Shown in pieces: positions 1 to 64,000 of a stretch of 64,000 bases of DNA. The notes beneath the pieces are model-generated. The model did no database searches. It saw only the letters and a list, made by a program, of their open reading frames with translations, and was not told where the DNA came from. Origin of the DNA: Maricaulis sp. (GTDB lineage: Bacteria; Pseudomonadota; Alphaproteobacteria; Caulobacterales; Maricaulaceae); the NCBI RefSeq assembly GCF_017643475.1, contig NZ_JAEPNI010000001.1:806001-870000 (forward strand). Reading direction: 5' to 3'. How positions within the stretch are numbered: position 1 is the first letter of the stretch; the number at the start of each line of letters is the position of its first letter. Both the position numbers and the translations under genes were made by a program.

Positions 1-1101
1 GATGATGCGGGTCATGGCGGAGCACAGCTCGCTGGACGTGTTGGGTTGGCACTCACCCTCATGCTGGCTTCCCTGCATCAAGGTCAGGTAGGCGCCGGGC
101 AGGTCTCCGGCCTGCATCAGGGATTGAGAGGCGAACAAGAAGTTCTCGGTTGTGGGCATGGTCTCCGGGCGGCGTGTTGCAGCCAGGCCCTTGTGGATGA
201 TCGTGCTCAAGGCGTCATTTGCCGGCAAATAGCCCGTCGCATCGGATTCGACCCGGCCGGCCGGCCAGGGGAAGGCGCGCTCCTCGACGTTGCTGCGCAG
301 CAGCGTCCAGGTCTCGCGGCGGCCGTCCGGGCTGGAGGGGCTGAAGACGAGAAATGAGAAGCTGTCTGGCAATTGTCCGAGCGATCCAGCAGAGCCAATG
401 GCGTCCGGGTGGATTGGCAGGGTATGTCGCATCCATCGGGTGAGCTGGTCGTAAAGTGCGTTGTCGCCGCGTTCGCCCGGGACGACGCTGTAAACGGCAC
501 TGCCATCCGGTGTGCGCCGGATCTCGATCAGGCCGGCCTCGGTCTCGCTGCGGACCAGGTCAACCGGATTGGCGCGAATGCCGGTTGCGGCCTCGATCCA
601 GAAACGTTCAAAGCTCACCCCGCCCGGCCCGGCGATCTCCTCAAGCTCGCCGCCGCGCGTAAACCGGGTGAAGACGTCCATCTGGCGATGGGCGCTTGCG
701 GCCATCGCAGTATTGGTCACGTGTTCATCGGTGACAGTCAGGACGCGTCCGGTCGTGAAGTCGTAGATCGTGCTGCCGTCCTGCACATAGCCATCGCCAA
801 ACGTCAGGTTCCGCATCTGGGTGTCGGTGGGTTCGCCGGCCAGGGTCTGGCGTTCAACCCGCCAGCGGGTTTGGGTGACTGTTTCGCCGGTTTCTCCGCG
901 CAGGGCGAGATAGGCGCTGCGACCCAGGTGAGCGCCCGCCACAGCCGGCGTTTGTGTCGGCGTATCCTCGCTTGTTTCCAGTTGCAGCGGCTGCGGCGCA
1001 AGGATGGAGAAGGGGTCGGCCGGATCCTGTTGCGCGATAGCTGTGGAGCTGCTGCCGATCAGGAGGCCGGAGAGGGCAAGAAGACGCGTGAAACTGAACA
1101 T
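1..1101 (-). CDS. Exported protein of unknown function (3' end outside window)
   Basis: No family recognised. Reading leftward from an ATG at 1101 the frame stays open to the window edge, giving 367 codons without a stop; the C-terminus lies outside. The first ~24 residues (MFSFTRLLALSGLLIG, then ...AIAQQ) look like a Sec signal peptide with an Ala-x-Ala site, so the product is probably periplasmic or outer-membrane associated. The mature part has no further hydrophobic segment and two close cysteines near residues 353 and 361. No clear Shine-Dalgarno precedes the ATG. Codon use is GC-rich like its neighbours, which supports it over the shorter plus-strand frames that overlap it. It is divergent from the MerR gene and shares its 121-bp intergenic region. 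Confidence 0.75.
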   Translation of the reverse strand, partial: MFSFTRLLALSGLLIGSSSTAIAQQDPADPFSILAPQPLQLETSEDTPTQTPAVAGAHLGRSAYLALRGETGETVTQTRWRVERQTLAGEPTDTQMRNLTFGDGYVQDGSTIYDFTTGRVLTVTDEHVTNTAMAASAHRQMDVFTRFTRGGELEEIAGPGGVSFERFWIEAATGIRANPVDLVRSETEAGLIEIRRTPDGSAVYSVVPGERGDNALYDQLTRWMRHTLPIHPDAIGSAGSLGQLPDSFSFLVFSPSSPDGRRETWTLLRSNVEERAFPWPAGRVESDATGYLPANDALSTIIHKGLAATRRPETMPTTENFLFASQSLMQAGDLPGAYLTLMQGSQHEGECQPNTSSELCSAMTRII

Positions 1102-1183
1102 GGCCGGATACTGCCGCGTCAAGCGCGGCGAGAAAAGGGCGAAGCATGTGGAAAGGTAAATTCGAACATGCGTCATAAATTTG

Positions 1184-1193
1184 ACGTTGACGT
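1184..1193. promoter_or_regulatory. LiuR-type MerR operator candidate
   Basis: The 10 bases ACGT-TG-ACGT sit 30 bp before the MerR start, within ttgacgttgacgtt. The LiuR regulators of branched-chain amino acid and fatty acid degradation in proteobacteria bind sites with an ACGT-N2-ACGT core. Its place in front of a MerR gene and an acyl-CoA oxidation operon fits autoregulation plus operon control. Binding is inferred. Confidence 0.5.
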
Positions 1194-1222
1194 TCGCGTA
1201 ATCATGTGAACATTGTTCATTC

Positions 1223-1711
1223 ATGGTCAAACCTGTTCCGCCCGATACTGAATTCACCATCCGCGAACTTTCCAAGGAGTTCGACGTTACCCCGCGCACG
1301 CTACGCTTTTATGAGCAGAAGGGCATGATCACGCCCATGCGCCGGGGCGCTTCCCGTGTTTATTCCGCCATGGATCGTGCGCGCATCGAACTGATCCTGC
1401 GCGGCAAGCGCGTCGGCTTTGCGCTCGACGAGATCAAGGAAATGCTGGACCTGCGCTTCATCGACAGCCGCGACCCGCAGGTGCTTGACGCGACGATCGA
1501 GCGTTTCGAGAGCCGCATTGGTGTGCTTGAACAGCAGCGCGAGGATGTCGAGCGCGCGCTGGAAGAGATGAATGCCGGCCTGGACTGGCTGAATGCCCGC
1601 CTCAACGAGAACGAGCCGTCCGAAGAAATCAAACGTCGCGCCCGGGCCTTCGAAGCCCTGGCGTCCGCCCGCCTGGAAGACTGGACGGGCATGCCCCCGA
1701 GTTCCTCTTAG
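1223..1711 (+). CDS. MerR-family regulator, LiuR-like
   Basis: Transcription factor of 162 residues. The N-terminal winged HTH is clear: FTIRELSKEFDVTPRTLRFY at about residues 11-30, followed by the EQKGMITPMRRG wing. A long heptad-rich helix (residues ~85-135) forms the dimerisation coiled coil. There are no cysteines in the effector region, which argues against metal sensors and for the LiuR/acyl-CoA-responsive branch. It lies 57 bp upstream of two acyl-CoA dehydrogenase genes, and an ACGT-N2-ACGT box lies just before it, so it probably controls the beta-oxidation operon in response to an acyl-CoA. The ligand (isovaleryl-CoA or a fatty acyl-CoA) cannot be told from sequence. Confidence 0.85.
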   Translation: MVKPVPPDTEFTIRELSKEFDVTPRTLRFYEQKGMITPMRRGASRVYSAMDRARIELILRGKRVGFALDEIKEMLDLRFIDSRDPQVLDATIERFESRIGVLEQQREDVERALEEMNAGLDWLNARLNENEPSEEIKRRARAFEALASARLEDWTGMPPSSS

Positions 1712-1768
1712 AGTTTCATCCCTTTACGGGGCTCAGACCCCGCACTGACTGATTGTTGGAGATAAATC

Positions 1769-3556
1769 ATGGCAGCCTATCGCGCTCCTGTTCGTGACCA
1801 GATGTTTGTCCTGAATGACGTCCTGGATGTTGGCCAATATGGCCATCTGCCCGGTTTTGCCGATGCGGACGTGGATACCATGGCCGCGATCCTGGAAGAG
1901 GGCGGCAAGTTCTGCGAGGGCGTGCTGGCCCCGATCTCCAAGGTCGGCGATGTGGAAGGCTGTACGCGTGACGATGACGGCAATGTCACTACGCCGACCG
2001 GCTGGAAGGAAGCCTTCCAGCAGATGTCCGAAGCGGGCTGGACGGCGCTGTCCTCTGATCCGGAATATGGTGGCCAGGGCCTGCCGCACGTTCTCAATCT
2101 TGCGGTCAACGAGATGGTCTCCTCCTCGAATATGGCGTTTGGCATGTATCCGGGTCTGACCCTGGGTGCGGCTGCGGCGCTGCACACCGGTGGTACCGAC
2201 GAGCAGAAGGCGCTTTACCTGCCCAAGATGATCTCCTGCCAGTGGGGCGGGACGATGAACCTGACCGAGCCGCATTGCGGAACGGATCTGGGCATGCTGC
2301 GCACCAAAGCTGTTCCGCAGGCGGACGGCTCCTACAAGATCACCGGCCAGAAGATCTGGATTTCCTCCGGCGAGCACGACATGGCCGAGAACATCGTCCA
2401 TCTCGTCCTGGCCCGTATCGAAGGCGCCCCGGAAGGCGTGAAGGGGATTTCCCTCTTCGTCGTGCCGAAATTCATTCCGGATGCCGACGGCAATCCGGGC
2501 GAGCGCAACAATGCCAAGTGTGGCGGCCTGGAACACAAGATGGGTATCCACGGCAACGCCACCTGCGTCATGGACTATGACGAGGCGACCGGCTGGCTCG
2601 TGGGCGAGGAGAACAAGGGGCTCAAGATCATGTTTATCATGATGAATGAGGCACGACTGGGCGTGGGCCTGCAGGGTTATGCCCTGGCCGAGGCCGCCTA
2701 TCAGCAATCCCTCGACTTCGCCAAGGACCGTATCCAGGGCCGCTCCCTGACCGGACCGAAAAACCCGAACGGCCCCGCCGACCCGATCATCGTGCATCCG
2801 GATGTGCGTCGCATGCTGATGGATCAGAAATCATTTGTCGAAGCGGCGCGTTGTTTCGCCTTCTGGACGGCCCTGCACGGCGATCTGGAGGAAAAGTCTG
2901 ACGATCCGACCATGCGCGAGAAGGGTGGCGACTACATGGCGCTGCTGACCCCGATCGTGAAGTCCTATCTGACCGGCAAGGGCTATGACATGGTCTCCAA
3001 CGGTCTGCAGATCCACGGTGGTTCCGGCTTTACCGAGGAATGGGGTGCGTCCCAGCTGCTTCGCGATGCCCGCATCACCCTGATCTATGAAGGCACCAAT
3101 GGCGTCCAGGCGCTCGACCTGGTGGGCCGCAAGCTGGCGATGAACGGCATGCGCCCGATCACGACCTTCATGGGCGAACTGGAAGCCTTCATCGCCGAGG
3201 GCGGTGACGAGACGACACAGCCCTTCATCGATGCGCTGACGGAGTGCCGCGACAAGCTGAAACAGGGTACCGACTGGCTGATGAACAATGCGCTGGAGAA
3301 TTTCGACCATGCCGGCGCGGGCAGCCACGACTATCTCAACCTCTTCGGCCTGACCTGCCTGACCTATATGTGGGCGAAAATGGCCAAGGTTTCCGCGGCC
3401 AAGGTCGCCGCGGGTGATAGCGATCCTATCTATGCCAACAAGCTGGTCACCGGCCGCTACTTCATCGAGCGCTGGGTGCCGGAAGCCGCCATGCATCTCG
3501 CCAAGGTAGAAGCCGGCGCAGACAGCATGATGGAACTCGACGCGGAGGCGTTCTAA
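1769..3556 (+). CDS. Acyl-CoA dehydrogenase, long form (DmdC/FadE-like)
   Basis: FAD-dependent alpha,beta-dehydrogenation of an acyl-CoA, first step of beta-oxidation. At 595 residues it belongs to the long acyl-CoA dehydrogenases, with an extra N-terminal segment (YRAPVRDQMFVLNDVL) and an extra C-terminal helical domain after residue ~460. The FAD/substrate domain shows MNLTEPHCGTDLG near residue 165, and the catalytic glutamate is Glu441 in LIYEGTNGVQ. DmdC (3-methylmercaptopropionyl-CoA dehydrogenase) has this architecture, but so do many fatty acyl-CoA enzymes, so the substrate is open. A good RBS (ttggaga) precedes the ATG. It is the second gene of the operon headed by the MerR gene. Confidence 0.93.
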   Translation: MAAYRAPVRDQMFVLNDVLDVGQYGHLPGFADADVDTMAAILEEGGKFCEGVLAPISKVGDVEGCTRDDDGNVTTPTGWKEAFQQMSEAGWTALSSDPEYGGQGLPHVLNLAVNEMVSSSNMAFGMYPGLTLGAAAALHTGGTDEQKALYLPKMISCQWGGTMNLTEPHCGTDLGMLRTKAVPQADGSYKITGQKIWISSGEHDMAENIVHLVLARIEGAPEGVKGISLFVVPKFIPDADGNPGERNNAKCGGLEHKMGIHGNATCVMDYDEATGWLVGEENKGLKIMFIMMNEARLGVGLQGYALAEAAYQQSLDFAKDRIQGRSLTGPKNPNGPADPIIVHPDVRRMLMDQKSFVEAARCFAFWTALHGDLEEKSDDPTMREKGGDYMALLTPIVKSYLTGKGYDMVSNGLQIHGGSGFTEEWGASQLLRDARITLIYEGTNGVQALDLVGRKLAMNGMRPITTFMGELEAFIAEGGDETTQPFIDALTECRDKLKQGTDWLMNNALENFDHAGAGSHDYLNLFGLTCLTYMWAKMAKVSAAKVAAGDSDPIYANKLVTGRYFIERWVPEAAMHLAKVEAGADSMMELDAEAF

Positions 3557-3654
3557 CGCGGCCGCTTCTGCCGGAGACCGTCCCGCCAAACGAGGATGGT
3601 CCCGGCTCGTGACGGTTGATCAGGCCCGCAAGGGTCAAAGGGGAGGATAATCAG

Positions 3655-4821
3655 GTGTTTCAGGACCCACTCAACGTACCAAAACCAGCCTTTCTCGAGC
3701 GCGAGGATGTGCGCATGTTCGAGGATACGGTGCGCGCCTTCATGGCCAAGGAATGTGTTCCCAATGCTGAACGTTGGGAAGAGCAGGGCATGGTCGATCG
3801 CGAGATCTGGACCAAGGCCGGTGAAGCCGGGCTGCTCTGCCCGTCCGTGCCGGAGGAATATGGTGGCGCCGGCGGCGACTGGGGCCATGAATACGTCTTC
3901 CATACGGCCGGTGCCGAGGTCGGCGCGAGCGGCTGGGGTGTTGGCCTGCACAATACGATCATCGCGCCCTACATCACCGAATTCGGTTCGGACGAGCAGA
4001 AGAAGTCGATCCTGCCGCGCATGATTTCCGGAGAGCTGATCGGCGCCATCGCCATGTCGGAGCCGGGCACCGGTTCGGACCTGCAGAGCGTCAAGACGAC
4101 GGCGGTCAAGGATGGCAATGGCTATCGCATCAACGGCCAGAAGACCTTCATCACCAATGGCGGCTCCGCCAATTTCATCATCGTGGTCTGCAAGACCGAC
4201 CCGACCAAGGGGTTTGACGGCGTCTCGCTGATGCTGGTCGAGACCGAGAAGGTCGAGGGCTTCAAACGTGGTCGCTTGCTCGACAAGGTCGGCATGAAGG
4301 CCCAGGACACGGCTGAGCTGTTCTTCGAGGATGTCTGGGTGCCGGCCGATGCGCTGCTCGGTCCGGAAGAGGGCCAGGGTTTCATCCAGCTGATGAAGAA
4401 ACTGCCCCAGGAACGGCTGCAGATCGCCGTCCAGGGTGTCGGCGCCATGAAACGCGCCCTGCACGAGACCATCACCTATACCAAGGAACGCCAGGCCTTT
4501 GGCCGCCCGATCCTGCATTTCCAGAACAGCCAGTTCAAACTCGCCGAGTGCAAGACCAAGGCGACGCTGGCCGAAGTGTTTGTGCACCATTGTTCAGAGC
4601 GCCTGATGAAGGGCGAGCTCGATGCAGCTACGGCCTCGATGGCGAAATACTGGGTGTCGGACGCTCAAAACGAAGTGATCGACGAGTGCGTTCAGCTGCA
4701 CGGCGGCTATGGCTATATGAAGGAATACCCCATCGCCAAGATGTGGACCGACAGCCGTGTCCAGCGCATCTATGGCGGCACCAACGAGATCATGAAACTC
4801 CTGATCGGAAGGACGCTTTAG
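3655..4821 (+). CDS. Acyl-CoA dehydrogenase, LCAD-like
   Basis: Second acyl-CoA dehydrogenase, 388 residues, cytoplasmic. I chose the GTG at 3655 because ggggagg ends 7-8 bases before it; an in-frame TTG at 3616 has no such site. The position usually holding the catalytic glutamate (IYEGT in medium-chain enzymes) is glycine here: IYGGTNEI, Gly374. Long-chain and isovaleryl-type dehydrogenases instead place the base on an earlier helix, and Glu271 (ALHETITYTKERQAFG) is at the matching place. This suggests a long-chain or branched-chain substrate. CVQLHGGYGYMKEYPIAK and the FAD-binding MSEPGTGSDLQ are intact. It lies 98 bp downstream of the first dehydrogenase, in the same operon. Confidence 0.93.
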   Translation: MFQDPLNVPKPAFLEREDVRMFEDTVRAFMAKECVPNAERWEEQGMVDREIWTKAGEAGLLCPSVPEEYGGAGGDWGHEYVFHTAGAEVGASGWGVGLHNTIIAPYITEFGSDEQKKSILPRMISGELIGAIAMSEPGTGSDLQSVKTTAVKDGNGYRINGQKTFITNGGSANFIIVVCKTDPTKGFDGVSLMLVETEKVEGFKRGRLLDKVGMKAQDTAELFFEDVWVPADALLGPEEGQGFIQLMKKLPQERLQIAVQGVGAMKRALHETITYTKERQAFGRPILHFQNSQFKLAECKTKATLAEVFVHHCSERLMKGELDAATASMAKYWVSDAQNEVIDECVQLHGGYGYMKEYPIAKMWTDSRVQRIYGGTNEIMKLLIGRTL

Positions 4822-4825
4822 CGCG

Positions 4826-5218
4826 ATGACGACCTTGGTGGATCAACAATCGAGTCGCAGTCTCTCGGTGCTCGCGTTCGTCGCGGGCTGGGGTGCTCCG
4901 TATATCGGTTCCACCATCTATTACGGTTGGGCGAGCATGTGGGCGCATCACGGTTTTACCTTCTTCATACCCTCGACGACAGAAGTGCTGGGTTATCTGC
5001 CGGCCTTTGCGGCGATCTTCGCACTGGGATGGATCTTGGCGGGTGATCGTGTGTTGGTCGCTGTCTTTTGTGGAATTGCCGCCTCATATGGCATCCCGTT
5101 GATCTTTTCGGCTCTTTCCGGGCTGCGTCTGGATGGGCTCGTCTGGTCGGTGTTTATGGCGCTCGGTCTTTCCGGGGCATTCTGGATGGCCCGCAGCGTT
5201 CGAAGGAGATTCCTCTGA
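4826..5218 (+). CDS. Small four-helix membrane protein
   Basis: 130 residues, no family recognised. Hydrophobic stretches at about residues 12-32, 55-70, 76-95 and 100-122 suggest four transmembrane helices, and the chain ends with a basic tail (RSVRRRFL). It starts 4 bp after the acyl-CoA dehydrogenase stop, and its TGA overlaps the ATG of the next gene by one base, so it is translationally coupled into the beta-oxidation operon. A role in the inner membrane is all that can be inferred. Confidence 0.75.
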   Translation: MTTLVDQQSSRSLSVLAFVAGWGAPYIGSTIYYGWASMWAHHGFTFFIPSTTEVLGYLPAFAAIFALGWILAGDRVLVAVFCGIAASYGIPLIFSALSGLRLDGLVWSVFMALGLSGAFWMARSVRRRFL

Positions 5219-5811
5219 TGTACACCCCCACGCACTTCAAGATGGAGAATGAGACCGGGATGCGGGCGCTGATGCGTTCGTATGATTTTGCCATTCTCCT
5301 GGTGCCGGGGGAGCCGGATCTGGCGGCCACGCATATCCCGCTGAAACTGGCCGATGAGCGCCAGGCCCTGGTCGGGCATGTCGCCCGCGCCAACCCGGTT
5401 ACGAAGGCCATCCAGGACGGCAAGCAGGCCATCGCGATCTTCTCTGGTCCGCACGCCTATGTCTCGCCGACCTGGTATTCCGATCCCAATGACAATGTTC
5501 CCACCTGGAACTACATCGCCGTGCATGCCCACGGAAAACTGGTCGCTCTGGAAGGCGAGGACGCGGAACGGGCGCTCTCCTCCCAGATCGCCGATTTCGA
5601 GGAACAGTGGCGGATCACCAATCTGGAAGAAAGAAAACGCGCCATGCTCGAGGCCGCGATCCAGCCCTTCGAGCTGGAAATTGAACGCCTCGATGGCAAG
5701 GCCAAACTCTCACAGAACAAACCCGTGGCAGAGCGCCTTCGTCTCGCCGAAGCGCTGAACGAGCGCGGGGAAAGCGCCATCGCCTACCACATGGTTGAGG
5801 GGGATGGGTGA
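5218..5811 (+). CDS. PaiB-like FMN-binding protein
   Basis: 197 residues with the split-barrel, flavin-binding PaiB pattern: MYTPTHFKMEN start, HIPLKL near residue 40, GHVARANP near 58, IFSGPHAYVSPTWY near 77, VPTWNYIAVHAHG near 97. In Bacillus, PaiB is described as a negative regulator of sporulation and protease genes; in proteobacteria the biochemical role is uncertain and an FMN oxidoreductase is possible. The ATG overlaps the preceding stop, and gaaggagatt gives a strong RBS inside the previous gene. Being inside a beta-oxidation operon, it may act in flavin or redox handling, but this is speculation. Confidence 0.88.
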   Translation: MYTPTHFKMENETGMRALMRSYDFAILLVPGEPDLAATHIPLKLADERQALVGHVARANPVTKAIQDGKQAIAIFSGPHAYVSPTWYSDPNDNVPTWNYIAVHAHGKLVALEGEDAERALSSQIADFEEQWRITNLEERKRAMLEAAIQPFELEIERLDGKAKLSQNKPVAERLRLAEALNERGESAIAYHMVEGDG

Positions 5812-5885
5812 TGGCTCTGCCCAGTCCGGGCAGGAACTGATTTGTGTCGATAAAGAACAAACCCGCGAAGCGGAAAGGACTGAAA

Positions 5886-7091
5886 ATGACTGAAGCCTAT
5901 ATCTACGACGCCACGCGCACGCCGCGTGGCAAGAAGAAGGGCGGAGCGCTGAACGAGATCACGGCGCTTCAGCTTGCGACCCAGCAGCTCGAGGCGATCC
6001 GCGATCGCAATAATCTCGACACGGCGCTGGTTGATGACGTCATCATGGGTGTCGTCTCCCCGGTCGGCGAACAGGGTGCCAATATCGCCCGCTCTGCCGT
6101 CATGAACGCGAAATACGCCGAGACGACCGCGGGCTTCCAGCTCAACCGTTTCTGTGCCTCCGGGCTGGAAGCGGTCAATGTTGCAGCCGCCAAGGTCATG
6201 TCCGGCGAGGCCGACTTCGCCATTGGTGGCGGTGTCGAGGCCATGTCGCGCGTCCCGATGGGTTCCGACGGTGGTGCGATGATGTCCGATCCGGAGATCG
6301 GCTTTGACCACTATATCGTTCCGCAGGGTGTTTCTGCCGACCTGATCGCGACCAAGCACGGTTTCTCCCGTGACGATGTCGATGCCTATGCCGTGGAAAG
6401 CCAGAAGCGTGCAGCGCGCGCCTGGGAGGAAGGTCGTTTCAAGAAGACGATTGTTCCGGTCAAGGACCAGCTGGGCCTGACCATTCTCGATCATGACGAG
6501 CACATGCGTCCGGGCACCGATATGCAGGGCCTGGGTTCGCTCAAGTCTGCCTTCAAGGACCTGTCCGACTTCGTCGGTTTCGAACATGTTGCCACGCAGC
6601 GTTACCCGGAAATCGAATATCTCAACTGGGTCCACACGGGCGGCAACTCCTCCGGTATCGTCGACGGATCTTCCATGGTGCTGATCGGCTCCAAGGAAGC
6701 GGGCGAGAAAGCCGGCCTCAAGCCGCGTGCGCGCATCAAGGCGATGGCCTCCGTCGGATCCGAGCCGACCATCATGCTGACGGGCCCGGTTCCGGTCACC
6801 GCCAAGGTGCTCAAGAAAGCCGGCATGGATGCCAGCGATGTGGATCTGTGGGAGCTGAACGAGGCGTTCGCGGCTGTCGTTCTGCGTCTGATGCAGGCCT
6901 ATGAGATCGATCACGACATCATGAATGTGAATGGTGGCGCGATCGCCATGGGTCACCCGCTTGGCGCAACCGGCGCGATGATCCTGGGCACGGTCCTGGA
7001 CGAGCTGGAGCGCTCCGACAAGGAAACCGCACTCACCACGCTCTGTGTCGGCGGCGGCATGGGCACGGCCACCATTATCGAGCGGGTGTAA
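5886..7091 (+). CDS. Acetyl-CoA acyltransferase (thiolase)
   Basis: Thiolase of 401 residues that cleaves 3-ketoacyl-CoA to acetyl-CoA and a shortened acyl-CoA, the last beta-oxidation step. The nucleophile is Cys90 in [12 protein letters not shown]; the C-terminal HPLGATGA histidine and the TLCVGGGMG cysteine complete the active site. The ATG at 5886 follows a purine-rich RBS (ggaaagga); an in-frame ATG at 5844 has weaker spacing and gives a non-homologous leader. A neighbouring bifunctional hydratase/dehydrogenase gene makes the degradative role more likely than a biosynthetic acetoacetyl-CoA thiolase. Confidence 0.93.
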
Positions 7092-7093
7092 TC

Positions 7094-7345
7094 ATGCATG
7101 ATCCCAAGCTCGAGCAGGACAAAAAGGACTCGGCGTCGATTCTGACGCTTGGGTTGCCGCTTGGTTTTCCTGTCGGGATTGCGATCGGCGTCGCGCTGGG
7201 GGTGGCCCTGGAGAGCCTGTCAATTGGCATCGCCATCGGTGTCGCCATAGCCATGTCGCTCTCCGTCGCTTTCGGCGCTGGACGGCTTAACGAAATAAAG
7301 AAAAAGCAGGATGGCGAGACGCCGTCCGATGAGGAGAAATCCTGA
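7094..7345 (+). CDS. Glycine-rich membrane miniprotein
   Basis: 83 residues, unknown family. After a charged start (MHDPKLEQDKKDS) come two hydrophobic Gly/Ala-rich stretches (GLPLGFPVGIAIGVALGVAL and SIGIAIGVAIAMSLSVAFGA) with small residues every 4 positions, as in glycine-zipper helices, then an acidic/lysine tail. It starts 2 bp after the thiolase stop, and its TGA overlaps the next ATG, so it is embedded in the beta-oxidation operon. It may dock or organise the enzymes at the membrane; nothing in the sequence proves that. Confidence 0.7.
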   Translation: MHDPKLEQDKKDSASILTLGLPLGFPVGIAIGVALGVALESLSIGIAIGVAIAMSLSVAFGAGRLNEIKKKQDGETPSDEEKS

Positions 7346-9555
7346 TGAAAAACTTCACACTTGAAATCGACGGCGACGGCATTGCCCTCGTCACATTCGA
7401 CAGCCCTGGCAAGTCGATGAACGTTATCTCCGCGGACGTCATGGACGATTTCGTGGAACTGACCGAGAAGGTCAAAACCGACGACGCCATCAAGGGCGTG
7501 GTCCTGACCTCCGGCAAGTCGGCCTTCTGTGCCGGTGCAGACCTGTCCGAGCTGGGCGGTGGATCGTCTGAAATGGCCAAGCTGCCGGAAGACGAGATGA
7601 AGGCGAAACTGTTCGAACAGTGTTATCGCCTGAACAAGACGCTGCGCGAGCTGGAAACCTGCGGCAAGCCGATCGCAGCCGCAATCAATGGCCTGGCCCT
7701 GGGCGGTGGTTTCGAGATCACCATGGCTTGCCATTACCGCGTCATGCCGAACGACAATCCCAAGGCCAAGGTCGGCCTGCCGGAAGCCATGGTCGGCGTG
7801 CTGCCGGGCGGTGGCGGCACCCAGCGCCTGCCGCGCCTGGTTGGTGTCATGAATGCCGCGCCGATCCTGCTTCAGGGCAAGCAGCATGATGGTCCGTCCG
7901 CACAGGCCCTGGGCATTGCCCACGCCACCGTGCCGATGGCCGAGCTGGTTTCCAAGGCGAAGGAACTCGTCAAGGAAGACCCGATGAATGCGACCCAGCC
8001 GTGGGATGGCGACAAGTTCAAATTCCCGGGCGGTGGTCCCTACCATCCCGCCGGTGCCCAGGTCTTCGGTGCAGCCTCTCCGATGCTGCGCAAAAACACC
8101 TATGGCAACTATCCGGCCCAGCGTTACATCCTGTCCTGCGTCTATGAAGGTGCCCAGGTCTCCATCGACCAGGGTCTGCGCATCGAGAGCCGCTATTTCA
8201 CCAAGCTGCTGCTGCGTCCGGAAAGCCGCAACATGATCCGCTCCATCTTCCTGTCCAAGCAGGCGCTGGAGAAGGGTGGACGTCGTCCGGCCAGCCAGGA
8301 AAAGGCTGACGTCAAGAAAGTCGCCATCATCGGTGCCGGCTTCATGGGCGCCGGCATTGCCACGGTCACCGCCCAGGCCGGTATCGAGGTCGTGCTCATC
8401 GACGCCAACCAGGAAGGCGCCGACAAGGGCAAGAAGCATGTCACCGATCACTTCGCCAAGGGTGTGAAGCGCGGCAAGCTTTCCCAGGAAAAGGCCGACA
8501 AGATGGGTGCCCTGGTCACGGCGACCACGGACTATTCCCTGCTGTCCGATGTCGACCTCGTCATCGAGGCCGTGTTCGAGAATTCCGAGCTGAAGGCCAA
8601 GATCACCCAGATGTCCGAAGAGGTCATCCCGGAGAATGCGGTCTTTGCGTCGAACACCTCCTCCATTCCGATCACGGATCTGGCCAAGGCGTCCAAGCGC
8701 GAGGACCAGTTCATCGGCATCCACTTCTTCTCGCCGGTCGAGAAGATGATGCTGGTCGAGATCATCATGGGCGACAATACGGGTGATTACGCCCTGTCGC
8801 GCGCGATCGACTATGTCACCAAGATCAAGAAGACGCCGATCGTCGTCTCCGACACGCGCGGCTTCTATGCCAACCGTTGTGTCATGCGCTTCATCGGTGA
8901 AGGCATGAACATGCTGGCCGAGGGTGTCAGCCCGGTCCTGATCGAGAATGCGACCAAGATGGCCGGCATGCCGGTTGGTCCGCTCTCCCTGCAGGACGAG
9001 GTTGCGCTGGATCTGGGTGTGAAGCTGATCAAGCAGACCAAGTCGGATCTGGGCGAGAACTACAAACCGTCCCCGACCGAGCCGATCCTGTTCAAGATGG
9101 TCGAGGAGTACGAGCGTTTCGGACGCAAGAATTCCAAGGGCTTCTATGACTATCCGGCCGAAAAGGGCCAGCCCAAGCGCCTCTGGCCGGAGCTGGAACA
9201 ATTCGCTCCGGGTGGCAAATACCTGGAAGACCAGCCGTCCACCGACGAGATCAAGGACCGCATCCTCTTCACCCAGGCCATCGAAGCGGCCCGCTGCATG
9301 GAAGAGGAAATCGTCATCGATCCGCGCGAGGCCGATGTCGGCTCCATCCTGGGCTGGGGCTTTGCGCCTTATACCGGTGGCGCGCTGTCCTACATCGACA
9401 CCTATGGCGCGGCGGCCTTCGTGAAACGTGCCGACGAGCTGAAAGCTGCTTATGGCGACCAGTTCGAAGTGCCAGCCCTGCTGCGTGAAATGGCCGAGAA
9501 GGGCGAGACCTTCTACGGACGTTTCGCTCCGGCCGAGGCTGTCGCGGCGGAGTAA
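7345..9555 (+). CDS. Bifunctional enoyl-CoA hydratase / 3-hydroxyacyl-CoA dehydrogenase (FadB/FadJ type)
   Basis: 736-residue alpha subunit of the beta-oxidation complex. The N-terminal crotonase domain (residues ~1-190) carries the catalytic pair Glu124 (LGGGFEITM) and Glu147 (GLPEAMVG) with the [10 protein letters not shown] loop. From about residue 325 the dehydrogenase Rossmann fold begins ([13 protein letters not shown]), and His460 in [11 protein letters not shown] is the catalytic histidine. The C-terminal dehydrogenase domain pair ends with a typical NPFGL-type region replaced by [10 protein letters not shown]. It is coupled to the preceding miniprotein gene (TGATG) and is the last gene before a terminator at 9577. 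Together with the thiolase it forms the hydratase-dehydrogenase-thiolase module. Confidence 0.95.
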
Positions 9556-9576
9556 TCCGACCTGATCTCTCAAAAG

Positions 9577-9608
9577 AACCGGCCCGGAGCATTCCGGGCC
9601 GGTTTTTT
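9577..9608 (+). terminator. Rho-independent terminator of the beta-oxidation operon
   Basis: A 12-bp perfect stem (aaccggcccgga at 9577-9588 with tccgggccggtt at 9593-9604), a 4-base loop and a run of T to 9608, 22 bp after the last stop codon of the operon. Confidence 0.93.
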
Positions 9609-9716
9609 CATGGGGATAGCACGCGGCACAATCCTTCTGTCGGGATCGCGATGCCCCGCTAGCATGCGTTCGGAAACTGTGTGAATGCTTCGCCTGCCGA
9701 AACAGTGGAGAATGTC

Positions 9717-10325
9717 GTGCGTACCAGTTCGTGGCTGCCTGCCCTGCCTATTGCCAGCTATGCCTGGCTTGTCGCTTCTGTGGTAATCGCCGGAGCCCTG
9801 CATCCCGGATATGACCATGTGAGCCAGTTCATGAGCGAGCTGGGGGCGCAGCAGGCGCCCAATGCGTGGGCGGTCAATTATCTCGGTTTTCTGCCGACAG
9901 AGCTTCTTTTCCTGGCCTTTGTCGGTCTCGCGTTGACCCGGGTGGGGCGCAATGGCTGGCTCAGGGCTGGATTGCTGGCGCTCGCACTGTATGCCCTTGG
10001 ATTGGTCATCGCGGCCTTCTTTCCCTGCGACAGCGGTTGTCGGCCGGACGACCCAACGACCACTCATCTCGTTCACATCGCCAGTGGTCTGGGCGCTTAT
10101 CTGTTCGGCATTCTTGGCCTGTTTCTGCTCGCAGTTGGCCGGTTTCAAAGCAAGGATCGCGGTCTTGCCGTGAGCGGGCTCGTGGTTGGCTTGTTCGCAC
10201 TGGCCTGCTTCGTCCAGCTGACCCCGGACAATCCGCTGGTTGGTCTCTATCAGCGAGCGCTCGAGACGGGGCTTTATCTCTGGTGTATTGCCTTCGCCTT
10301 TCATCTTGGCCGGCGCGGGGCCTGA
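9717..10325 (+). CDS. DUF998-like integral membrane protein
   Basis: About 202 residues with six predicted transmembrane helices; the pattern of an early HPGYDHVSQFMSELGA loop followed by NAWAVNYLGF and a FPCD motif is that of the DUF998 family, which has no settled function. I chose the GTG at 9717, preceded by ggag at 7-bp spacing; a GTG at 9681 would add 12 residues but lacks an RBS. The gene is monocistronic: a terminator lies upstream and the gene-poor 10.3-11.4 kb region follows. Confidence 0.8.
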   Translation: MRTSSWLPALPIASYAWLVASVVIAGALHPGYDHVSQFMSELGAQQAPNAWAVNYLGFLPTELLFLAFVGLALTRVGRNGWLRAGLLALALYALGLVIAAFFPCDSGCRPDDPTTTHLVHIASGLGAYLFGILGLFLLAVGRFQSKDRGLAVSGLVVGLFALACFVQLTPDNPLVGLYQRALETGLYLWCIAFAFHLGRRGA

Positions 10326-10331
10326 AGGCGG

Positions 10332-10340
10332 CTATCCACA
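10332..10340 (+). promoter_or_regulatory. Degenerate DnaA box
   Basis: ctatccaca differs from the consensus TTATCCACA at one base. It lies just after the DUF998-like stop codon and 177 bp before the main cluster, in the same orientation. Weak by itself. Confidence 0.35.
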
Positions 10341-10516
10341 CGGGCAGGAGTCATTTTGACCGTCTGTATCATCGTGAAGATCAGTGATTGGTCCGGCCGG
10401 AAAATACAGCTCTCGCCCTTGACGGATCAGCAATAAATTCCCTAATTGCGCGCAAATATTCAAAGGTGGCGCTGCACCTGTTTCGTCAAACCGGAATTCG
10501 GTGCGAAAAAATTGCG

Positions 10517-10567
10517 TTATCCACAAAAAGCGCTCATTTATCCACAGAACCCGCTTTCTTATCCACG
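10517..10567 (+). promoter_or_regulatory. Cluster of three DnaA boxes at 21-bp intervals
   Basis: ttatccaca at 10517-10525, ttatccaca at 10538-10546 and ttatccacg at 10559-10567 lie in one orientation with starts exactly 21 bp apart, i.e. on the same face of the helix two turns apart. Two are perfect matches to TTATCCACA. An AT-richer stretch (10425-10465) precedes them, and a GC-rich structured region follows. This could be a DnaA-controlled promoter, a DnaA titration site or part of an origin. No classical origin neighbours (dnaA, hemE, parAB, gidA) are in the window, so I do not call it oriC. Confidence 0.7.
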
Positions 10568-10586
10568 CAACCCACAAGCCGTCGCG

Positions 10587-10616
10587 TTGACCGGCCGGGC
10601 TCTCCCGACCTAACGT
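10587..10616 (+). promoter_or_regulatory. Weak promoter candidate for the structured RNA region
   Basis: TTGACC at 10587-10592, an 18-bp spacer and TAACGT at 10611-10616 sit 20 bp after the last DnaA box. The -10 match is poor, so this is only a pointer to where a transcript could start. Confidence 0.25.
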
Positions 10617-10619
10617 TTG

Positions 10620-11312
10620 ATTGTCGACGGGGCGGAAAGCCAACCCTGCAAGGGGAAATCGGACCAAGCCGACGGCGGATCGAAAGCCGGAGCACGAACG
10701 TGAAGCGGCCTGAAGATCCGGGCCGGGACCCTCGGGAAACGGACCAGCGGCAAGGTCGAGAGATCAGGCCGGTCGGTGAGGAAACCGCGTAAGCGGGGAC
10801 GCAGCCGGCGAAGATCCGGACCTTTCGGGGAAAGGATCAGATCCGGGGTCAGACCCGGCTTGGCCAAGGGCGGAAACACGTGAGTGGGACAGCCGGAGGC
10901 ACCGGTTCCACCCCTTCGGGAGCGGAACCAGCGGTGAGGTCGAAAGATCAGGCCGGTCGGGGAAAGATCCGCGCAAGCGGGGACAGAGCCGGCGAAGATC
11001 CAGATCCCCTGGGAGATGGGTCAGGTGCGGGGTAAAACCCGGATCAGTCGAAGGCGGAAACACGCAAGTGGGGAAGCTGGAGGCAGCGGTGTCGGACCAT
11101 CAGGGACGATATCGTGGGTTCGGGGTCAAAGCCGGACCCGGTGAGGCGGCCTCTCCCTTCGGGGAGGACCGTCCTGACCAAACCTCCTACCCAGGAGGAC
11201 GCTCCCGGGCTGACCCGCCTGGAGCACGTGCAAGGAAGGCGCGACTATAGCGCGACGACCAAGCAACGCGGCCGCCCGCCTCTTGAACCCTCCGGGGAAC
11301 AAGGACGGGCGG
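10620..11312 (+). ncRNA. Candidate structured noncoding RNA with internal tandem repeat
   Basis: This GC-rich stretch has no convincing protein frame but many hairpins capped by stable tetraloops when read on the plus strand: CCGC-GTAA-GCGG (10785-10796), CAC-GTGA-GTG (10877-10886), CCGC-GCAA-GCGG (10969-10980), CAC-GCAA-GTG (11061-11070), CTCCC-TTCG-GGGAG (11153-11166) and a ccct-gcaa-gggg at 10644-10655. On the minus strand these loops would not be GNRA or UUCG, which gives the direction. A larger hairpin at 11272-11312 (ccgcccg ... cgggcgg) could mark the 3' end. Ends and transcription are inferred. It does not match the conserved cores I know for RNase P RNA, tmRNA, SRP RNA or 6S RNA. Confidence 0.45.
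10741..11108 (+). repeat. Two-copy 184-bp imperfect tandem repeat
   Basis: Landmarks recur with a constant 184-bp offset: agatcaggccggtcgg (10761 and 10945), ccgcGNAAgcgg (10785 and 10969), ccggcgaagatcc (10805 and 10989), ggcggaaacac (10869 and 11053). Copies differ at many positions but keep length and hairpins. Since 184 is not a multiple of 3, a protein repeat in one frame is excluded, which favours an RNA- or DNA-level function. A third, more diverged partial copy may precede it (10630-10740). Confidence 0.8.
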
Positions 11313-11423
11313 TTGGTGTTTGTGGCGCCATCACAATCGGGAGAGTTACGCCAGCTTAAGTGGCCAGCCTTGATTTGCGCGCTATTCTCGTTCGGCCTGT
11401 TGGTGAGCGCGATGGAGTGAGTG

Positions 11424-12272
11424 ATGTTGGTAGCGTGGATTATGGGGCTGGCGGCGTCGATGATGACGCAGGATGGTGAAGGCCTGATCGAGGCTGTGCC
11501 CGAGATGGTCAGCCCTGATGAACACGCCAGTTGGATCAGTTTCAATCCCGAGCAGACGATCATGGCGTTCGGCCGGCATGATGATGACTGGGGCAATCAC
11601 CGTGTCCTGCTGACCTATCTGGGCGCCGCAGGATGGGGCGTCCCACAGCCGGTCGAGATCGATGGCAATGCCTGGCCTGTAGAGATGCGTGCCTTGCGGT
11701 TTGCGCCGGACGGGCGTAGTGCGGTTTTTTCGTCTGCTCCGATGCCGGGGGAAGCGCGGGAGGACTGGGACCTCTGGTTTGTGCGCTTCCACGAAGGCCG
11801 GTTTGTCGCCGCGCGGCGACTGGAGGAGCCCGTCAATTCGTCCGCCCATGACTTCCACGGATCGCTCGCGGCCAATGGCACGATCTATTTCGCTTCGCGG
11901 CGTGATGGCGGCGCGGGCGGGTCTGATCTTTATCGCGCGCGACCTGACCTGGCCTCGGGCTGGCGGGTGGAGCATTTGCGCCAGCTTTCAACCGAGTTCT
12001 CGGAGGCAGACATCTTTGTTGCTCCGGACGAAAGTTATGTCCTGTTCGCCCGGACCGGTGCTCCAGACGGCCAGGGCGGGGACGATCTTTACATCAGCCA
12101 TGCGCTAGCGGATGGCTGGGCCGAGCCGACACCACTGGGCCAGGATGTCAATACAGTCGAGTACGAGTACGGCGCGTGGGTAAATTCCGATCAGGACACC
12201 CTCTGGTTTACGTCTTTCCGACAAGGGGTTTATGGGCAATATCGGGTTTCCCTGCCCGCCCGAGAGGACTGA
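11424..12272 (+). CDS. Exported PD40/TolB-like beta-propeller protein
   Basis: 282 residues. A short hydrophobic N-terminus (MLVAWIMGLAASMMTQ) acts as signal peptide or anchor. The rest is made of blades with the PD40 pattern: ISFNPEQTIMAFG, LRFAPDGRSAVFSS, GSLAANGTIYFASRRDGGAGGSDLYRA, IFVAPDESYVLFART with GGDDLYIS, and AWVNSDQDTLWFTS. Such periplasmic propellers bind partner proteins or peptidoglycan-linked lipoproteins. I chose ATG 11424 rather than the adjacent GTG 11421 because of ggag at a better distance. It lies alone after the structured RNA region. Confidence 0.85.
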   Translation: MLVAWIMGLAASMMTQDGEGLIEAVPEMVSPDEHASWISFNPEQTIMAFGRHDDDWGNHRVLLTYLGAAGWGVPQPVEIDGNAWPVEMRALRFAPDGRSAVFSSAPMPGEAREDWDLWFVRFHEGRFVAARRLEEPVNSSAHDFHGSLAANGTIYFASRRDGGAGGSDLYRARPDLASGWRVEHLRQLSTEFSEADIFVAPDESYVLFARTGAPDGQGGDDLYISHALADGWAEPTPLGQDVNTVEYEYGAWVNSDQDTLWFTSFRQGVYGQYRVSLPARED

Positions 12273-12401
12273 TTCCGGCACCGGATTCGAGGTGATATTC
12301 TCCCTCTGGGTGAATTCTGCATTTGGTTTACGAACGAAACCAAATGTCTAGAGGCTTGATTCCAATAGAGAATCGAATTTGCTTGCACATATTCAGGATT
12401 C
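12271..12401. promoter_or_regulatory. Cluster of five GANTC (CcrM methylation) sites
   Basis: GANTC occurs at 12271, 12284, 12358, 12370 and 12397, five sites in 131 bp, where about 0.5 are expected for this base composition. In Caulobacterales and relatives CcrM methylates GANTC and GcrA uses such sites to time promoters. The cluster lies in the intergenic region before a small membrane-protein gene. Regulation is inferred. Confidence 0.45.
12320..12346. promoter_or_regulatory. Perfect 10-bp inverted repeat, operator candidate
   Basis: catttggttt (12320-12329) and aaaccaaatg (12337-12346) are perfect reverse complements around a 7-bp spacer. No T-run follows, so it is more like an operator than a terminator. 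It lies inside the GANTC-rich intergenic region. Confidence 0.5.
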
Positions 12402-12476
12402 GAATGAATTATGACATGCAACCGGCCTGCTCTTGTCGAAAATGCCCGAGATCTTAGCGAGGGAAATCCGCCGGGC

Positions 12477-12692
12477 ATGTTGCAGTCCAGCCTTGAAATA
12501 TTGCGCGACCCCATCCGGGTGTTCACGGGCTTGTGCTGGGCTTGTGCCGTGTCCCTGACCTGCCTGCTCAGCTGGCTTGCCGTCCAGTCGGTGCAACAGG
12601 TCCGGTCTGACGAAGTTTATGTCGAAGCTCTGCAGCGTCAGGCAAGCAAGGCGATGTTTGTCACCAATTCCCGCCTCGACCGCAGTCGCTAG
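12477..12692 (+). CDS. Small single-pass membrane protein
   Basis: 71 residues if started at the ATG at 12477; an upstream in-frame ATG at 12411 would give 93 residues, but the added part looks non-conserved and AT-rich. One hydrophobic helix (VFTGLCWACAVSLTCLLSWL, residues ~14-33) is followed by a charged segment (QVRSDEVYVEALQRQASK). Family unknown. High GC at third positions supports coding. Upstream are five GANTC sites and a palindrome, so expression may be cell-cycle timed. Confidence 0.5.
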   Translation: MLQSSLEILRDPIRVFTGLCWACAVSLTCLLSWLAVQSVQQVRSDEVYVEALQRQASKAMFVTNSRLDRSR

Positions 12693-12808
12693 TTTTCGCC
12701 ATTTGCGCCTGATCTGTTTGCCGGCCGAAACTGAAATCGCTTTTTTCGGGCTGGTTTTGTCGCCAACTCGTGTTTAGCTGCGCAGCGATTTCAGCGGGGA
12801 GGCAGACT

Positions 12809-13639
12809 TTGAGCGAGACTGAGCTAGCCGAGGAAGATTATATCATCGGGACCAATGACGCGGAGCTGAAGCGGCTTGGTCTGCAGCACACGCTGTGGCG
12901 GGAATCCGGTCTGGGCGTCTGGCGTAGGGCGGGCATCCGGCCAGGTATGCGGGTGCTGGATGTGGGCTGTGGCCCCGGCTATGCGAGTTACGATCTGGCC
13001 CAGCTTGTCGGCCCGGAGGGCGAGGTCGTCGCAGTCGACCAGTCGGAGTTTTTCCTGGCGGCCCTGCGTGACAGCGCAAAAAGCCGCGGGCTGGACAATA
13101 TCCGCACGGTTCATTCCTCGCTCGATGCATTTGACTGGCCAGAGGCCGAGTTCGACGCCGTCTGGACACGCTGGGTCTTGTGTTTCCTGCCGGACCCGCA
13201 TGCGGCGCTCAAGGGCATCAAGCGGACGCTGAAGCCGGGTGGCGTGTTTGTGGCCCAGGAATATGTCGATTATCGCAGTTTCCGGCTGGAGCCGAGCGAG
13301 CCGGTGTTCGACCGCTTCGTGAGCGCGGTTGAGGCCAGCTGGGCGCATTTCCAGGGCGATCCGAATATTGCCCGGCGTTTCCCGGCCTGGTTTGCCGAAT
13401 TGGGGCTGGAAATCGATGAGATGACGCCGGTCCTTTACGCCGCGCGTCCGTCAGATCCGATATTTCGCTGGCCAATCACCTGGCTTGAGGAAGCACCGGC
13501 CAGGCTGGTCGAGTTGGGCTTTCTTTCGCGCGAAGACGCTGAGGCGTTCCGGGACTTTCTCGCTCGGCGCGCGGCTGACCCGAACACATTGTTGATGACG
13601 CCTTGCGTGCTGACCAGCCGGGCCCGCAAGCCGGGTTAG
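12809..13639 (+). CDS. SAM-dependent methyltransferase
   Basis: 276 residues, class I Rossmann methyltransferase. Motif I is VLDVGCGPGYASYDL near residue 45, the acidic end of strand 2 is VVAVDQS, and the later VWTRWVLCFLPDP and LKPGGVFVAQE segments are motifs of the UbiE/COQ5-like methyltransferase_11/25 class. Substrate unknown. I chose the TTG at 12809 because ggggagg ends 7 bp before it; the GTG at 12770 has no RBS. Its stop overlaps the convergent dioxygenase stop. Confidence 0.88.
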   Translation: MSETELAEEDYIIGTNDAELKRLGLQHTLWRESGLGVWRRAGIRPGMRVLDVGCGPGYASYDLAQLVGPEGEVVAVDQSEFFLAALRDSAKSRGLDNIRTVHSSLDAFDWPEAEFDAVWTRWVLCFLPDPHAALKGIKRTLKPGGVFVAQEYVDYRSFRLEPSEPVFDRFVSAVEASWAHFQGDPNIARRFPAWFAELGLEIDEMTPVLYAARPSDPIFRWPITWLEEAPARLVELGFLSREDAEAFRDFLARRAADPNTLLMTPCVLTSRARKPG

Positions 13640-14397
13640 AACTCCCAGATATCCATCGCCAGGGCAGAGCGGCTCCACGAAGTATGAAGGCACTGCCCGG
13701 GTCTGCCGCCTGCAGCCATCGCCACAAGAAGCGGTCGATAGTGCTCTGGCGTCGGGTGGTTTCGCTGTGCGTGCGGGACTGACCGCCAGGCCAGCGCGGC
13801 GTCGATATCACCTGTTTCAAGCGCGGGGAGAACAGCCTCGCGAAATTCTTCGGCGAAGTTGGCCACCGGGGCGGTTTCGGCCAACGGCAGGCTGTCGGCC
13901 AGCGAATGCGTGAGCGCGCCGGACCCTATGATCTGGATGTCCCGATCAATCAGCGCGGTCAACGCCCGGCCAAGCACCACACTGTCGCTATCGTTCTGAC
14001 GGGGCAGGGAGAGTTGCAGGACCGGGGCATCGGCTTGCGGCCTGACAAGTGCCATCGGGACCCAGCTGCCATGATCGAGTCCACGGCGCTGGTTCAGGCG
14101 CACGGGCAAACCTTGCCGGTTAAGAAGCGTGGCAATGTGTCCGGCGATTTCGGCGGATCCGGCGACGGGATACTGAAATCGTTCCAGTTTCTCGCCGAAC
14201 CCGCGGAAATCATGGATAGTATCGGGAGTGTCTGACGCCGTGATCTGCAGGTCGCCGGACTGCCAGTGTGCGGAAATCACCACATAGGCCCGTGGTGTCG
14301 GGCGCTCTCCCAGCATTTGCATGGCGCGATGCGCCGGCGTGTCCTTGATCAACACATCCGGCGCACCATGGGAGATGAAAAGCGGGCGGGGCATCAC
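13636..14397 (-). CDS. Class III extradiol ring-cleavage dioxygenase, DODA/YgiD type
   Basis: 253 residues, LigB fold. The metal-ligand motifs are present: SHGAPD near residue 9, SAHWQSG near 43 and GLDHGSWVP near 105, with IGSGALTHSL near 160. Members open catechol or DOPA rings using Zn or Fe. The ATG overlaps the stop of the upstream DoxX gene by four bases, so the two are translationally coupled, and both lie opposite a LysR gene, a common arrangement for stress- or aromatic-inducible pairs. Substrate unknown. Confidence 0.9.
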   Translation of the reverse strand: MMPRPLFISHGAPDVLIKDTPAHRAMQMLGERPTPRAYVVISAHWQSGDLQITASDTPDTIHDFRGFGEKLERFQYPVAGSAEIAGHIATLLNRQGLPVRLNQRRGLDHGSWVPMALVRPQADAPVLQLSLPRQNDSDSVVLGRALTALIDRDIQIIGSGALTHSLADSLPLAETAPVANFAEEFREAVLPALETGDIDAALAWRSVPHAQRNHPTPEHYRPLLVAMAAGGRPGQCLHTSWSRSALAMDIWEF

Positions 14398-14816
14398 GCC
14401 TGCATGGCCCGTGGCAGGAAGGGGAGCTCCGGTGTGCGCAAGGCGAAGGCGCCAGCGCCGAGCATCGCCTGGACCAGCGTGGTGATGGTCAGGAAGAGTG
14501 GGAATTCCCAGCCGCCGCCTTCGGCGCTGAATACCCAGCCATTGCCCAGGTGAACAAGGGTGGCGCCCAGGGCTATCGGTACCAGGGCGAGTGCGATGAT
14601 GCGGGTATAGGCTCCGGCGATCAAAAGCAGGCCACCGCCGATTTCGCCGACTATCACGAGATAGGCAAAGAAGCCGGGAAAGCCGAGGCTTTCGAAGAAG
14701 CCGACCGTGCCGGCCGGGGTGAAGACCAGAACCTTGAGCAGGCCGTGGGCCAGGAACAGGACACCGAGGCTGACGCGCAGCAGTGCCACTCCGTATTGGG
14801 ATTGTTGGTCAGACAT
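14394..14816 (-). CDS. DoxX-family membrane protein
   Basis: 140 residues with four transmembrane helices: VALLRVSLGVLFLAHGLLKV, then FFAYLVIVGEIGGGLLLIAG, ALALVPIALGATLVHLGNG and FLTITTLVQAMLGAGAFAL. The first helix with its HG(L)LK motif is diagnostic of DoxX. I place the start at the ATG at 14816 with ggaga before it; a longer frame upstream would run over the promoter region. First gene of the doxX-dioxygenase pair. DoxX proteins are linked to thiol and redox stress and quinone handling. Confidence 0.88.
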   Translation of the reverse strand: MSDQQSQYGVALLRVSLGVLFLAHGLLKVLVFTPAGTVGFFESLGFPGFFAYLVIVGEIGGGLLLIAGAYTRIIALALVPIALGATLVHLGNGWVFSAEGGGWEFPLFLTITTLVQAMLGAGAFALRTPELPFLPRAMQA

Positions 14817-14918
14817 GTGTCTCTCCAGCGAGTTGATTGCGATGACGGAGAGATAGCGTTTTGACCCATTGGCGATAATTGGGTAATTTGGAGCAAGACA
14901 ATTTCTCTGAGGGAACAA
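14817..14918. promoter_or_regulatory. Divergent LysR/doxX promoter region
   Basis: The 102 bp between doxX and the LysR gene hold an imperfect dyad, cccattggcgataattggg at 14862-14880, containing T-N11-A spacing typical of LysR sites. It is probably the operator for both directions. Confidence 0.4.
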
Positions 14919-15809
14919 ATGGATCGTATCGATGCCCTGCGACTGTTTTCATCGGTCGCCGAGCTGGGCTCCTTTACCCAGGCAGCGGAGCGAGAGGGTG
15001 TGACCCCGGGCGCGGCTTCCAAACAGATCACCGCCCTTGAAACGCGCCTGCAGGCGCGCCTGTTCGAGCGGACGACCCGATCGGTCCGTCTGACGGATGC
15101 GGGCGCCGCCCTGCTGGAGAGGGTGCGGCCCTGGCTGGATGAATATGATGCGCTGGAAGAAGGCGTGGCGGCGGCGACTTCAGCACCGGCCGGGTTGCTG
15201 CGGGTTTCTGCTCCCGTGGACTTCACCCCTCGCAAGCTGATCCTTCCGGTCTCCGACTTCATGAACAAGTGGCCGGGTGTCGAGGTGCGCCTTTCCATGG
15301 GTGATCGCATGGTCGATCTGGTCAATGAAGGATTCGACGTCGCAATTCGTATCGGAAATCTGCCGGACAGCGCGTTGATCGCGCGCCAGCTGGCGCCGGC
15401 GCAAATGGTGCTGGTCGCGTCACCTGCCTATCTCGAGGCTGCCGGAGTGCCAGAGCGACCGGAAGACCTCGCCCAGCACTCCGTTATCATCGATCGCAAC
15501 AAGCCGGCCGCACAGCAGATCGTGCTGGAGCGGGGCGAGGAACGTGTGGAGGTGCGTATCAACGGCCGTCTTTCCCTGAACGGGGCTGTCGCAGCGGTCG
15601 AAGCAGCAGCAGCGGGGCTGGGTATTGTCGGCACGCCAGCCTGGGCCGCCGAGCAGGCGCTGTCGGAGGGGCGTGTCGTTCGCCTGCTGGACGACTGGCA
15701 ACCTGAGCACCGGGACCTCTGGGCGGTTTTCCCGTCCTCGCGATACCTGGCTCATCGGGTCCGGCTTTTTGTCGACCATCTCAAGGCGCATTTTGCCGAC
15801 GGGATCTGA
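14919..15809 (+). CDS. LysR-family transcriptional regulator
   Basis: 296 residues. The N-terminal HTH is LRLFSSVAELGSFTQAAERE followed by GVTPGAASKQITALE and RLFERTTRSVRLT, all canonical for LysR. From residue ~90 the periplasmic-binding-like effector domain follows (VSAPVDFTPRKLILP, GFDVAIRIG, LVASPAYL). It closely resembles the DsdC/AaeR-type regulators that sit next to their targets, and it is transcribed away from the doxX-dioxygenase pair, the likely target. Effector unknown. Confidence 0.93.
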   Translation: MDRIDALRLFSSVAELGSFTQAAEREGVTPGAASKQITALETRLQARLFERTTRSVRLTDAGAALLERVRPWLDEYDALEEGVAAATSAPAGLLRVSAPVDFTPRKLILPVSDFMNKWPGVEVRLSMGDRMVDLVNEGFDVAIRIGNLPDSALIARQLAPAQMVLVASPAYLEAAGVPERPEDLAQHSVIIDRNKPAAQQIVLERGEERVEVRINGRLSLNGAVAAVEAAAAGLGIVGTPAWAAEQALSEGRVVRLLDDWQPEHRDLWAVFPSSRYLAHRVRLFVDHLKAHFADGI

Positions 15810-15882
15810 CCCGCCGAGGCTGTGATCATGTCCGGTTCATGTGTTAGGCTGTTTTTAGGCATCGTTTTCGATGGAGGGGAAA

Positions 15883-16710
15883 ATGAGACAGTTACTGGTT
15901 CTGGCCATGGTGTGTACGGCCCTGGCCGCGTGTTCATCGACGACTGACCGCGGCGCTGGTGGCTTGGCGCTTTCCGCTTTCGACTACGCCCCGTCCGATG
16001 CCACGCGTCAGGCGGGCGCGCGCTTCGGGTATCAGCTTGCCGGCGACGGGGGGTGGCAGGGCGCCTTGGAGTTCGAGGAAAGCTCCGGCGTCCTCGCGGT
16101 GGTTTTCTCCATGACGGATGGCACCGAGGCCGAGCTGCGTGTTGGCATGCCCTATCTCGCTGACGGCGTACGCCGCTACCATGGTTCAACGGTAGACGGT
16201 CGCGAGGTTTTCGTAGAGCTGCAGGCCGGTCCGTGTGAACAGGGCGGTGACACGCTTACCCATTTCGCATTGGTGGCGATCGGCGGCGGTCAGTTCGAGG
16301 GCTGTGGCCTGGAACGTGCCGAGACCGATCGCTGGTCGAATTACCTGATGGAATTCATGCCCGCGATTGATGTCTGCCTGGCAGAGTTTGGCCGCCGCGC
16401 CCAGCATGTCTCGCTGGCCTACGCCCAGCCGGGCGGAACCACGGGGGTGCGTCTGGTCGATCAGGATGACGCGACCTGGGAGTGTACGACACGAGAGCAG
16501 GACGCGGCCATCAACTCCGTTCGCCAGCTCAATGCGGCCGATGCGATGTTGGGCGAGGGGGACCCGCATTTTGTCCGCTCTCGCATGCCGGGCATGGCTG
16601 AGGGGTGTTATATCTATGAATCAGTCCGCCGTGCGGACGGATCGCTGATCGGTGCCCTGGGATATGACACCTGCGACAGTGTCCCGGTGGCCGCGCTCAG
16701 CGGCTCTTAA
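15883..16710 (+). CDS. Lipoprotein of unknown function
   Basis: 275 residues. MRQLLVLAMVCTALAAC is a lipoprotein signal with the lipobox L-A-A-C at Cys17. The mature part has a beta-rich segment (YQLAGDGGWQGALEFEESS) and paired cysteines (PCEQGG, FEGCGLE, DVCLAEF, TWECTTR, GCYIYE, YDTCDS), six in all, suggesting disulfides in the periplasm. No family recognised; a small beta-barrel inhibitor-like C-terminal domain is possible. ATG 15883 has ggagggg at ideal distance; ATG 15871 overlaps that RBS. Confidence 0.8.
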   Translation: MRQLLVLAMVCTALAACSSTTDRGAGGLALSAFDYAPSDATRQAGARFGYQLAGDGGWQGALEFEESSGVLAVVFSMTDGTEAELRVGMPYLADGVRRYHGSTVDGREVFVELQAGPCEQGGDTLTHFALVAIGGGQFEGCGLERAETDRWSNYLMEFMPAIDVCLAEFGRRAQHVSLAYAQPGGTTGVRLVDQDDATWECTTREQDAAINSVRQLNAADAMLGEGDPHFVRSRMPGMAEGCYIYESVRRADGSLIGALGYDTCDSVPVAALSGS

Positions 16711-16744
16711 CCCGGTTTTAAACGGATAGGCGGAGGCAGGGATA

Positions 16745-17632
16745 ATGAGACATTTTCTGCTTCTGCCCTGCCTGTTCCTCCTGAGCTCTGCAGCTCACGG
16801 CGAGCTGACTGACCTACGTGCCACATCTGTTGGCATGAACGGCTATGTCTGGTTCGGTTTCGACAACCAACCGGGCCAGGTTGAGTTCGAACAGACGGCG
16901 AGCGGTATGCGCCTGCGTGTTCATGGCGTTGATGTCAGCTCCCGCTCAATTTCCCCTGCTCACACGGATCTGGTTCAGGCTGTAACATTGCATGCAGAAA
17001 CCGGCGGTGCCGTCATCGAGCTATCCTCCGCGCGTGAATGGACTGGATTGCAGGCCGAAGTTCGAGAGGGCGGCGTGCTGGTTTCAATTGATGTTGGAAC
17101 GGGCAGCGGTCCAGACCTGGTCCGGAACGCCCCCCAACCTGCTCACACCGATCGCGTTGAGCCTGCCGCGGCAGCGCATTCGGAAACGGCGCCGACACCG
17201 GCGGTTGAGGTGCCTGTGCAAGCTCCGGCAGAAACCCCAGCGACGACAGAAGTTCCGCCGGAACCGATGGCGATCGCAACAGTGGCTGATGAAACCGCAA
17301 GCGAACCGGCTCCAGCCACACCCATGGATGAATGTGAACGCCTGGCGCAGGCTGTCGCGGACGATCCCTGGAATGAACGGCTTCTGGTTCCGCACGCGGC
17401 CTGCCTCGCCCAGCAGGGGCAGACGCGGGAGGCGAACGGCATCTATCGTCAGGTCCTGGCCTTCGAGCCGGAGAATTATGCAGCGGCCGTGGAGCTGGCC
17501 GAGTTGGAGGTTCGTGCCGGCAACGCTGATGCGGCGCTGCAGCTTTACCGCCAGGCCGCCGGCCATGCCCGGTCCGATGCCCAGGCCGCGGCGGCCCTGG
17601 ATCGCGCCCGCGCCCTGGAGAACCGCCAGTAA
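16745..17632 (+). CDS. Exported AMIN-like/TPR protein
   Basis: 295 residues. Signal peptide MRHFLLLPCLFLLSSAAHG; a beta-rich N-terminal domain (residues ~20-125), a Pro/Ala/Thr/Glu-rich linker (~130-195), and a C-terminal TPR pair (EANGIYRQVLAFEPENYAAA, then ADAALQLYRQAAGHARSD). The layout matches cell-envelope proteins in which a small beta domain binds peptidoglycan or pilus parts and TPRs bind partners. Its TAA overlaps the thiD start region (the next ATG begins at 17632), so the two are co-transcribed, though no functional link is obvious. Confidence 0.8.
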   Translation: MRHFLLLPCLFLLSSAAHGELTDLRATSVGMNGYVWFGFDNQPGQVEFEQTASGMRLRVHGVDVSSRSISPAHTDLVQAVTLHAETGGAVIELSSAREWTGLQAEVREGGVLVSIDVGTGSGPDLVRNAPQPAHTDRVEPAAAAHSETAPTPAVEVPVQAPAETPATTEVPPEPMAIATVADETASEPAPATPMDECERLAQAVADDPWNERLLVPHAACLAQQGQTREANGIYRQVLAFEPENYAAAVELAELEVRAGNADAALQLYRQAAGHARSDAQAAAALDRARALENRQ

Positions 17633-18441
17633 TGTCTTCCAGCCAGCATCGCGGCCGTGTCCTGATCATTGCCGGATCCGATAGTGGCGGCGGGGCCGGT
17701 ATCCAGGCAGACATCAAGGCTGTTTCGGCCCTGGGCGGGTATGCGGCGACTGCGATCACGGCCATTACCGTCCAGAACACGCTGGGTGTAACCGGCATCC
17801 ACGCCGTGCCCGAACAGATCATCGCCGACCAGATGCGGGCCGTGCTCGATGATATCGGTGCCGATGTCATCAAGACTGGCATGCTGGCCAGCCGGTCGGT
17901 GATTGAAACGGTGGTGGAGACGCTGGAAGAGGCCGCACCGGATGTACCGCTGGTGGTCGATCCTGTTATGATTGCCACTTCGGGTGATGCGCTGGTGGAT
18001 GATGGCGCGGAAAGCGTGATCCGGGAACGATTGCTGCCCCGTGCGGATCTGGTCACGCCCAATAGCGACGAGGCCCGGCGACTGACCGGGGTCGATGTCA
18101 CAGATCTGCATACGCAGATCGAGGCGGCGAAGGCCCTTCGCGAAATGGGCGCTTCGGCGGCACTGGTTAAAGGCGGGCATGTGGACAGTTCCAGCGTCCG
18201 CGATGTGCTGGTCTCCCAGCGCGGCCTGGAGATCATGGAGCGACCGCGCCTCGACACGCCCCATACCCATGGTACCGGATGTACGCTGGCTGCGGCGATC
18301 ACAGCCCTGCTGGCACAGGGTCATGCCTTGCCGGAAGCGACCGAACAGGCCGGCGATTATCTGCACGAGGCGATCAAGCGCGCGCCGGGATTTGGCCGCG
18401 GACATGGTCCGGTGGATCATATGTGGGTGGTGCGGGATTAG
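17632..18441 (+). CDS. thiD: Hydroxymethylpyrimidine/phosphomethylpyrimidine kinase
   Basis: 269 residues. ThiD phosphorylates HMP and then HMP-P to HMP-PP, which joins the thiazole unit in thiamine phosphate synthesis. Family marks: IAGSDSGGGAGIQADIKA near residue 13, ALGGYAATAITAITVQNT near 33, VVDPVMIATSGDALV near 104, LVTPNSDEA near 139, and the anion hole THGTGCTLAAAI near 209. Family-typical length. No TPP riboswitch is seen before it; thiC further on does have one. Confidence 0.96.
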   Translation: MSSSQHRGRVLIIAGSDSGGGAGIQADIKAVSALGGYAATAITAITVQNTLGVTGIHAVPEQIIADQMRAVLDDIGADVIKTGMLASRSVIETVVETLEEAAPDVPLVVDPVMIATSGDALVDDGAESVIRERLLPRADLVTPNSDEARRLTGVDVTDLHTQIEAAKALREMGASAALVKGGHVDSSSVRDVLVSQRGLEIMERPRLDTPHTHGTGCTLAAAITALLAQGHALPEATEQAGDYLHEAIKRAPGFGRGHGPVDHMWVVRD

Positions 18442-19133
18442 GCTATGGCCGAGAGCGAGGCCTTCAAACTCTCAAGGTAGTGGGTTGAGCGCACACCGGT
18501 TTGCATGACAATGCCATGGTGCAGACTTGGTCGCTCTAAGACCTGGTCAATCTTCGTGCGCGCATCGTCGATACGACGATCGGCGATCATCGCGCAGACC
18601 AACAAGGCGCTATGCGGCGGTCTTGTGTCTGGACCTTCATCCATCAGCCCTTCGAGCCATACTGAAAACGGCGTACTACCCACGGTCTTGGCGGCGGATT
18701 GAGCGCGGGTGCAGGCGTGCTTAACAATCAGGTCTGCAGTATCTGAAGCTTGGTTGGCGTCGCTGATCTCAACTGCGCCCGCAATGCTCGCCCAACACTG
18801 GAAGGCAGCTGACGCTCTGAATGACAATGGCTGTCTTTCGTTATCTTCCAGGCCGAGCGCCTGCCAAAGGATGCTATCAACTTCCATTGGTTTGAGTTCG
18901 ATCAGAACACTCGTGTGATCGGCGTTGAGAAACGAGTTGACCCGGAGGCACACGAATAGCCCGTCAATCTGCTTGAAAAGTGTATTGCTATTGAGACGCC
19001 ATCCGCTTCCCTTCAATCGGGTCCGCACTTCTCTGAGAAGGTTCTTGGAAAAAATGCGGCGGCTTTTGGCAAAGCTCCGGTCGACAGTGACCGGCTCGGC
19101 TGGGCGATTATCGATTATGGATGGCCGCTGCAC
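18438..19133 (-). CDS. Hypothetical protein, DUF4304-like
   Basis: 231 residues. The N-terminal half (FSKNLLREVRTRLKGSGWRL, followed by LFVCLRVNSFLN and VLIELKPMEVDSILWQAL) resembles the DUF4304 type of uncharacterised protein; I am not certain. The C-terminal half is helical. GTG start at 19133 with taggag five bases upstream. It lies 9 bp downstream of the EamA gene on the same strand and overlaps the convergent thiD stop by four bases. Codon use is less GC-rich than that of neighbours, hinting at later acquisition. Confidence 0.6.
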   Translation of the reverse strand: MQRPSIIDNRPAEPVTVDRSFAKSRRIFSKNLLREVRTRLKGSGWRLNSNTLFKQIDGLFVCLRVNSFLNADHTSVLIELKPMEVDSILWQALGLEDNERQPLSFRASAAFQCWASIAGAVEISDANQASDTADLIVKHACTRAQSAAKTVGSTPFSVWLEGLMDEGPDTRPPHSALLVCAMIADRRIDDARTKIDQVLERPSLHHGIVMQTGVRSTHYLESLKASLSAIA

Positions 19134-19142
19134 CTTCAGCTC

Positions 19143-20027
19143 CTAGCGTTTCCGCGCGATCCACACGCCGGCCAGGATGATTGCGAGGGCCAGCAGTGCT
19201 GTCCAGCCGATGCTTTCACCGATGATGTAACCTGTGACGACTGCCGCGACGGGTGTGAGATAATTGACGATCGCCAGGAAGCCCGGACCGGCCGTGCGCG
19301 CAATCTGCATCAGCATGACCGAGGCGATTGCTGTTGGCGCCAGCGCCAGCCAGACCACCGAGGCCCATGCCGTCATGGGTACGGCGTCCACCTGGGTCAG
19401 CTCCCACAAGCCCATGGGCAGGGAGAGCAGGGCAGCCGTGATCAGCATTCCTGCGCCGGACACCGAGGGCGAGGTTTCCGGCAGCATACGCGCCATGACG
19501 GCGTTGATGCCGTAACACACCGCGGCGCCGACGACGGCGATCTGAGCGACGAAGGAACTGTCGAAAATTCCCTGCAGGGCGCTGGGGCCCATCAACACGA
19601 CAACGCCGCCGAAACCCACAAGGAAACCGATCAGCTTGCGGGCATTCATGCGCTCGCCGGGAACAAAGACATGAGCCAGGCCCAGCGTCGCCAGCGGCAT
19701 GGTCGCCACCAGAATACCGGTCAGGGCACTGTCCAGGCTGAGCTGGCCCCAGGCGATCAGGAAGAAGGGCAGGGTGTTTCCGAAAAAGCCCAGCCCGGTA
19801 AACCAGAGCCAGCGCTTGTCCGTCAGCGGTGGCATGCGTCGGCCACGGAATATCGCCCAGGCCAGCAGGATCAGTGCGGCCAGGGTCAGGCGCACAAAGA
19901 TGAGCGCCATCGGCGGCAGGAAGTCGACTGTATAGCCAATGAAGGCAAAGGCGGAGCCCCACAAGACGGTGAGGATGCCGAGTGCGATCCAGTTCTGGAC
20001 TGTCGGCTGAGCCGGGGTTTGTGTCAC
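19143..20027 (-). CDS. EamA-family (DMT) transporter
   Basis: 294 residues, ten transmembrane helices in two EamA repeats: the first begins ALGILTVLWGSAFAFIGY, the second near residue 155 (VAQIAVVGAAVCYGINAVMA). Conserved GLAHVFVPGERM and LTPVAAVVTGYIIGE motifs precede helix 5 and helix 10 of the repeats. Members export amino acids, metabolites or drugs at the inner membrane. I place the start at a GTG at 20027 with ggagg nine bases upstream; the frame continues far upstream but there runs antisense to serC. Confidence 0.92.
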   Translation of the reverse strand: MTQTPAQPTVQNWIALGILTVLWGSAFAFIGYTVDFLPPMALIFVRLTLAALILLAWAIFRGRRMPPLTDKRWLWFTGLGFFGNTLPFFLIAWGQLSLDSALTGILVATMPLATLGLAHVFVPGERMNARKLIGFLVGFGGVVVLMGPSALQGIFDSSFVAQIAVVGAAVCYGINAVMARMLPETSPSVSGAGMLITAALLSLPMGLWELTQVDAVPMTAWASVVWLALAPTAIASVMLMQIARTAGPGFLAIVNYLTPVAAVVTGYIIGESIGWTALLALAIILAGVWIARKR

Positions 20028-20189
20028 GCCGCTGCGCCTCCGCTGGACACGCTTTTGCTGGTGCCGTAACCGGGTTGAGCCGAAGCTATGAAAAAATGAC
20101 GTGTCAGGATCATGGAGTTTGCTCTTGCCCGTAACGTGGCGGGGCGTCAACGTGATGACTGAATCGTCTCTATCCTGCCCAACGGAGTT

Positions 20190-21386
20190 ATGCCCGTGTC
20201 CGAGATCACGCACGCCCCCGCCAAAAGCAGATATCAAAAGCCCATGCTCAAGCCGGCGGATCCGCGGTTTTCCTGTGGCCCGGTGAAGAAACATCCCGGC
20301 TGGAGCTGGGAGAGCCTGATTGATGCGCCGCTCTCGCGGACGCATCGAACGGGGTCTGCCGTGGCACGGATCAAGGAGGCCATTGATCGCACGCACGCGC
20401 TGCTGGAACTGCCCGAGGACTATCATGTCGCCATCATTCCGGGATCGGATACCGGCGCGATGGAAGCAGCGATGTGGTCGCTGCTGGGTGTTCGTGGCGT
20501 GGATGTGTTCGGCTGGGATGTGTTCGGTAATCGCTGGATCCTTGATGCTCGTGACGAGCTGAAACTCGAGGATCTGCGCATCTTCCAGGAAAAGGCCGGA
20601 ACATTGCCGGACCTGTCGCAATATGATGGCAAGCGCGACGCGATCTTCACGTTGAACGGCACGGCTGCCGGTGTTTGGATCCCGGGGTATGACTGGATTG
20701 ATGCGGATCGGGAGGGGCTTACGATCTGTGACGCGACGTCCGGTGCCTTTGCGGTGGATATCGACTGGTCCAAGATCGATGTGCTGACGTTCTCGTGGCA
20801 GAAATGCCTGGGCGGCGAGGCTCAGCACGGCATGCTGGTCATGGGGCCGCGGGCGATCGAACGCCTCAATACCTACAAACCTTCCTGGCCGATCCCGGGG
20901 CTGTTCGCGTTGCACAAGGGCGATCAGGCGAACATGAAGGTTTATGAAGGCTCGACCCTGAACACACCGTCCCTGATGGCGGTCGAGGATTACGTCGCCG
21001 CGTGTAAGTGGGCGTCAAAGATTGGTGGCCTGCCGGCACTGGTGAAGAGATCGAGCGAGAATTTTGCGGCGCTGGATGCCTGGGTGCAGGACAGTGCATG
21101 GGCCGAGTATCTGTGCGAGAACCCGGAGCATCGTTCCCAGGTATCCGTGACGCTGAAATTCAAGGACCCGCAGGTGCTGTCGCTCGATATCGAGACGCAG
21201 TGGGCCTTCTCCAGGAAGATCGTCTCCCTGCTGGAGCGGGAAAACGCCGGGCTGGACATCATCATGCACCGCGACAGCGTGCCGGGCATTCGCATCTGGT
21301 GCGGCCCGACGATCGAGCGTGATGATTTGGCCGCACTTGGTCCCTGGCTTGACTGGGCCTATGGCGAAGCGCTGGACGCGCTCTGA
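20190..21386 (+). CDS. serC: Phosphoserine aminotransferase
   Basis: 398 residues. Class V PLP aminotransferase converting 3-phosphohydroxypyruvate and glutamate to phosphoserine, the second step of serine synthesis; it belongs to the longer SerC branch found in alphaproteobacteria. Marks: RFSCGPVKKHPGWSW near residue 28, RTHRTGSAVARIKEA near 50, IIPGSDTGAMEAAMWS near 85, and the PLP lysine Lys205 in FSWQKCLGGEAQHG. RBS cggag lies close to the ATG. serA is not adjacent here, unlike in many relatives. Confidence 0.93.
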   Translation: MPVSEITHAPAKSRYQKPMLKPADPRFSCGPVKKHPGWSWESLIDAPLSRTHRTGSAVARIKEAIDRTHALLELPEDYHVAIIPGSDTGAMEAAMWSLLGVRGVDVFGWDVFGNRWILDARDELKLEDLRIFQEKAGTLPDLSQYDGKRDAIFTLNGTAAGVWIPGYDWIDADREGLTICDATSGAFAVDIDWSKIDVLTFSWQKCLGGEAQHGMLVMGPRAIERLNTYKPSWPIPGLFALHKGDQANMKVYEGSTLNTPSLMAVEDYVAACKWASKIGGLPALVKRSSENFAALDAWVQDSAWAEYLCENPEHRSQVSVTLKFKDPQVLSLDIETQWAFSRKIVSLLERENAGLDIIMHRDSVPGIRIWCGPTIERDDLAALGPWLDWAYGEALDAL

Positions 21387-21445
21387 GCAACAGGTTAGTT
21401 GTGAGGGCAGATTTCGCCGCTTACGCGAGTTTCCAGGGGGATATC

Positions 21446-22015
21446 ATGACACGTTGGATGACCGCCGCTGCTGCTGCAGCACTTCTCTCCGGTATGGCTT
21501 CGGCCCAGGACGAGGGTATCGAGTTCCGTTTTGGCGTGACCGCTCATGATCTTGCCGACCATGTCGAGGACGGCCCGAATGTGACCCTGGAATTGCTCTT
21601 CGAGAGCCCTGATTTCCTCGAGCCTTTGTGGTCGCCCCGTCCGTTTGTCTACGGCTCGTTCAATACCAATGGCCTGACCAATTTCGGTACGGCCGGTCTG
21701 GCGTGGGATTGGGACCTCGGCGGCAACTGGGACATCGAATATACTTTTGGCCTCTCCTATAATGATGGCGTGAAGGACATCGACCAGAACTCGCCTCCGG
21801 GTGATCCGGAACGTATCCGCCTGGCCACGACGCGCGCGCTGATGGGCAGTCACATTCTGTTCTATAACGGGCTGGGCCTGGACTATGACCTCTCGGACAA
21901 CTGGTCCGTGGGCGCCTATTACGAGCACATTTCCCACGGCCAGATCCTGGCGTCCGGTCGCAACCAGGCCCTGGACAATGCTGGGGTTCGCCTGAGCTAC
22001 CGTTTCGGTCGTTGA
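21446..22015 (+). CDS. PagL-like acyloxyacyl hydrolase
   Basis: 189 residues, outer-membrane beta-barrel. Signal peptide MTRWMTAAAAAALLSGMASA. The C-terminal motif YYEHISHGQILASGRN carries the His-x-Ser pair that PagL uses to remove the 3-O-acyl chain from lipid A, and the chain ends in aromatic RLSYRFGR, a barrel-assembly signal. The acidic partner of the triad is less certain here. Start chosen at ATG 21446 with aggggg before it. Small for the family but complete. Confidence 0.8.
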   Translation: MTRWMTAAAAAALLSGMASAQDEGIEFRFGVTAHDLADHVEDGPNVTLELLFESPDFLEPLWSPRPFVYGSFNTNGLTNFGTAGLAWDWDLGGNWDIEYTFGLSYNDGVKDIDQNSPPGDPERIRLATTRALMGSHILFYNGLGLDYDLSDNWSVGAYYEHISHGQILASGRNQALDNAGVRLSYRFGR

Positions 22016-22064
22016 GGCATCCCGTTCGGTTTGCCAGCTGCCGCGTTAGCGACCCTCGCCATCA

Positions 22065-22619
22065 TCATTCCCCGCGAGCCATTGCCGCTTCCTCGGCACG
22101 TGGATCGTCCGCTTTGCGCACATAGATGCCGGTGAAGACACCCTGCCAGTTGCCATCGGCGTCCTGTTGTTCAAAGAACTGGCGCACCGTGCCGTCTTCC
22201 AGCGGTGTCCAGGTGCCGCGCAATCCGGCGCGTACATCCGTCTGGACGAGGTAGGACTCGCCGGTCAGGACCATGGCGCCATTCTCATCCAGTCCGCCTG
22301 AATAGTCGATATACCAGCCATTGCTCATCCAGACCTGTCGCCAGGCGCTGATCAACGGGTCATAGATGTTGATGCTGTTGCCGGCATTGCCGCTGGCGCC
22401 GACCCAGTGTTCGGTGACCAGGCAGCCGCCATTGATGCGTTCGATCGTGTTGTGACCGAGATAGGGGCCGTCATCGGGAGCGTAGACATTCCACTCGCCG
22501 ACCCAGAAGTCGAAATCGTCATGGATGTCGGACGTACAGGCCGGCGGCGGTGTTTGTGCGCTGGCCATGGTCGTGATGGAAAAAACAGCTGCTGAAGCTA
22601 AAAGAATTCGAAAAAGCAT
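22065..22619 (-). CDS. Exported DUF1579-like protein
   Basis: 184 residues. Signal peptide MLFRILLASAAVFSITTMASA. The mature protein starts with DFDFWVGEWNVY, the usual opening of a family of lipocalin-like secreted proteins related to DUF1579, then INGGCLVTEHWVG and WYIDYSGGLDENG. Two cysteines could pair. Start at 22619 with ggagg in front. Function unknown; lipocalin-like folds bind small hydrophobic ligands. Confidence 0.8.
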   Translation of the reverse strand: MLFRILLASAAVFSITTMASAQTPPPACTSDIHDDFDFWVGEWNVYAPDDGPYLGHNTIERINGGCLVTEHWVGASGNAGNSINIYDPLISAWRQVWMSNGWYIDYSGGLDENGAMVLTGESYLVQTDVRAGLRGTWTPLEDGTVRQFFEQQDADGNWQGVFTGIYVRKADDPRAEEAAMARGE

Positions 22620-22740
22620 GTCGTCCTCCGCACTGAACGAAGATGATCCTGCCGATGTGTGTCCTTGCGTGCAAATAAATCTGGCCCCGCTCACGCCTTC
22701 GTGACAGAAGTGCCTCCCGCATAGAGCACTGGAGAATGAC

Positions 22741-24030
22741 ATGGCCAATGTGACTGTTGTGGGCGCCCAATGGGGCGATGAAGGCAAGGGCAAGCTGGTG
22801 GACTGGTTGTCCCATCGCGCCGATGTCGTCGCGCGATTCCAGGGTGGTCATAATGCCGGTCATACCCTGGTCGTGGGCGAGAAAGTCTACAAGCTCTCCC
22901 TGCTGCCTTCCGGCGTTGTGCGCGGAAAACTCTCGGTTATTGGCAATGGCGTGGTTGTTGATCCCTGGGCCTTCGTGTCCGAGGTCGAGCGCATCCGCGA
23001 ACAGGGTGTCGACATCACCCCGGACGTTGTGAAGATCTCCGAGACCGCTGCCCTCATCCTGCCGATCCACCGCGAGCTCGATGCCATGCGCGAGAATCGC
23101 GATGACGGCGAAGCCATCGGCACGACACGCCGGGGCATCGGTCCGGCTTATGAGGACAAGGTCGGACGCCGCGCGGTTCGGGTTGTCGATCTGGCAGACG
23201 AGGACGCGTTGCGCGCCCGTGTCGCCGACATTCTCTTCCACCACAACTCCCTGCGCCGGGGTATGGGCCAGCCGGAATATGATGCCGACAAGCTGGTCGC
23301 TGAAATCCTCGAGATCGCACCGAAAATCCTGCCCTATTCCGCACCGGTCTGGCGCGACCTGCAGGCGGCCATCAAGGACGACAAGAAAATCCTGTTTGAA
23401 GGCGCCCAGGGCGCGCTGCTCGATGTCGACCACGGCACCTATCCCTTTGTGACCTCCTCGAACACGCATTCCGGCCAGGCCGCTGCGGGCACGGGGTTGG
23501 GACCGAAGGATGTCGGTTACGTGCTCGGTATCGCCAAGGCCTATATGACCCGCGTGGGCGAAGGCCCGTTCCCGACCGAGCTGCACGACGAAATCGGCCA
23601 GCGCATCGGCGAACAGGGGCATGAGTTCGGCGTGGTCACCGGCCGCAAGCGCCGCTGTGGCTGGTTTGATGCCGTCATCACCCGCCAGACCCTGGCCCAG
23701 GGCGGTGTCACCGGCGTCGCGCTGACGAAGCTGGACGTGCTGGACGGATTCGACGAGATCAAGGTCTGCGTCGCTTATGAACTCGATGGCGAGCGTCTCG
23801 ACTACCTGCCGGCTGGCAAGGAAGCCCAGGCCAATGTCAAACCGGTCTATGAGACACTGCAGGGCTGGTCCGGCTCCACCGCCGGCGCGCGGTCCTGGGC
23901 GCAGCTCCCGGCCGAAGCGGTCAAATATGTCCGCCGCCTGGAAGAACTGATCGAATGCCCGATCGCGCTCGTCTCAACCTCGCCGGAACGCGAAGACGTC
24001 ATCTTGATGCAGGACCCGTTCCGGGGTTAG
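22741..24030 (+). CDS. purA: Adenylosuccinate synthetase
   Basis: 429 residues, full length. PurA makes adenylosuccinate from IMP, aspartate and GTP, the committed step to AMP. Marks: [18 protein letters not shown] at residue 5 (P-loop and catalytic Asp), [12 protein letters not shown] near 34, [13 protein letters not shown] near 129, [21 protein letters not shown] near 220-240 and [10 protein letters not shown] near 300. ctggaga provides the RBS. Divergent from the DUF1579-like gene. Confidence 0.97.
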
Positions 24031-24137
24031 GTGCGGGGCGCTTCCACTAAAATTCGCCTCAAACTTGGCCTCGCAATTTGAGCCTCGCTTAAAACGTCAC
24101 TGGCAGGCTCCTCCTCACGAAATTGAGGGAGAGCCCC

Positions 24138-24659
24138 ATGGCCCTGGTTCGAATGCGTACCCTGATGGCGATTGTCGCCAGTGTGTCTGCCCACCTGGTC
24201 TTTGCCAGTGCGGCCTTTGCCAATGACTGCACCCGCTTTGCCGAACATCGCGACAGCTATCTCTACCGGACCAGTGCCGGCATGGAGCAGGCGCTGGCAC
24301 AGATGGCCCAGCAGCGCGGAGTTCCGGTCGAGGCGGCTGCGTTCTACTGGGGAGGCGATCTGATGCGGGCCAATGACCCGGCCAGCCTGCGCTCACTCTC
24401 GCTTTTGACCCTGGCCAGTTATGGCTGGCGCAACAATACCGATCGTGCCGAAACGGCGATGGCGCGGATTTTCAACGAGCGGGGGCACGCCTTTGCCGGA
24501 CTGCTTGTCGGGCTGATGCTGTCGGATGAGCAGGGGCAGGCGGATTTCTACCAGGCGCGTGCCTATCTGGCCGATGCCTCCCGAGCCGGCAGCAGCGATG
24601 CGGAAGCCTTCCTGGCCCTGTACGACCGCTGTCATCGCAGGGCCATGGCCTTCAACTGA
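24138..24659 (+). CDS. Exported helical protein of unknown function
   Basis: 173 residues. The N-terminus MALVRMRTLMAIVASVSAHL, ending ...AFAN, is a signal peptide. The mature part is helical and resembles degenerate Sel1/TPR repeats (FNERGHAFAGLLVGLMLSDE, DFYQARAYLADASRAG), with cysteines at both ends (NDCTRF and YDRCHR) that might bridge. ATG 24138 has gagggaga before it; an upstream TTG is less likely. Closed by a terminator at 24690. No family recognised. Confidence 0.75.
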   Translation: MALVRMRTLMAIVASVSAHLVFASAAFANDCTRFAEHRDSYLYRTSAGMEQALAQMAQQRGVPVEAAAFYWGGDLMRANDPASLRSLSLLTLASYGWRNNTDRAETAMARIFNERGHAFAGLLVGLMLSDEQGQADFYQARAYLADASRAGSSDAEAFLALYDRCHRRAMAFN

Positions 24660-24689
24660 CTTGCCTGCAAGGTAGGGGGATTGCTCAGG

Positions 24690-24718
24690 CGCCGATCTCT
24701 TTTGAGGTCGGCGTTTTT
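24690..24718 (+). terminator. Rho-independent terminator
   Basis: Stem cgccgatctc/gaggtcggcg (one G-U pair) with a short T-rich loop followed by five T, 31 bp after the preceding stop codon. Confidence 0.88.
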
Positions 24719-24821
24719 GCACGCTAGGGAAGACGGACTCGGGACTCTTGCAGTTGTTTCATCATCCAAACAGGTGGTGGGAAGCATCTGTGGAATATGA
24801 CGAGTGTGAAGCGAGTAGAAA

Positions 24822-25586
24822 ATGCCAATCCGTCAAAAGACCCTGTTTGAAACCCAAGGCCTGTGTGTGCGCCTCAGCCATTATGGTGCTGACGAGGCCA
24901 TGGATGCACATGGGCATGACTACCACCAGGTCTCCTGGTTGCTGGCTGGAGAGATGGCCGAGTGTATCGCCCGCAGTGACTGCGAGATCCTGCAGCCCGC
25001 GCGAGGCGTGAAGCCCGCCGGCTGCATGCACGCCAATGTCTATGGTCGTCAGGGTTCGCTCATTCTTTCCGCCAATCTGGACTGTGACGCCATGCGGGGA
25101 TTTCTGCCTCGTGGCGAGCTGGACTGGGGTTGGGGAGAAAGCGAGGACGGTAATGCCCATGTCCACGCATTGATGAATGTCATCGCCACGAGTGGTGCGC
25201 TGGCGCGTGATGCCGTCGCGGATTTGCTGGCCAGTGCCGGTTCGGTCTCCCGGGGGCGTGATGCCGAGATACCGGCCTGGCTGACGCGCGTGCGAGAGCA
25301 ATTGCGCGATGATGAATTTGCACCCGACCTGGAAAGCCTGGCCGAGGGCGCCGGCGTTCACCGGGTGCACCTGTCGCGCAGTTTTGCCCGGCATTTCGGC
25401 GTACCGCCCAGCGTCTATCGTGCCCGCAGCCGGGCCGCGATGGGATTGAGCCGTCTGGTCAACGGTGCGGAACCGGCCATGGCCGCCATCGAGGCAGGCT
25501 TCGCCGACCAGGCGCACTTTACTCGATGGGTCAAGAAAATGACCGGCCTGCCCCCCCGAAAGCTGCAACGTCTCATGGCAGTGTGA
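24822..25586 (+). CDS. AraC-family transcriptional regulator
   Basis: 254 residues. An N-terminal cupin-like part has HGHDYHQVSWLLAGE near residue 30. The C-terminal double HTH is clear: LESLAEGAGVHRVHLSRSFA, then GVPPSVYRARSRAAMGLSRL, and the second helix AAIEAGFADQAHFTRWVKKM with TGLPPRKL. The effector and targets are unknown. It is a single gene between two terminators. Confidence 0.92.
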   Translation: MPIRQKTLFETQGLCVRLSHYGADEAMDAHGHDYHQVSWLLAGEMAECIARSDCEILQPARGVKPAGCMHANVYGRQGSLILSANLDCDAMRGFLPRGELDWGWGESEDGNAHVHALMNVIATSGALARDAVADLLASAGSVSRGRDAEIPAWLTRVREQLRDDEFAPDLESLAEGAGVHRVHLSRSFARHFGVPPSVYRARSRAAMGLSRLVNGAEPAMAAIEAGFADQAHFTRWVKKMTGLPPRKLQRLMAV

Positions 25587-25590
25587 ACCA

Positions 25591-25620
25591 GACCCGCTTT
25601 GGCAACGAAGCGGGTCTTTT
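25591..25620 (+). terminator. Rho-independent terminator of the AraC gene
   Basis: Stem gacccgctt (25591-25599) with aagcgggtc (25608-25616), 8-base loop, then tttt; 4 bp after the stop codon. Confidence 0.9.
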
Positions 25621-25844
25621 CCTGTCTGAACCAATTTTCAGACTGGCGTTACATGCGTTCAAGAACGCGACCGTGCTGCCCGGTACATTCAGCTCATAGA
25701 GTTGGAAGGCGGTTATCTTCTCCGGGGTGTTATCTTTGTTATGAAGATAATTCTTCTTCGGGAGGTCGAATTAAAAGCAACGCGAAGATGAGCTACCCCT
25801 TCTCTGTCTCCCGGGAGACCGGCAACGAACAAGGAGAACCTCTC

Positions 25845-27365
25845 ATGGTTAAATCTGCGCTTTTGGCCGCTGCGGCGACTATCGGGCTGAGCGCATCTGC
25901 CCTCGCGGAAACCCCGCAAGGCGCGGCCGATCAGCTTCGTGACTTCCTCAATCGTTTCGAAAATCTTGGACCGGGTTATGCGACTGTCGTCGTCACGGCT
26001 GACGATGTTCTGCTGAACCATGTTTCCGGCGAGCGTCGCGCCTCCACCGGCGCACCGCTGACGGCGGACACGCCGATCTATATTGCGTCCCAGACCAAGG
26101 CCTATCTCGGTCTTGTCGCCGCTGTCCTCGACGGGCGTGGTGTGTTCTCCCTGGATGCGACCATCGGCGATGTCTGGCCGGATCTGGGTGAGGCCGGTGG
26201 TGTCGACATTCGTGGGTATACGATGAGCGATCTTCTGAGCCACCAGGTGCCGATCAATGTTGGCGTGATCAACATGATTGAAGCCTATTCCATGACGATC
26301 AATCCGGCTGACTATCCGCGCCTGATCGAGAATTTCGGCGAGGCTCGAGATGAGGGCTTCGAGTACGACAATCTCGGCTATAATATTTACGCTGCGCTGC
26401 TGGAAACGGCGACCGGCAAGAGCTGGCAGGACTGGATGGACGAGGTGCTCTTCGATCCGCTGGGCATGGACAGCACGTCTGCGCGCACCTCCGACTACAG
26501 CCTGGATGAGCTGTCCTGGAGCCATATCTGGCAGGGTGAGGAGCTTGGCTGGTACGAACAGCGGCCCAAGACCGATCACATGATGCAGTCTGCCGGTGGC
26601 CTGGTAACCTCCACCAATGACATGGCTGTCTGGCTGCAGATGCAGCTGCGTGGCGAAGGCCCGGCCGGTTCCGGCATCTCCGCCAATGCCGTCAGCACAG
26701 CCCAGCAGGGTTATGTCCAGACGGGCATGGAAGACCGCCGCAATGCCTATGAGCTGGTCTGCAGCGAGTACACACTGGGCTGGAATGTCTGTGATTTCGA
26801 GGGCTATGAAGTCCACATCCACGGCGGTGGTTATATCGGCGCCCGCACGCAGATGGCTTTCGTTCCGGAACTGGGTGTCGGCATCGCCGCCTTTGCCAAT
26901 TCCGACAACAATACCGGTTGGGTCACCAGCCGCACGATCAACATGTATCTGCAATTCCTTGTCGAACACGAGGATGCCGAGGCCTGGTCGACCCGTCGCC
27001 CGGAGATCTACTCCCAGCGTGAGGGCCGTCTGCTGGAATTCCGTCAGGGTCGTGACGCCGAGGATCGTGCCAATGAGCAATGGGGTGGATGGAGCTGGGC
27101 GCCGAGCCATGACGAGCTGCGCCAGTTCGTGGGCACCTATTCCACCGGTGAACCCTATCTGGATGTCCAGGTGGTTTACGAGAACGGGGCGCTGACGGCG
27201 ATGTGGGGCGATGCACCTTACCCGCTAACCCCGGCCCAGCAGGATCTGTTCGGTGCGCAGCCCTACGCCTTCGAGGGCCGTGAGGCTTTCAGCTTCGAGC
27301 GTGATGACAGTGGTCGCGTGGTCTCCATGACCTGGGGTGACGACACCTACGCCCGCACACAGTAA
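25845..27365 (+). CDS. Exported serine hydrolase of the beta-lactamase/PBP4* family
   Basis: 506 residues. Signal peptide MVKSALLAAAATIGLSASAL, ending ALA. The class C-like catalytic set is present: Ser82-Gln-Thr-Lys85 in IASQTKAYLG, Tyr-Asp-Asn in EYDNLGYNIYAALL, and HIHGGGYIGA as the third (KTG-equivalent) box. A C-terminal lipocalin-like domain follows (FVGTYSTGEPYLDVQVVYEN). Family members are esterases, D-aminopeptidases or peptidoglycan hydrolases. ATG 25845 has aaggaga before it; the long upstream extension of the frame is not plausible. Confidence 0.9.
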   Translation: MVKSALLAAAATIGLSASALAETPQGAADQLRDFLNRFENLGPGYATVVVTADDVLLNHVSGERRASTGAPLTADTPIYIASQTKAYLGLVAAVLDGRGVFSLDATIGDVWPDLGEAGGVDIRGYTMSDLLSHQVPINVGVINMIEAYSMTINPADYPRLIENFGEARDEGFEYDNLGYNIYAALLETATGKSWQDWMDEVLFDPLGMDSTSARTSDYSLDELSWSHIWQGEELGWYEQRPKTDHMMQSAGGLVTSTNDMAVWLQMQLRGEGPAGSGISANAVSTAQQGYVQTGMEDRRNAYELVCSEYTLGWNVCDFEGYEVHIHGGGYIGARTQMAFVPELGVGIAAFANSDNNTGWVTSRTINMYLQFLVEHEDAEAWSTRRPEIYSQREGRLLEFRQGRDAEDRANEQWGGWSWAPSHDELRQFVGTYSTGEPYLDVQVVYENGALTAMWGDAPYPLTPAQQDLFGAQPYAFEGREAFSFERDDSGRVVSMTWGDDTYARTQ

Positions 27366-27515
27366 CACCTGTTCAGCCCGTCCTGTGCCGCACTGGGGCT
27401 GTCAGGTGTTCCGTCGGAGTTCACCCGGGTTATCGAGCTTCGGCGGGGCAGCAATTTCACTTGCGCGAGGCGTCAGGCTTTCTAGTCTGGCGCCTCAAGT
27501 CTTGTGGAGGGGACA

Positions 27516-28757
27516 ATGCGTATTCTTATGGTGTCGGCTGCTGCTGCAGCACTTCTGGCGGGCTGCGGAGCCCAGAATTCCGGTGGTGGCGAGGAGACCG
27601 AGGCGGAGTTCCTGGCGCGGGCTGCCGAGATCCATGACCGCGTGCTGACCCTCGACACGCATGTTGATACCGGACCGGGTTTCGGTACGCCGGCACTCGA
27701 TCCGGGTGGCCCAACCGACGCCCAGGTTGATCTGCCGAAAATGCGCGAGGGTGGCCTCGATGCTGCGTTCTTTATCGTCTATGTCGGTCAGGGTGATCTG
27801 ACCGAGGAAGGATATGCGGAGGCCCACGCCGAAGCCGAGAACAAGTATGAGGGCATTCGCCTCATGCTGGAAAACCATCCCCACCAGATCAGTCTCGCCG
27901 TCACCGCGGACGAGGTCGAGGAGATCGCTGCGACCGGCCGCCGTGTTGCCCTGATCGGTATGGAGAATTCCTATCCGCTGGGCCCGTCGATCGAGGATGT
28001 GCCGATGTGGGCAGAGCGCGGTGTGCGCTACATGTCCATCACCCATTTCGGCAACAACCAGTTCGGCACCTCGTCCAATCCAAATCTGACGGCCGGTGAT
28101 GACCCGGTCGATCGCGGTCTGACCGATCTGGGCCGCGCACTTGTCGCCGAGCTCAATGATTATGGCATCATGATCGACGTCTCCCATGTCGGTAAGGAAA
28201 CCGGTCTCGAGGCGATCCGCATGTCCCGTGCTCCGGTGATGGGTTCGCACTCCGGGGTTCAGGGTGTCTATGCGCACCCACGCAATTTCGACGATGAACA
28301 GCTGCGCGCGATCCGCGACAATGGCGGTGTTGCCCAGATGGTCGCCTTCCGCGGTTACGTCCAGGCAATGGATGAAGGTCTTGCGACCGCTCGCAATGCG
28401 CTGATGGTCGAGCTTGGCCTCGATACCGCCGAGGGCCGCGCCAGTGCGTCCGCGGAGACCTTCACGGAGGCCCGTGCCCGGATGGCAGAACTGCAGAGCC
28501 AGTATCCTGATGTGACGATTTCCGACTTTGTAGACCATATCGATCATGCGGTCGCCGTGGCCGGTATCGATCATGTCGGGATCGCCTCGGACTTTGATGG
28601 CGGCGGCGGTGTCGGTGGCTGGGACGATGCCACGACCACACCGGCGGTCACGGCGGAACTCCTGCGTCGCGGCTATTCCGAAGAAGACATCGCCAAGATC
28701 TGGGGCCTTAACGTGCTTAGGGTGATGCGGGCGGTTGAGGCGGCTGCGGTTCACTAG
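27516..28757 (+). CDS. Membrane (renal-type) dipeptidase, peptidase family M19, lipoprotein
   Basis: 413 residues. Lipobox LLAGC at Cys17 predicts a lipid anchor. M19 zinc ligands are visible: LTLDTHVDTG near residue 46, IGMENSYPLG near 150, IDVSHVGKETG near 222 and VMGSHSGVQGVYAHPRN near 242; later DHVGIASDFDGGG. The enzyme hydrolyses dipeptides, including some with D-residues. ATG 27516 with ggagggg in front. Followed after 8 bp by a PH-domain gene. Confidence 0.93.
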   Translation: MRILMVSAAAAALLAGCGAQNSGGGEETEAEFLARAAEIHDRVLTLDTHVDTGPGFGTPALDPGGPTDAQVDLPKMREGGLDAAFFIVYVGQGDLTEEGYAEAHAEAENKYEGIRLMLENHPHQISLAVTADEVEEIAATGRRVALIGMENSYPLGPSIEDVPMWAERGVRYMSITHFGNNQFGTSSNPNLTAGDDPVDRGLTDLGRALVAELNDYGIMIDVSHVGKETGLEAIRMSRAPVMGSHSGVQGVYAHPRNFDDEQLRAIRDNGGVAQMVAFRGYVQAMDEGLATARNALMVELGLDTAEGRASASAETFTEARARMAELQSQYPDVTISDFVDHIDHAVAVAGIDHVGIASDFDGGGGVGGWDDATTTPAVTAELLRRGYSEEDIAKIWGLNVLRVMRAVEAAAVH

Positions 28758-28765
28758 GCAGCGAA

Positions 28766-29392
28766 ATGTCTCTGCAAGTGGCAATCCAGTTTCAAGCCGA
28801 ACTCAATCCGGCCGAGAAAGTCCTTTGGGCCGGAAAGCCCGACTGGCTTGTACTAGGGTGGTATCGAAGCGGTGGATCGCTCATGGCGCTATCGAGCTTG
28901 GCGATCATGGCCGTTATTGGGGCGTTTGGCTTTGCAAGATCGGCGCAGTCACCTGAATTTCAGGCAATGTACGGCGTTTCTGAGCAGATGGTGATATTGG
29001 GGCCTGTGGGTGTCGTGGTCTTTGCCATGGCGATCTTAACCCTCGCAGTCCTGGAGTTCCGAACTGCGAGAAATGTCCAGTATGCAGTAACGGATCAGCG
29101 CATTCTTATGATGGAAAGGGGCAGGCCGACACGCAGTATTGCCCCCGAGAAAATCCAGCGCCTCGATCTTAGTCCCGGCAAAAGACGCGGTAGTGTCCTG
29201 ATTAATGCGGGCGGTACAAACCAGTGGGCTTTTCTGGGAGTCATTCCGGGGGTGAATGCATTGAGAGACTTGCTCAATCAGGCTGATGGACTCTACGGGA
29301 TTGAAAACGCGAGCGGGGTCGAGGCGCTGATCCGCAAAGAATTTCTCGGACCGGCCAGCAGGGGCTTCCGTCATCATGAAGGGAGCAAATGA
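28766..29392 (+). CDS. Bacterial PH-domain membrane protein
   Basis: 208 residues. The N-terminal part NPAEKVLWAGKPDWLVLGWY is typical of bPH2-type proteins, then two transmembrane helices (LMALSSLAIMAVIGAFGF and VGVVVFAMAILTLAVLEF) and the PH-like strand region VQYAVTDQRILMMERGRP with SIAPEKIQRLDL. Function unknown; such domains sit at the membrane. The next gene's ATG overlaps its stop by four bases. Confidence 0.8.
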   Translation: MSLQVAIQFQAELNPAEKVLWAGKPDWLVLGWYRSGGSLMALSSLAIMAVIGAFGFARSAQSPEFQAMYGVSEQMVILGPVGVVVFAMAILTLAVLEFRTARNVQYAVTDQRILMMERGRPTRSIAPEKIQRLDLSPGKRRGSVLINAGGTNQWAFLGVIPGVNALRDLLNQADGLYGIENASGVEALIRKEFLGPASRGFRHHEGSK

Positions 29393-30213
29393 TCTTGCTC
29401 GGTTCGATGTTTGTCGTCACGCTCTTTGGAGCGGCCCTCGCCCACCCCGTCGAAGGGGAGGCCACCACAGCCCAATTCCTCGCCAATGAGGCCATTCTGG
29501 TGTCGGCGGGGGAGACGAAAATCCTGTTCGACCCGCTGTTCACCCATTCCTATGGCTATCCACTGGTCGAGCCGGACACCAAGGCGCGCCTGATGGCGAG
29601 CGAGGGTGAGTTTGACGGCGTTGACGCGGTACTTGTCAGCCATGTGCATGGGGATCATTTCGACGCGCCGGAGATGAACGCCTATCTGGCCGCCCATGCC
29701 GAGGTGATCCTGGTTGCACCGCACCAGGCGCAGTTGGACATGCGCGCTGCAGCGGGTTGGCAGGAGGGCTTTGTTGAACGACTGCGCATTCTGCCCTTCA
29801 CGGCCCAGCCCCAGGAGCTGGTGATTGCTGCGGATGACGTGGCCGACGCGATCCGGATCGAGGCGGTGCACATTCCCCATGCCGGCGGTCCCGGTCGCTC
29901 TCACATCCAGAACATGGTCTATCGCGTGACGCTGAACGGCGAGGCCACGGTGATGCATCTCGGCGATGCGACCCAGGACCCGCGTGACTACACCCCGCAC
30001 CAGGCCCATTTCCAGGCGCACGAGACCCACAACGCCTTTCCGCCCTACTGGCTGATTGCGGACTGGGGTGGTGATCGTGTCCGCGCGACCCTCAATGCCG
30101 ACCACGTCACCGGCATTCACGTGCCGATAAACGCGCCCATTTCCGTGCGTGCCAGCCGCGAGGACTTCTTCACCGAGGCGGGCGAGACGCGCGCTGTTCA
30201 CGGTCACGACTAG
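29389..30213 (+). CDS. Metallo-beta-lactamase-fold hydrolase, copy 1 (exported)
   Basis: 274 residues. Short signal-like N-terminus (MILLGSMFVVTLFGAALAH). The metal site is His85-x-His87-x-Asp89-His90 in VSHVHGDHFD, with HIPHAGG near residue 163 and VMHLGDAT near 187 giving further ligands. It resembles the UlaG/YtnP-like MBL hydrolases; substrate unknown. A tandem paralogue follows (30298-31119). Coupled to the PH-domain gene by an ATGA overlap. Confidence 0.9.
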   Translation: MILLGSMFVVTLFGAALAHPVEGEATTAQFLANEAILVSAGETKILFDPLFTHSYGYPLVEPDTKARLMASEGEFDGVDAVLVSHVHGDHFDAPEMNAYLAAHAEVILVAPHQAQLDMRAAAGWQEGFVERLRILPFTAQPQELVIAADDVADAIRIEAVHIPHAGGPGRSHIQNMVYRVTLNGEATVMHLGDATQDPRDYTPHQAHFQAHETHNAFPPYWLIADWGGDRVRATLNADHVTGIHVPINAPISVRASREDFFTEAGETRAVHGHD

Positions 30214-30297
30214 TTGTAGCTATCACTGTCACCGGCTGATTGCCAAGACCGGTCGTGTTGGTCATGCTCGCCTTGAGTGCCGGGGGGAGATCAATTG

Positions 30298-31119
30298 ATG
30301 ATACACTGCCCAACCCTGGCGGCTGCGCTGTTGAGCGCGGCGATGGCGCACCCGGTCGCAGGTGATGATGCGACGGCCCATTTCCTGGCCAATGAAGCCG
30401 TGCTGGTGACAGCTGGCGAGACCCGGATCCTGTTTGATCCGCTGTATATCCATTTCAACGGCATCCAGCCGATCCCGCGCCGTATCAAGCGCCGCCTGAT
30501 GGCAGGCGAGGACGAGTTCGAAGGCGTTGATGTCGTCTTTGTCAGCCATATCCATGACGATCATTTCGATGCCGAGGCAATGCTCCGCTACATGCGCCGT
30601 CATCCGGCTGTCGTGCTGGTTGCCCCGTCCCAGGCCCGGCCGATGATGGAGACCGAGCGCGACTGGGACGACGGCCTGGCTGATCGCATCGTGGCGTTGC
30701 CCTTCATTGTAGAACCCATGGGATTTGTCGTCGCCACGCCGGAAGACCCGCGGGCGCTGGTCATCGAGGCGGTCTATGTGCCCCATGCCGGCGGATCCAA
30801 CTGGGCCAGCGTCCAGAACATGGTCTATCGCGTCACGCTGAACGGCGAGATCACGGTGATGCATCTCGGCGATGCGACGCCGGATGAAGCGATCTACGAG
30901 ACCCATCAAGAGCATTTCCAGGCCGTGCGGACCGATCACGCTTTCCCGCCTTTCTGGCTGGTCACGGAATGGGGTGGCGACGTGCTGCGCGAGCGGATCA
31001 ATGCAGAGTCGCTCACCGGCATCCATCTCGGCCCTTTCCCACCGGTTGCGGTTCGCGCCAGCGACGAGGATTTCTTCACCGAGCCGGGCGAGACGCGGGA
31101 TCTTCACGCGCATGAGTGA
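30298..31119 (+). CDS. Metallo-beta-lactamase-fold hydrolase, copy 2 (exported)
   Basis: 273 residues, a tandem duplicate of the preceding gene: MVYRVTLNGE, VMHLGDAT and the C-terminal SVRAS/AVRAS-x-EDFFTE pattern are shared. Metal motif His84-x-His86-x-Asp88-His89 in VSHIHDDHFD, so copy 2 has Asp where copy 1 has Gly. ATG 30298 is preceded by ggggggaga at 8 bp; GTG 30277 would add 7 residues. Signal-like N-terminus MIHCPTLAAALLSAAMAH. Substrate unknown; sequence drift suggests the copies have split roles. Confidence 0.9.
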   Translation: MIHCPTLAAALLSAAMAHPVAGDDATAHFLANEAVLVTAGETRILFDPLYIHFNGIQPIPRRIKRRLMAGEDEFEGVDVVFVSHIHDDHFDAEAMLRYMRRHPAVVLVAPSQARPMMETERDWDDGLADRIVALPFIVEPMGFVVATPEDPRALVIEAVYVPHAGGSNWASVQNMVYRVTLNGEITVMHLGDATPDEAIYETHQEHFQAVRTDHAFPPFWLVTEWGGDVLRERINAESLTGIHLGPFPPVAVRASDEDFFTEPGETRDLHAHE

Positions 31120-31168
31120 GCTGACCTTGCCAAATCACCGGCGCGCGTCCATTTTCGCCAGCAATTGA

Positions 31169-31244
31169 GTTCCGAGGGGTGCCCCGCATGCGGGTGCTGA
31201 GAAAGACCCTTAGGACCGGATCCGGGTCATGCCGGCGTCGGGAC
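31169..31244 (+). promoter_or_regulatory. TPP riboswitch (THI element)
   Basis: The conserved core is present in order: ggggtgcc, gtgctgaga, acccttaggacc, ggatccgggtcatgccggcg. The closing stem P1 forms between gttccg at 31169-31174 and cgggac at 31239-31244. It lies 10 bp upstream of the helical-repeat gene at 31255 and in front of thiC. The Shine-Dalgarno-like cggagcagga directly follows P1, so TPP binding probably blocks translation initiation. Confidence 0.93.
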
Positions 31245-31254
31245 GGAGCAGGAA

Positions 31255-31803
31255 ATGAGCGACCAGACCACCGCGCACACAAAAGCCCGTTTGAGGGCAG
31301 CGATCAGCGAGTTTGACGGCAAGGCGATGAGCCTGTTGTGCGAGGCGAAAGTCCAGCTGCGTGATGCGCCCGGTTTCTGGGACGCGCTTTACGACCTTGT
31401 CGATGACGATGAACCGCTGATCCAGGCCGGCTCGACCTGGCTGGTCCAGCAGAGCCTGAAATGCGGTGACCTGATCCTGGCCGACATCGCCACCGCGATC
31501 TCGCCCCGGCTGGGCCGGCTGACCCATTGGGGCGCCGTTTTGCACATTTTGCAGGCGCTGGACGCCTATGACCGTCCGCTGCCGGAAGGACCGAAACTGG
31601 CGCGGTTTGCGCAATCCTACATCACCCACGCGCGCCCCTTTGTGCGCGCCTGGGCGGTCAATGCGCTGTGCGTGCTGGCCATCCACCATCCCGAATTCCG
31701 CGCGGCGGCTGAAACCGCACGCAATGACGCCCTCAATGACACCGCCGCCTCGGTGCGGGCCCGTGCGCGCAAGGCGCCGGGTCATGCCCCAGCCACGGCC
31801 TGA
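31255..31803 (+). CDS. HEAT-like helical-repeat protein in the thiC operon
   Basis: 182 residues, family not named. The sequence is all helical with repeat-like units (LVDDDEPLIQAGSTWLVQQS, SPRLGRLTHWGAVLHILQAL, HARPFVRAWAVNALCVLA), like HEAT or alkylation-repair folds, and there are no transmembrane or signal segments. It is the first gene behind the TPP riboswitch and ends 15 bp before thiC, so it is expressed when thiamine is short. Its role could be in thiamine synthesis or in handling the radical-SAM enzyme ThiC; that is inference from position only. Confidence 0.85.
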   Translation: MSDQTTAHTKARLRAAISEFDGKAMSLLCEAKVQLRDAPGFWDALYDLVDDDEPLIQAGSTWLVQQSLKCGDLILADIATAISPRLGRLTHWGAVLHILQALDAYDRPLPEGPKLARFAQSYITHARPFVRAWAVNALCVLAIHHPEFRAAAETARNDALNDTAASVRARARKAPGHAPATA

Positions 31804-33681
<1,878 letters not shown>

Positions 33682-33725
33682 CTTCCGGGCGCACGTATTT
33701 CCTCAACAGCTTAAGGTTGCACGTC

Positions 33726-35672
33726 ATGACCTTTGAAATCGACCCCCTGCTTGCGAAGCAATCTCTCACTGACGAGGTTGCTCAGAATGCGATCAAGAGG
33801 GAAATCACCAACATTCTGGACTCTTATGTTGGTTGGTTTGACCCATTTGCGGAGCTGATCCAAAACGCATTGGATTCCATCGATGAGCGGATGTCTCAAG
33901 ACGGAACGAACGATGGCTTGGTTCGTGTCGTTATCGACCTCGGAGCAAATACCTTGACCGTGACCGACAATGGGACCGGACTTAGCAAAGATAAATTTGA
34001 GAAGTTCCTTGCTCCAAGCTTCTCGTTCAAATCGGGTGCTACCCGTGGACACAAAGGCGTAGGCGCAACCTACTTAGCGTACGGCTTCAACGATATTCAG
34101 GTCGCTACTCGGCATACTGAATTTGAAGCATGCGGGCGAATGATAGGTGCGAGGAACTGGCTTCTGGACCGAAGCCCATCCGGAAACCCGAAGCTCCGCA
34201 CTGACCACGATGGGGCCATAGACGATGCGTTTGGTTCGTATCAAAACGGGGTGAGCGTGACAGTTTCATTCGATAAAACAACAAAGCCGTCGAAATTGTC
34301 CTGGTTACAGGCGAAGACCGCATCCCAATGGGCCAAGATACTATCGGTCAAAACCGGTTTGGGGTGCATTCCGCAGCGCGATGACTTGAAGGCCGTTATT
34401 GTCACAAGAACCGCTGAAGGTGCCGAGACCAACGAAGAGATCAACGGCTTGTCGTACTTCTGGCCGCATCAAGCGCTACGGAAGTCGAAGAGCATTGGAG
34501 AGTTGCTCGACAAGCAAGCTAGTCTCCTAAAAAAACATGGCCCCGTATTCCAGATGCCATCGAATATGCGAAACCTGGACGCCGTGTATTTTTCGGGTGG
34601 AATTGACGAAATCGAAGCGCAAATCGAACTTCAAGATGACGAGCGCGACTTTATTAGGAGGCACAATCTCTATATGTATTCGTGTTTCGTTTATTCTGCA
34701 AAAGTTTGGGCCAAGATAAACGAAAAGATGTCTATTCGTGCCGGTCAAGCTGTATTGAGTCACGGGATACAAGTTGCGGCGAACAACATGCCGCAAGGGG
34801 AAATGTTTCAGGTCCCACTAACGAAGAACATTGGTCGCCAGCGTCAATTGCATTTCGTTTTTCACGTCGAGAACGTTCGATCCGATCTGGGACGAAAGGG
34901 CTTCCAGAAGGACATAGTCGATTTTCTTCAAACGTTCGCCGCTCGCTTTTTTCGGTCGGCTTTCCAGAAACATCAGCGTTTGATGAAGGCGGCGACTGGC
35001 ACACAGGTTGATCTAGACAGATCACAACAAGTAGATGATTGGAAAAAGGAATTTGAAGAGCACGAGCGAGGGCATCCCCTAGATTTGGTGCATGAAGCGT
35101 TCTTCCTTCCAAAGCGGCATATATCAATCACCTCGATACCCACGCGTGAACAAGACGTTATCGCGTTGTTCAATCAATTGGTGGCGGGCGGAGTTATTCG
35201 AGGCATTGAAATTATGTCCACGAACGAGCGCTTCACCTATGATGGCATGTTCCGGATTGTGTTCGGATCGAACGAAGAGCAAATGCTCTACAACGCCGAC
35301 GATAATCCACTTGGTGTAGACGATGAGAATTGGAAGCCGGAGTTCCGAAGCGGGCCAAAAATTCTTGAGTACAAATTCGATCTCGATGGACTGATTGAGG
35401 ACATCGAATCTGATGTAAAAAACACGAACGACATTGATTTGGTTGTCGTGTGGTCTGTTGGTGACGAATACCTGGCCAATTACCAAATCATCTCGTTGAT
35501 CGATGACGAAAATGTGGGCGACAGGCAGTATCACGGCGTGACGCATACCGTTCATTCTGCGGGACACGGCCAAAAAGAATTTGATTTGATAGTACTCGAG
35601 GATTTGATCGGATACCTGAATAATCCTGTTCATGAAGTAGCGCGACAACGAGCGAAATACGACGAAGTTTGA
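33726..35672 (+). CDS. GHKL (Hsp90/MORC-like) ATPase with C-terminal nuclease-like segment
   Basis: 648 residues, soluble. The Bergerat ATP site is complete: N-box Glu43-x3-Asn47 in AELIQNALDSID, G1 box Asp81-Asn-Gly-Thr-Gly85, G2 box Gly108-His-Lys-Gly-Val-Gly113. The middle part resembles an Hsp90/MutL transducer. At the C-terminus ILEYKFDLDGLIEDI holds an E-x-K (Glu548, Lys550), and DIDLVVVW follows, a pattern like PD-(D/E)xK nucleases. Prokaryotic MORC-type (paraMORC) ATPases are often fused to such nucleases and have been proposed as defence or restriction proteins. AT-richer codon use than thiC next to it suggests horizontal gain. ATG chosen at 33726. Confidence 0.8.
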   Translation: MTFEIDPLLAKQSLTDEVAQNAIKREITNILDSYVGWFDPFAELIQNALDSIDERMSQDGTNDGLVRVVIDLGANTLTVTDNGTGLSKDKFEKFLAPSFSFKSGATRGHKGVGATYLAYGFNDIQVATRHTEFEACGRMIGARNWLLDRSPSGNPKLRTDHDGAIDDAFGSYQNGVSVTVSFDKTTKPSKLSWLQAKTASQWAKILSVKTGLGCIPQRDDLKAVIVTRTAEGAETNEEINGLSYFWPHQALRKSKSIGELLDKQASLLKKHGPVFQMPSNMRNLDAVYFSGGIDEIEAQIELQDDERDFIRRHNLYMYSCFVYSAKVWAKINEKMSIRAGQAVLSHGIQVAANNMPQGEMFQVPLTKNIGRQRQLHFVFHVENVRSDLGRKGFQKDIVDFLQTFAARFFRSAFQKHQRLMKAATGTQVDLDRSQQVDDWKKEFEEHERGHPLDLVHEAFFLPKRHISITSIPTREQDVIALFNQLVAGGVIRGIEIMSTNERFTYDGMFRIVFGSNEEQMLYNADDNPLGVDDENWKPEFRSGPKILEYKFDLDGLIEDIESDVKNTNDIDLVVVWSVGDEYLANYQIISLIDDENVGDRQYHGVTHTVHSAGHGQKEFDLIVLEDLIGYLNNPVHEVARQRAKYDEV

Positions 35673-35709
35673 CCCTGCTGCACGGATCTGCAGACAAAAA
35701 ACAGGACCA

Positions 35710-35883
35710 AAAAACAGGGACACACACCATTTTCCCCGGGGCGCGTCCCACCACCCCATAAACCTCATGCCGAGACGCGGCCGTATTGAACTCTTGCGGT
35801 CAAGGGCGCGTTGCGCCGCTTCGCGGTTTCACCCTTGACCGCAAGAGTTCAATACGGCGACCTGCTGGCAAGAGATTTAAGGG
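35710..35883. mobile_element. 174-bp miniature element with conserved ends
   Basis: Left end: aaaaacagggacac (35710-35723), atgccgagac (35767-35776) and ccgtattgaa (35781-35790). Right end: ttcaatacgg (35848-35857), tgctggca (35863-35870) and ttaaggg (35877-35883). The same six blocks with nearly the same spacing bound the HNH-containing element at 36115-37206. No transposase is encoded. The aaaaacagggacac motif recalls ends of REP/Y1-transposase-linked elements, which is from memory and unverified. Confidence 0.7.
35781..35857. repeat. Perfect 26-bp inverted repeat with 25-bp loop
   Basis: The 26 bases at 35781-35806 (starting ccgtattgaactcttgcg) are exactly reverse-complementary to 35832-35857. 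The loop is 35807-35831. It is the core of the miniature element and would form a strong hairpin or cruciform. Confidence 0.95.
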
Positions 35884-35984
35884 ACGTCTCAGGTTTCATG
35901 AAGCAATTCGGAAAGCTTCCATCCTTTGTCGGCTCCCTGATAGCGTCGCTAGGCGAGAAAACTGACGACCGGGCGGAGAATTGA
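35884..35984 (+). pseudogene. C-terminal fragment of an unidentified gene
   Basis: From the right end of the miniature element an open frame runs into a TGA ending at 35984, reading ...DVSGFMKQFGKLPSF then VGSLIASLGEKTDDRAEN. It ends 1 bp before the GTG of the next fragment, as in an operon. The upstream part of the gene is missing, presumably replaced by the element. No family recognised. Confidence 0.45.
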
Positions 35985-35985
35985 A

Positions 35986-36114
35986 GTGGGCGTCACCATC
36001 CATTTTGAAGGCCGGTTGAAATCCGAACGCCATCTGCTTGCGCTTGTCGATCACGTCGAGCGCGTCGCGTCGGGGCGGGGTTGGCGCGCCGCCCGCATCG
36101 ATCGGGAGCAGTGG
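35986..36114 (+). pseudogene. N-terminal fragment of a conserved small protein
   Basis: GTG at 35986 starts VGVTIHFEGRLKSERHLL then ALVDHVERVASGRGWRAARI, which resembles the start of a family of bacterial proteins opening with M-x-VTIHFEGRL. After about 43 codons the frame enters the aaaaacagggacac terminus of the HNH element and stops at 36135. So this gene was cut by the element and is not functional. Confidence 0.6.
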
Positions 36115-37206
36115 AAAAACAGGGACACTTACTAATTATTCGTCTCCCCAAGCCTCTCTTATAAATTCGATGCCGAGACCCCGCCGTATTGAAGCCCCCT
36201 GCGCGGAGGTATCTGGGGTAGGCGTGAGCCGGCTTCGCAGGGCTCAATCCATCCTGTCATTGTTGATGATATTCAGGAGCTCATCGCGCATCTGAAGGCT
36301 GTTAGCGCCGAAGTGGGCTTCTTTGTGATCATTCGGGCAAATTGCGATAACATTGGTGATGTCGTCGGGGCCGCCCTCCGAGAGTGGAATGATGTGGTGG
36401 GTTTCGAGATAGCGTCGTCCATTCGGCATTTTGAAGCCTGGAGCACCGCACTTCCGGCATGCCCCATCGGCGAGCTCTAAAGCGCGCATGCGAACAGCCC
36501 GATCTCTCTTGAACGCATAGACAGTGTTCTCGTACTTCTCTGGAGGGCCGGAGTTTGGAGGCAGATCGAATTGATCCAGATACTCGCCCTTAGCGTCCCC
36601 TCTAACAACCGTATGTTGCCCTGTCGCGAAGTCATATGAGGCGATGCGCCAAACCTCCGGGTCCAATCCACGACGTTTCGGCTTCGAGGCTGAGGCGTTG
36701 GGATCCCGACTGGCTCTCATCTCTCCATCCAGAAAAATCACCCGAACCGGAAGTTGTTGCCTCGCCGCGCGGCTGACTATCCGGTCTAATCTTTCGGCTC
36801 GTTTGCCCCAGTCAGCCGCACGACTATTGGCTTGCCAGAACGCAGCGTCGGCGCGAAAATTGTTTGACTGGGACACGATATCGCCGCGGATGTCGGTGTT
36901 CTGCACCCATAAGTTCAGAACGGCCATTTCTCCGGGAATCTCATATCCCCATTCGTAACAGTACTTGGGGTTCGCTGCTGCCCAACGTGGTCCGCGACTG
37001 TAGTTTCCCCAGTCAGATGTATCGAAGCCCAAATCGATTAGAAGGGACATCGTTGTTGGCTTGTTCGACGGTCGCAAATCTTGAAGAGTCGTCATGCGTT
37101 GCTCAAAAATTGTGTGGACCTAAACTTGTAGTGAGTATTGCGCGCGCCTTAAACCCCTAGGGGAGCGGGAATTCAATACGGCCCGTGCTGGCACGAAGTT
37201 TAAGGG
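36115..37206. mobile_element. 1.1-kb element with HNH endonuclease cargo
   Basis: Left end blocks aaaaacagggacac (36115-36128), atgccgagac (36170-36179) and ccgtattgaa (36184-36193); right end ttcaatacgg (37172-37181), tgctggca (37186-37193) and ttaaggg (37200-37206). Block spacing matches the 174-bp element upstream within 1-2 bp at both ends. Between the ends lies one gene, an HNH endonuclease on the minus strand. It interrupts the gene fragment at 35986. No transposase is present, so it would need a helper or move through its endonuclease. Confidence 0.6.
36244..37095 (-). CDS. HNH endonuclease (McrA-like C-terminus)
   Basis: 283 residues. The C-terminal HNH domain is ACRKCGAPGF then LETHHIIPLSEGGPDDITNV then ICPNDHKEAHFG (residues ~210-265): His-His, Asn and His of the beta-beta-alpha metal fold, with Cys pairs for zinc. 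The N-terminal ~200 residues contain WGNYSRGPRWAAANPKYCYE and ENTVYAFKRDRAVRMRALEL and probably recognise DNA or modified bases. It resembles McrA-type restriction nucleases. It is the only gene between the element ends at 36115 and 37206, near a GHKL ATPase, so either defence or element mobility is possible. Confidence 0.85.
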   Translation of the reverse strand: MTTLQDLRPSNKPTTMSLLIDLGFDTSDWGNYSRGPRWAAANPKYCYEWGYEIPGEMAVLNLWVQNTDIRGDIVSQSNNFRADAAFWQANSRAADWGKRAERLDRIVSRAARQQLPVRVIFLDGEMRASRDPNASASKPKRRGLDPEVWRIASYDFATGQHTVVRGDAKGEYLDQFDLPPNSGPPEKYENTVYAFKRDRAVRMRALELADGACRKCGAPGFKMPNGRRYLETHHIIPLSEGGPDDITNVIAICPNDHKEAHFGANSLQMRDELLNIINNDRMD

Positions 37207-37215
37207 GAGGCAGGT

Positions 37216-37524
37216 GTGCAAACACAGCTGGAACGCCAATTCCATCAGGCAATGCTCAAAGCCTACCAGGACGCTAAAGCGATCGGGTATAATGCGACAG
37301 TCTTCGTTCAGATGTTACAGGACAGGGGCGGATTGGAAACGGCGAAGGTTTTGATCAGTTCCTCCAAGCCTTCTGATGGCTACACCGCCCTTTATGAGCG
37401 GGGTCATCTTGAGTTGACTGTCGAGGCGATTGTTATTGACGATCCAAGGTGAAACGACCTGTTCACCCGAAAAGAACTGACCAAAGCGCGAAAGCGATTG
37501 TCTGACTACGGTTACACGCGGTGA
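37216..37524 (+). pseudogene. Small conserved protein interrupted by in-frame TGA
   Basis: From GTG 37216 (RBS ggggagg) the frame reads 78 codons (MQTQLERQFHQAMLKAYQDA ... LELTVEAIVIDDPR) and meets TGA at 37450-37452. Beyond it the same frame continues as NDLFTRKELTKARKRLSDYG then YTR and a TGA at 37522. In the related small proteins I recall, the sequence PR-W-x-DLF continues to this C-terminus, so the TGA probably replaced TGG (Trp). The gene is therefore likely truncated. Its RBS lies in the right end of the HNH element. Confidence 0.65.
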
Positions 37525-37579
37525 AGTAGGCCGTGTACTGCTCCAGAAAGCACCTGCTCCTGAAACACCATGTCCTTCG

Positions 37580-38260
37580 AACTGGGCCCCGATCTTCATC
37601 GGGGTGACGGTGTTTGGGGCGCCTTTCCCGCTGTAGTCACAGCCCCTACGGGCTCCTCCGCTTGCGGGGGAGCTGTCCGGGCGCTCGTAGAGCGGCCGGG
37701 CTGAGGGGGAGCGCTGTTGGTGTTTTATCCGGAACATTCTGTCCCCCTCCGTCCTTCTTCGCAAAGGCTGCGAAGGACACCTCCCCCGCAAGCGGGGGAG
37801 GCCGGGAAGCGCCCCTTCGACCTCGCCTTCGCCTTTGGCTACGGCGAGCCCACTTCCCCGCGAGCGGGGAAGATATCCACGCTGCTCAAATCTGCCCCAT
37901 ACTCTCCCTCGATCCACGTCGTGGGAGGCGAGAGCTCAGTCTTTTCGGGCATGGATGTACGGGACGCGTCTGCCGACCCTGCGGGGTCATCAGGACATGG
38001 CAGACAGCAGCCCCGTGTGCGGGAGGTCCCTAACCCCTGCTATTGCATAAATATCCGGTTTAATCGGTCTCCCGCATGCCTCTCACTCCAGATCGCGAGA
38101 TCGTGGAGATTTTGGTGCTTCCCCCTCATCGCCCTTCTTCGCCAAGGCTACGAAGGGCACTTCTCCCCCGAGGGAGAAGGATAACTCCGAGGCATCCCTC
38201 TCCCCACGGGGAGAGGACGAGCGAAGCGAGGGTGAGGGGGCTTTGCCCTTGCTCCCGGCC
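37580..38260. repeat. Intergenic region packed with short GC-rich palindromes
   Basis: This gene-free stretch holds many short hairpin modules: ccccgatcttcatcgggg (37598-37615), tccgcttgcgggggagctg, ccttcttcgcaaaggctgcgaagg (37752-37775), ctcccccgcaagcgggggag (37781-37800), ttccccgcgagcggggaa (37854-37871) and ctccccacggggag (38200-38213). They resemble dispersed REP/BIME-like intergenic repeats. No reading frame here has coding character. Confidence 0.7.
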
Positions 38261-38312
38261 GCCGTCGTGCTAGCTTTTCTATCAACGCTAACAGACGAGA
38301 GGAGGTGATCCG

Positions 38313-38387
38313 ATGATCAGTGGTTTTAAAGGTTGCGGTCTTGGATCGAAATCAGGTGCGGCGGTAAAGGCAGCCCTTTTCCTCTGA
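38313..38387 (+). CDS. 24-residue micro-ORF with near-ideal ribosome binding site
   Basis: ATG at 38313 encodes MISGFKGCGLGSKSG followed by AAVKAALFL and TGA. The sequence aggaggtgatcc (38300-38311) is fully complementary over 12 bases to the 3' end of 16S rRNA, and ggagg lies 7 bases from the ATG. The peptide is basic and Gly-rich at the N-terminus and hydrophobic at the C-terminus. Family unknown; too short for homology calls. A terminator follows 90 nt downstream. Confidence 0.5.
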   Translation: MISGFKGCGLGSKSGAAVKAALFL

Positions 38388-38476
38388 CGTGATTTCACGG
38401 GTCCCGCGTTTCACGCGAGCGGATCGGGGTGACCTGATCCGGGCCGTTCAAGGCCGGACCGAGCAACCGCGAATAT

Positions 38477-38510
38477 GGACCGCCAGGCTTTCGGGTCTGG
38501 CGGTCTTTTT
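38477..38510 (+). terminator. Rho-independent terminator after the micro-ORF
   Basis: gaccgccag (38478-38486) pairs with ctggcggtc (38497-38505), followed by ttttt. No larger gene ends here on the plus strand, so it must end the short transcript. Confidence 0.9.
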
Positions 38511-38626
38511 GTGCCGGGTGATCCGTGTCTCCCGACGAGGATTGCCGGTCGAGCCTGTCCCTGGTCACTCCGCTCGGCCGCATTCGACCAGCCGTCGCTA
38601 CGGGCCTTGCCGACGAGAGAGGGGCG

Positions 38627-39103
38627 CTAGTCCTCTTTCTTGTCGCTCTCGCTGAAGCCGCCAAGATTGGCAAAGGCATAGGTCGCCAGGAAGCCGCCGC
38701 CGGTCAGGGCGACAACGGGCAGGAGCTCGGGATCCCAGCCGGCGAAGGCCTGCATGAGGGCCATCCAGCTGATCACCAGCACATAGATGGCGCCGCCCAG
38801 CAGAAGGCGCTTGGCGGTTGTGGTGAGGACCGGGCTGGTCGGCTCGGCGGCCGGGGTCGAGGTCGGGGTGTTCGATGCGAGGGTGTCATTGGCAGGCATG
38901 TCCGGGGTCTCCATGTCGGTTTCGATGCGTTGACGCAATTCGGCATGGGAGAGTTCGAAACTGGCGGCCAGGGCGCGCAAGCTTTCCAGGCTGGGCATGT
39001 CACCGCGTTCGGCGCGCTGGATCGTGCGCTCACTCAACCCGCTGATGGTTGCGAGTTGTTCCTGCGACCAGCCTTTTTCAAGGCGCAGCGATTTCAGTCC
39101 CAT
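38627..39103 (-). CDS. XRE-type HTH protein with two C-terminal membrane helices
   Basis: 158 residues. The N-terminal HTH is LRLEKGWSQEQLATISGLSE with RTIQRAERGDMPSLESL. A Ser/Thr/Pro/Ala linker (~75-95) leads to two hydrophobic helices (LLLGGAIYVLVISWMALMQA and LLPVVALTGGGFLATYAFAN) and a charged tail. Such membrane-tethered HTH proteins may sense envelope state. Start ATG at 39103 with a purine-rich stretch upstream. Confidence 0.85.
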   Translation of the reverse strand: MGLKSLRLEKGWSQEQLATISGLSERTIQRAERGDMPSLESLRALAASFELSHAELRQRIETDMETPDMPANDTLASNTPTSTPAAEPTSPVLTTTAKRLLLGGAIYVLVISWMALMQAFAGWDPELLPVVALTGGGFLATYAFANLGGFSESDKKED

Positions 39104-39251
39104 GCGTCTGCTCTCTCATGCAATTGCCCGGCGAGAATTACGGCCAGGCCCGCCTGTCGACCACGACAGGCACCCGACAGGAAACTGACAATGACAGATC
39201 AAGAAATCAATAATCGGAGGCTGGGCCTGGGGTTTTGGCCGGGGTTCACGC

Positions 39252-39280
39252 AAAAAGGCCTGGCGCGAACGCCAGGCCTT
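39252..39280 (-). terminator. Terminator of the outer-membrane barrel gene
   Basis: aaggcctggc (39255-39264) and gccaggcctt (39271-39280) form a 10-bp stem; on the minus strand a T-run follows. It lies 35 bp beyond the stop of the gene at 39315. Confidence 0.88.
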
Positions 39281-39314
39281 GCGGGGAGGATCGCCGGGGC
39301 GATCGGGCAGATGT

Positions 39315-40091
39315 CTAGAAGTGGAAACGGATGCCCGCTTCCAGCACATGGGAATTGTTCTCGATGTCCAGCGAGGTCGGGAAGAGGCTGGCATTGGTGC
39401 CGACATCACCGGTCATGCGATAGCGATAGCCACCAAAGGCTTCGGTCTTGTCAGACAGCGGGAAGCTCGCGCCGAACATCAGCTGGAACAGGGATACGGT
39501 TTCGCTGTCATCGATGATGACGACACCGGACGGGGAGAAGTCGACGGACACGTCCGCCAGCCCGACACCGGCACCGGCATAGAAGTCCAGCGGCGCATCA
39601 TCAAAATCGAAATCATAGTACAGGTTGAGTGCATAGGCGGTCGTGGTCACGTCGCCCTGGCCGTCAGCGACGAGGTCGGCAATCGTTACGCCGAGCGGTG
39701 CAGACCCGGTAATCAGCGCGGCGGCATCCGCGCCGCCCAGCGCGCCACCACCAGCGGTCACATCGGCATGGCCGTCCACATCATTGCTGGAGTAGGAAAT
39801 TTCGATCTCGCCCCGCAGCTTGTCGTTGAACCGGTAGCCGTAGGCACCTGCGAGGAAGAGGCCGTTGTCGAACTCGGTCGACCAGCCGATTTCCGTGCCA
39901 CTGGCGAGCACCGTGCCGGCCGGAACGGCGACGCCGTCACCGGTCGTGAATGCACGAGTCAGGGCGCCTCTATTGTCGCTGTCCTTGAGCAGGCTGAAAC
40001 CGGCAGAGCCGGACACGTAGGACTGGGCAGAGGCGCCGGCTGCCGTGATCAGGGCGAGCGCGGAAGCGGCGAGGAGACGATTGAATACCAT
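39315..40091 (-). CDS. Outer-membrane beta-barrel protein (OMP_b-brl-like)
   Basis: 258 residues. Signal peptide MVFNRLLAASALALITAAGA, ending SAQ. Alternating strands such as LRGEIEISYSSNDVDGHADV, YALNLYYDFDF, YAGAGVGLADVSVDF and HVLEAGIRFHF, with a terminal Phe, mark a small eight-stranded barrel of the porin/OmpA-like adhesion type. Function unknown. Followed by a strong terminator. Confidence 0.88.
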   Translation of the reverse strand: MVFNRLLAASALALITAAGASAQSYVSGSAGFSLLKDSDNRGALTRAFTTGDGVAVPAGTVLASGTEIGWSTEFDNGLFLAGAYGYRFNDKLRGEIEISYSSNDVDGHADVTAGGGALGGADAAALITGSAPLGVTIADLVADGQGDVTTTAYALNLYYDFDFDDAPLDFYAGAGVGLADVSVDFSPSGVVIIDDSETVSLFQLMFGASFPLSDKTEAFGGYRYRMTGDVGTNASLFPTSLDIENNSHVLEAGIRFHF

Positions 40092-40282
40092 GAAAACTAC
40101 TCCGTAAGGTGAGGTTTGATGCTCTCTTTACGGGCGGGGCAGTCGATTGGATTTGCACCGTTATTACTTTTTATTTTTGCTTGAATCGTAGCTCTTACGC
40201 GCTATTTGGACCCGGTCGAGCAGCAGTTTGTTGAAGCGTTTCACGCGAGAAAGCCATTCGAGCTCTGTTGCGGCATCGGGTC

Positions 40283-41092
40283 CTACTGCGCGCGGTCGAA
40301 ATGCTCCACGACCAGCGGGGTGATCGAGATGGCGCCCTGGGCGATCGCGGCCATGTCGGTGCCGTCGCCGGGATCGCCTTCAAACCGGTAACCCCAACGT
40401 GCCGTGCCTGAACGCAGGCCGGTTTCCACCGTCAGTGGCTGGGCGTTGCGGTCAAAGATTTCCAGCCGCACATCAGCCGGGCGGGTGATGAGAGCCGGGC
40501 TGTCCGCATCAAGGTCGGTCGCGGGCATGTTGATGTTGTAATAGACCGGGTTCGCATCGCCGGGCATTTGCGCCACAAAGGCAGCCACCCATTCCGCAGC
40601 CCCGTCCAGGTCGCGACCGTCAGCACGATCAAGCGAAACTGCCAGCGCAGAAATGCCGTACAGGCTGGCGGTGCGCGCGGCGCCGACCGTGCCGGAATAA
40701 TGGTGCGACTGTCCGTCATTCATCCCCGCATTGATGCCGGAGATGACGAGGTCGGGCTGACGGCCATAATGACGTTCGGCCAGGTCGATTCCGAAATGCG
40801 TGGACACGGAGGGCGTGGCGTTGATCCAGTAGGAAATGTCGGCGCCGTCAAATTCGAACTCCGACCATTCCGCCTCGGCGCGCAGATTGCCCAGCGAGGT
40901 TGATGTCCCGCTCTGATTGCTCTGGGGTGCGACGATGATGACATCAGCCTGGGCATTGAGGGCCGAGGCGAGGGCGCGCAGATCGGGGCTTTGATAGCCA
41001 TCATCATTGGTGATCAGGATGAGCGGTTGGGCGGCGATGCTGGTCGTGCCGGCGAGCAGTGTGAGTGTAGCGAATGCAAGGGTCCGGATCAT
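40283..41092 (-). CDS. SurE-family 5'-nucleotidase with signal peptide
   Basis: 269 residues. SurE dephosphorylates nucleoside monophosphates. The metal motif ILITNDDGYQSPDLRALASA (residues ~25-44) is intact, as are APQSNQSGTSTSLG and LVISGINAGMNDGQSHHYSG. Unlike usual SurE, which is cytoplasmic, this one starts with MIRTLAFATLTLLAGTTSIA and an AQ site, a Sec signal, so it should be periplasmic, where it could scavenge nucleotides. Classical surE next to pcm is not seen here, so this is probably a specialised paralogue. Confidence 0.9.
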   Translation of the reverse strand: MIRTLAFATLTLLAGTTSIAAQPLILITNDDGYQSPDLRALASALNAQADVIIVAPQSNQSGTSTSLGNLRAEAEWSEFEFDGADISYWINATPSVSTHFGIDLAERHYGRQPDLVISGINAGMNDGQSHHYSGTVGAARTASLYGISALAVSLDRADGRDLDGAAEWVAAFVAQMPGDANPVYYNINMPATDLDADSPALITRPADVRLEIFDRNAQPLTVETGLRSGTARWGYRFEGDPGDGTDMAAIAQGAISITPLVVEHFDRAQ

Positions 41093-41256
41093 GTCGGGCT
41101 CCGTTTCGGATTTGGCGTGATGCTAGTCTGCTTGTCCGCTCCGGCTCAATATGTGGCTGATTTAACCTTCCGCAATATGAAAGGGGCGCCAATGAAAAGG
41201 GCGACGGTCAATACCGTCGCCCCATGAGGATTAAGACAGACGAGAATGTCCGGACC

Positions 41257-41562
41257 CTATTCTTCTGCGCCTTCGTCTTCTTCAGCTTCGCCTTCGTCTT
41301 CTTCAGCGACGCTCTGTTCCTGCATGGCGTCGTCAGCCATGTCTTCCCCGGGCATGTCTTCCCCGGGCATGTCTTCTTCAGGAATGTCCTCCGCGGCGGT
41401 GTCTTCGGCCACGGCGTCTTCGCTCGCGGCTTGCTCCGAAGCCATTTCCTCGGTGACAGCCTCCTCACTCGGCCCGGCGGCCGGTTCTTCGACGGCGAAT
41501 TGAGTTTTGTAGGCGATGGCACCCGCCAGCGCGGCGAGCATTATAAAAGCGATTACACGCAT
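41257..41562 (-). CDS. Small acidic exported or anchored protein
   Basis: 101 residues. One N-terminal hydrophobic helix (MRVIAFIMLAALAGAIAYK) precedes a highly acidic Glu/Ala/Asp stretch with tandem EDMPGEDMPGEDMADD and a Glu-rich end. No fold or family can be seen; such low-complexity tails are usually disordered. The start at 41562 gives a short leader, a longer frame from 41634 is possible. Confidence 0.6.
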   Translation of the reverse strand: MRVIAFIMLAALAGAIAYKTQFAVEEPAAGPSEEAVTEEMASEQAASEDAVAEDTAAEDIPEEDMPGEDMPGEDMADDAMQEQSVAEEDEGEAEEDEGAEE

Positions 41563-41731
41563 GGCAGTAAGTCCCCCCAGACGCAGCCAATATGAACACG
41601 TTGTAATGTTAGCGATGCCCGCGACCAATTGCACACGACTACGCCTGAGAGGGGATTGTCGGGCAGTCCTTACAGGCTTAGGTCATCGGCCTTTGAGGCC
41701 GGGACCAGGTCGAAAGGTTGGCCGGAACGCC

Positions 41732-42124
41732 TTAGCAATGGCTGCTGTCATTGACCGCGGCGGGCATGTCGGTGATCGGGTCGCGCCAGCCCAGGGCCTG
41801 GCGGATGAAATCGAGCAGGAGATCGACCCCGCGACGTAAATCCTGCTCCCACAGGTGTAGGACCAGATACCCCGCCTCCTCAAGCTCGGCGATGCGTCGT
41901 TCGTCCAGCAGGGCCGGGTCTGCGCCGTTTGTGGGATGGATGTCGATGAGGAGCTTGGCGCTCTCGCAGCAAAAATCGACGTCGTGTCCGACAATGCTGG
42001 CGCCCCTGACGAAGCGGTGACCATCCAGCTGGCCGGATTTCAGGCGCGACCAGAGTTCGTCGCGCATTTGTTCGAATTCAGCTTGGGCCGCCGAAACCAG
42101 CGGACCGGAAATAGTCTGACCCAT
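41732..42124 (-). CDS. DUF559-like (VSR-type) endonuclease domain protein
   Basis: 130 residues. The central part RFVRGASIVGHDVDFCCESA then KLLIDIHPTNGADPALLDER and AELEEAGYLVLHLWEQDL follows the DUF559 pattern: D-x-D/E-h and a conserved downstream histidine or tryptophan, a PD-(D/E)xK-like nuclease fold related to very-short-patch repair. In canonical DUF559 the motif is VDFxCxxxxLxIEhDG; here IDIHPTNGAD replaces it, so activity is uncertain. Confidence 0.75.
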   Translation of the reverse strand: MGQTISGPLVSAAQAEFEQMRDELWSRLKSGQLDGHRFVRGASIVGHDVDFCCESAKLLIDIHPTNGADPALLDERRIAELEEAGYLVLHLWEQDLRRGVDLLLDFIRQALGWRDPITDMPAAVNDSSHC

Positions 42125-42213
42125 GACATGCTCCTGCGTCTGGGAGGGGAAGGCAGGAATATTCTTGTCGGGTCAGTCTACTCCGAAGTGGACAGGGTTT
42201 ACCGTGACCGGCG

Positions 42214-42783
42214 TCACGCCCCGCCCAGGAATTTCGTGAGATTGTCCACCAGGCTCTCGATCTGACCCCGCGACCGGTCATTGGTCAGGCGTCCATCCTC
42301 GTCGAAAGCCTGGAAGGCACCCGGTACCGAGGCATGTCCTGGCAGGGGCATCATGCCAAGATCGGTGAGGAAGGCGCGCAGGCGGGGGATCACCCGCACG
42401 CCACCCAGACCGCCGGGGGAAGCGGCCATCAGGATGGCCAGCTTGCCGGCAAAGGGGTTGGACCTGTCTTCGCCATCGGGCCTGGACATCCAGTCGAAAG
42501 TATTGACGAGCAGTGGTGGAATATTGCCGTTGTATTCCGGCGTGGCGACGATCATCGCGTCATGTTCGGCGAGCAGTTTGCGCATCGCTTTCATGCTGTC
42601 GGGCAGCCCGTTCTCGGCCTCATCATCCCCGTGATAGAGCGGGGCTTCATAATCAGCCAGGTCGATATGGGTGACCGTGGCGCCCCTGTCGCGCGCGATG
42701 TCAGCGGCATTGGTGGCGAGTTTCTTGTTGACGCTGTCCTTGCGGGCAGAACCGGCAAGAACGAGAATTTTTGGTGCAGACAT
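42214..42783 (-). CDS. NADPH-dependent FMN reductase
   Basis: 189 residues, flavodoxin-like. FMN is bound by LVLAGSARKDSVNKKLA (residues ~7-23) and ATPEYNGNIPPLLVNTFDWM (~80-99). It reduces FMN, quinones or azo compounds with NAD(P)H. ATG 42783 has gggagga before it. Alone on the minus strand, divergent from the helical-protein gene at 42970. Confidence 0.92.
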   Translation of the reverse strand: MSAPKILVLAGSARKDSVNKKLATNAADIARDRGATVTHIDLADYEAPLYHGDDEAENGLPDSMKAMRKLLAEHDAMIVATPEYNGNIPPLLVNTFDWMSRPDGEDRSNPFAGKLAILMAASPGGLGGVRVIPRLRAFLTDLGMMPLPGHASVPGAFQAFDEDGRLTNDRSRGQIESLVDNLTKFLGGA

Positions 42784-42969
42784 AACGTCCTCCCTGAACC
42801 TGTTGAGCAAGGAGATAGGGCTGATTTCGCGTGGGATCGACCGGGTTTGTGGAAGAGCATTCTTTCCAAACGGAGGGTAATGCCGTTCCTGCCGTGAAAC
42901 CCCTGTTCAATATTGCTTAAACCCTTAGTGGCAGAGTGAAATTCTACTATCCCGGAAGGAGAGTTGGTA

Positions 42970-43371
42970 ATGTCCAAGACCGTGACGTCGAGCTATCGCA
43001 AGGTATCGGACCGGTTCGAGCCGGATCTCGTGCAGGACCCCGCTGAACAGCGCAAACTGCGCGGTCAGCTGGAGCAGATTGATTATACCGTGTTCGCCGC
43101 CAATCAGGCGGTGATCAAGAAGACGATCCATTCTGTCACGCTTGAGGATTTCCAGAACCTCGCTCTGTCCGCTTCCAAGGCCCGCAGTGCATGGGTCGAT
43201 GCGGCGATGTCCGCTGCGCGGAGCCGCGCGCCCCTGGAAAAAACCGAGGTTGAGCGCCTGGGCCTGCTACGGACGGCCTATGAGGAGTTGTCCGAAGCCT
43301 ATGATGCCATGCGCCGCATGGTTGAACGCGGTTATCTGCAATTCCATCAGAGCGTTTCCAAGGCCAGCTAG
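42970..43371 (+). CDS. Helical protein of unknown function
   Basis: 133 residues, no family recognised. Soluble, all-helical and charged: KLRGQLEQIDYTVFAANQAV, EDFQNLALSASKARSAWVDA, EKTEVERLGLLRTAYEELSE. ATG 42970 with ggaaggag ahead. Codon use fits the genome, so it is probably real and cytoplasmic. Confidence 0.75.
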   Translation: MSKTVTSSYRKVSDRFEPDLVQDPAEQRKLRGQLEQIDYTVFAANQAVIKKTIHSVTLEDFQNLALSASKARSAWVDAAMSAARSRAPLEKTEVERLGLLRTAYEELSEAYDAMRRMVERGYLQFHQSVSKAS

Positions 43372-43466
43372 GCGCCGTATCTGAAGAAAAAACCGGGTCC
43401 GATTGAACCGGTTGCCGACCGGGGCGCACCTTTATTCCGAACACATGTTTTGGAATGAGGGATGAC

Positions 43467-43880
43467 ATGATCTCGCAAATCGCCATTCACGGAGTGCTCC
43501 TCTTCGCCGCCTGGATGGGGCTGGTGGGGAGTCTCATGCTGCTCGCTCCGGATGGGGCCTTGTCCATTCTGCGCATGGCCGGCAGCACCGCCTTGATCAA
43601 TGTGGCGGAACAGGCGCTGCGGTTCAGCTTCGGGCTGGCCATGATCGGGGCCGCGCCGCTGTCACGCTTCCCGGACGCCTTCCAGTGGATCGGCCTTTTC
43701 ATAGCCGCGACATCGGTACTCATCCTCCTGGTGCCGCGCCGGTGGCATCATGGTTATGCCGTCTGGTGGGCTGACAAGCTGCACCCGGTGGTCGTGCGCC
43801 TGCTGGCGCCGATCGCCTTCGCTGCCGCGCTCGTCCTCGTCTATGCGGTGATGATCGACCTGCCGGTTGTGACCAGCTGA
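43467..43880 (+). CDS. Four-helix membrane protein of unknown function
   Basis: 137 residues. Four hydrophobic segments (IAIHGVLLFAAWMGLVGSLM, FGLAMIGAAPL with FQWIGLFIAATSVLILL, and LAPIAFAAALVLVYAVMI). No motif recognised. ATG 43467 with gaggga five bases before it. It precedes the ECF sigma factor gene by 24 bp and may be co-transcribed. Confidence 0.75.
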   Translation: MISQIAIHGVLLFAAWMGLVGSLMLLAPDGALSILRMAGSTALINVAEQALRFSFGLAMIGAAPLSRFPDAFQWIGLFIAATSVLILLVPRRWHHGYAVWWADKLHPVVVRLLAPIAFAAALVLVYAVMIDLPVVTS

Positions 43881-43903
43881 GCAGGGTCAGGGAAGGCAAG
43901 GCC

Positions 43904-44467
43904 ATGCGACGCGACAAGAAACGCGTGCTCGGGGAATACCTGGTCAGTGCGGCCAGGACCGGAGATCGCGCGGCTTTCGACCAGCTGGCGCGCCTCTACC
44001 AGCCCGAACTCGCCCGCCATGCCTGGCGCCTATCCGGGGATGCCGACATGGCGCAGGATGTCCTCCAGGACGCCTGGCTGGACATAGTCCGCGGCCTGGG
44101 GCGCCTCAATGACCCGGCGGCTTTTCCCGCCTGGGCCTATCGGATCGTCACGCGCAAATGTGCAGGAATGATCCGCAAGCGACAGCGCATCCGCGACACA
44201 CAGGCCGCGATTGCGGCCGAACCCCCGGACGTCATGGATGACGAGATCCTCGCGGAAAACCAGGCCGATGTCGGCGTGGTCGCGAGGGCGATGGCGGACC
44301 TGCCGCCTGACCAGCGCTCTGCGCTGGCGCTGTTTCACCGCCAGGAGATGAGCGTGACCGAGATCGCCTTCGCCCTGGATGTTCCGGTGGGGACCGTGAA
44401 AACCCGTTTGATGCACGCGCGCCGGAAACTCCGGGACGCGTTGGAGATTACCAGTGATGGAGCCTGA
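43904..44467 (+). CDS. ECF-type RNA polymerase sigma factor
   Basis: 187 residues. Region 2: QLARLYQPELARHAWRLSGD with DVLQDAWLDIVRGL (residues ~25-70); region 4: LPPDQRSALALFHRQEMSVT with EIAFALDVPVGTVKTRLMHA and RRKLRDAL at the C-terminus. No separate anti-sigma is recognisable by motif, but the next gene encodes a membrane protein of the kind usually found beside such sigma factors. The stop lies one base before the following ATG. Confidence 0.92.
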   Translation: MRRDKKRVLGEYLVSAARTGDRAAFDQLARLYQPELARHAWRLSGDADMAQDVLQDAWLDIVRGLGRLNDPAAFPAWAYRIVTRKCAGMIRKRQRIRDTQAAIAAEPPDVMDDEILAENQADVGVVARAMADLPPDQRSALALFHRQEMSVTEIAFALDVPVGTVKTRLMHARRKLRDALEITSDGA

Positions 44468-44468
44468 T

Positions 44469-44858
44469 ATGAGCAATACTGACAAGGATATCGATGATCT
44501 GATCACCGAAGCGCTGGACGCCGAGGATCGCGAGCTTCTGGGGCGCCACGCCCCGCAGCCCGGCTTTTTCCGTCAGGCGCTGGGCATTTTCTCCGGCTCG
44601 ATGGGCTGGGTCATGGCTGTTGTCATGTTCATGGTGCTGGTCTTTGTCGTCCTGGCGGTATGGATCACGCTGCAGCTGATCGCCACGGATGACGTGCTGA
44701 AGACCCTGCGCTGGGGTCTGGGCCTTGTTGTGGTCACCCAGATCGTTCTGTTCCTGCGCGGCGTGCTGTTCCAGCAGATCCTGACCAATCAGGTCCTGCG
44801 AGAGGTCAAGCGGCTGGAATTGCAGGTCGTCCGGGCGCAGCACCGCCACGACGCATAG
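44469..44858 (+). CDS. DUF6768-like membrane protein, possible sigma partner
   Basis: 129 residues. N-terminal acidic part DIDDLITEALDAEDRELLGR, then two transmembrane helices (MGWVMAVVMFMVLVFVVLAV and TLRWGLGLVVVTQIVLFL), and a short coiled-coil tail (VLREVKRLELQVVRAQ). It starts one base after the ECF sigma stop and is translationally coupled to it, so a regulatory link to that sigma factor is likely. The DUF6768 label is from recalled similarity. ATG 44469 has ggag six bases before. Confidence 0.8.
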   Translation: MSNTDKDIDDLITEALDAEDRELLGRHAPQPGFFRQALGIFSGSMGWVMAVVMFMVLVFVVLAVWITLQLIATDDVLKTLRWGLGLVVVTQIVLFLRGVLFQQILTNQVLREVKRLELQVVRAQHRHDA

Positions 44859-44883
44859 CCGTCAACTCCACATCGGGCCTGCC

Positions 44884-44911
44884 CTTGCACGCGGAATTTG
44901 AATTCCCATAT
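44884..44911 (+). promoter_or_regulatory. Heat-shock-like promoter candidate of rpoH
   Basis: CTTGCA at 44884-44889, a 15-bp spacer, and CCCATAT at 44905-44911 resemble the sigma-32 promoter (CTTGAA, CCCCAT). It lies 172 bp before the rpoH ATG. Self-activation of rpoH from a sigma-32 promoter is known in Caulobacter, so this fits. Untested. Confidence 0.45.
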
Positions 44912-45083
44912 GCATAGGGCAGGCGGGGGCGTGCATGGATGCATAGGCATTATGTACGCTCAAATGGCGGTAACGTCGGCGTGAGGCCCTAGCATTCGCG
45001 CTTTCGCTTCCCCAAATACGTCTGCGAGCAGGCATGGTGAGGCCTCTGGCCAGCCTCGTCTGCATAGGGATAGGATGTAGATT

Positions 45084-45971
45084 ATGTCTAACGCACTCGC
45101 AGTATCGCTCTCGCCGGAACAGGGTCTGTCCAGCTATCTGGCCGAGATCCGCCGTTTTCCCATGCTGGAAAAGGACGAGGAATTCATGCTCGGCAAGGCC
45201 TGGCGTGAACACGGTGATGCGAAGTCCGCCGAAAAGCTGGTGACCTCTCACCTTCGCCTGGTGGCCAAGATCGCGATGGGGTATCGCGGCTATGGCCTGC
45301 CGGTCGCTGAAGTGATTTCAGAGGGCAATGTCGGCCTGATGCAGGCGGTCAAGAAATTCGACCCGGAAAAAGGTTTCCGCCTGGCGACCTACGCCATGTG
45401 GTGGATCCGCGCCTCGATCCAAGAATATATCCTGCGGTCCTGGTCGCTGGTGAAAATGGGTACGACGGCTGCGCAGAAGAAGCTGTTCTTCAACCTGCGC
45501 CGCATGAAAAGCCAGATGCAGGCCCTGGACGAGGGCGATCTGCGCCCGGACCAGGTCGAGGAAATCGCCACCAAGCTGGGCGTGACCAATGACGATGTCG
45601 TGTCCATGAACGGTCGCCTGTCCGGTCCGGACGCCTCGCTCAACGCGCCGCTGAAAGGCACGGAAGGCGAGGGGCAGTGGCAGGACTGGCTGGCAGATGA
45701 TGATGCGGAAAGCCAGGAAGACGAGCTGGCCGAAAGCGACGAGTTCGACACCCGCATGCAGCTTCTGCAGGCCTCCATGGGTGAGCTGAACGAGCGCGAG
45801 CAGCACATCCTGCAGGAACGCCGTCTGACGGAAGACCCCAAGACGCTGGAAGAACTGGCAGAGCATTACGGCGTCAGTCGTGAGCGTATTCGCCAGATCG
45901 AGGTCCGTGCGTTTGAAAAGCTGCAGAAGGCCATGCGTTCCATGGCGTCTGAACAGGGCTTGATGAACTAG
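45084..45971 (+). CDS. rpoH: RNA polymerase sigma-32 factor
   Basis: 295 residues, full length, heat-shock sigma factor. Region 2: HLRLVAKIAMGYRGYGLPVA with EGNVGLMQAVKKFDPEKGFR and ATYAMWWIRASIQEYIL. The RpoH box is QKKLFFNLRRMK near residue 135, diagnostic of sigma-32. Region 4 has EELAEHYGVSRERIRQIEVR. ggatag before the ATG is a weak RBS. The upstream 225-bp intergenic contains a heat-shock-like promoter candidate. Confidence 0.96.
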   Translation: MSNALAVSLSPEQGLSSYLAEIRRFPMLEKDEEFMLGKAWREHGDAKSAEKLVTSHLRLVAKIAMGYRGYGLPVAEVISEGNVGLMQAVKKFDPEKGFRLATYAMWWIRASIQEYILRSWSLVKMGTTAAQKKLFFNLRRMKSQMQALDEGDLRPDQVEEIATKLGVTNDDVVSMNGRLSGPDASLNAPLKGTEGEGQWQDWLADDDAESQEDELAESDEFDTRMQLLQASMGELNEREQHILQERRLTEDPKTLEELAEHYGVSRERIRQIEVRAFEKLQKAMRSMASEQGLMN

Positions 45972-46036
45972 AAAATTCGGTTACCGGTTCTATCTTCGAC
46001 CCCGTCGGATAGGCCGGCGGGAGCGAGGAGAGCATT

Positions 46037-46552
46037 ATGGCTGAGCAAACGATCACCCTGGCCGGTGGATGTTTCTGGGGCATGCAGGATCTGCTGCGCA
46101 AACGTCCCGGCGTTATTGCCACCCGTGTCGGCTATACCGGTGGCACCACGCGAAATGCCACCTATAATACCGTCAGGACCGGCCAGACGGGCCATGCGGA
46201 ATCCATCGAGATCCGCTTCGATCCCGAAACGATCAGCCTGAAGGAGATCTACGAGGTCTTCTTCCAGATCCACGACCCGACGACGCTGAACCGCCAGGGC
46301 AATGATATTGGCAGCCAGTATCGCTCCGTGATCTTCTATGCCGATGCCGAGCAAAAGGCGCAGGCCGAGAAGGTGATTGCCGCTGTGGACGCCTCGGGCC
46401 TCTGGCCCGGCAAGGTCGTCACCCAGCTGCAGCCTTTGGGCGAATTCTGGGAAGCGGAAAGCGAGCACCAGGATTATCTGGAACGTTTCCCGGAAGGCTA
46501 TACCTGCCACTTCGTCCGCCCCGACTGGAAACTCCCGGAAGGCGTGATCTAG
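46037..46552 (+). CDS. msrA: Peptide methionine (S)-S-oxide reductase
   Basis: 171 residues. MsrA repairs oxidised methionine in proteins using thioredoxin. Catalytic Cys12 lies in [15 protein letters not shown] and [33 protein letters not shown] and the C-terminal region are conserved. A further resolving cysteine is visible at Cys163 in YTCHF. It follows rpoH by 66 bp and may belong to the heat/oxidative stress response. Confidence 0.95.
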
Positions 46553-46559
46553 CGCTTGT

Positions 46560-46733
46560 GCCTACTCAGCTCATCCTCGCCCTTGATGGGCGAGGGGGAC
46601 CATTGCAAAGCAATGGTGGAGTGGGTGCGCGCCGGAGGCGCGAGTGAGAGTCGCTTCTTTTGGCCCTTTCGGGCCGCACCCTATCCGCCCACTTCGTGGG
46701 CACCTTTCCCATCAAGGGAAAGGAGGAACATAG
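46560..46733. repeat. Mosaic of short palindromes after msrA
   Basis: Several hairpin modules sit side by side: tcgcccttgatgggcga (46577-46593), ccattgcaaagcaatgg (46600-46616), cgcgccggaggcgcg (46628-46642), ggccctttcgggcc (46660-46673), gcccacttcgtgggc (46688-46702) and ctttcccatcaagggaaag (46704-46722). They look like a cluster of REP-like units of the same type as 37580-38260. Confidence 0.65.
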
Positions 46734-46822
46734 CCATGTGGCCTTCAACACCGTCATCCCACGGTGACCGCGCAGCGGACATCCGGGGGATCCCGGCTAT
46801 CCTGTCGACGGGCGAGCTGAGG

Positions 46823-47368
46823 TCACGAATTTACCCTGTCGAGCTGTTCCTTGACCGCAGAATTGAGCGGAATATTCCAATAATTGGAGTCAGAGAGGAC
46901 TTGCGCTCGAAGCGCGGGGTCATGTGTCAGGCTCCAGCTATAGGCCATCAAGCCATGACCTGCCGGTGCCCCCAGTTCGCGGGCGATGACCCGCCGAATG
47001 ACCTCGGGCATGCCGGTAATCCCAGCGTCTTCAAGCATGGCCTGCGGTCCGGCGGCCAGAAGCGTGGAAAAGAATGATGTACGCGAAGGGGCGATCCGGA
47101 TTTCCGATCGGTTCAGATCCTCCAGTACCGCGCTGAAGAAGCACATCTCGGTTACGTCGTGGCCCAACTGCGCCCGAACAATGCCGGCGATCTGCCTTGC
47201 AAGCTCAAGATTCGTGAGAAATATGATCGGCGCACTTTGTCGCTCCGGGGTCTGTTGCCAGCCCACCACAACATCGACATCGCCTCCCGAGGTCCAGGCA
47301 AAGGACTCTCTGTCATGGCCGCGAAACCCGTGCCCCTGGAGGAGTTTTATGCCTTCGTCCCGGTTCAT
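46823..47368 (-). CDS. Hypothetical protein
   Basis: 181 residues, family unknown. It starts MNRDEGIKLLQGHGFRGHDR and later has SWSLTHDPALRAQVLSDSNY. No signal peptide or membrane helix, so cytoplasmic. Codon use is typical. It ends before the palindrome cluster and starts 24 bp from the lysoplasmalogenase stop, so the two minus-strand genes could be one transcript. Confidence 0.6.
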   Translation of the reverse strand: MNRDEGIKLLQGHGFRGHDRESFAWTSGGDVDVVVGWQQTPERQSAPIIFLTNLELARQIAGIVRAQLGHDVTEMCFFSAVLEDLNRSEIRIAPSRTSFFSTLLAAGPQAMLEDAGITGMPEVIRRVIARELGAPAGHGLMAYSWSLTHDPALRAQVLSDSNYWNIPLNSAVKEQLDRVNS

Positions 47369-47391
47369 CGCTGGTCAGCAGCCGGTGCCCT

Positions 47392-48090
47392 CTAGCGCTC
47401 CCGCGCCAGTCCGAGGCAGATCCCGGCCTGGCCCAGATAATAGGTGGCCCACACGACCGGTCCGGCCCAGTCGAGGGCGCCGGCGAACATGCGCCAGGCC
47501 AACACACTGTCTGACACCACGAACAGCAGCGCGCCCGCAATTGCCAGCGGGTGGGCGCGGCTCATCACAGCCAGGATGGCCATCGCCATGATGATGGCGT
47601 TGTAGATCGAGGCCGCGATACGCAGCTCGCCGAAATGCGGTTGCAGGGCAATCAGCATGATGGCGCCGAACACGGCCAGGCCGCCTGCAGCCAGGAAGCC
47701 GTAGCCGCCGACCAGGGACCGCTGGCGCAGGATCGCTGCGAACAGGCCGATATAGACGATATGCCCGAGACCGAAGGAAACGATGCCCAATCCCTGTTGC
47801 AGGGCTTCGGAGCGCAGGATGGCTTCGATACTGTCCCCAGTCGGCTGCAGGGCCAGGAACGCATCTCCCGCCGAGCCCAGCAACAGGCCTGCCGCCAGCC
47901 AGCGATATCCACGCATCCAGGCCAGCGCGCCCAGCAGAACGATGCCGGAAGCCTTGAGCACGACATCGGCGGGATAGGGCAAGCCGATCTCGAACCCGTC
48001 CAGGAAATACAGCGCGCCAAGCAGGATCGAAGCGATCAGCACATAGTGCTGGTTCCGTGTCGAATTCGGTCCGATGAGTTTGTCGAGCAT
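47392..48090 (-). CDS. YhhN/TMEM86-family membrane protein (lysoplasmalogenase-like)
   Basis: 232 residues with about eight transmembrane helices. The family pattern is seen in LLLGSAGDAFLALQ near residue 75, FGLGHIVYIGLFA near 108, YNAIIMAMAILAVM near 165 and GALLFVVSDSVLAW near 188; Asp and His in these helices are the proposed active-site residues. Human and bacterial homologues cleave the vinyl-ether bond of lysoplasmalogens. The exact substrate in this bacterium is open. Confidence 0.9.
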   Translation of the reverse strand: MLDKLIGPNSTRNQHYVLIASILLGALYFLDGFEIGLPYPADVVLKASGIVLLGALAWMRGYRWLAAGLLLGSAGDAFLALQPTGDSIEAILRSEALQQGLGIVSFGLGHIVYIGLFAAILRQRSLVGGYGFLAAGGLAVFGAIMLIALQPHFGELRIAASIYNAIIMAMAILAVMSRAHPLAIAGALLFVVSDSVLAWRMFAGALDWAGPVVWATYYLGQAGICLGLARER

Positions 48091-48130
48091 GGCTTCCCCC
48101 TTGCGCGGAAAACGCTAGACTGTGCCGTTC

Positions 48131-49378
48131 ATGAGGAAAAGTGTGTTCGTCATTGTTTCTGGCCTGCTGGCCATGCTGGCCTTGCCAAGCTCGCTGCCTG
48201 CCCAGCCTGCGCCTGCAGCGATCAGCTCGGCGCTGGCCGAGCTTGAATTGCGCCCGCATGCGGAAGAGGAAATCTGGCGAAACCTGCGATCGCGCGGGTT
48301 GCCGCTCATCGAGGATCACCCGGAGGATGAAGGCCTGCGCCGGGTCACCTTCGTTATCCAGGTGCCGCATGGCACCAGCCGGGTCCGCTTCGACAGTGTC
48401 ATCAATGCGGGCATGGCGCGTCAGCCCGTTGAAGATTATCTGCGTGATTTCACCCTGCCAATGCAGGCGCTTGGCGATACGCGTATCCATCACCTGACCC
48501 TGGACGTCCCGCGTGATGCCACGGCGGTCTACAGTTTCCTGATCGAAACGCCCCAGGGGTGGCGGCGTCTGAGCGATGCAGCCAATCCGGCGCATTTGCG
48601 CGGCGCGTCTGCCGAGGCGGTTCTGCTGGCCGACAGCGCCACACGCCACCCGGCCATCATGCCAATCCCCTTTACGCTACGGTTTGAGCCGGAGCTGCTC
48701 ACGGTGGAGAGTGCGGTTCTTGGGCGCACAGTATTTCTGCAGCACCACACCGTTGGCGGCGCGGAGGCGGATGCTCCGGTGCTCGTTCTTTATGACAGTT
48801 TCAACTGGGGTGTTCGCGCGCCGGCCTGGGAGATCGTCCAGCATCTCGTCAATGCCGGCGCGGTGCCGCCCATGCATGTTGTCCTCATAGACCAGCTCGA
48901 TACCGCCAGCGCGCGCCAGGACTATGATGACCAACTGATTTTTCTCAGTGAGGAATTGCCTTCGGCCCTGGCCGATGCCGGCATTGATGGTCGGCGAATC
49001 CTCGCCGGCGCCTCTCGCCGAGGGCTTGTGGCCAGCCGGACAGCGCTGGAACGCCCGCAGGACGTTCTCGGGGTGATTTCGCTTTCGGGCTCCTTCTACT
49101 GGTCACCTGACGGACAGGCGCCACGCTGGTTGACGCGGCGCGTTCCCGCTGCCCGCCTTGATGGCCCGCGTTTTGTGCTGGCTGCCGGTTCGCTGGAATA
49201 TGTCGTGACCTCAACCAATGCCGGACACGTCATGCTGGACACCAATGCTGCCATGATGCAGGCGCTGGCGGATGCGGGGCATCCGGCTGAGTTCGTGCTC
49301 TACCAGGGCGGTCATGACATGGCCGGATGGAGGCAGGCGCTGGCGGTCAGCCTGGAGCGCCTGTTCGCCGAGGACTAG
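48131..49378 (+). CDS. Exported esterase of the Fes/esterase-D family
   Basis: 415 residues. Signal peptide MRKSVFVIVSGLLAMLALPS. A beta-rich N-terminal domain (VTFVIQVPHGTSRVRFDSVI) precedes an alpha/beta hydrolase. The nucleophile motif is GASRRG (ILAGASRRGLVASRTAL), and a C-terminal YQGGHDMAGWRQAL supplies the histidine, like enterochelin esterase (GGHD..W). It may cleave siderophore or other esters in the periplasm. Start ATG 48131; an upstream GTG at 48122 is possible. Confidence 0.85.
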   Translation: MRKSVFVIVSGLLAMLALPSSLPAQPAPAAISSALAELELRPHAEEEIWRNLRSRGLPLIEDHPEDEGLRRVTFVIQVPHGTSRVRFDSVINAGMARQPVEDYLRDFTLPMQALGDTRIHHLTLDVPRDATAVYSFLIETPQGWRRLSDAANPAHLRGASAEAVLLADSATRHPAIMPIPFTLRFEPELLTVESAVLGRTVFLQHHTVGGAEADAPVLVLYDSFNWGVRAPAWEIVQHLVNAGAVPPMHVVLIDQLDTASARQDYDDQLIFLSEELPSALADAGIDGRRILAGASRRGLVASRTALERPQDVLGVISLSGSFYWSPDGQAPRWLTRRVPAARLDGPRFVLAAGSLEYVVTSTNAGHVMLDTNAAMMQALADAGHPAEFVLYQGGHDMAGWRQALAVSLERLFAED

Positions 49379-50658
49379 TCGCCTTCCTTGACCGGTTTGG
49401 TGGTGTTGGTCGGACGCGAGTCAGCCCGGCCCAGGCGGCCATTGCGGAAGTCTTCCAGATATTCCACCCAGCGATCAGCCCGCGCCGCGATATAGGTCAT
49501 CGGCTGACCCGGATTGCGGCGGAAATTGCTGTCGGTTGCGACGATGAAATACTCGTCGCCCTCGCGGATCATGAAGGGTGATCCGCTATCGCCGCGCGTG
49601 GTGTCGCAATCATGCGCCATCGTGTTATCGCGATAGATGCGGGTCATGTTGCAGCCGATATTGCCGGACAGGTGTGTGCCCGTATCCCAGCTGTATCCGG
49701 CCTGGTAGAGGTCCATCTGACGGGCCTGGCGATTGCCGACCTCGTCCACCAGCGCCCTGACGCCGACATAGCCCAGCTCGCGACCGATCGGACGGTCAAG
49801 GCGCAGCAGTGCCCAGTCCGTGCCGTCAATGTCGTCGGTATTGCTGAAACGCTGCTCATTCCAGTCCGGATCCATGAAGTGTCCGATGACCCGGGCCGAG
49901 ACCGGGCCGCCGCGTCGCGCTGATGCCGTGTTGAAGACACCGCGGGAGTCGGCACTATTGCCTTCGGAAATGCAGTGGGCGGCGGTGATGAGTACGTCCT
50001 CGGCGATCAGGGTCGCGGTGCAGGCACCCCCGGCATCAAAATCCACCTGGCCGATCACGCTCCACGGGAATTGTGCCGTGTCCATGAAGATGCGGTCGTC
50101 ATGCCCGAAGAAATGGTCATTGATGCCCAACGGCCGATCCCGGCCCATGCAGTCGGCGCGGTCGGTACGCTCCTCGCAGCGGCCATCACCGATTTCGGGT
50201 TCATTGCAGACCCCGTCAAAGGCCGTCTCGCAACTGTCATTGCGAAAGCGCAGTTCGATGACGCTGCCGCAATCGGCCAGGTCGGTCGCCTGGGTACAGG
50301 CGCCGGTGCCAAATCCCGGCTCGTCACATTCATTGTCATTGGCCCACTGGCAGGAATTGTCTTCCACCCCTTCGGCGATGCGCCAGCAGTCGGAGTAGTC
50401 CGTGCCGACCGTGCAGGCACCGGTGCCGATGCCGGGATCATCGCACTCACCGTCATTGGCCCAGCGGCAGCTGTCGACACCGCGATAGCGACCAGTGGAC
50501 ACGCCCTGGGGGCGTTGGGGCTTTTGGGTATAGGTGTGCAGATAGCGGGTGATCTCACGACTGGAAAGCTGTGACGGGTCGGGCTCGCTGCTCGTCGTCT
50601 GTGCGTTGGCACTGCCCGCCAGCAGCAGTGTCAGACCTGCGATCCAGAACTCTTTCAT
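49375..50658 (-). CDS. Trypsin-like serine protease with Cys-rich repeats
   Basis: 427 residues. Signal peptide MKEFWIAGLTLLLAGSANAQ. Three tandem Cys repeats (residues ~60-160): SCRWANDGECDDPGIGTGAC, SCQWANDNECDEPGFGTGAC, and a looser SCETAFDGVCNEPEIGDGRC, each ending in D-x-x-DC. They are followed by a trypsin domain with His in TAAHC, Asp in TDWALLRLDR and Ser in TTRGDSGSPF. Disulfide-rich repeats may anchor or regulate the protease in the periplasm or outside. Start ATG 50658 with gggaggt ahead. Confidence 0.88.
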   Translation of the reverse strand: MKEFWIAGLTLLLAGSANAQTTSSEPDPSQLSSREITRYLHTYTQKPQRPQGVSTGRYRGVDSCRWANDGECDDPGIGTGACTVGTDYSDCWRIAEGVEDNSCQWANDNECDEPGFGTGACTQATDLADCGSVIELRFRNDSCETAFDGVCNEPEIGDGRCEERTDRADCMGRDRPLGINDHFFGHDDRIFMDTAQFPWSVIGQVDFDAGGACTATLIAEDVLITAAHCISEGNSADSRGVFNTASARRGGPVSARVIGHFMDPDWNEQRFSNTDDIDGTDWALLRLDRPIGRELGYVGVRALVDEVGNRQARQMDLYQAGYSWDTGTHLSGNIGCNMTRIYRDNTMAHDCDTTRGDSGSPFMIREGDEYFIVATDSNFRRNPGQPMTYIAARADRWVEYLEDFRNGRLGRADSRPTNTTKPVKEGD

Positions 50659-50849
50659 CCGCACCTCCCGTAACATCCCGCACCACTAAACCCGGATTGT
50701 CAGGAAAAACCAAGGCTGGGGGCGCCTGTCTTTATCCGTTCAGCTAGATGACCTGAAGCTGAACCGCACATTCAAGGCCCGCTCAGATCCACTGTTGTTA
50801 GCTGCTCCCACACCGGCCGGAGACGGCCACTCAGGCAAAGGAGTAAGCC

Positions 50850-51320
50850 ATGTCATTTTTCAAGAGCGCACTTGCAGCCGCGTTTCTGGCTGGTCTGGGC
50901 ACGGTCGGTATCTCGGGAACCGCATCTGCCGGCACCTGGTACCTGAATGCCCGTGCATGCCCGGATCTGCGCGAAGATCGCCGTGACCGACGGGTTGATG
51001 AAGGGCGCTGGGATCGACGCGAAGATCGACGCGACCGTCGCGTGATCGAGTGCCCGCCTCGTGCCTGGACGTATGTCCCCGATCGCTGGGAGCGGCGCAA
51101 TGGCATTGAACGCGGTTCGGGCGGACGCTTGGCTTCGCCGGGCATTGTCTATCGCCGCCATGGCAATTTCTATCGCGAAACGCGTCGTGGTGACCTGCGT
51201 CAGATCGATGTCGTGATCGAGCGCGGACGTCGTGGATATCGTGAACGCGGTCGTGGTTACCGAGATCGTCACGGCTATCGCAACAGCCGCTACAACAATC
51301 ATCGCGGTTACCGCTACTGA
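50850..51320 (+). CDS. Arginine-rich exported protein
   Basis: 156 residues. Signal peptide MSFFKSALAAAFLAGLGTVG, ending ASA. The mature region is very rich in Arg and Asp (DLREDRRDRRVDEGRWDRRE, VIERGRRGYRERGRGYRDRH) with two cysteines. Such proteins are common in alphaproteobacteria, and their role is not established; a cell-surface or nucleic-acid binding role is possible. An aaggag RBS precedes the ATG. Confidence 0.75.
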   Translation: MSFFKSALAAAFLAGLGTVGISGTASAGTWYLNARACPDLREDRRDRRVDEGRWDRREDRRDRRVIECPPRAWTYVPDRWERRNGIERGSGGRLASPGIVYRRHGNFYRETRRGDLRQIDVVIERGRRGYRERGRGYRDRHGYRNSRYNNHRGYRY

Positions 51321-51330
51321 GTGTGGCGTA

Positions 51331-52149
51331 TCAGGGGAGGGTGATTTCCCCGGAGAGATAATGGGGCGCGTGGCCATACAGGGTCACGCGCTCCTTGTGT
51401 GTCTTGACCTCGAGCGCGCCGGGGCGTGGCCCGATCTGGCGCGCCTTCATCCGCGTCTTGCCCAGACGCTCGGCCCAGTAGGGCGCAAGTGTGCAGTGGG
51501 CGGAGCCAGTGACCGGGTCCTCGTCGACACCGGAGGCGGGGGCAAAGAAGCGGGAGACAAAGTCCAGCCCGCTGCCACCGGGCGCCGTCAGGATCACATT
51601 CGTGTTCAGCTTGCGCAGAAGGCCGTGATCGGGTTCGGCGCTGCGTACCAGGTTTTCATGGCCAACGACCCACATCTGGTAACCCGCGCCGTGGATGCGA
51701 TTGACGTCCAGAACTTCCTCCGGCGATGCCTGAAGGCCGAGCGCGGCTTCAAGGGCAGGCGCGTGGCGGCCGGGAATGAAGCCGATCGAGGGCAGGTCCA
51801 TGGCCAGTTGATGCCCGTCTGCGCGGACTTCGAGGCGGCCCGAGCGCGTTTCAAACCGGGCAGTGTCGCCAACGACCTTGCCGGCTTCCAGCAGGACAGC
51901 GCCCGCAGCGAAGGTGGCATGGCCGCAAAGATCAACCTCGACCGTTGGGGTAAACCAGCGCAGATCCCAAAGGTCTTGTTCTCGCGCAACAACAAAGGCG
52001 GTCTCCGACAGTGCGTTGGACGCCGCAATGCCGCGCATGATGTTGTCATCGGGAAAGCTGTCGAGCAGGCAGACGCCCGCCGGATTGCCGGTAAACGCCT
52101 CACCGGGAGCGGCAAAGGAGTGGATCTCGAAATAGGGAATTCCGGCCAT
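51331..52149 (-). CDS. PhzF-family epimerase/isomerase
   Basis: 272 residues. PhzF-like fold with FTGNPAGVCLLDSFPDDNIM near residue 19, the catalytic Glu in SNALSETAFV near 49, WFTPTVEVDLCGHATFAA near 66 and DEDPVTGSAHCTLAPYW near 209. Substrate unknown; family members isomerise amino- or keto-acid rings, and DHHA is the phenazine case. Convergent with the Arg-rich gene. Confidence 0.92.
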   Translation of the reverse strand: MAGIPYFEIHSFAAPGEAFTGNPAGVCLLDSFPDDNIMRGIAASNALSETAFVVAREQDLWDLRWFTPTVEVDLCGHATFAAGAVLLEAGKVVGDTARFETRSGRLEVRADGHQLAMDLPSIGFIPGRHAPALEAALGLQASPEEVLDVNRIHGAGYQMWVVGHENLVRSAEPDHGLLRKLNTNVILTAPGGSGLDFVSRFFAPASGVDEDPVTGSAHCTLAPYWAERLGKTRMKARQIGPRPGALEVKTHKERVTLYGHAPHYLSGEITLP

Positions 52150-52232
52150 GACAATTTCCTCCTCGGGCGCTCAGCGGTTATCTTCGCTTGTCGCGCCCGC
52201 GGCGTCCAAAATCAATGCGTAAGAGATACGTG

Positions 52233-53069
52233 TTACCAGCGCTCGCTCTGGAAGGCCTGAAATCGCAGGCTGATATCCGGATCGGACTGGTCGAGCAGGG
52301 CGACGGTTGCTGCTGTTACCTCGGCCTCGCCAGCCATGTCGGTCAGGGCGTCCTCTACCGCACGATAGGCTTCGCGATAAAGGCGCCGGGACTGGCGACG
52401 CATGCGGCTGCGCCAGGTGTCCACCTCGCCGGCCAGCTCCATGAAGTCCGCCGGGCGCTCGTCATCTTCCATGGCGCGCCAGCGGCCGATATCGACATAG
52501 GCCTCGGCCAGGCGTTCACCCTGTTCGGCTTCGAACACCTCGATCTCGATCAGCAGGGACTGATAGACCAGCGAGCTCTCAACCAGATCCATATCGCCTT
52601 CGCCGACAGCGAAGTCTGCGAAATATTCCCGGGCTTCCTCGGTTGTGCGGGAGGCTGCGGATCCCCAGTCATTGCGGCTATCGCGATTGAGCAGGCGCTC
52701 ATCGGCGGGGTCCACGATGAAAACGGTCGGCGTGGCATAGATCGCGGCGACACCGAAACGCATCATCACGGCGTGGTTCTGGTCACGCCAGCCGACATCG
52801 ATGAAGCGCAGCACGTAGTGTTCTTCCAGCGTGGCGGCGAGTTCCTCGTCCTGGAAGTGATGGGCCAAGCCACGGCTGTCATGGCACCAGTTGGCGCCCA
52901 GAACCAGCAGGACACGCTTCTGTTCGGCCAGGCCTTCCAGCAGGGCTTCATCAACGATAGCCATCGCGTCGTAATTCTCGTCGAACGGTCGCGGGTGCTC
53001 ATCGTCTAGCGCGTGCGCCGGAACGATCAGAAGCAGAAAAAATCCAAGAGCAGCCAAAAGCCGGGGCAT
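52233..53069 (-). CDS. Exported thioredoxin-fold protein with a single active-site cysteine
   Basis: 278 residues. Signal peptide MPRLLAALGFFLLLIVPAHA. A thioredoxin-like domain has LLVLGANWCHDSRGLAHHF at residues ~50-70: the usual C-x-x-C is C-H-D-S, so the second cysteine is missing, and disulfide exchange would need another partner. TPTVFIVDP gives the cis-proline strand. The C-terminal half is charged helices. ATG 53069 with gggag before it. Likely periplasmic; role unknown. Confidence 0.85.
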   Translation of the reverse strand: MPRLLAALGFFLLLIVPAHALDDEHPRPFDENYDAMAIVDEALLEGLAEQKRVLLVLGANWCHDSRGLAHHFQDEELAATLEEHYVLRFIDVGWRDQNHAVMMRFGVAAIYATPTVFIVDPADERLLNRDSRNDWGSAASRTTEEAREYFADFAVGEGDMDLVESSLVYQSLLIEIEVFEAEQGERLAEAYVDIGRWRAMEDDERPADFMELAGEVDTWRSRMRRQSRRLYREAYRAVEDALTDMAGEAEVTAATVALLDQSDPDISLRFQAFQSERW

Positions 53070-53143
53070 GTTTTTCTCCCAACACGTTAGACGTCGAGAT
53101 AAATACACGTCCCGGCCTTCATATCCAGTTACGTCACTGTGAA

Positions 53144-55006
53144 CTAGGTGGACGCGAGTTCAGCCAGGCGCGCATAGACGCCCTCACTACGACCCACAAG
53201 CTCATCGTGCCGACCCTGTTCAACGATCCGGCCCTGCTCGAACACCAGGATACGGTCGGCATCGCGGATGGTCGACAGACGGTGGGCAATGATGATCGTT
53301 GTCCGCCCTTTCATCACCGTATTCATCGCCGACTGGATCTCGCGCTCGGTCTCATTGTCCAGGCTCGACGTGGCCTCATCCAGGATCAGGATGGGCGCAT
53401 CCGCAAGGATGGCACGGGCAATGGCGACACGCTGGCGTTCACCCCCGGAGAGTTTCACCCCGCGCTCTCCGACAAGGGTGCGATACCCCTGGGGCAGGCG
53501 AATGATGAAGTCGTGGGCGTGGGCCGCCTTGGCCGCTGCCACCACATCCTCTGGCGAGGCCTGTGGATTGGCGTAGGCGATATTCTCCGCGATGGTGCGG
53601 TGGAAGAGCGCCGGATCCTGGGGCACCAGGGCGATGTGACGTCGCAGGCTGTCTTGCTTGACCGCACGCACATCCTGGCCATCGATCAGCACGGCGCCAT
53701 CACTGACGTCGTAGAGCCGCTGGACCAGTTTCACGAAAGTCGACTTGCCCGAACCGGTCGGTCCGACCAGGGCGACTTTCTCGCCCGGGCGGATGGCCAG
53801 CTCGAAACCTGTGTAGAGCGGGCGTTCCTGGCCGGCATAGGTAAAGTCGACCTTGTCGAACCGGACCTCTCCCTGGTCGGGCTGGAACTCCGTCGCGTCG
53901 TCACGATCGCTGACCTCGGTTTCCTGGGCATCGAAAATCGCCAGATCCTGGATCTCGTCGAGACCGCGCTGGACCTGCTGCACCTGTTCACCAAAGCGGC
54001 GCATGTAACCCGAGACGATCATGTAGGCCGTCAGGGCCGCCACGACATCACCGGCGCTCGCACTGCCAATCGACCATTGCCAGACCAGCAGGCCGACCAG
54101 GGCCGCCTGCATGGTCAGGTCGGTGACGATGTTGACCAGCCAGGAGTTGACGAAACGGTTCCAGGTTTTCTTGGTCGCGGCACGCCAGCGCCAGGCCAGG
54201 CCGTGGAAACGGCCATCCTCGCGCGTTTCCGCACCAAAGCTCTTCACCGTGGCGATGCCGCCGATCGTATCCGCCAGCGCACCACCGATCTCGCTGTCCA
54301 GCGCGTTCGAGCGGATGTTCTGCGGGCGGATGTAATAGCGGCTCAACAGCAGGGAGGAGGCGATGAAGCCGCACATGATGACAAAGGCGATCCCGCCCAC
54401 CAGCGGCCAGCGGATAGCCATCATCCCGGCAATGCCCAGCATCACGCCGATCGAGGGCGCGATACCCATGAAGATGTGCACGGTAATCGTGTCATAGGCC
54501 CACATGCCGCGCGTGATCTTGCGCACGACTGAACCGGCGAAGGTATTGGCATGCCAGTCCAGCGAGAAGCGCTGAACCTTGGCAAAGGCCTCCGTCGTCA
54601 TGTCGGCCATGTTGGCAGATGAGAAGGGCACCTCGCAGCGCGAGGCCAGCTGACGCACGGCGTAGAAAACCACGGCAACGCCCAGATAGAGGGAGAAGGC
54701 GTCCCAGGGATTGCCCACGCCCGGGCCGGCCGACAGCGTGTCGATCAGGCGTCCTGCGGCGACCGGGATCACCAGCTCCATGATCGTGGCCAGAACCATG
54801 AAGAAGATCATGCCGGCCAGCAGCACGGGGCGACGGCGCCATTGCTTGGCCAGATAGGCCATGACAGCGGTATTGGAGAGGCTTTTCGTCCGCGGCTCAT
54901 CATCCGGATCGGCGTACAGGCCTTCACGGACATCATCATGCAGATCGCGCGCGTCGATCAGGTCCTCGGTTTGTTCGGTATGGGCATCAAATGCAGAAGT
55001 CGACAT
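53144..55006 (-). CDS. ABC exporter, fused permease and ATPase (MsbA/multidrug type)
   Basis: 620 residues. Six transmembrane helices lie in residues ~60-330 (LLAGMIFFMVLATIMELVIP, SLYLGVAVVFYAVRQLA and others). The ATPase has Walker A GPTGSGKST near residue 417, Q-loop LVPQDPALF, signature LSGGERQRVAIARA, Walker B ILILDEATSS and the switch His in IIAHRLSTIRDAD. A ~40-residue acidic cytoplasmic N-terminus precedes. Substrate (lipid, peptide or drug) cannot be told. Confidence 0.94.
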   Translation of the reverse strand: MSTSAFDAHTEQTEDLIDARDLHDDVREGLYADPDDEPRTKSLSNTAVMAYLAKQWRRRPVLLAGMIFFMVLATIMELVIPVAAGRLIDTLSAGPGVGNPWDAFSLYLGVAVVFYAVRQLASRCEVPFSSANMADMTTEAFAKVQRFSLDWHANTFAGSVVRKITRGMWAYDTITVHIFMGIAPSIGVMLGIAGMMAIRWPLVGGIAFVIMCGFIASSLLLSRYYIRPQNIRSNALDSEIGGALADTIGGIATVKSFGAETREDGRFHGLAWRWRAATKKTWNRFVNSWLVNIVTDLTMQAALVGLLVWQWSIGSASAGDVVAALTAYMIVSGYMRRFGEQVQQVQRGLDEIQDLAIFDAQETEVSDRDDATEFQPDQGEVRFDKVDFTYAGQERPLYTGFELAIRPGEKVALVGPTGSGKSTFVKLVQRLYDVSDGAVLIDGQDVRAVKQDSLRRHIALVPQDPALFHRTIAENIAYANPQASPEDVVAAAKAAHAHDFIIRLPQGYRTLVGERGVKLSGGERQRVAIARAILADAPILILDEATSSLDNETEREIQSAMNTVMKGRTTIIIAHRLSTIRDADRILVFEQGRIVEQGRHDELVGRSEGVYARLAELAST

Positions 55007-55264
55007 CGGTCATCGAGCCGCAGGGCTCGCCTCGTGAATACGTTCAAATAACAACAGGGCTGGGGTCGACGGGAGACATCACCAGAGGACCGGCTGTTAA
55101 GCAGGGGCGCCTGGTGCGATGGCGGGCCGTCGGGGCCGCCCTCGATTGCTATTTGATGTTCTTCACGGGTGCCGTCTCCTGTAATTCGGGGGAGCCTGAT
55201 TACGCCTGTTGGGCGAAATCAGCAAGCGCGGTGTTATTGAAAGTCCTCAGGTGTGGCGGATGGG

Positions 55265-56716
55265 TCACTCCTCCACCACACCCGCCTCAGCGATTACCGT
55301 GTAGAAAAAGCCGGACATGCGGGCGAGGTCCTCGACCGCGATGCGTTCGTCGTCGCCGTGGATGCGTGCGACATCGGCCATGACAGCCCGGGCTGGCGAG
55401 TAGCGGTAGAGATTATCTGCGGTGTCGGCAAAGGCGCGGACATCGGTTGCGCCGGTGACCATGAAGGGCACCATGGGTGTGCCCGGTTCTGCCTGACCCG
55501 CGGCGGCGCCGGCGATAAGGTCCCACGCGGCGCCATCAACATCAGCGACGGGCGGGGCGTTGCTGGCCCACTGGTTGGTCTCGATGGTCACGCCGTCCAG
55601 ATGCGCCACGGAGCGGCGCAGATGTTCCAGTGCGCTTTCAACCGTGTCACGCGGATGCAGGCGCAGATTGATGGTGCCGGTGGCTTCCTGGGGAAGGACA
55701 TTGTCCTTGACCCCGCCCTCGACAATGGTTGGCGCGATCGTCGTGCCGATCAGGGCGCGAGCGGCGTCCTGTTCCATCAGCTGGCCGCGGATCATCGGGC
55801 CGAAAATGCCGTTATTGGCCGCCGCAAATCCAGCCATGCCTTCCATCTCCGGCGCCATGGCTTCCAGCATGGCGCGTGTCGGTCCCTCATTCAGCGAGTG
55901 TTCGAACGGGTTCTCCTCGATCGCGGTGATGGCCCGGGCGAGCAGGCTGATGGCGGTGGCGCGCGGGGGCGTGGAGGAATGGCCGCCGCGGGCGCGGGCC
56001 GTGACGGTCACGGTCATATAACCCTTTTCGGCCACACCGATCATCGCTGCCGGCGCGTTGGTCATAGGGCTGTCGAGCACAGTCAGCCCGCCTTCATCCA
56101 GCGCGAACCAGGCGTGTTGGCCCTGATCGGCCAGGTATTGCGCGGCACGGCGCGCACCCAGTCCGCCCACCTCCTCATCGGGGCCGAGCGAGATATAGAA
56201 GGTGCGTTGTGGCTGTGTGCCGTTTTCCAGATGGCGTTCGACAGCATGAAGCAAGGCCATCAAATGCCCTTTCATGTCCAGGGTGCCACGGCCCCAGACA
56301 AATCCATCCGCGATGGTGCCGTCGAAGGGCGGATAGCTCCACTGGTCCTCGGTGCCTGGCTCGATGGGAACCACGTCCTGGTGTGCCAGAAGCACGACCG
56401 GCTGGGCGTTTTCATCGCTGCCAGTCCAGGTGAAGAGCAATTGCCCGTCGCCAAGGTCCTGAGGGCTGAGCCGTGCATGCATCAAGGGAAAGCGCTCGGC
56501 GAGAAAGGCGCGGAAACCCTCGAACTCTTCCCAGCTGGCGCGGGGATCGAAGGCAGAAGAAATCGTGCGGTACTGGATCGCCTGTGACAGGTCGCGAGCG
56601 ATCTCATTGGCGTCAAACACGACGTTCTGGCGCAGCGGACGGGTCTCGTCGGCCGTGGGCGCGCCACAGGCAGACAGCGCCAGCATGCCGGACGCCAGCA
56701 GGATGCGGATATTCAT
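55265..56716 (-). CDS. M20-family metallopeptidase, lipoprotein
   Basis: 483 residues. MNIRILLASGMLALSACGAP is a lipoprotein signal (lipobox LSAC, Cys17). Zinc ligands and catalytic residues: VVLLAHQDVVPIEP near residue 107, VWGRGTLDMKGHLMALLHA near 139, SLGPDEEVGGLG near 170 and ALDEGG near 200; dimerisation domain VTARARGGHSSTPPRA. It resembles carboxypeptidase PM20D1/CPS1 more than ArgE or DapE. It degrades peptides or N-acyl amino acids in the envelope. Confidence 0.93.
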   Translation of the reverse strand: MNIRILLASGMLALSACGAPTADETRPLRQNVVFDANEIARDLSQAIQYRTISSAFDPRASWEEFEGFRAFLAERFPLMHARLSPQDLGDGQLLFTWTGSDENAQPVVLLAHQDVVPIEPGTEDQWSYPPFDGTIADGFVWGRGTLDMKGHLMALLHAVERHLENGTQPQRTFYISLGPDEEVGGLGARRAAQYLADQGQHAWFALDEGGLTVLDSPMTNAPAAMIGVAEKGYMTVTVTARARGGHSSTPPRATAISLLARAITAIEENPFEHSLNEGPTRAMLEAMAPEMEGMAGFAAANNGIFGPMIRGQLMEQDAARALIGTTIAPTIVEGGVKDNVLPQEATGTINLRLHPRDTVESALEHLRRSVAHLDGVTIETNQWASNAPPVADVDGAAWDLIAGAAAGQAEPGTPMVPFMVTGATDVRAFADTADNLYRYSPARAVMADVARIHGDDERIAVEDLARMSGFFYTVIAEAGVVEE

Positions 56717-56809
56717 GGGTCTCGACCTTCCCCAGAGTGTGGTCCAGGCGTGTGGGCCCCGGAACTTGTTTTGTTCGAGAGTGTCGAAGCTCGACCGTCG
56801 AGGCAAGTG

Positions 56810-57733
56810 TCAGGCCCGGATGCCCTTGACCACAGCCGCTTCGAGCATGGCTCGGAAATGCGCATTGGGTTCAACCAGCTTGCGGGCGTCGAGATCCATT
56901 GGGGCAGCAACGCCTTCCATGGTCCACCAGGGCTTGCCCGTGGCCGGGTCGAGCACCCAGTGCACGAGATTGCGCACTTTCGGACTGACGGATTTCAGGC
57001 CGGACCGGATCACATAGCCATCACCCTCACGCGGCCAGCGACGGGGCAGGATGCGGGTTTCCAGCAGGGCGCTGCCAATGCGGTTGTCCAGCTCGCCCTT
57101 GTGGAACGCGACTTCCTCGGGAAAGGCACCGATGAAATTGACCACACTGTTGGAGACCCGACCCAGGAATACATCCGCGCGGATACGTCCGAAGGGGCCG
57201 ATATCCTGGCCGGTGAAACGGCCCATGCCGATCTGTTCCAGACCCATCTGGTCCGCTCGCGCGAGCGAGGCATTGCCGGCGCTGTCATATTCCTCGATAC
57301 CGCGCGGAGCGGCCGTTGGGTCTTTTTCGATCTTGAGCGTGTCGGCGGCCGCGGCAAAACGATCCGGCCAGCTGAACGCCCGACCTTCGGACGGCGAGAC
57401 ATGTTCCAGCACCAGCTGGAATGTCGCTGCGACGCGGCCGGATCCGCCATGGCGCATTATCAGTTCGGCATGCATCAGCGTGTCGGTATGGCCGGTGATC
57501 CCGCCCTCGATCATCAGCGGCGCACCGGGATGGGCCTCGGCGAGGAATTTGATGTGCAGGGAGCGCGCCAGCAGGGTGGCGTAGTTGTCTGAGCGGAAGA
57601 CATTGCCCAGACCGGCCATGGCGGCGAGATTGCCGACCGCCTCGCTGGCCTTGGCAAGATAGAACTGGACATTCATATGCCCCAGCTCGTCACATTCCCA
57701 GGCGTTTGCATTGCCGCGCCAGAGCTCGACCAT
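56810..57733 (-). CDS. Acyl-CoA thioesterase-like (hotdog fold)
   Basis: 307 residues, two hotdog units. MVELWRGNANAWECDELGHM near residue 1 holds the D-x-x-G-H-M-N motif of 4HBT thioesterases, followed by VQFYLAKASEAVGNLAAMAG; the second unit lies near 170 (ADVFLGRVSNSVVNFIGAFP). It likely hydrolyses an acyl-CoA. I prefer ATG 57733 with ggag upstream; a TTG start at 57772 would run into the zur gene. It is 17 bp downstream of zur, but no zinc link is evident. Confidence 0.8.
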   Translation of the reverse strand: MVELWRGNANAWECDELGHMNVQFYLAKASEAVGNLAAMAGLGNVFRSDNYATLLARSLHIKFLAEAHPGAPLMIEGGITGHTDTLMHAELIMRHGGSGRVAATFQLVLEHVSPSEGRAFSWPDRFAAAADTLKIEKDPTAAPRGIEEYDSAGNASLARADQMGLEQIGMGRFTGQDIGPFGRIRADVFLGRVSNSVVNFIGAFPEEVAFHKGELDNRIGSALLETRILPRRWPREGDGYVIRSGLKSVSPKVRNLVHWVLDPATGKPWWTMEGVAAPMDLDARKLVEPNAHFRAMLEAAVVKGIRA

Positions 57734-57750
57734 GTCGTGCGCTCCGCTTG

Positions 57751-58179
57751 TCAGTGCGTACAGTTTCTGCAATGCCCGAAATGCTCGATGACCGACCGGT
57801 CGATCTTGAAGCCTTCCGGTGCATTGGTCGGGGTGGCCGAGCCGTGGCGTTCCTCGACCGTGCCGCAGTCGGAACAGATAAAGAGTTCCGCGCCGCCCTC
57901 GTCGTGGGAATGCGTGCAGCCGACAAAGGCGTTCAGCGCTTCAACCTTGTGAACAAGGCCCAGCCCCATCAGGAAATCGAGCGCGCGATAGACGGTTGGT
58001 GGCTTGGCGGTGCCAGCCTCCGGGTTCAGCGCCTCGAGCAGATCATACGCCTTGACTGGCCCATCCCAGCCCAGCACGAGCTCGAGCACGCGCTTGCGGA
58101 TAGGGGTCAGGCGTTCGCCGCGCTCCTGGCACAGGCGTTCGGCCGCTTCGAGGGCCTGGGAAGATTGGGAACGACTCAT
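57751..58179 (-). CDS. zur: Zinc uptake regulator, Fur family
   Basis: 142 residues. The N-terminal winged HTH (LTPIRKRVLELVLGWDGPVK, PPTVYRALDFLMGLGLVHKV) and the C-terminal zinc fold with FICSDCGTVEE and HFGHCRNCTH (two C-x2-C pairs) identify the Zur branch rather than Fur. Zur represses zinc import genes when zinc is ample. Start chosen at ATG 58179; an upstream extension would overlap the divergent promoter. Divergent from a His-rich TonB receptor, its probable target. Confidence 0.93.
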   Translation of the reverse strand: MSRSQSSQALEAAERLCQERGERLTPIRKRVLELVLGWDGPVKAYDLLEALNPEAGTAKPPTVYRALDFLMGLGLVHKVEALNAFVGCTHSHDEGGAELFICSDCGTVEERHGSATPTNAPEGFKIDRSVIEHFGHCRNCTH

Positions 58180-58246
58180 ATTTGCAACATGTAATGAGGT
58201 TCGTGCAGGATTCCCAGTGTGTGTGCTTGTCAATGCCGTTGGTGTG

Positions 58247-58280
58247 ACATTATAACGTCGCCAGTGTTACTAAATAACGT
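58247..58280. promoter_or_regulatory. Zur operator candidates
   Basis: Two near-palindromes in the zur/receptor intergenic region: acattataacgt (58247-58258, 10 of 12 positions self-complementary) and GTTA-N5-TAAC within gtgttactaaataacgt (58264-58280). Zur boxes of proteobacteria have a TGTTATAWTATAACA-like core. They lie 13-46 bp before the receptor ATG, where a repressor would block it. Not tested. Confidence 0.55.
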
Positions 58281-58292
58281 ATCGGAATTGCT

Positions 58293-60377
58293 ATGCGTAC
58301 GCTCCTCCTCACGACCACCAGCCTGTTGCTGGCGGCTCCGGCGCTGGCTCAGGAAACTGAAGTCATCACCGTCACGTCCACCGTTCTGCAAACCGGTGCT
58401 GACGAGATCACTGGCTCCGTTGAAGTGATTGACCGCACTCACATCGAAGAGAACCTGTCAGGTTCCCTGGCTGACACCATTGCTCATGAGCCGGGTGTCT
58501 CCACGACCTTTTTCGGCCCGGCAGCAAGCCGTCCGGTTATTCGCGGTCTGGGTGCTGACCGTGTGCGTGTCCTCAATAATGGTGTTGGCCTGATTGATGC
58601 CTCGACCTCCAGTCCGGACCACGCCGTGGCCTCCGAGGCGCTGGAAGCCGAGCGTGTCGAAATCCTGCGCGGCCCGGCGGCAATCGCGTACGGCGGCGGT
58701 GCTATCGGTGGTGTCGTGAACGTCATCGACGGTCGCATCCCGGAGGAGCGTGTTGAAGACCGTCTCGAGGGGCGTTTCTATCTTGGCCACACCACGGTTG
58801 ATAACGGCGAGACGGCTGCAGGTCAGATCCGTTTCAACGCCGGTTCCTTGGTCTTCAACCTGGAAATGATGACCCGTGACGCCGAGGATTATGACATCCC
58901 GGGCTTCTCCGAGAGTGCGCTTGCGCGTGCCCTCGAGGAAGAAGAGCACGAGGGTGATCACGAGGACGAGGATCACGAGGAAGAGGAAGAAGTCTTCGGC
59001 ACCGTCGAGAACTCTGGCCTCGAATTCTCAACCGGTTCCGTGGGTGTGTCCTGGGTCGGCGAGAACGGCTTCATCGGTGTGTCCTACAAATCTACCGACG
59101 CGCTCTACGGCATTCCGGGTGGCCATGGTCACCACGAGGAAGAGCATGACGAGGATGAGGACGAGGATCATCACGACGAGGAAGAAGAACATCACGAGGA
59201 AGAGGGCGGTGTAGCCATCGATCTCATCCAGACTCGTTACGACCTGCGCGGCGAGTTCCGCAATGTTTCCGAGTTCATCAATCGCGTTCGTTTTTCCTTT
59301 GGCACGGCCGAGTACAAACATGTCGAGCTGGAAGGTGACGAAATCGGCACGCTGTTCAGCAATGAGGGCTGGGAAGGCCGTTTCGAAACGCGTTTTTCCA
59401 CTATCGAACTTGGCGGTGGCAATCTTGACTCCGCCGCTGGCATTCAGGCCTTCTCCCGCGACTTCGTTGCGCAGGGCGAGGAAGCCTTTGTCCCGCCATC
59501 CCTGACTGAAGACTTCGGTCTCTTCCTGGTCGAGCGCTGGGATACAGGCGCCTGGGGTCTTGAGGGCGGACTTCGCCTGGAGAACCGCGATATCGAGACC
59601 GCCGGGACGTCTCGCAGCTTCGATACATTCTCGATCTCCGGTTCCGCCTTCTGGCGCCCGCAGGAAAACACCTTCCTGGCCGTAACACTGTCCTCCAACG
59701 AGCGTGCTCCGACGGATGTGGAGCTGTTCGCCGATGGTGAGCACATCGCCACCTCCACGGTCGAGAACGGTGACCCGGATCTGGACGTGGAAAGCGCTGT
59801 CTCGATCGAATTCACGGCCCGTACCGAGTTTGGCAGCTGGGCGTTTGAAGGCGCGGCTTTCCACGCCGAGTATGACGGTTTCATCGGTGCTTTCCCGACC
59901 GGTGAGGAAGAGGAAGAATTCCTGGTTGTTGAATACCGCCAGGAAGACGCCAGCCTCAGCGGCTTCGAGGGTCGTCTGGAAGGTCCCCTGGGTGAGTTTG
60001 CCGGCTGGAATCTGAGCGGTGAACTGACGGGCGAGTATGTCAACGCATCCATCGATGCGGGTGGTGACATGCCGCGCATCCCGCCGCTTTCCTTCACTGC
60101 AGGTGTGTCTGCCGAGATGGGTGTGCACCAGCTGCATGGTGAGGTCGTCTGGGCCGGGGAACAGGACAATGTCGCGGAATTCGAGCTTCCGACCGAGGGC
60201 TACACCTTGCTCAACGCTCGCTACTCTGTGACCCCGTTCGAAGATCGTGGCATGCGGATCATCCTGGAAGGCCGTAACCTGGCTGACGAGGAAGCGCGTT
60301 TGCACACGTCCTTCCTGAAAGATGCACTCCCGCTGCCGGGTCGCAATTTCCGTGCGGCTCTGGTGATGGATTTCTAA
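58293..60377 (+). CDS. TonB-dependent receptor, ZnuD-like (zinc)
   Basis: 694 residues. Signal peptide MRTLLLTTTSLLLAAPALA. TonB box VITVTSTVLQ; plug domain with RPVIRGLGADRVRVLNNGVG and VEILRGPAAIAYGGGAIGGV; barrel to residue 694, ending in Phe. Two long His/Asp/Glu-rich loops (residues ~213-233 EHEGDHEDEDHEEEEE and ~274-307 GHGHHEEEHDEDEDED with HHDEEEEHHEEE) are the zinc-trapping insertions typical of ZnuD. Next to zur with operator candidates. It imports zinc (perhaps haem in relatives) through the outer membrane. Confidence 0.93.
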   Translation: MRTLLLTTTSLLLAAPALAQETEVITVTSTVLQTGADEITGSVEVIDRTHIEENLSGSLADTIAHEPGVSTTFFGPAASRPVIRGLGADRVRVLNNGVGLIDASTSSPDHAVASEALEAERVEILRGPAAIAYGGGAIGGVVNVIDGRIPEERVEDRLEGRFYLGHTTVDNGETAAGQIRFNAGSLVFNLEMMTRDAEDYDIPGFSESALARALEEEEHEGDHEDEDHEEEEEVFGTVENSGLEFSTGSVGVSWVGENGFIGVSYKSTDALYGIPGGHGHHEEEHDEDEDEDHHDEEEEHHEEEGGVAIDLIQTRYDLRGEFRNVSEFINRVRFSFGTAEYKHVELEGDEIGTLFSNEGWEGRFETRFSTIELGGGNLDSAAGIQAFSRDFVAQGEEAFVPPSLTEDFGLFLVERWDTGAWGLEGGLRLENRDIETAGTSRSFDTFSISGSAFWRPQENTFLAVTLSSNERAPTDVELFADGEHIATSTVENGDPDLDVESAVSIEFTARTEFGSWAFEGAAFHAEYDGFIGAFPTGEEEEEFLVVEYRQEDASLSGFEGRLEGPLGEFAGWNLSGELTGEYVNASIDAGGDMPRIPPLSFTAGVSAEMGVHQLHGEVVWAGEQDNVAEFELPTEGYTLLNARYSVTPFEDRGMRIILEGRNLADEEARLHTSFLKDALPLPGRNFRAALVMDF

Positions 60378-60403
60378 CGTAAATCCAACGTATTACGCCT
60401 TGT

Positions 60404-60433
60404 GCGTCAGCCTGCTGCGCGGCAGGCTGACGC
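60404..60433 (+). other. Strong hairpin between receptor and ompW
   Basis: gcgtcagcctgc (60404-60415) and gcaggctgacgc (60422-60433) are perfect reverse complements with a 6-base loop. There is no T-run after it, so it is not a canonical terminator. It might slow RNA decay or act as a Rho-type stop. The rest of the 60378-60516 gap shows nothing else. Confidence 0.6.
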
Positions 60434-60516
60434 GCGGCGAAACGCGCAGTATCTCGCGCGGACTGGCAGGTCCACAAAGTCCCTATCTTTGCTGGGGACA
60501 AACAGGGGGCCTAGCC

Positions 60517-61137
60517 ATGAAAAAGCTTCTCCTCGCCGCGACCGCTCTTGCCATGACCGCTGCTGCTCCGGCTTTTGCCGAGAGTGGCGACTGGCTGATC
60601 CGCCTGCGTGCAATCGACGTCATGCCGAATGAAGGCGCGAGCATCGATCCGATCGGCGGCGATGTGGATATCGACAACTCCATCGTGCCTGAACTCGACA
60701 TCACCTATTTCTTCCAGGATCAGTGGGCTGTTGAACTCATTCTGGGTGTGACCCCACACGATGTCTCAGCGGTGGGCACAGCTGCCGACGATATCGACCT
60801 GGGTGAGGTAACGCTGCTGCCGCCCACGTTGACGGTGCAGTATCACTTCAATCCAGAAGGTACCGTTCGTCCTTATGCCGGCGCAGGCATCAATTACACG
60901 CATTTCTTCGACAAGAACCTGCCAAGTGGCAGCGCGTTGAGCACGATCGACTATGACGCCAGCCTCGCTCTCGCCGTTCAGGCAGGCATCGATTTCGACA
61001 TGGGCAATGACTGGTTCTTCAACGTTGATGCGAAATACATCGATATCAACACGGACGTGACGATCGATGGCGCCATCACGGCGGATGTGGACATCGACCC
61101 GGTCATTATCGGCCTCGGTTTCGGTCGCCGGTTCTGA
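60517..61137 (+). CDS. ompW: OmpW-family outer-membrane protein
   Basis: 206 residues. Signal peptide MKKLLLAATALAMTAAAPAF, ending AFA. OmpW pattern: WLIRLRAIDVMPNEGA at the start of the mature protein, PELDITYFFQDQWAVELILG, PPTLTVQYHFNPEGTVRPYA with GAGINYTHFF and IDPVIIGLGFGRRF, ending in Phe. Eight-stranded barrel. ATG 60517 with aggggg before. Follows the zinc receptor but probably has its own promoter. Confidence 0.93.
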   Translation: MKKLLLAATALAMTAAAPAFAESGDWLIRLRAIDVMPNEGASIDPIGGDVDIDNSIVPELDITYFFQDQWAVELILGVTPHDVSAVGTAADDIDLGEVTLLPPTLTVQYHFNPEGTVRPYAGAGINYTHFFDKNLPSGSALSTIDYDASLALAVQAGIDFDMGNDWFFNVDAKYIDINTDVTIDGAITADVDIDPVIIGLGFGRRF

Positions 61138-61163
61138 TCACAGTTTTTCAACTCAGAAGAGAG

Positions 61164-61192
61164 CGCCAGGTGACTGAGTCGCCTGGCGTTTT
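61164..61192 (+). terminator. Rho-independent terminator of ompW
   Basis: cgccagg (61164-61170) pairs with cctggcg (61182-61188) around tgactgagtcg, followed by tttt; 26 bp after the ompW stop. Confidence 0.85.
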
Positions 61193-61289
61193 CATTTTCA
61201 GTGGTTTTTGCGCCTGTTGTGCATGCCTGCATTGATGCTGGCGCGTCGATGGGCTATCAACCCCCAAACGTTTAATAGGGGTATCTACC

Positions 61290-62069
61290 ATGGCTGACGC
61301 AGCGACCAACGAGCCGCGCCTCACCGGACAAGTTCCGCTCTACAAGGAAGTAGAGCCGCTTAATCGTCAAAAACACGCGACCTACGGCGTGAACGCGGTT
61401 TCCAGCCCGTTCAGCTTCCTCAAGGAATGGCATTTTGTGCCAGCCATCGCGGCCGAGTTCGCCGTTGCAAGCGGCAGCTATCCGATCGTCTTCCTTGGTG
61501 ACAAGAAGATGCCGGTCGTTGTCATGGGCCTTCGCGCAGGTTCCAACCTGTTCGTGAATGATGGTCAGTTCGACACGGACCACTACGTTCCGGCCTATGT
61601 CCGCCGTTATCCGTTCGTCAGCGCGTCCAACCCGGGCGATCAGCCGTCCACGATCTGCATTGATGTTGGCGCCGACTTCGTCGTCACCGAGAATGCAGAG
61701 CGTCCGTTCTTCGACGAGAAGGGCGAGCCGACCGAATACACGCAGCAGGCTATCGACTATGTGTCCGCTTTCGAGCGCGACGCAAAGATCACCGAGGCTG
61801 TTGTTGAGCGTCTCACTGCTCTCGACCTGTTCGAGAAAAAAGAGATCAAGGTTGCCAACCCGCAAGATCCGGAAAATCCGGTCACGGTTGCTGACTATTT
61901 CGGCGTATCCCAGGAGAAGTTCAACGCTCTCAGCGACGACCAGATTGTCGAGCTTCACAAGAATGGTGACCTTGGTGTCATCACGGCTCATCTGATCTCT
62001 CTGCAGCGCTGGGACCGCATCATGCGCCGTGTTGCCACGGACATGCAGGCTCAGCCGCAAAACGCGTAA
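61290..62069 (+). CDS. SapC-family protein
   Basis: 259 residues. The SapC-type sequence runs PLYKEVEPLNRQKHATYGVN, HFVPAIAAEFAVASGSYPIV, GLRAGSNLFVNDGQFDTDHY and YVRRYPFVSASNPGDQPSTI, the family's hallmark order. The name comes from a gene next to the Campylobacter S-layer locus; its function in alphaproteobacteria is not known, and no S-layer gene is nearby. No signal peptide. Terminator follows at 62095. Confidence 0.92.
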   Translation: MADAATNEPRLTGQVPLYKEVEPLNRQKHATYGVNAVSSPFSFLKEWHFVPAIAAEFAVASGSYPIVFLGDKKMPVVVMGLRAGSNLFVNDGQFDTDHYVPAYVRRYPFVSASNPGDQPSTICIDVGADFVVTENAERPFFDEKGEPTEYTQQAIDYVSAFERDAKITEAVVERLTALDLFEKKEIKVANPQDPENPVTVADYFGVSQEKFNALSDDQIVELHKNGDLGVITAHLISLQRWDRIMRRVATDMQAQPQNA

Positions 62070-62094
62070 GTTCGCGTTTGACCTGAACGAGAAG

Positions 62095-62121
62095 CGGCCG
62101 CGCTATTTGCGCGGCCGTTTT
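62095..62121 (+). terminator. Rho-independent terminator of the sapC gene
   Basis: cggccgcgc (62095-62103) and gcgcggccg (62109-62117) form a 9-bp perfect stem with a tattt loop and tttt behind; 26 bp after the stop. Confidence 0.92.
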
Positions 62122-62214
62122 GCGTTCTGCATCACCTTTCCGCGAGGCTGGTTCGACAGCGGGGTTTTTCCCTCTATATGAACCGCCGACACCACAAGGT
62201 TTCTGGGCGAGTAA

Positions 62215-64000
62215 ATGCGATTTTTCCTGCTTCTTCTTTCGATTGCGGCTCTGTTCTCGACTGGCGCCCGGGCGTCGTCGTTGGAGCCTGACTGGATGCA
62301 GGCGGAAGAGATTATCGACGCCAGCCTGATTGCTGAACGTGCGGCGACGGCTCCCGGAGACAGTTTCAATATTGGTCTCCACCAGATCATTCCGGACGGT
62401 TGGCATACCTATTGGCGCAATCCCGGCGATTTCGGTCTGCCCATCGAGTTGGACTGGGATGTGCCGGAAGGTGTCGAGATCGGTGAGATCTACTGGCCCG
62501 CCCCGGAAGAGCTGCCGCTGGGCGACGGCGCCATCATGGATTACGGCTATCACGACGAAGTTGTGCTGGCCCTGCCGGTTCGAGTAGCCGAGAATTTCTC
62601 CGGTGAAAGCTTGACCCTCAATGTCGTCGCCGACTGGCAGGTCTGTGAAGAAGTCTGTGTCCCTGAAACCCGCGAGCTCTCCCTGACCATCGATGTGGGG
62701 CCGGAACCGTGGAATACAGAGGACGCCTTCTGGCTGATCCAGGCCGCTATCGAGGCGGAGCCCGCTGTTACCGATGCACTGTCCGGTGTCATGCAGCGCT
62801 TTGACGATCAGATCGTATTGATGCTGGAAGGTGCGTTTCTCGACGGTGAGTGGCGTGAGTTAACCTTCTTCCCCTTCGATGGCGCCCTGATCGCGCACGC
62901 CCTGGAGCCGCGGGTCCAGACCGACGACCAGGGACGTCTGAACCTCACCTACGAGGCCAGTTTCAAGATGGGGCCGGAGCTCAGCCTGCCGCAATCCGGC
63001 CTGCTGGCTGTCGAGCGCAACCTTGGCGGTGACTTCTGGGAACGCGAGGTCGTTGAATTCCAGTTTGGTGCTGGCGAAGTCGGGATTGTTCCCGAAACTC
63101 CTGTCCTGCCTGTGCCGGAACAGGCGATGGACGCCAACATGCTGACCATCCTGGTGTTTGCTTTTCTGGGCGGGCTGATCCTCAACCTGATGCCGTGTGT
63201 TTTCCCGGTTCTGTCGATCAAGGTGCTCAAATTTGTTGAGGTGGCGCATGCCGACGCTGCTCGCGTGCGCAGCTATGGCCTGCTTTTTCTGGCCGGCGTG
63301 GTGCTGAGTTTCGTTGTTCTCGCCGGTTTGCTGGTTGGGCTGCGGGAGTTCGGCCTGCCAGTGGCCTGGGGTTTCCAGCTGCAATTGCCGATCGTGGTGG
63401 CCGCTCTCGGACTGCTCTTCTTCACCATTGGTCTCAATCTGTTCGGCGTCTTCGAGATCGGTGGCTCCGTTCAGGGGCTGGGCGCAGGCCTCGCTGATGA
63501 TGACGGTGCCAAGGGCGCTTTCTTCACCGGCGTGCTCGCGGTTGTGGTTGCTGCGCCCTGTGTCGGTCCCATGGCGGCCGGTGCGCTGGGGCTGGCCCTG
63601 ACGCAGCCTGCCATCGTCGTTCTGGCTGTTGCCGCCATGATGGGTGTGGGCCTGGCTTTGCCGTTCGTCGTCCTGGCCTTTGCTCCACAATTGCTGCGTT
63701 ACCTTCCCAAGCCGGGTGCCTGGATGGTGACGTTCAAGCAATTCCTGGCCTTCCCGATGTTCGCCTCCATGGTGTGGCTTGTCTGGGTCCTGTCGATCCA
63801 GGCCGGATCCATGGGCGTGCTCTGGTTCGGTATCGCAGTCCTGGCCCTGTCCTTTGGCATCTGGGCTGTGAAACAGTCTGCCGGTGTGTGGAAGCTGATC
63901 GGCGCGCTGGGATTTGCTGCCATGCTGGCGAGCGTCCTCGTCATCGCACGGCTGCCTGCTGCGACCAGCACCTCGACCGTGGCTGAGCACGAGCAGGTCT
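62215..64000 (+). CDS. DsbD-family thiol:disulfide interchange protein (3' end outside window)
   Basis: The first 595 codons are visible, with no stop before the window end. Signal peptide MRFFLLLLSIAALFSTGARA. A periplasmic N-terminal domain follows with WQVCEEVCVPETREL (a C-x3-C redox pair). The transmembrane domain has NLMPCVFPVLSIK and AAPCVGPMAAGALG, the two membrane cysteines that move electrons from thioredoxin, in the ScsB/DsbD fashion. The C-terminal thioredoxin domain is expected outside the window. It supplies reducing power to the periplasm. ATG 62215 follows gggcgagta. Confidence 0.9.
   Translation, partial: MRFFLLLLSIAALFSTGARASSLEPDWMQAEEIIDASLIAERAATAPGDSFNIGLHQIIPDGWHTYWRNPGDFGLPIELDWDVPEGVEIGEIYWPAPEELPLGDGAIMDYGYHDEVVLALPVRVAENFSGESLTLNVVADWQVCEEVCVPETRELSLTIDVGPEPWNTEDAFWLIQAAIEAEPAVTDALSGVMQRFDDQIVLMLEGAFLDGEWRELTFFPFDGALIAHALEPRVQTDDQGRLNLTYEASFKMGPELSLPQSGLLAVERNLGGDFWEREVVEFQFGAGEVGIVPETPVLPVPEQAMDANMLTILVFAFLGGLILNLMPCVFPVLSIKVLKFVEVAHADAARVRSYGLLFLAGVVLSFVVLAGLLVGLREFGLPVAWGFQLQLPIVVAALGLLFFTIGLNLFGVFEIGGSVQGLGAGLADDDGAKGAFFTGVLAVVVAAPCVGPMAAGALGLALTQPAIVVLAVAAMMGVGLALPFVVLAFAPQLLRYLPKPGAWMVTFKQFLAFPMFASMVWLVWVLSIQAGSMGVLWFGIAVLALSFGIWAVKQSAGVWKLIGALGFAAMLASVLVIARLPAATSTSTVAEHEQV

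Follow-up and report, generated by a model that had tools for sequence, protein, structure and literature searches.

A putative fast-evolving structured RNA with duplicated modules and DnaA-box-like promoter sites in Maricaulis and related bacteria

Introduction

CsrB and RsmZ are protein-sequestering RNAs; CsrA is the best known partner of such repeat-hairpin RNAs, and the CsrA-type loop is GGA. ToxI is the repeat RNA of type III toxin-antitoxin systems, and the ToxN-type protein is an endoribonuclease. CcnA, the cell-cycle noncoding RNA of Caulobacter crescentus, is 182 nt long and located in the replication origin (PMC8959179). ROOL, GOLLD, and OLE are large RNAs with many hairpins and obscure functions (PMC12286853).

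The locus described here lies in a 64-kb stretch of Maricaulis DNA, which was analyzed as a whole and is hereafter called the window. It resembles CsrB/RsmZ in its repeated hairpins, recurring motifs, and variable number of sites, which suggest a possible way of working, but its loops are of the GNRA class and no CsrA gene was found in the 21 genomes searched. Like ToxI, it is an RNA with structured repeats in tandem; on the other hand, the next gene here encodes a PD40 protein instead of a ToxN-type protein, and the repeat units are of 87–184 nt. As CcnA does, the RNA in question combines a noncoding nature, a link to DnaA-type sites and, in some relatives, to CtrA-type boxes, occurrence in a related group of bacteria, and a proposed role in cell-cycle control (PMC8959179). 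The two differ in that the present RNA is approximately 236–850 nt in length, resides about 0.6 Mb from dnaA in genome G009, and is preceded by a promoter with the boxes on its upstream side. Finally, large size, many hairpins, and an obscure function are common to ROOL, GOLLD, and OLE, whereas the RNA described here has no Rfam match, varies in length more than threefold, and was not matched by any entry of the phage or viral collections. No literature on such an RNA, or on a DnaA-driven RNA, was found. The repeat in the window appears to belong to a structured RNA that evolves fast, occurs in marine bacteria of the Maricaulis type, and has seemingly not been described before.

Results and discussion

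A tandem repeat at the center of a longer unit

The earlier note on this DNA had described a 184-bp tandem repeat, in both copies of which GNRA-capped hairpins are kept, followed by a UUCG-capped 5-bp stem at 11153, and had proposed that the plus strand encodes a candidate new structured RNA. The repeat holds: the two copies are identical at 137 of 184 positions with no gap, and the identity at the offset of 184 is 73% (10730–11110), while all other offsets of 170–199 gave 21–36%. TRF agrees (period of 184, 1.9 copies, 78% matches, and 1% indels over 10743–11090). Both types of GNRA hairpin and the UUCG-capped stem were recovered as described. The extent needs to be revised, as the repeat (10741–11108) stands but is only the center of a conserved unit of approximately 10620–11325, with the promoter region starting from 10517. 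The features of the RNA and the genes that follow it are listed below.

10620..11325, plus strand: putative structured RNA gene of about 700 nt, its ends placed by conservation
10741..10924, plus strand: copy 1 of the 184-nt repeat (offset identity and TRF)
10785..10796, plus strand: GNRA hairpin CCGC-GTAA-GCGG of copy 1 (10969..10980 with GCAA in copy 2)
10877..10886, plus strand: GNRA hairpin CAC-GTGA-GTG of copy 1 (11061..11070 with GCAA in copy 2)
10925..11108, plus strand: copy 2 of the 184-nt repeat (offset identity and TRF)
11150..11167, plus strand: UUCG-capped hairpin (CTCCC-TTCG-GGGAG at 11153..11166)
11251..11324, plus strand: conserved 3' hairpin CCGCCCGCC...GGACGGGCGGTTGG (model R1), probably serving as a terminator or 3' domain
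Next gene on the plus strand: PD40 beta-propeller repeat protein; after it, SAM methyltransferase (Pfam)

The RNA gene is proposed from its conservation, which supports it well. The RNA would start near TCATCGACAG and end at the 3' hairpin, and transcription very probably runs from around 10620 to around 11325. A consensus scan of the window region detected no U-tract terminator.

The window RNA contains five GNRA-capped hairpins of at least 4 bp, against 0.7 expected, a number reached in none of 200 dinucleotide shuffles. The folding z-score was −4.0 on the plus strand and −2.6 on the minus strand (20 shuffles each). Between copies 1 and 2, 38 of the 48 consensus pairs are the same, two are changed on both sides, seven are changed on one side and still pair, and one is broken; note that this fold was built from the four copies of the window and genome G002, the same sequences that were then scored.

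Comparison with known RNA families and coding sequences

The proposal of a new structured RNA is supported by searches of the known families as well as by the covarying pairs described below. Rfam (release 15) gave no match to the region at the gathering score, the sole match in the window being a TPP riboswitch elsewhere, and the four matches obtained in the region at E-values up to 10 were each far under the gathering score. Neither five plus three further related loci nor the false-positive locus of G294 (see below) gave a match at the gathering score. The plasmid, phage, and viral collections searched contained no match to the RNA region.

The earlier note had also set the region apart from RNase P, tmRNA, SRP, and 6S RNAs, and this is upheld. 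Rfam found neither RNase P RNA nor SRP RNA in the region, and ARAGORN, run on the window and on 11 related loci, called no tRNA or tmRNA. As for 6S RNA, the sole RF00013 match in G000 is at C7:1075241-1075399, approximately 258 kb off (E-value of 1.4e-6; 40.2 bits, under the cut-off of 46.4 bits). Across 21 genomes, RF00013 matched in 19, 13 of them above the cut-off.

A protein-coding repeat, which the earlier note had considered unlikely, was rejected, as 184 is not a multiple of 3 and the ORF overlapping the 5' part of the RNA (10388–10792) has no Pfam match. The former argument is valid for the window only, as 87, the length of the other Maricaulis unit, is a multiple of 3. The stop-to-stop frames of the 29 RNAs identified in this study gave 201 cross-lineage matches with E-values below 0.01. 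Among the frame matches listed, two different frames of the window RNA paired with the same relatives, which we attribute to conservation of the 3' hairpin at the DNA level rather than to a protein. A type III toxin-antitoxin system was rejected as well, since no toxin gene lies directly 3' of the RNA and the downstream gene encodes the PD40 protein.

Distribution in Maricaulaceae

A covariance model of the 3' hairpin (R1) was run against 398 genomes of the order, and its matches were inspected. Of the 19 Maricaulis genomes, 17 carry the RNA; three further genera of the family contribute nine genomes, of which four belong to g5, four to g8, and one to g13. This amounts to 29 RNAs from 26 genomes; the census left out G306, G327, and weaker R1 rows, some of which are of the same family, and distant members may be missing. 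The searches gave one strong match in each Maricaulis genome carrying the RNA. We regard it as a noncoding RNA of the family Maricaulaceae with a dedicated gene, present once per Maricaulis genome. A search of 61 genomes at the DNA level found a near full-length copy only in G002, but most of the genus matched at the 3' end, and the same layout recurred upstream of the 3' end, namely TCCAC boxes, a promoter, a structured body, and the 3' hairpin. Neither G003 nor G010 gave an R1 match, and the interval between fadB and the methyltransferase gene in G010 has no RNA; the RNA is therefore dispensable.

The surroundings vary among the relatives. In G006 and G008, the RNA is placed after, instead of before, a methyltransferase-like gene (by eye). 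The interval upstream of the RNA collects insertions: long palindromic inserts were seen by eye in some relatives (L029, L030, L034, and L038), as was a transposase-like gene upstream of the RNA in G009 (L008 and L030). Three g5 genomes have two RNA copies approximately 1–2 kb apart. The second of these comprises three similar domains in G373 (by eye; TRF found no array) and one each in G149 and G022.

Several candidates were dropped. The R1 matches of G227 and G311 differ in sequence and have no such promoter; these genomes share a pyrimidine-rich intergenic element with no promoter (L108 and L109), which ends in a similar hairpin and is possibly another RNA. The matches in G092, G095, and G332 appeared by eye to be coding DNA or ordinary terminators. 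A pattern of the 3' hairpin found places in Maricaulis, Oceanicaulis, and a Maricaulaceae isolate; among its 24 places, those in Magnetovibrio, Thermobaculum, Hydrogenophilales, and other bacteria were dropped by eye, and seven actinobacterial ones (Streptomyces, Microlunatus, Arthrobacter, and Nonomuraea) on their names.

Promoter and DnaA-box-like sites

The most striking part of the locus is the putative promoter, which is conserved with a rigid geometry between the boxes and the core elements. Its features in the window are as follows.

10517..10525, plus strand: distal DnaA-box-like site TTATCCACA, exact match, part of a 21-bp array
10538..10546, plus strand: middle DnaA-box-like site TTATCCACA, exact match, 21 bp from its neighbors
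10559..10567, plus strand: proximal DnaA-box-like site TTATCCACG, 19 nt before the −35 element
10587..10592, plus strand: putative −35 element TTGACC (alignment and table of related promoters)
10610..10616, plus strand: putative and poor −10-like element CTAACG/TAACGT (promoter table, not the consensus scan)

A TCCAC box precedes a −35 element starting with TTG in all of the 29 RNAs, and the gap between the two is 19 nt in 28 of them and 18 nt in G217 (the table covered 130 bases per RNA, allowed gaps of 18–20, and fixed the spacing to the −10 element at 17 nt). The −10 element reads TTTACT, TCTACT, or TTAACT in many relatives; in the window region, the consensus scan detected no sigma-70 promoter. 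Three boxes spaced by 21 and 21 bp were found in 14 of the 29 RNAs; these come from the window, from G002, and from 12 typical Maricaulis, and the last group has TTGTCCACG as its proximal site. The strict three-box array occurs once in each of eight of the 61 genomes, always at the RNA by coordinates (none in the reversed control). A pattern made from the promoters of relatives, which the window and typical Maricaulis do not fit, gave ten matches with up to three mismatches in seven of the 398 genomes (none in the reversed control). Nine are at the RNAs in question, and the tenth, a third promoter match in G149, is at the end of a contig of this genome, which already carries two. Exact TTATCCACA occurs eight times in G009, against 13 in the reversed control, and forms no cluster.

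We take TTATCCACA to be a DnaA box, TTAA-N7-TTAA to be a CtrA box, and GANTC to be a CcrM site. The CtrA-type box lies over the spacer and the −10 element, perfectly in four and with one mismatch in five of the 29 RNAs; the 130 bases of the window promoter have neither a CtrA-type box nor a GANTC site. The fixed geometry suggests that the TTATCCAC sites are probably bound by an activator at a fixed position, approximately 60 bp upstream of the start. That this activator is DnaA, the initiator of DNA replication, here named from the motif, is a view towards which we lean slightly. In Maricaulis maris, a DnaA motif has been predicted upstream of gcrA (PMC2877005).

We rejected a replication origin at the locus, because the RNA of G009 is far from dnaA and the skew of the window does not change its sign near 10.5 kb. 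The contig of G009 opens with the frames read as dnaA, dnaN, recF, and gyrB, and the RNA is at 611 kb. The GC skew of G009 is positive in all ten stretches sampled from 157 kb to 1.41 Mb and weak beyond, where six of nine stretches are negative.

The three boxes at 21 bp, the uniqueness of the strict array in the genome, and the distance of about 0.6 Mb from dnaA in G009 would also agree with a locus that matters as DNA, in which a cluster of DnaA-binding sites outside the origin titrates or resets DnaA and the transcript is a by-product. Non-origin clusters of this kind include datA and DARS. We consider this very improbable here, as 14 of the 15 RNAs with no array have a single box in the 130 bases, all but one of the 15 keep the gap of 19 nt to the −35 element, and the covariation described below points to selection on the RNA.

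Conservation and covariation

Between the window and G002, the RNA is 91% and the promoter is 93% identical. The corresponding values are 86% for the DUF998 gene, 77% for the methyltransferase gene, and 76% for the PD40 gene (over 509 of 852 bases), while fadB (97%) and the fadB–DUF998 spacer (95%) are both above the RNA. The 95 bases 3' of the RNA gave no alignment. Of the 208 consensus pairs, 193 are the same in the two genomes, four are changed on both sides, 11 are changed on one side and still pair, and none is broken, albeit the consensus structure was derived from the sequences scored.

Compensatory changes in three alignments support the claim of the earlier note that selection acts on RNA structure, and the covarying pairs in homologues, as judged by shuffles, are present. 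Alignment A1 comprises 12 typical Maricaulis RNAs, among which that of G017 is without a long stretch. In A1, 95.5% of the cells pair and 21 of 80 pairs are changed on both sides, which none of 500 shuffles reached; when the partners were slid, at most seven double changes were obtained. Both-side changes were found in 12 of 26 pairs of the module alignment (A5; none of 500 shuffles) and in eight of 21 pairs of the 3' hairpin in 17 sequences (A4; reached by one of 500 shuffles). These counts were judged against shuffles that ignore kinship, and the structures were drawn from the same alignments, which favors them. The number of extra pair types was not above that of the shuffles (171, 441, and 324 of 500 in A1, A5, and A4, respectively). 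Altogether, the body of the putative RNA changes fast, yet its pairing is constrained.

GNRA-capped hairpins number 94 over the 29 RNAs, against 10.8 expected, although the RNAs are related and not independent; six of the 29 RNAs are not above chance (P over 0.1), and that of G167 has none. All 5- to 7-mers were screened, and among those shared by six or more of the eight lineages, the 6-mers GGAAAC (12.75 vs. 2.31 expected) and GTCAAA (6.58 vs. 1.05) lead, figures that are uncorrected for the number tested. As judged by eye, sequence is retained from lineage to lineage in the promoter and the 3' hairpin only, and no unpaired stretch is conserved across genera. The last observation bears on a regulatory RNA that acts by base-pairing as CcnA does, in which exposed loops would pair with cell-cycle mRNAs and the modules would be spare or stabilizing; the partners of CcnA are the ctrA and gcrA mRNAs. 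The CtrA-type box over the −10 element in some relatives fits this idea, but a common seed would need a conserved unpaired stretch, and we consider the idea unlikely, though worth keeping in mind.

The part of the window RNA at 11005–11042 (36–38 nt) resembles dispersed places in other genomes with 87–90% identity (four in G015, one in G014, and one in G005), and a REP-like repeat may have given rise to a module of the RNA or may itself stem from one. A mobile or REP-type palindromic repeat that has decayed and has no function would account for this resemblance and for the palindromic inserts seen by eye in the flanking interval of several relatives. It would hardly account for the single strong match per Maricaulis genome, the conserved promoter and 3' hairpin, the compensatory changes, and an identity of the RNA that exceeds those of three of the four neighboring genes. 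We regard it as extremely improbable.

Module duplication and length variation

The 29 RNAs range from approximately 236 to 850 nt, a more than threefold spread. Besides the 184-nt units of the window, TRF detected a unit of 87–88 nt in 3.3 copies in G006 and 4.5 copies in G008. Splitting by pattern yielded four full units in G006, five in G008, and one in G004, and these ten units fold as three hairpins. The modules of the G373 and G009 RNAs were read by eye only, TRF having detected no tandem array there. As far as sequences tell, some lineages lengthen the RNA by tandem duplication, with 184-nt units in the window and 87-nt units in G006 and G008.

A model of the 87-nt module (R2), trained only on the units of G004, G006, and G008, was used for the search of related units. 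Over 24 loci (135 kb) at E-values up to 1, R2 recovered the ten training units and three further rows within the RNAs that contain them. Another eight rows fell in the RNAs of other lineages, where seven are distinct because L052 and L110 are the same DNA, and one row lay outside. The matches within the window RNA are as follows.

10778..10860, plus strand: weak R2 match (11.4 bits)
11045..11137, plus strand: best R2 match of the 64-kb window (22 bits; E-value of 0.0021)

Two rows in the window are outside the RNA (13.5 bits at 26650–26731 and 11.1 bits). In the order-wide search at an E-value of 0.001 with stricter filters, R2 matched the three training genomes and G294 and missed the window RNA; the G294 match, which runs antisense to a long open frame, was considered false. 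The evidence is moderate, and we propose that the module is likely common to the lineages.

The length of the RNA, the GNRA loops, the repeated modules, and the strong pairing are what would be expected of a large RNA that folds and assembles into a complex of its own, either a homo-oligomer or a ribonucleoprotein, by GNRA docking in the manner of ROOL, GOLLD, or OLE. We nevertheless consider such an RNA improbable, as the architecture is not kept, the length varies more than threefold, and no Rfam family matches at the gathering score.

Possible function

The best reading of the locus, to which we give not quite an even chance, is a dedicated structured RNA that is itself subject to replication-linked control and binds a protein at several sites. 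An activator, most likely DnaA, would act on the TTATCCAC sites and thereby couple the RNA output to replication initiation; a CtrA-type box over the −10 element, absent from the window, would add repression in some relatives. The repeated modules would be several equivalent sites for an RNA-binding protein, which the RNA would sequester or scaffold instead of exposing one base-pairing seed. We give this part less than an even chance; a multivalent protein-binding RNA fits best because the modules are equivalent, their number varies, and no conserved unpaired seed was seen by eye. A still more specific version, in which DnaA switches on the RNA away from the origin, the three-hairpin modules sequester the protein, and the number of modules tunes the capacity as in a replication-timed sponge, is doubtful as a whole. 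A sponge of the Csr type was rejected, since CsrA/RsmA was absent from the genomes searched (none of 21, comprising 13 Maricaulis and eight others of the order), while the control search was positive in E. coli, B. subtilis, and T. maritima.

What we propose is a structured RNA family with no match in Rfam release 15, which would combine a rigid promoter geometry with a body growing by duplication of whole modules in some lineages. If the boxes bind DnaA, replication initiation would, through this RNA, feed directly into RNA-based control in Caulobacter-related bacteria. The lineages that differ in the number of modules would provide a natural dose series for testing the repeats.

Other features of the window

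The TPP riboswitch (RF00059; 67.8 bits) is at 31165–31260 on the plus strand, upstream of a plus-strand ORF at 31819–33681. Most of the window has a G+C content of about 0.6, but the value falls to about 0.50 over approximately 33700–36500, a stretch that is a possible acquired island. This stretch contains an imperfect inverted repeat of 52 nt, the arms of which are at 35755–35806 and 35832–35883.
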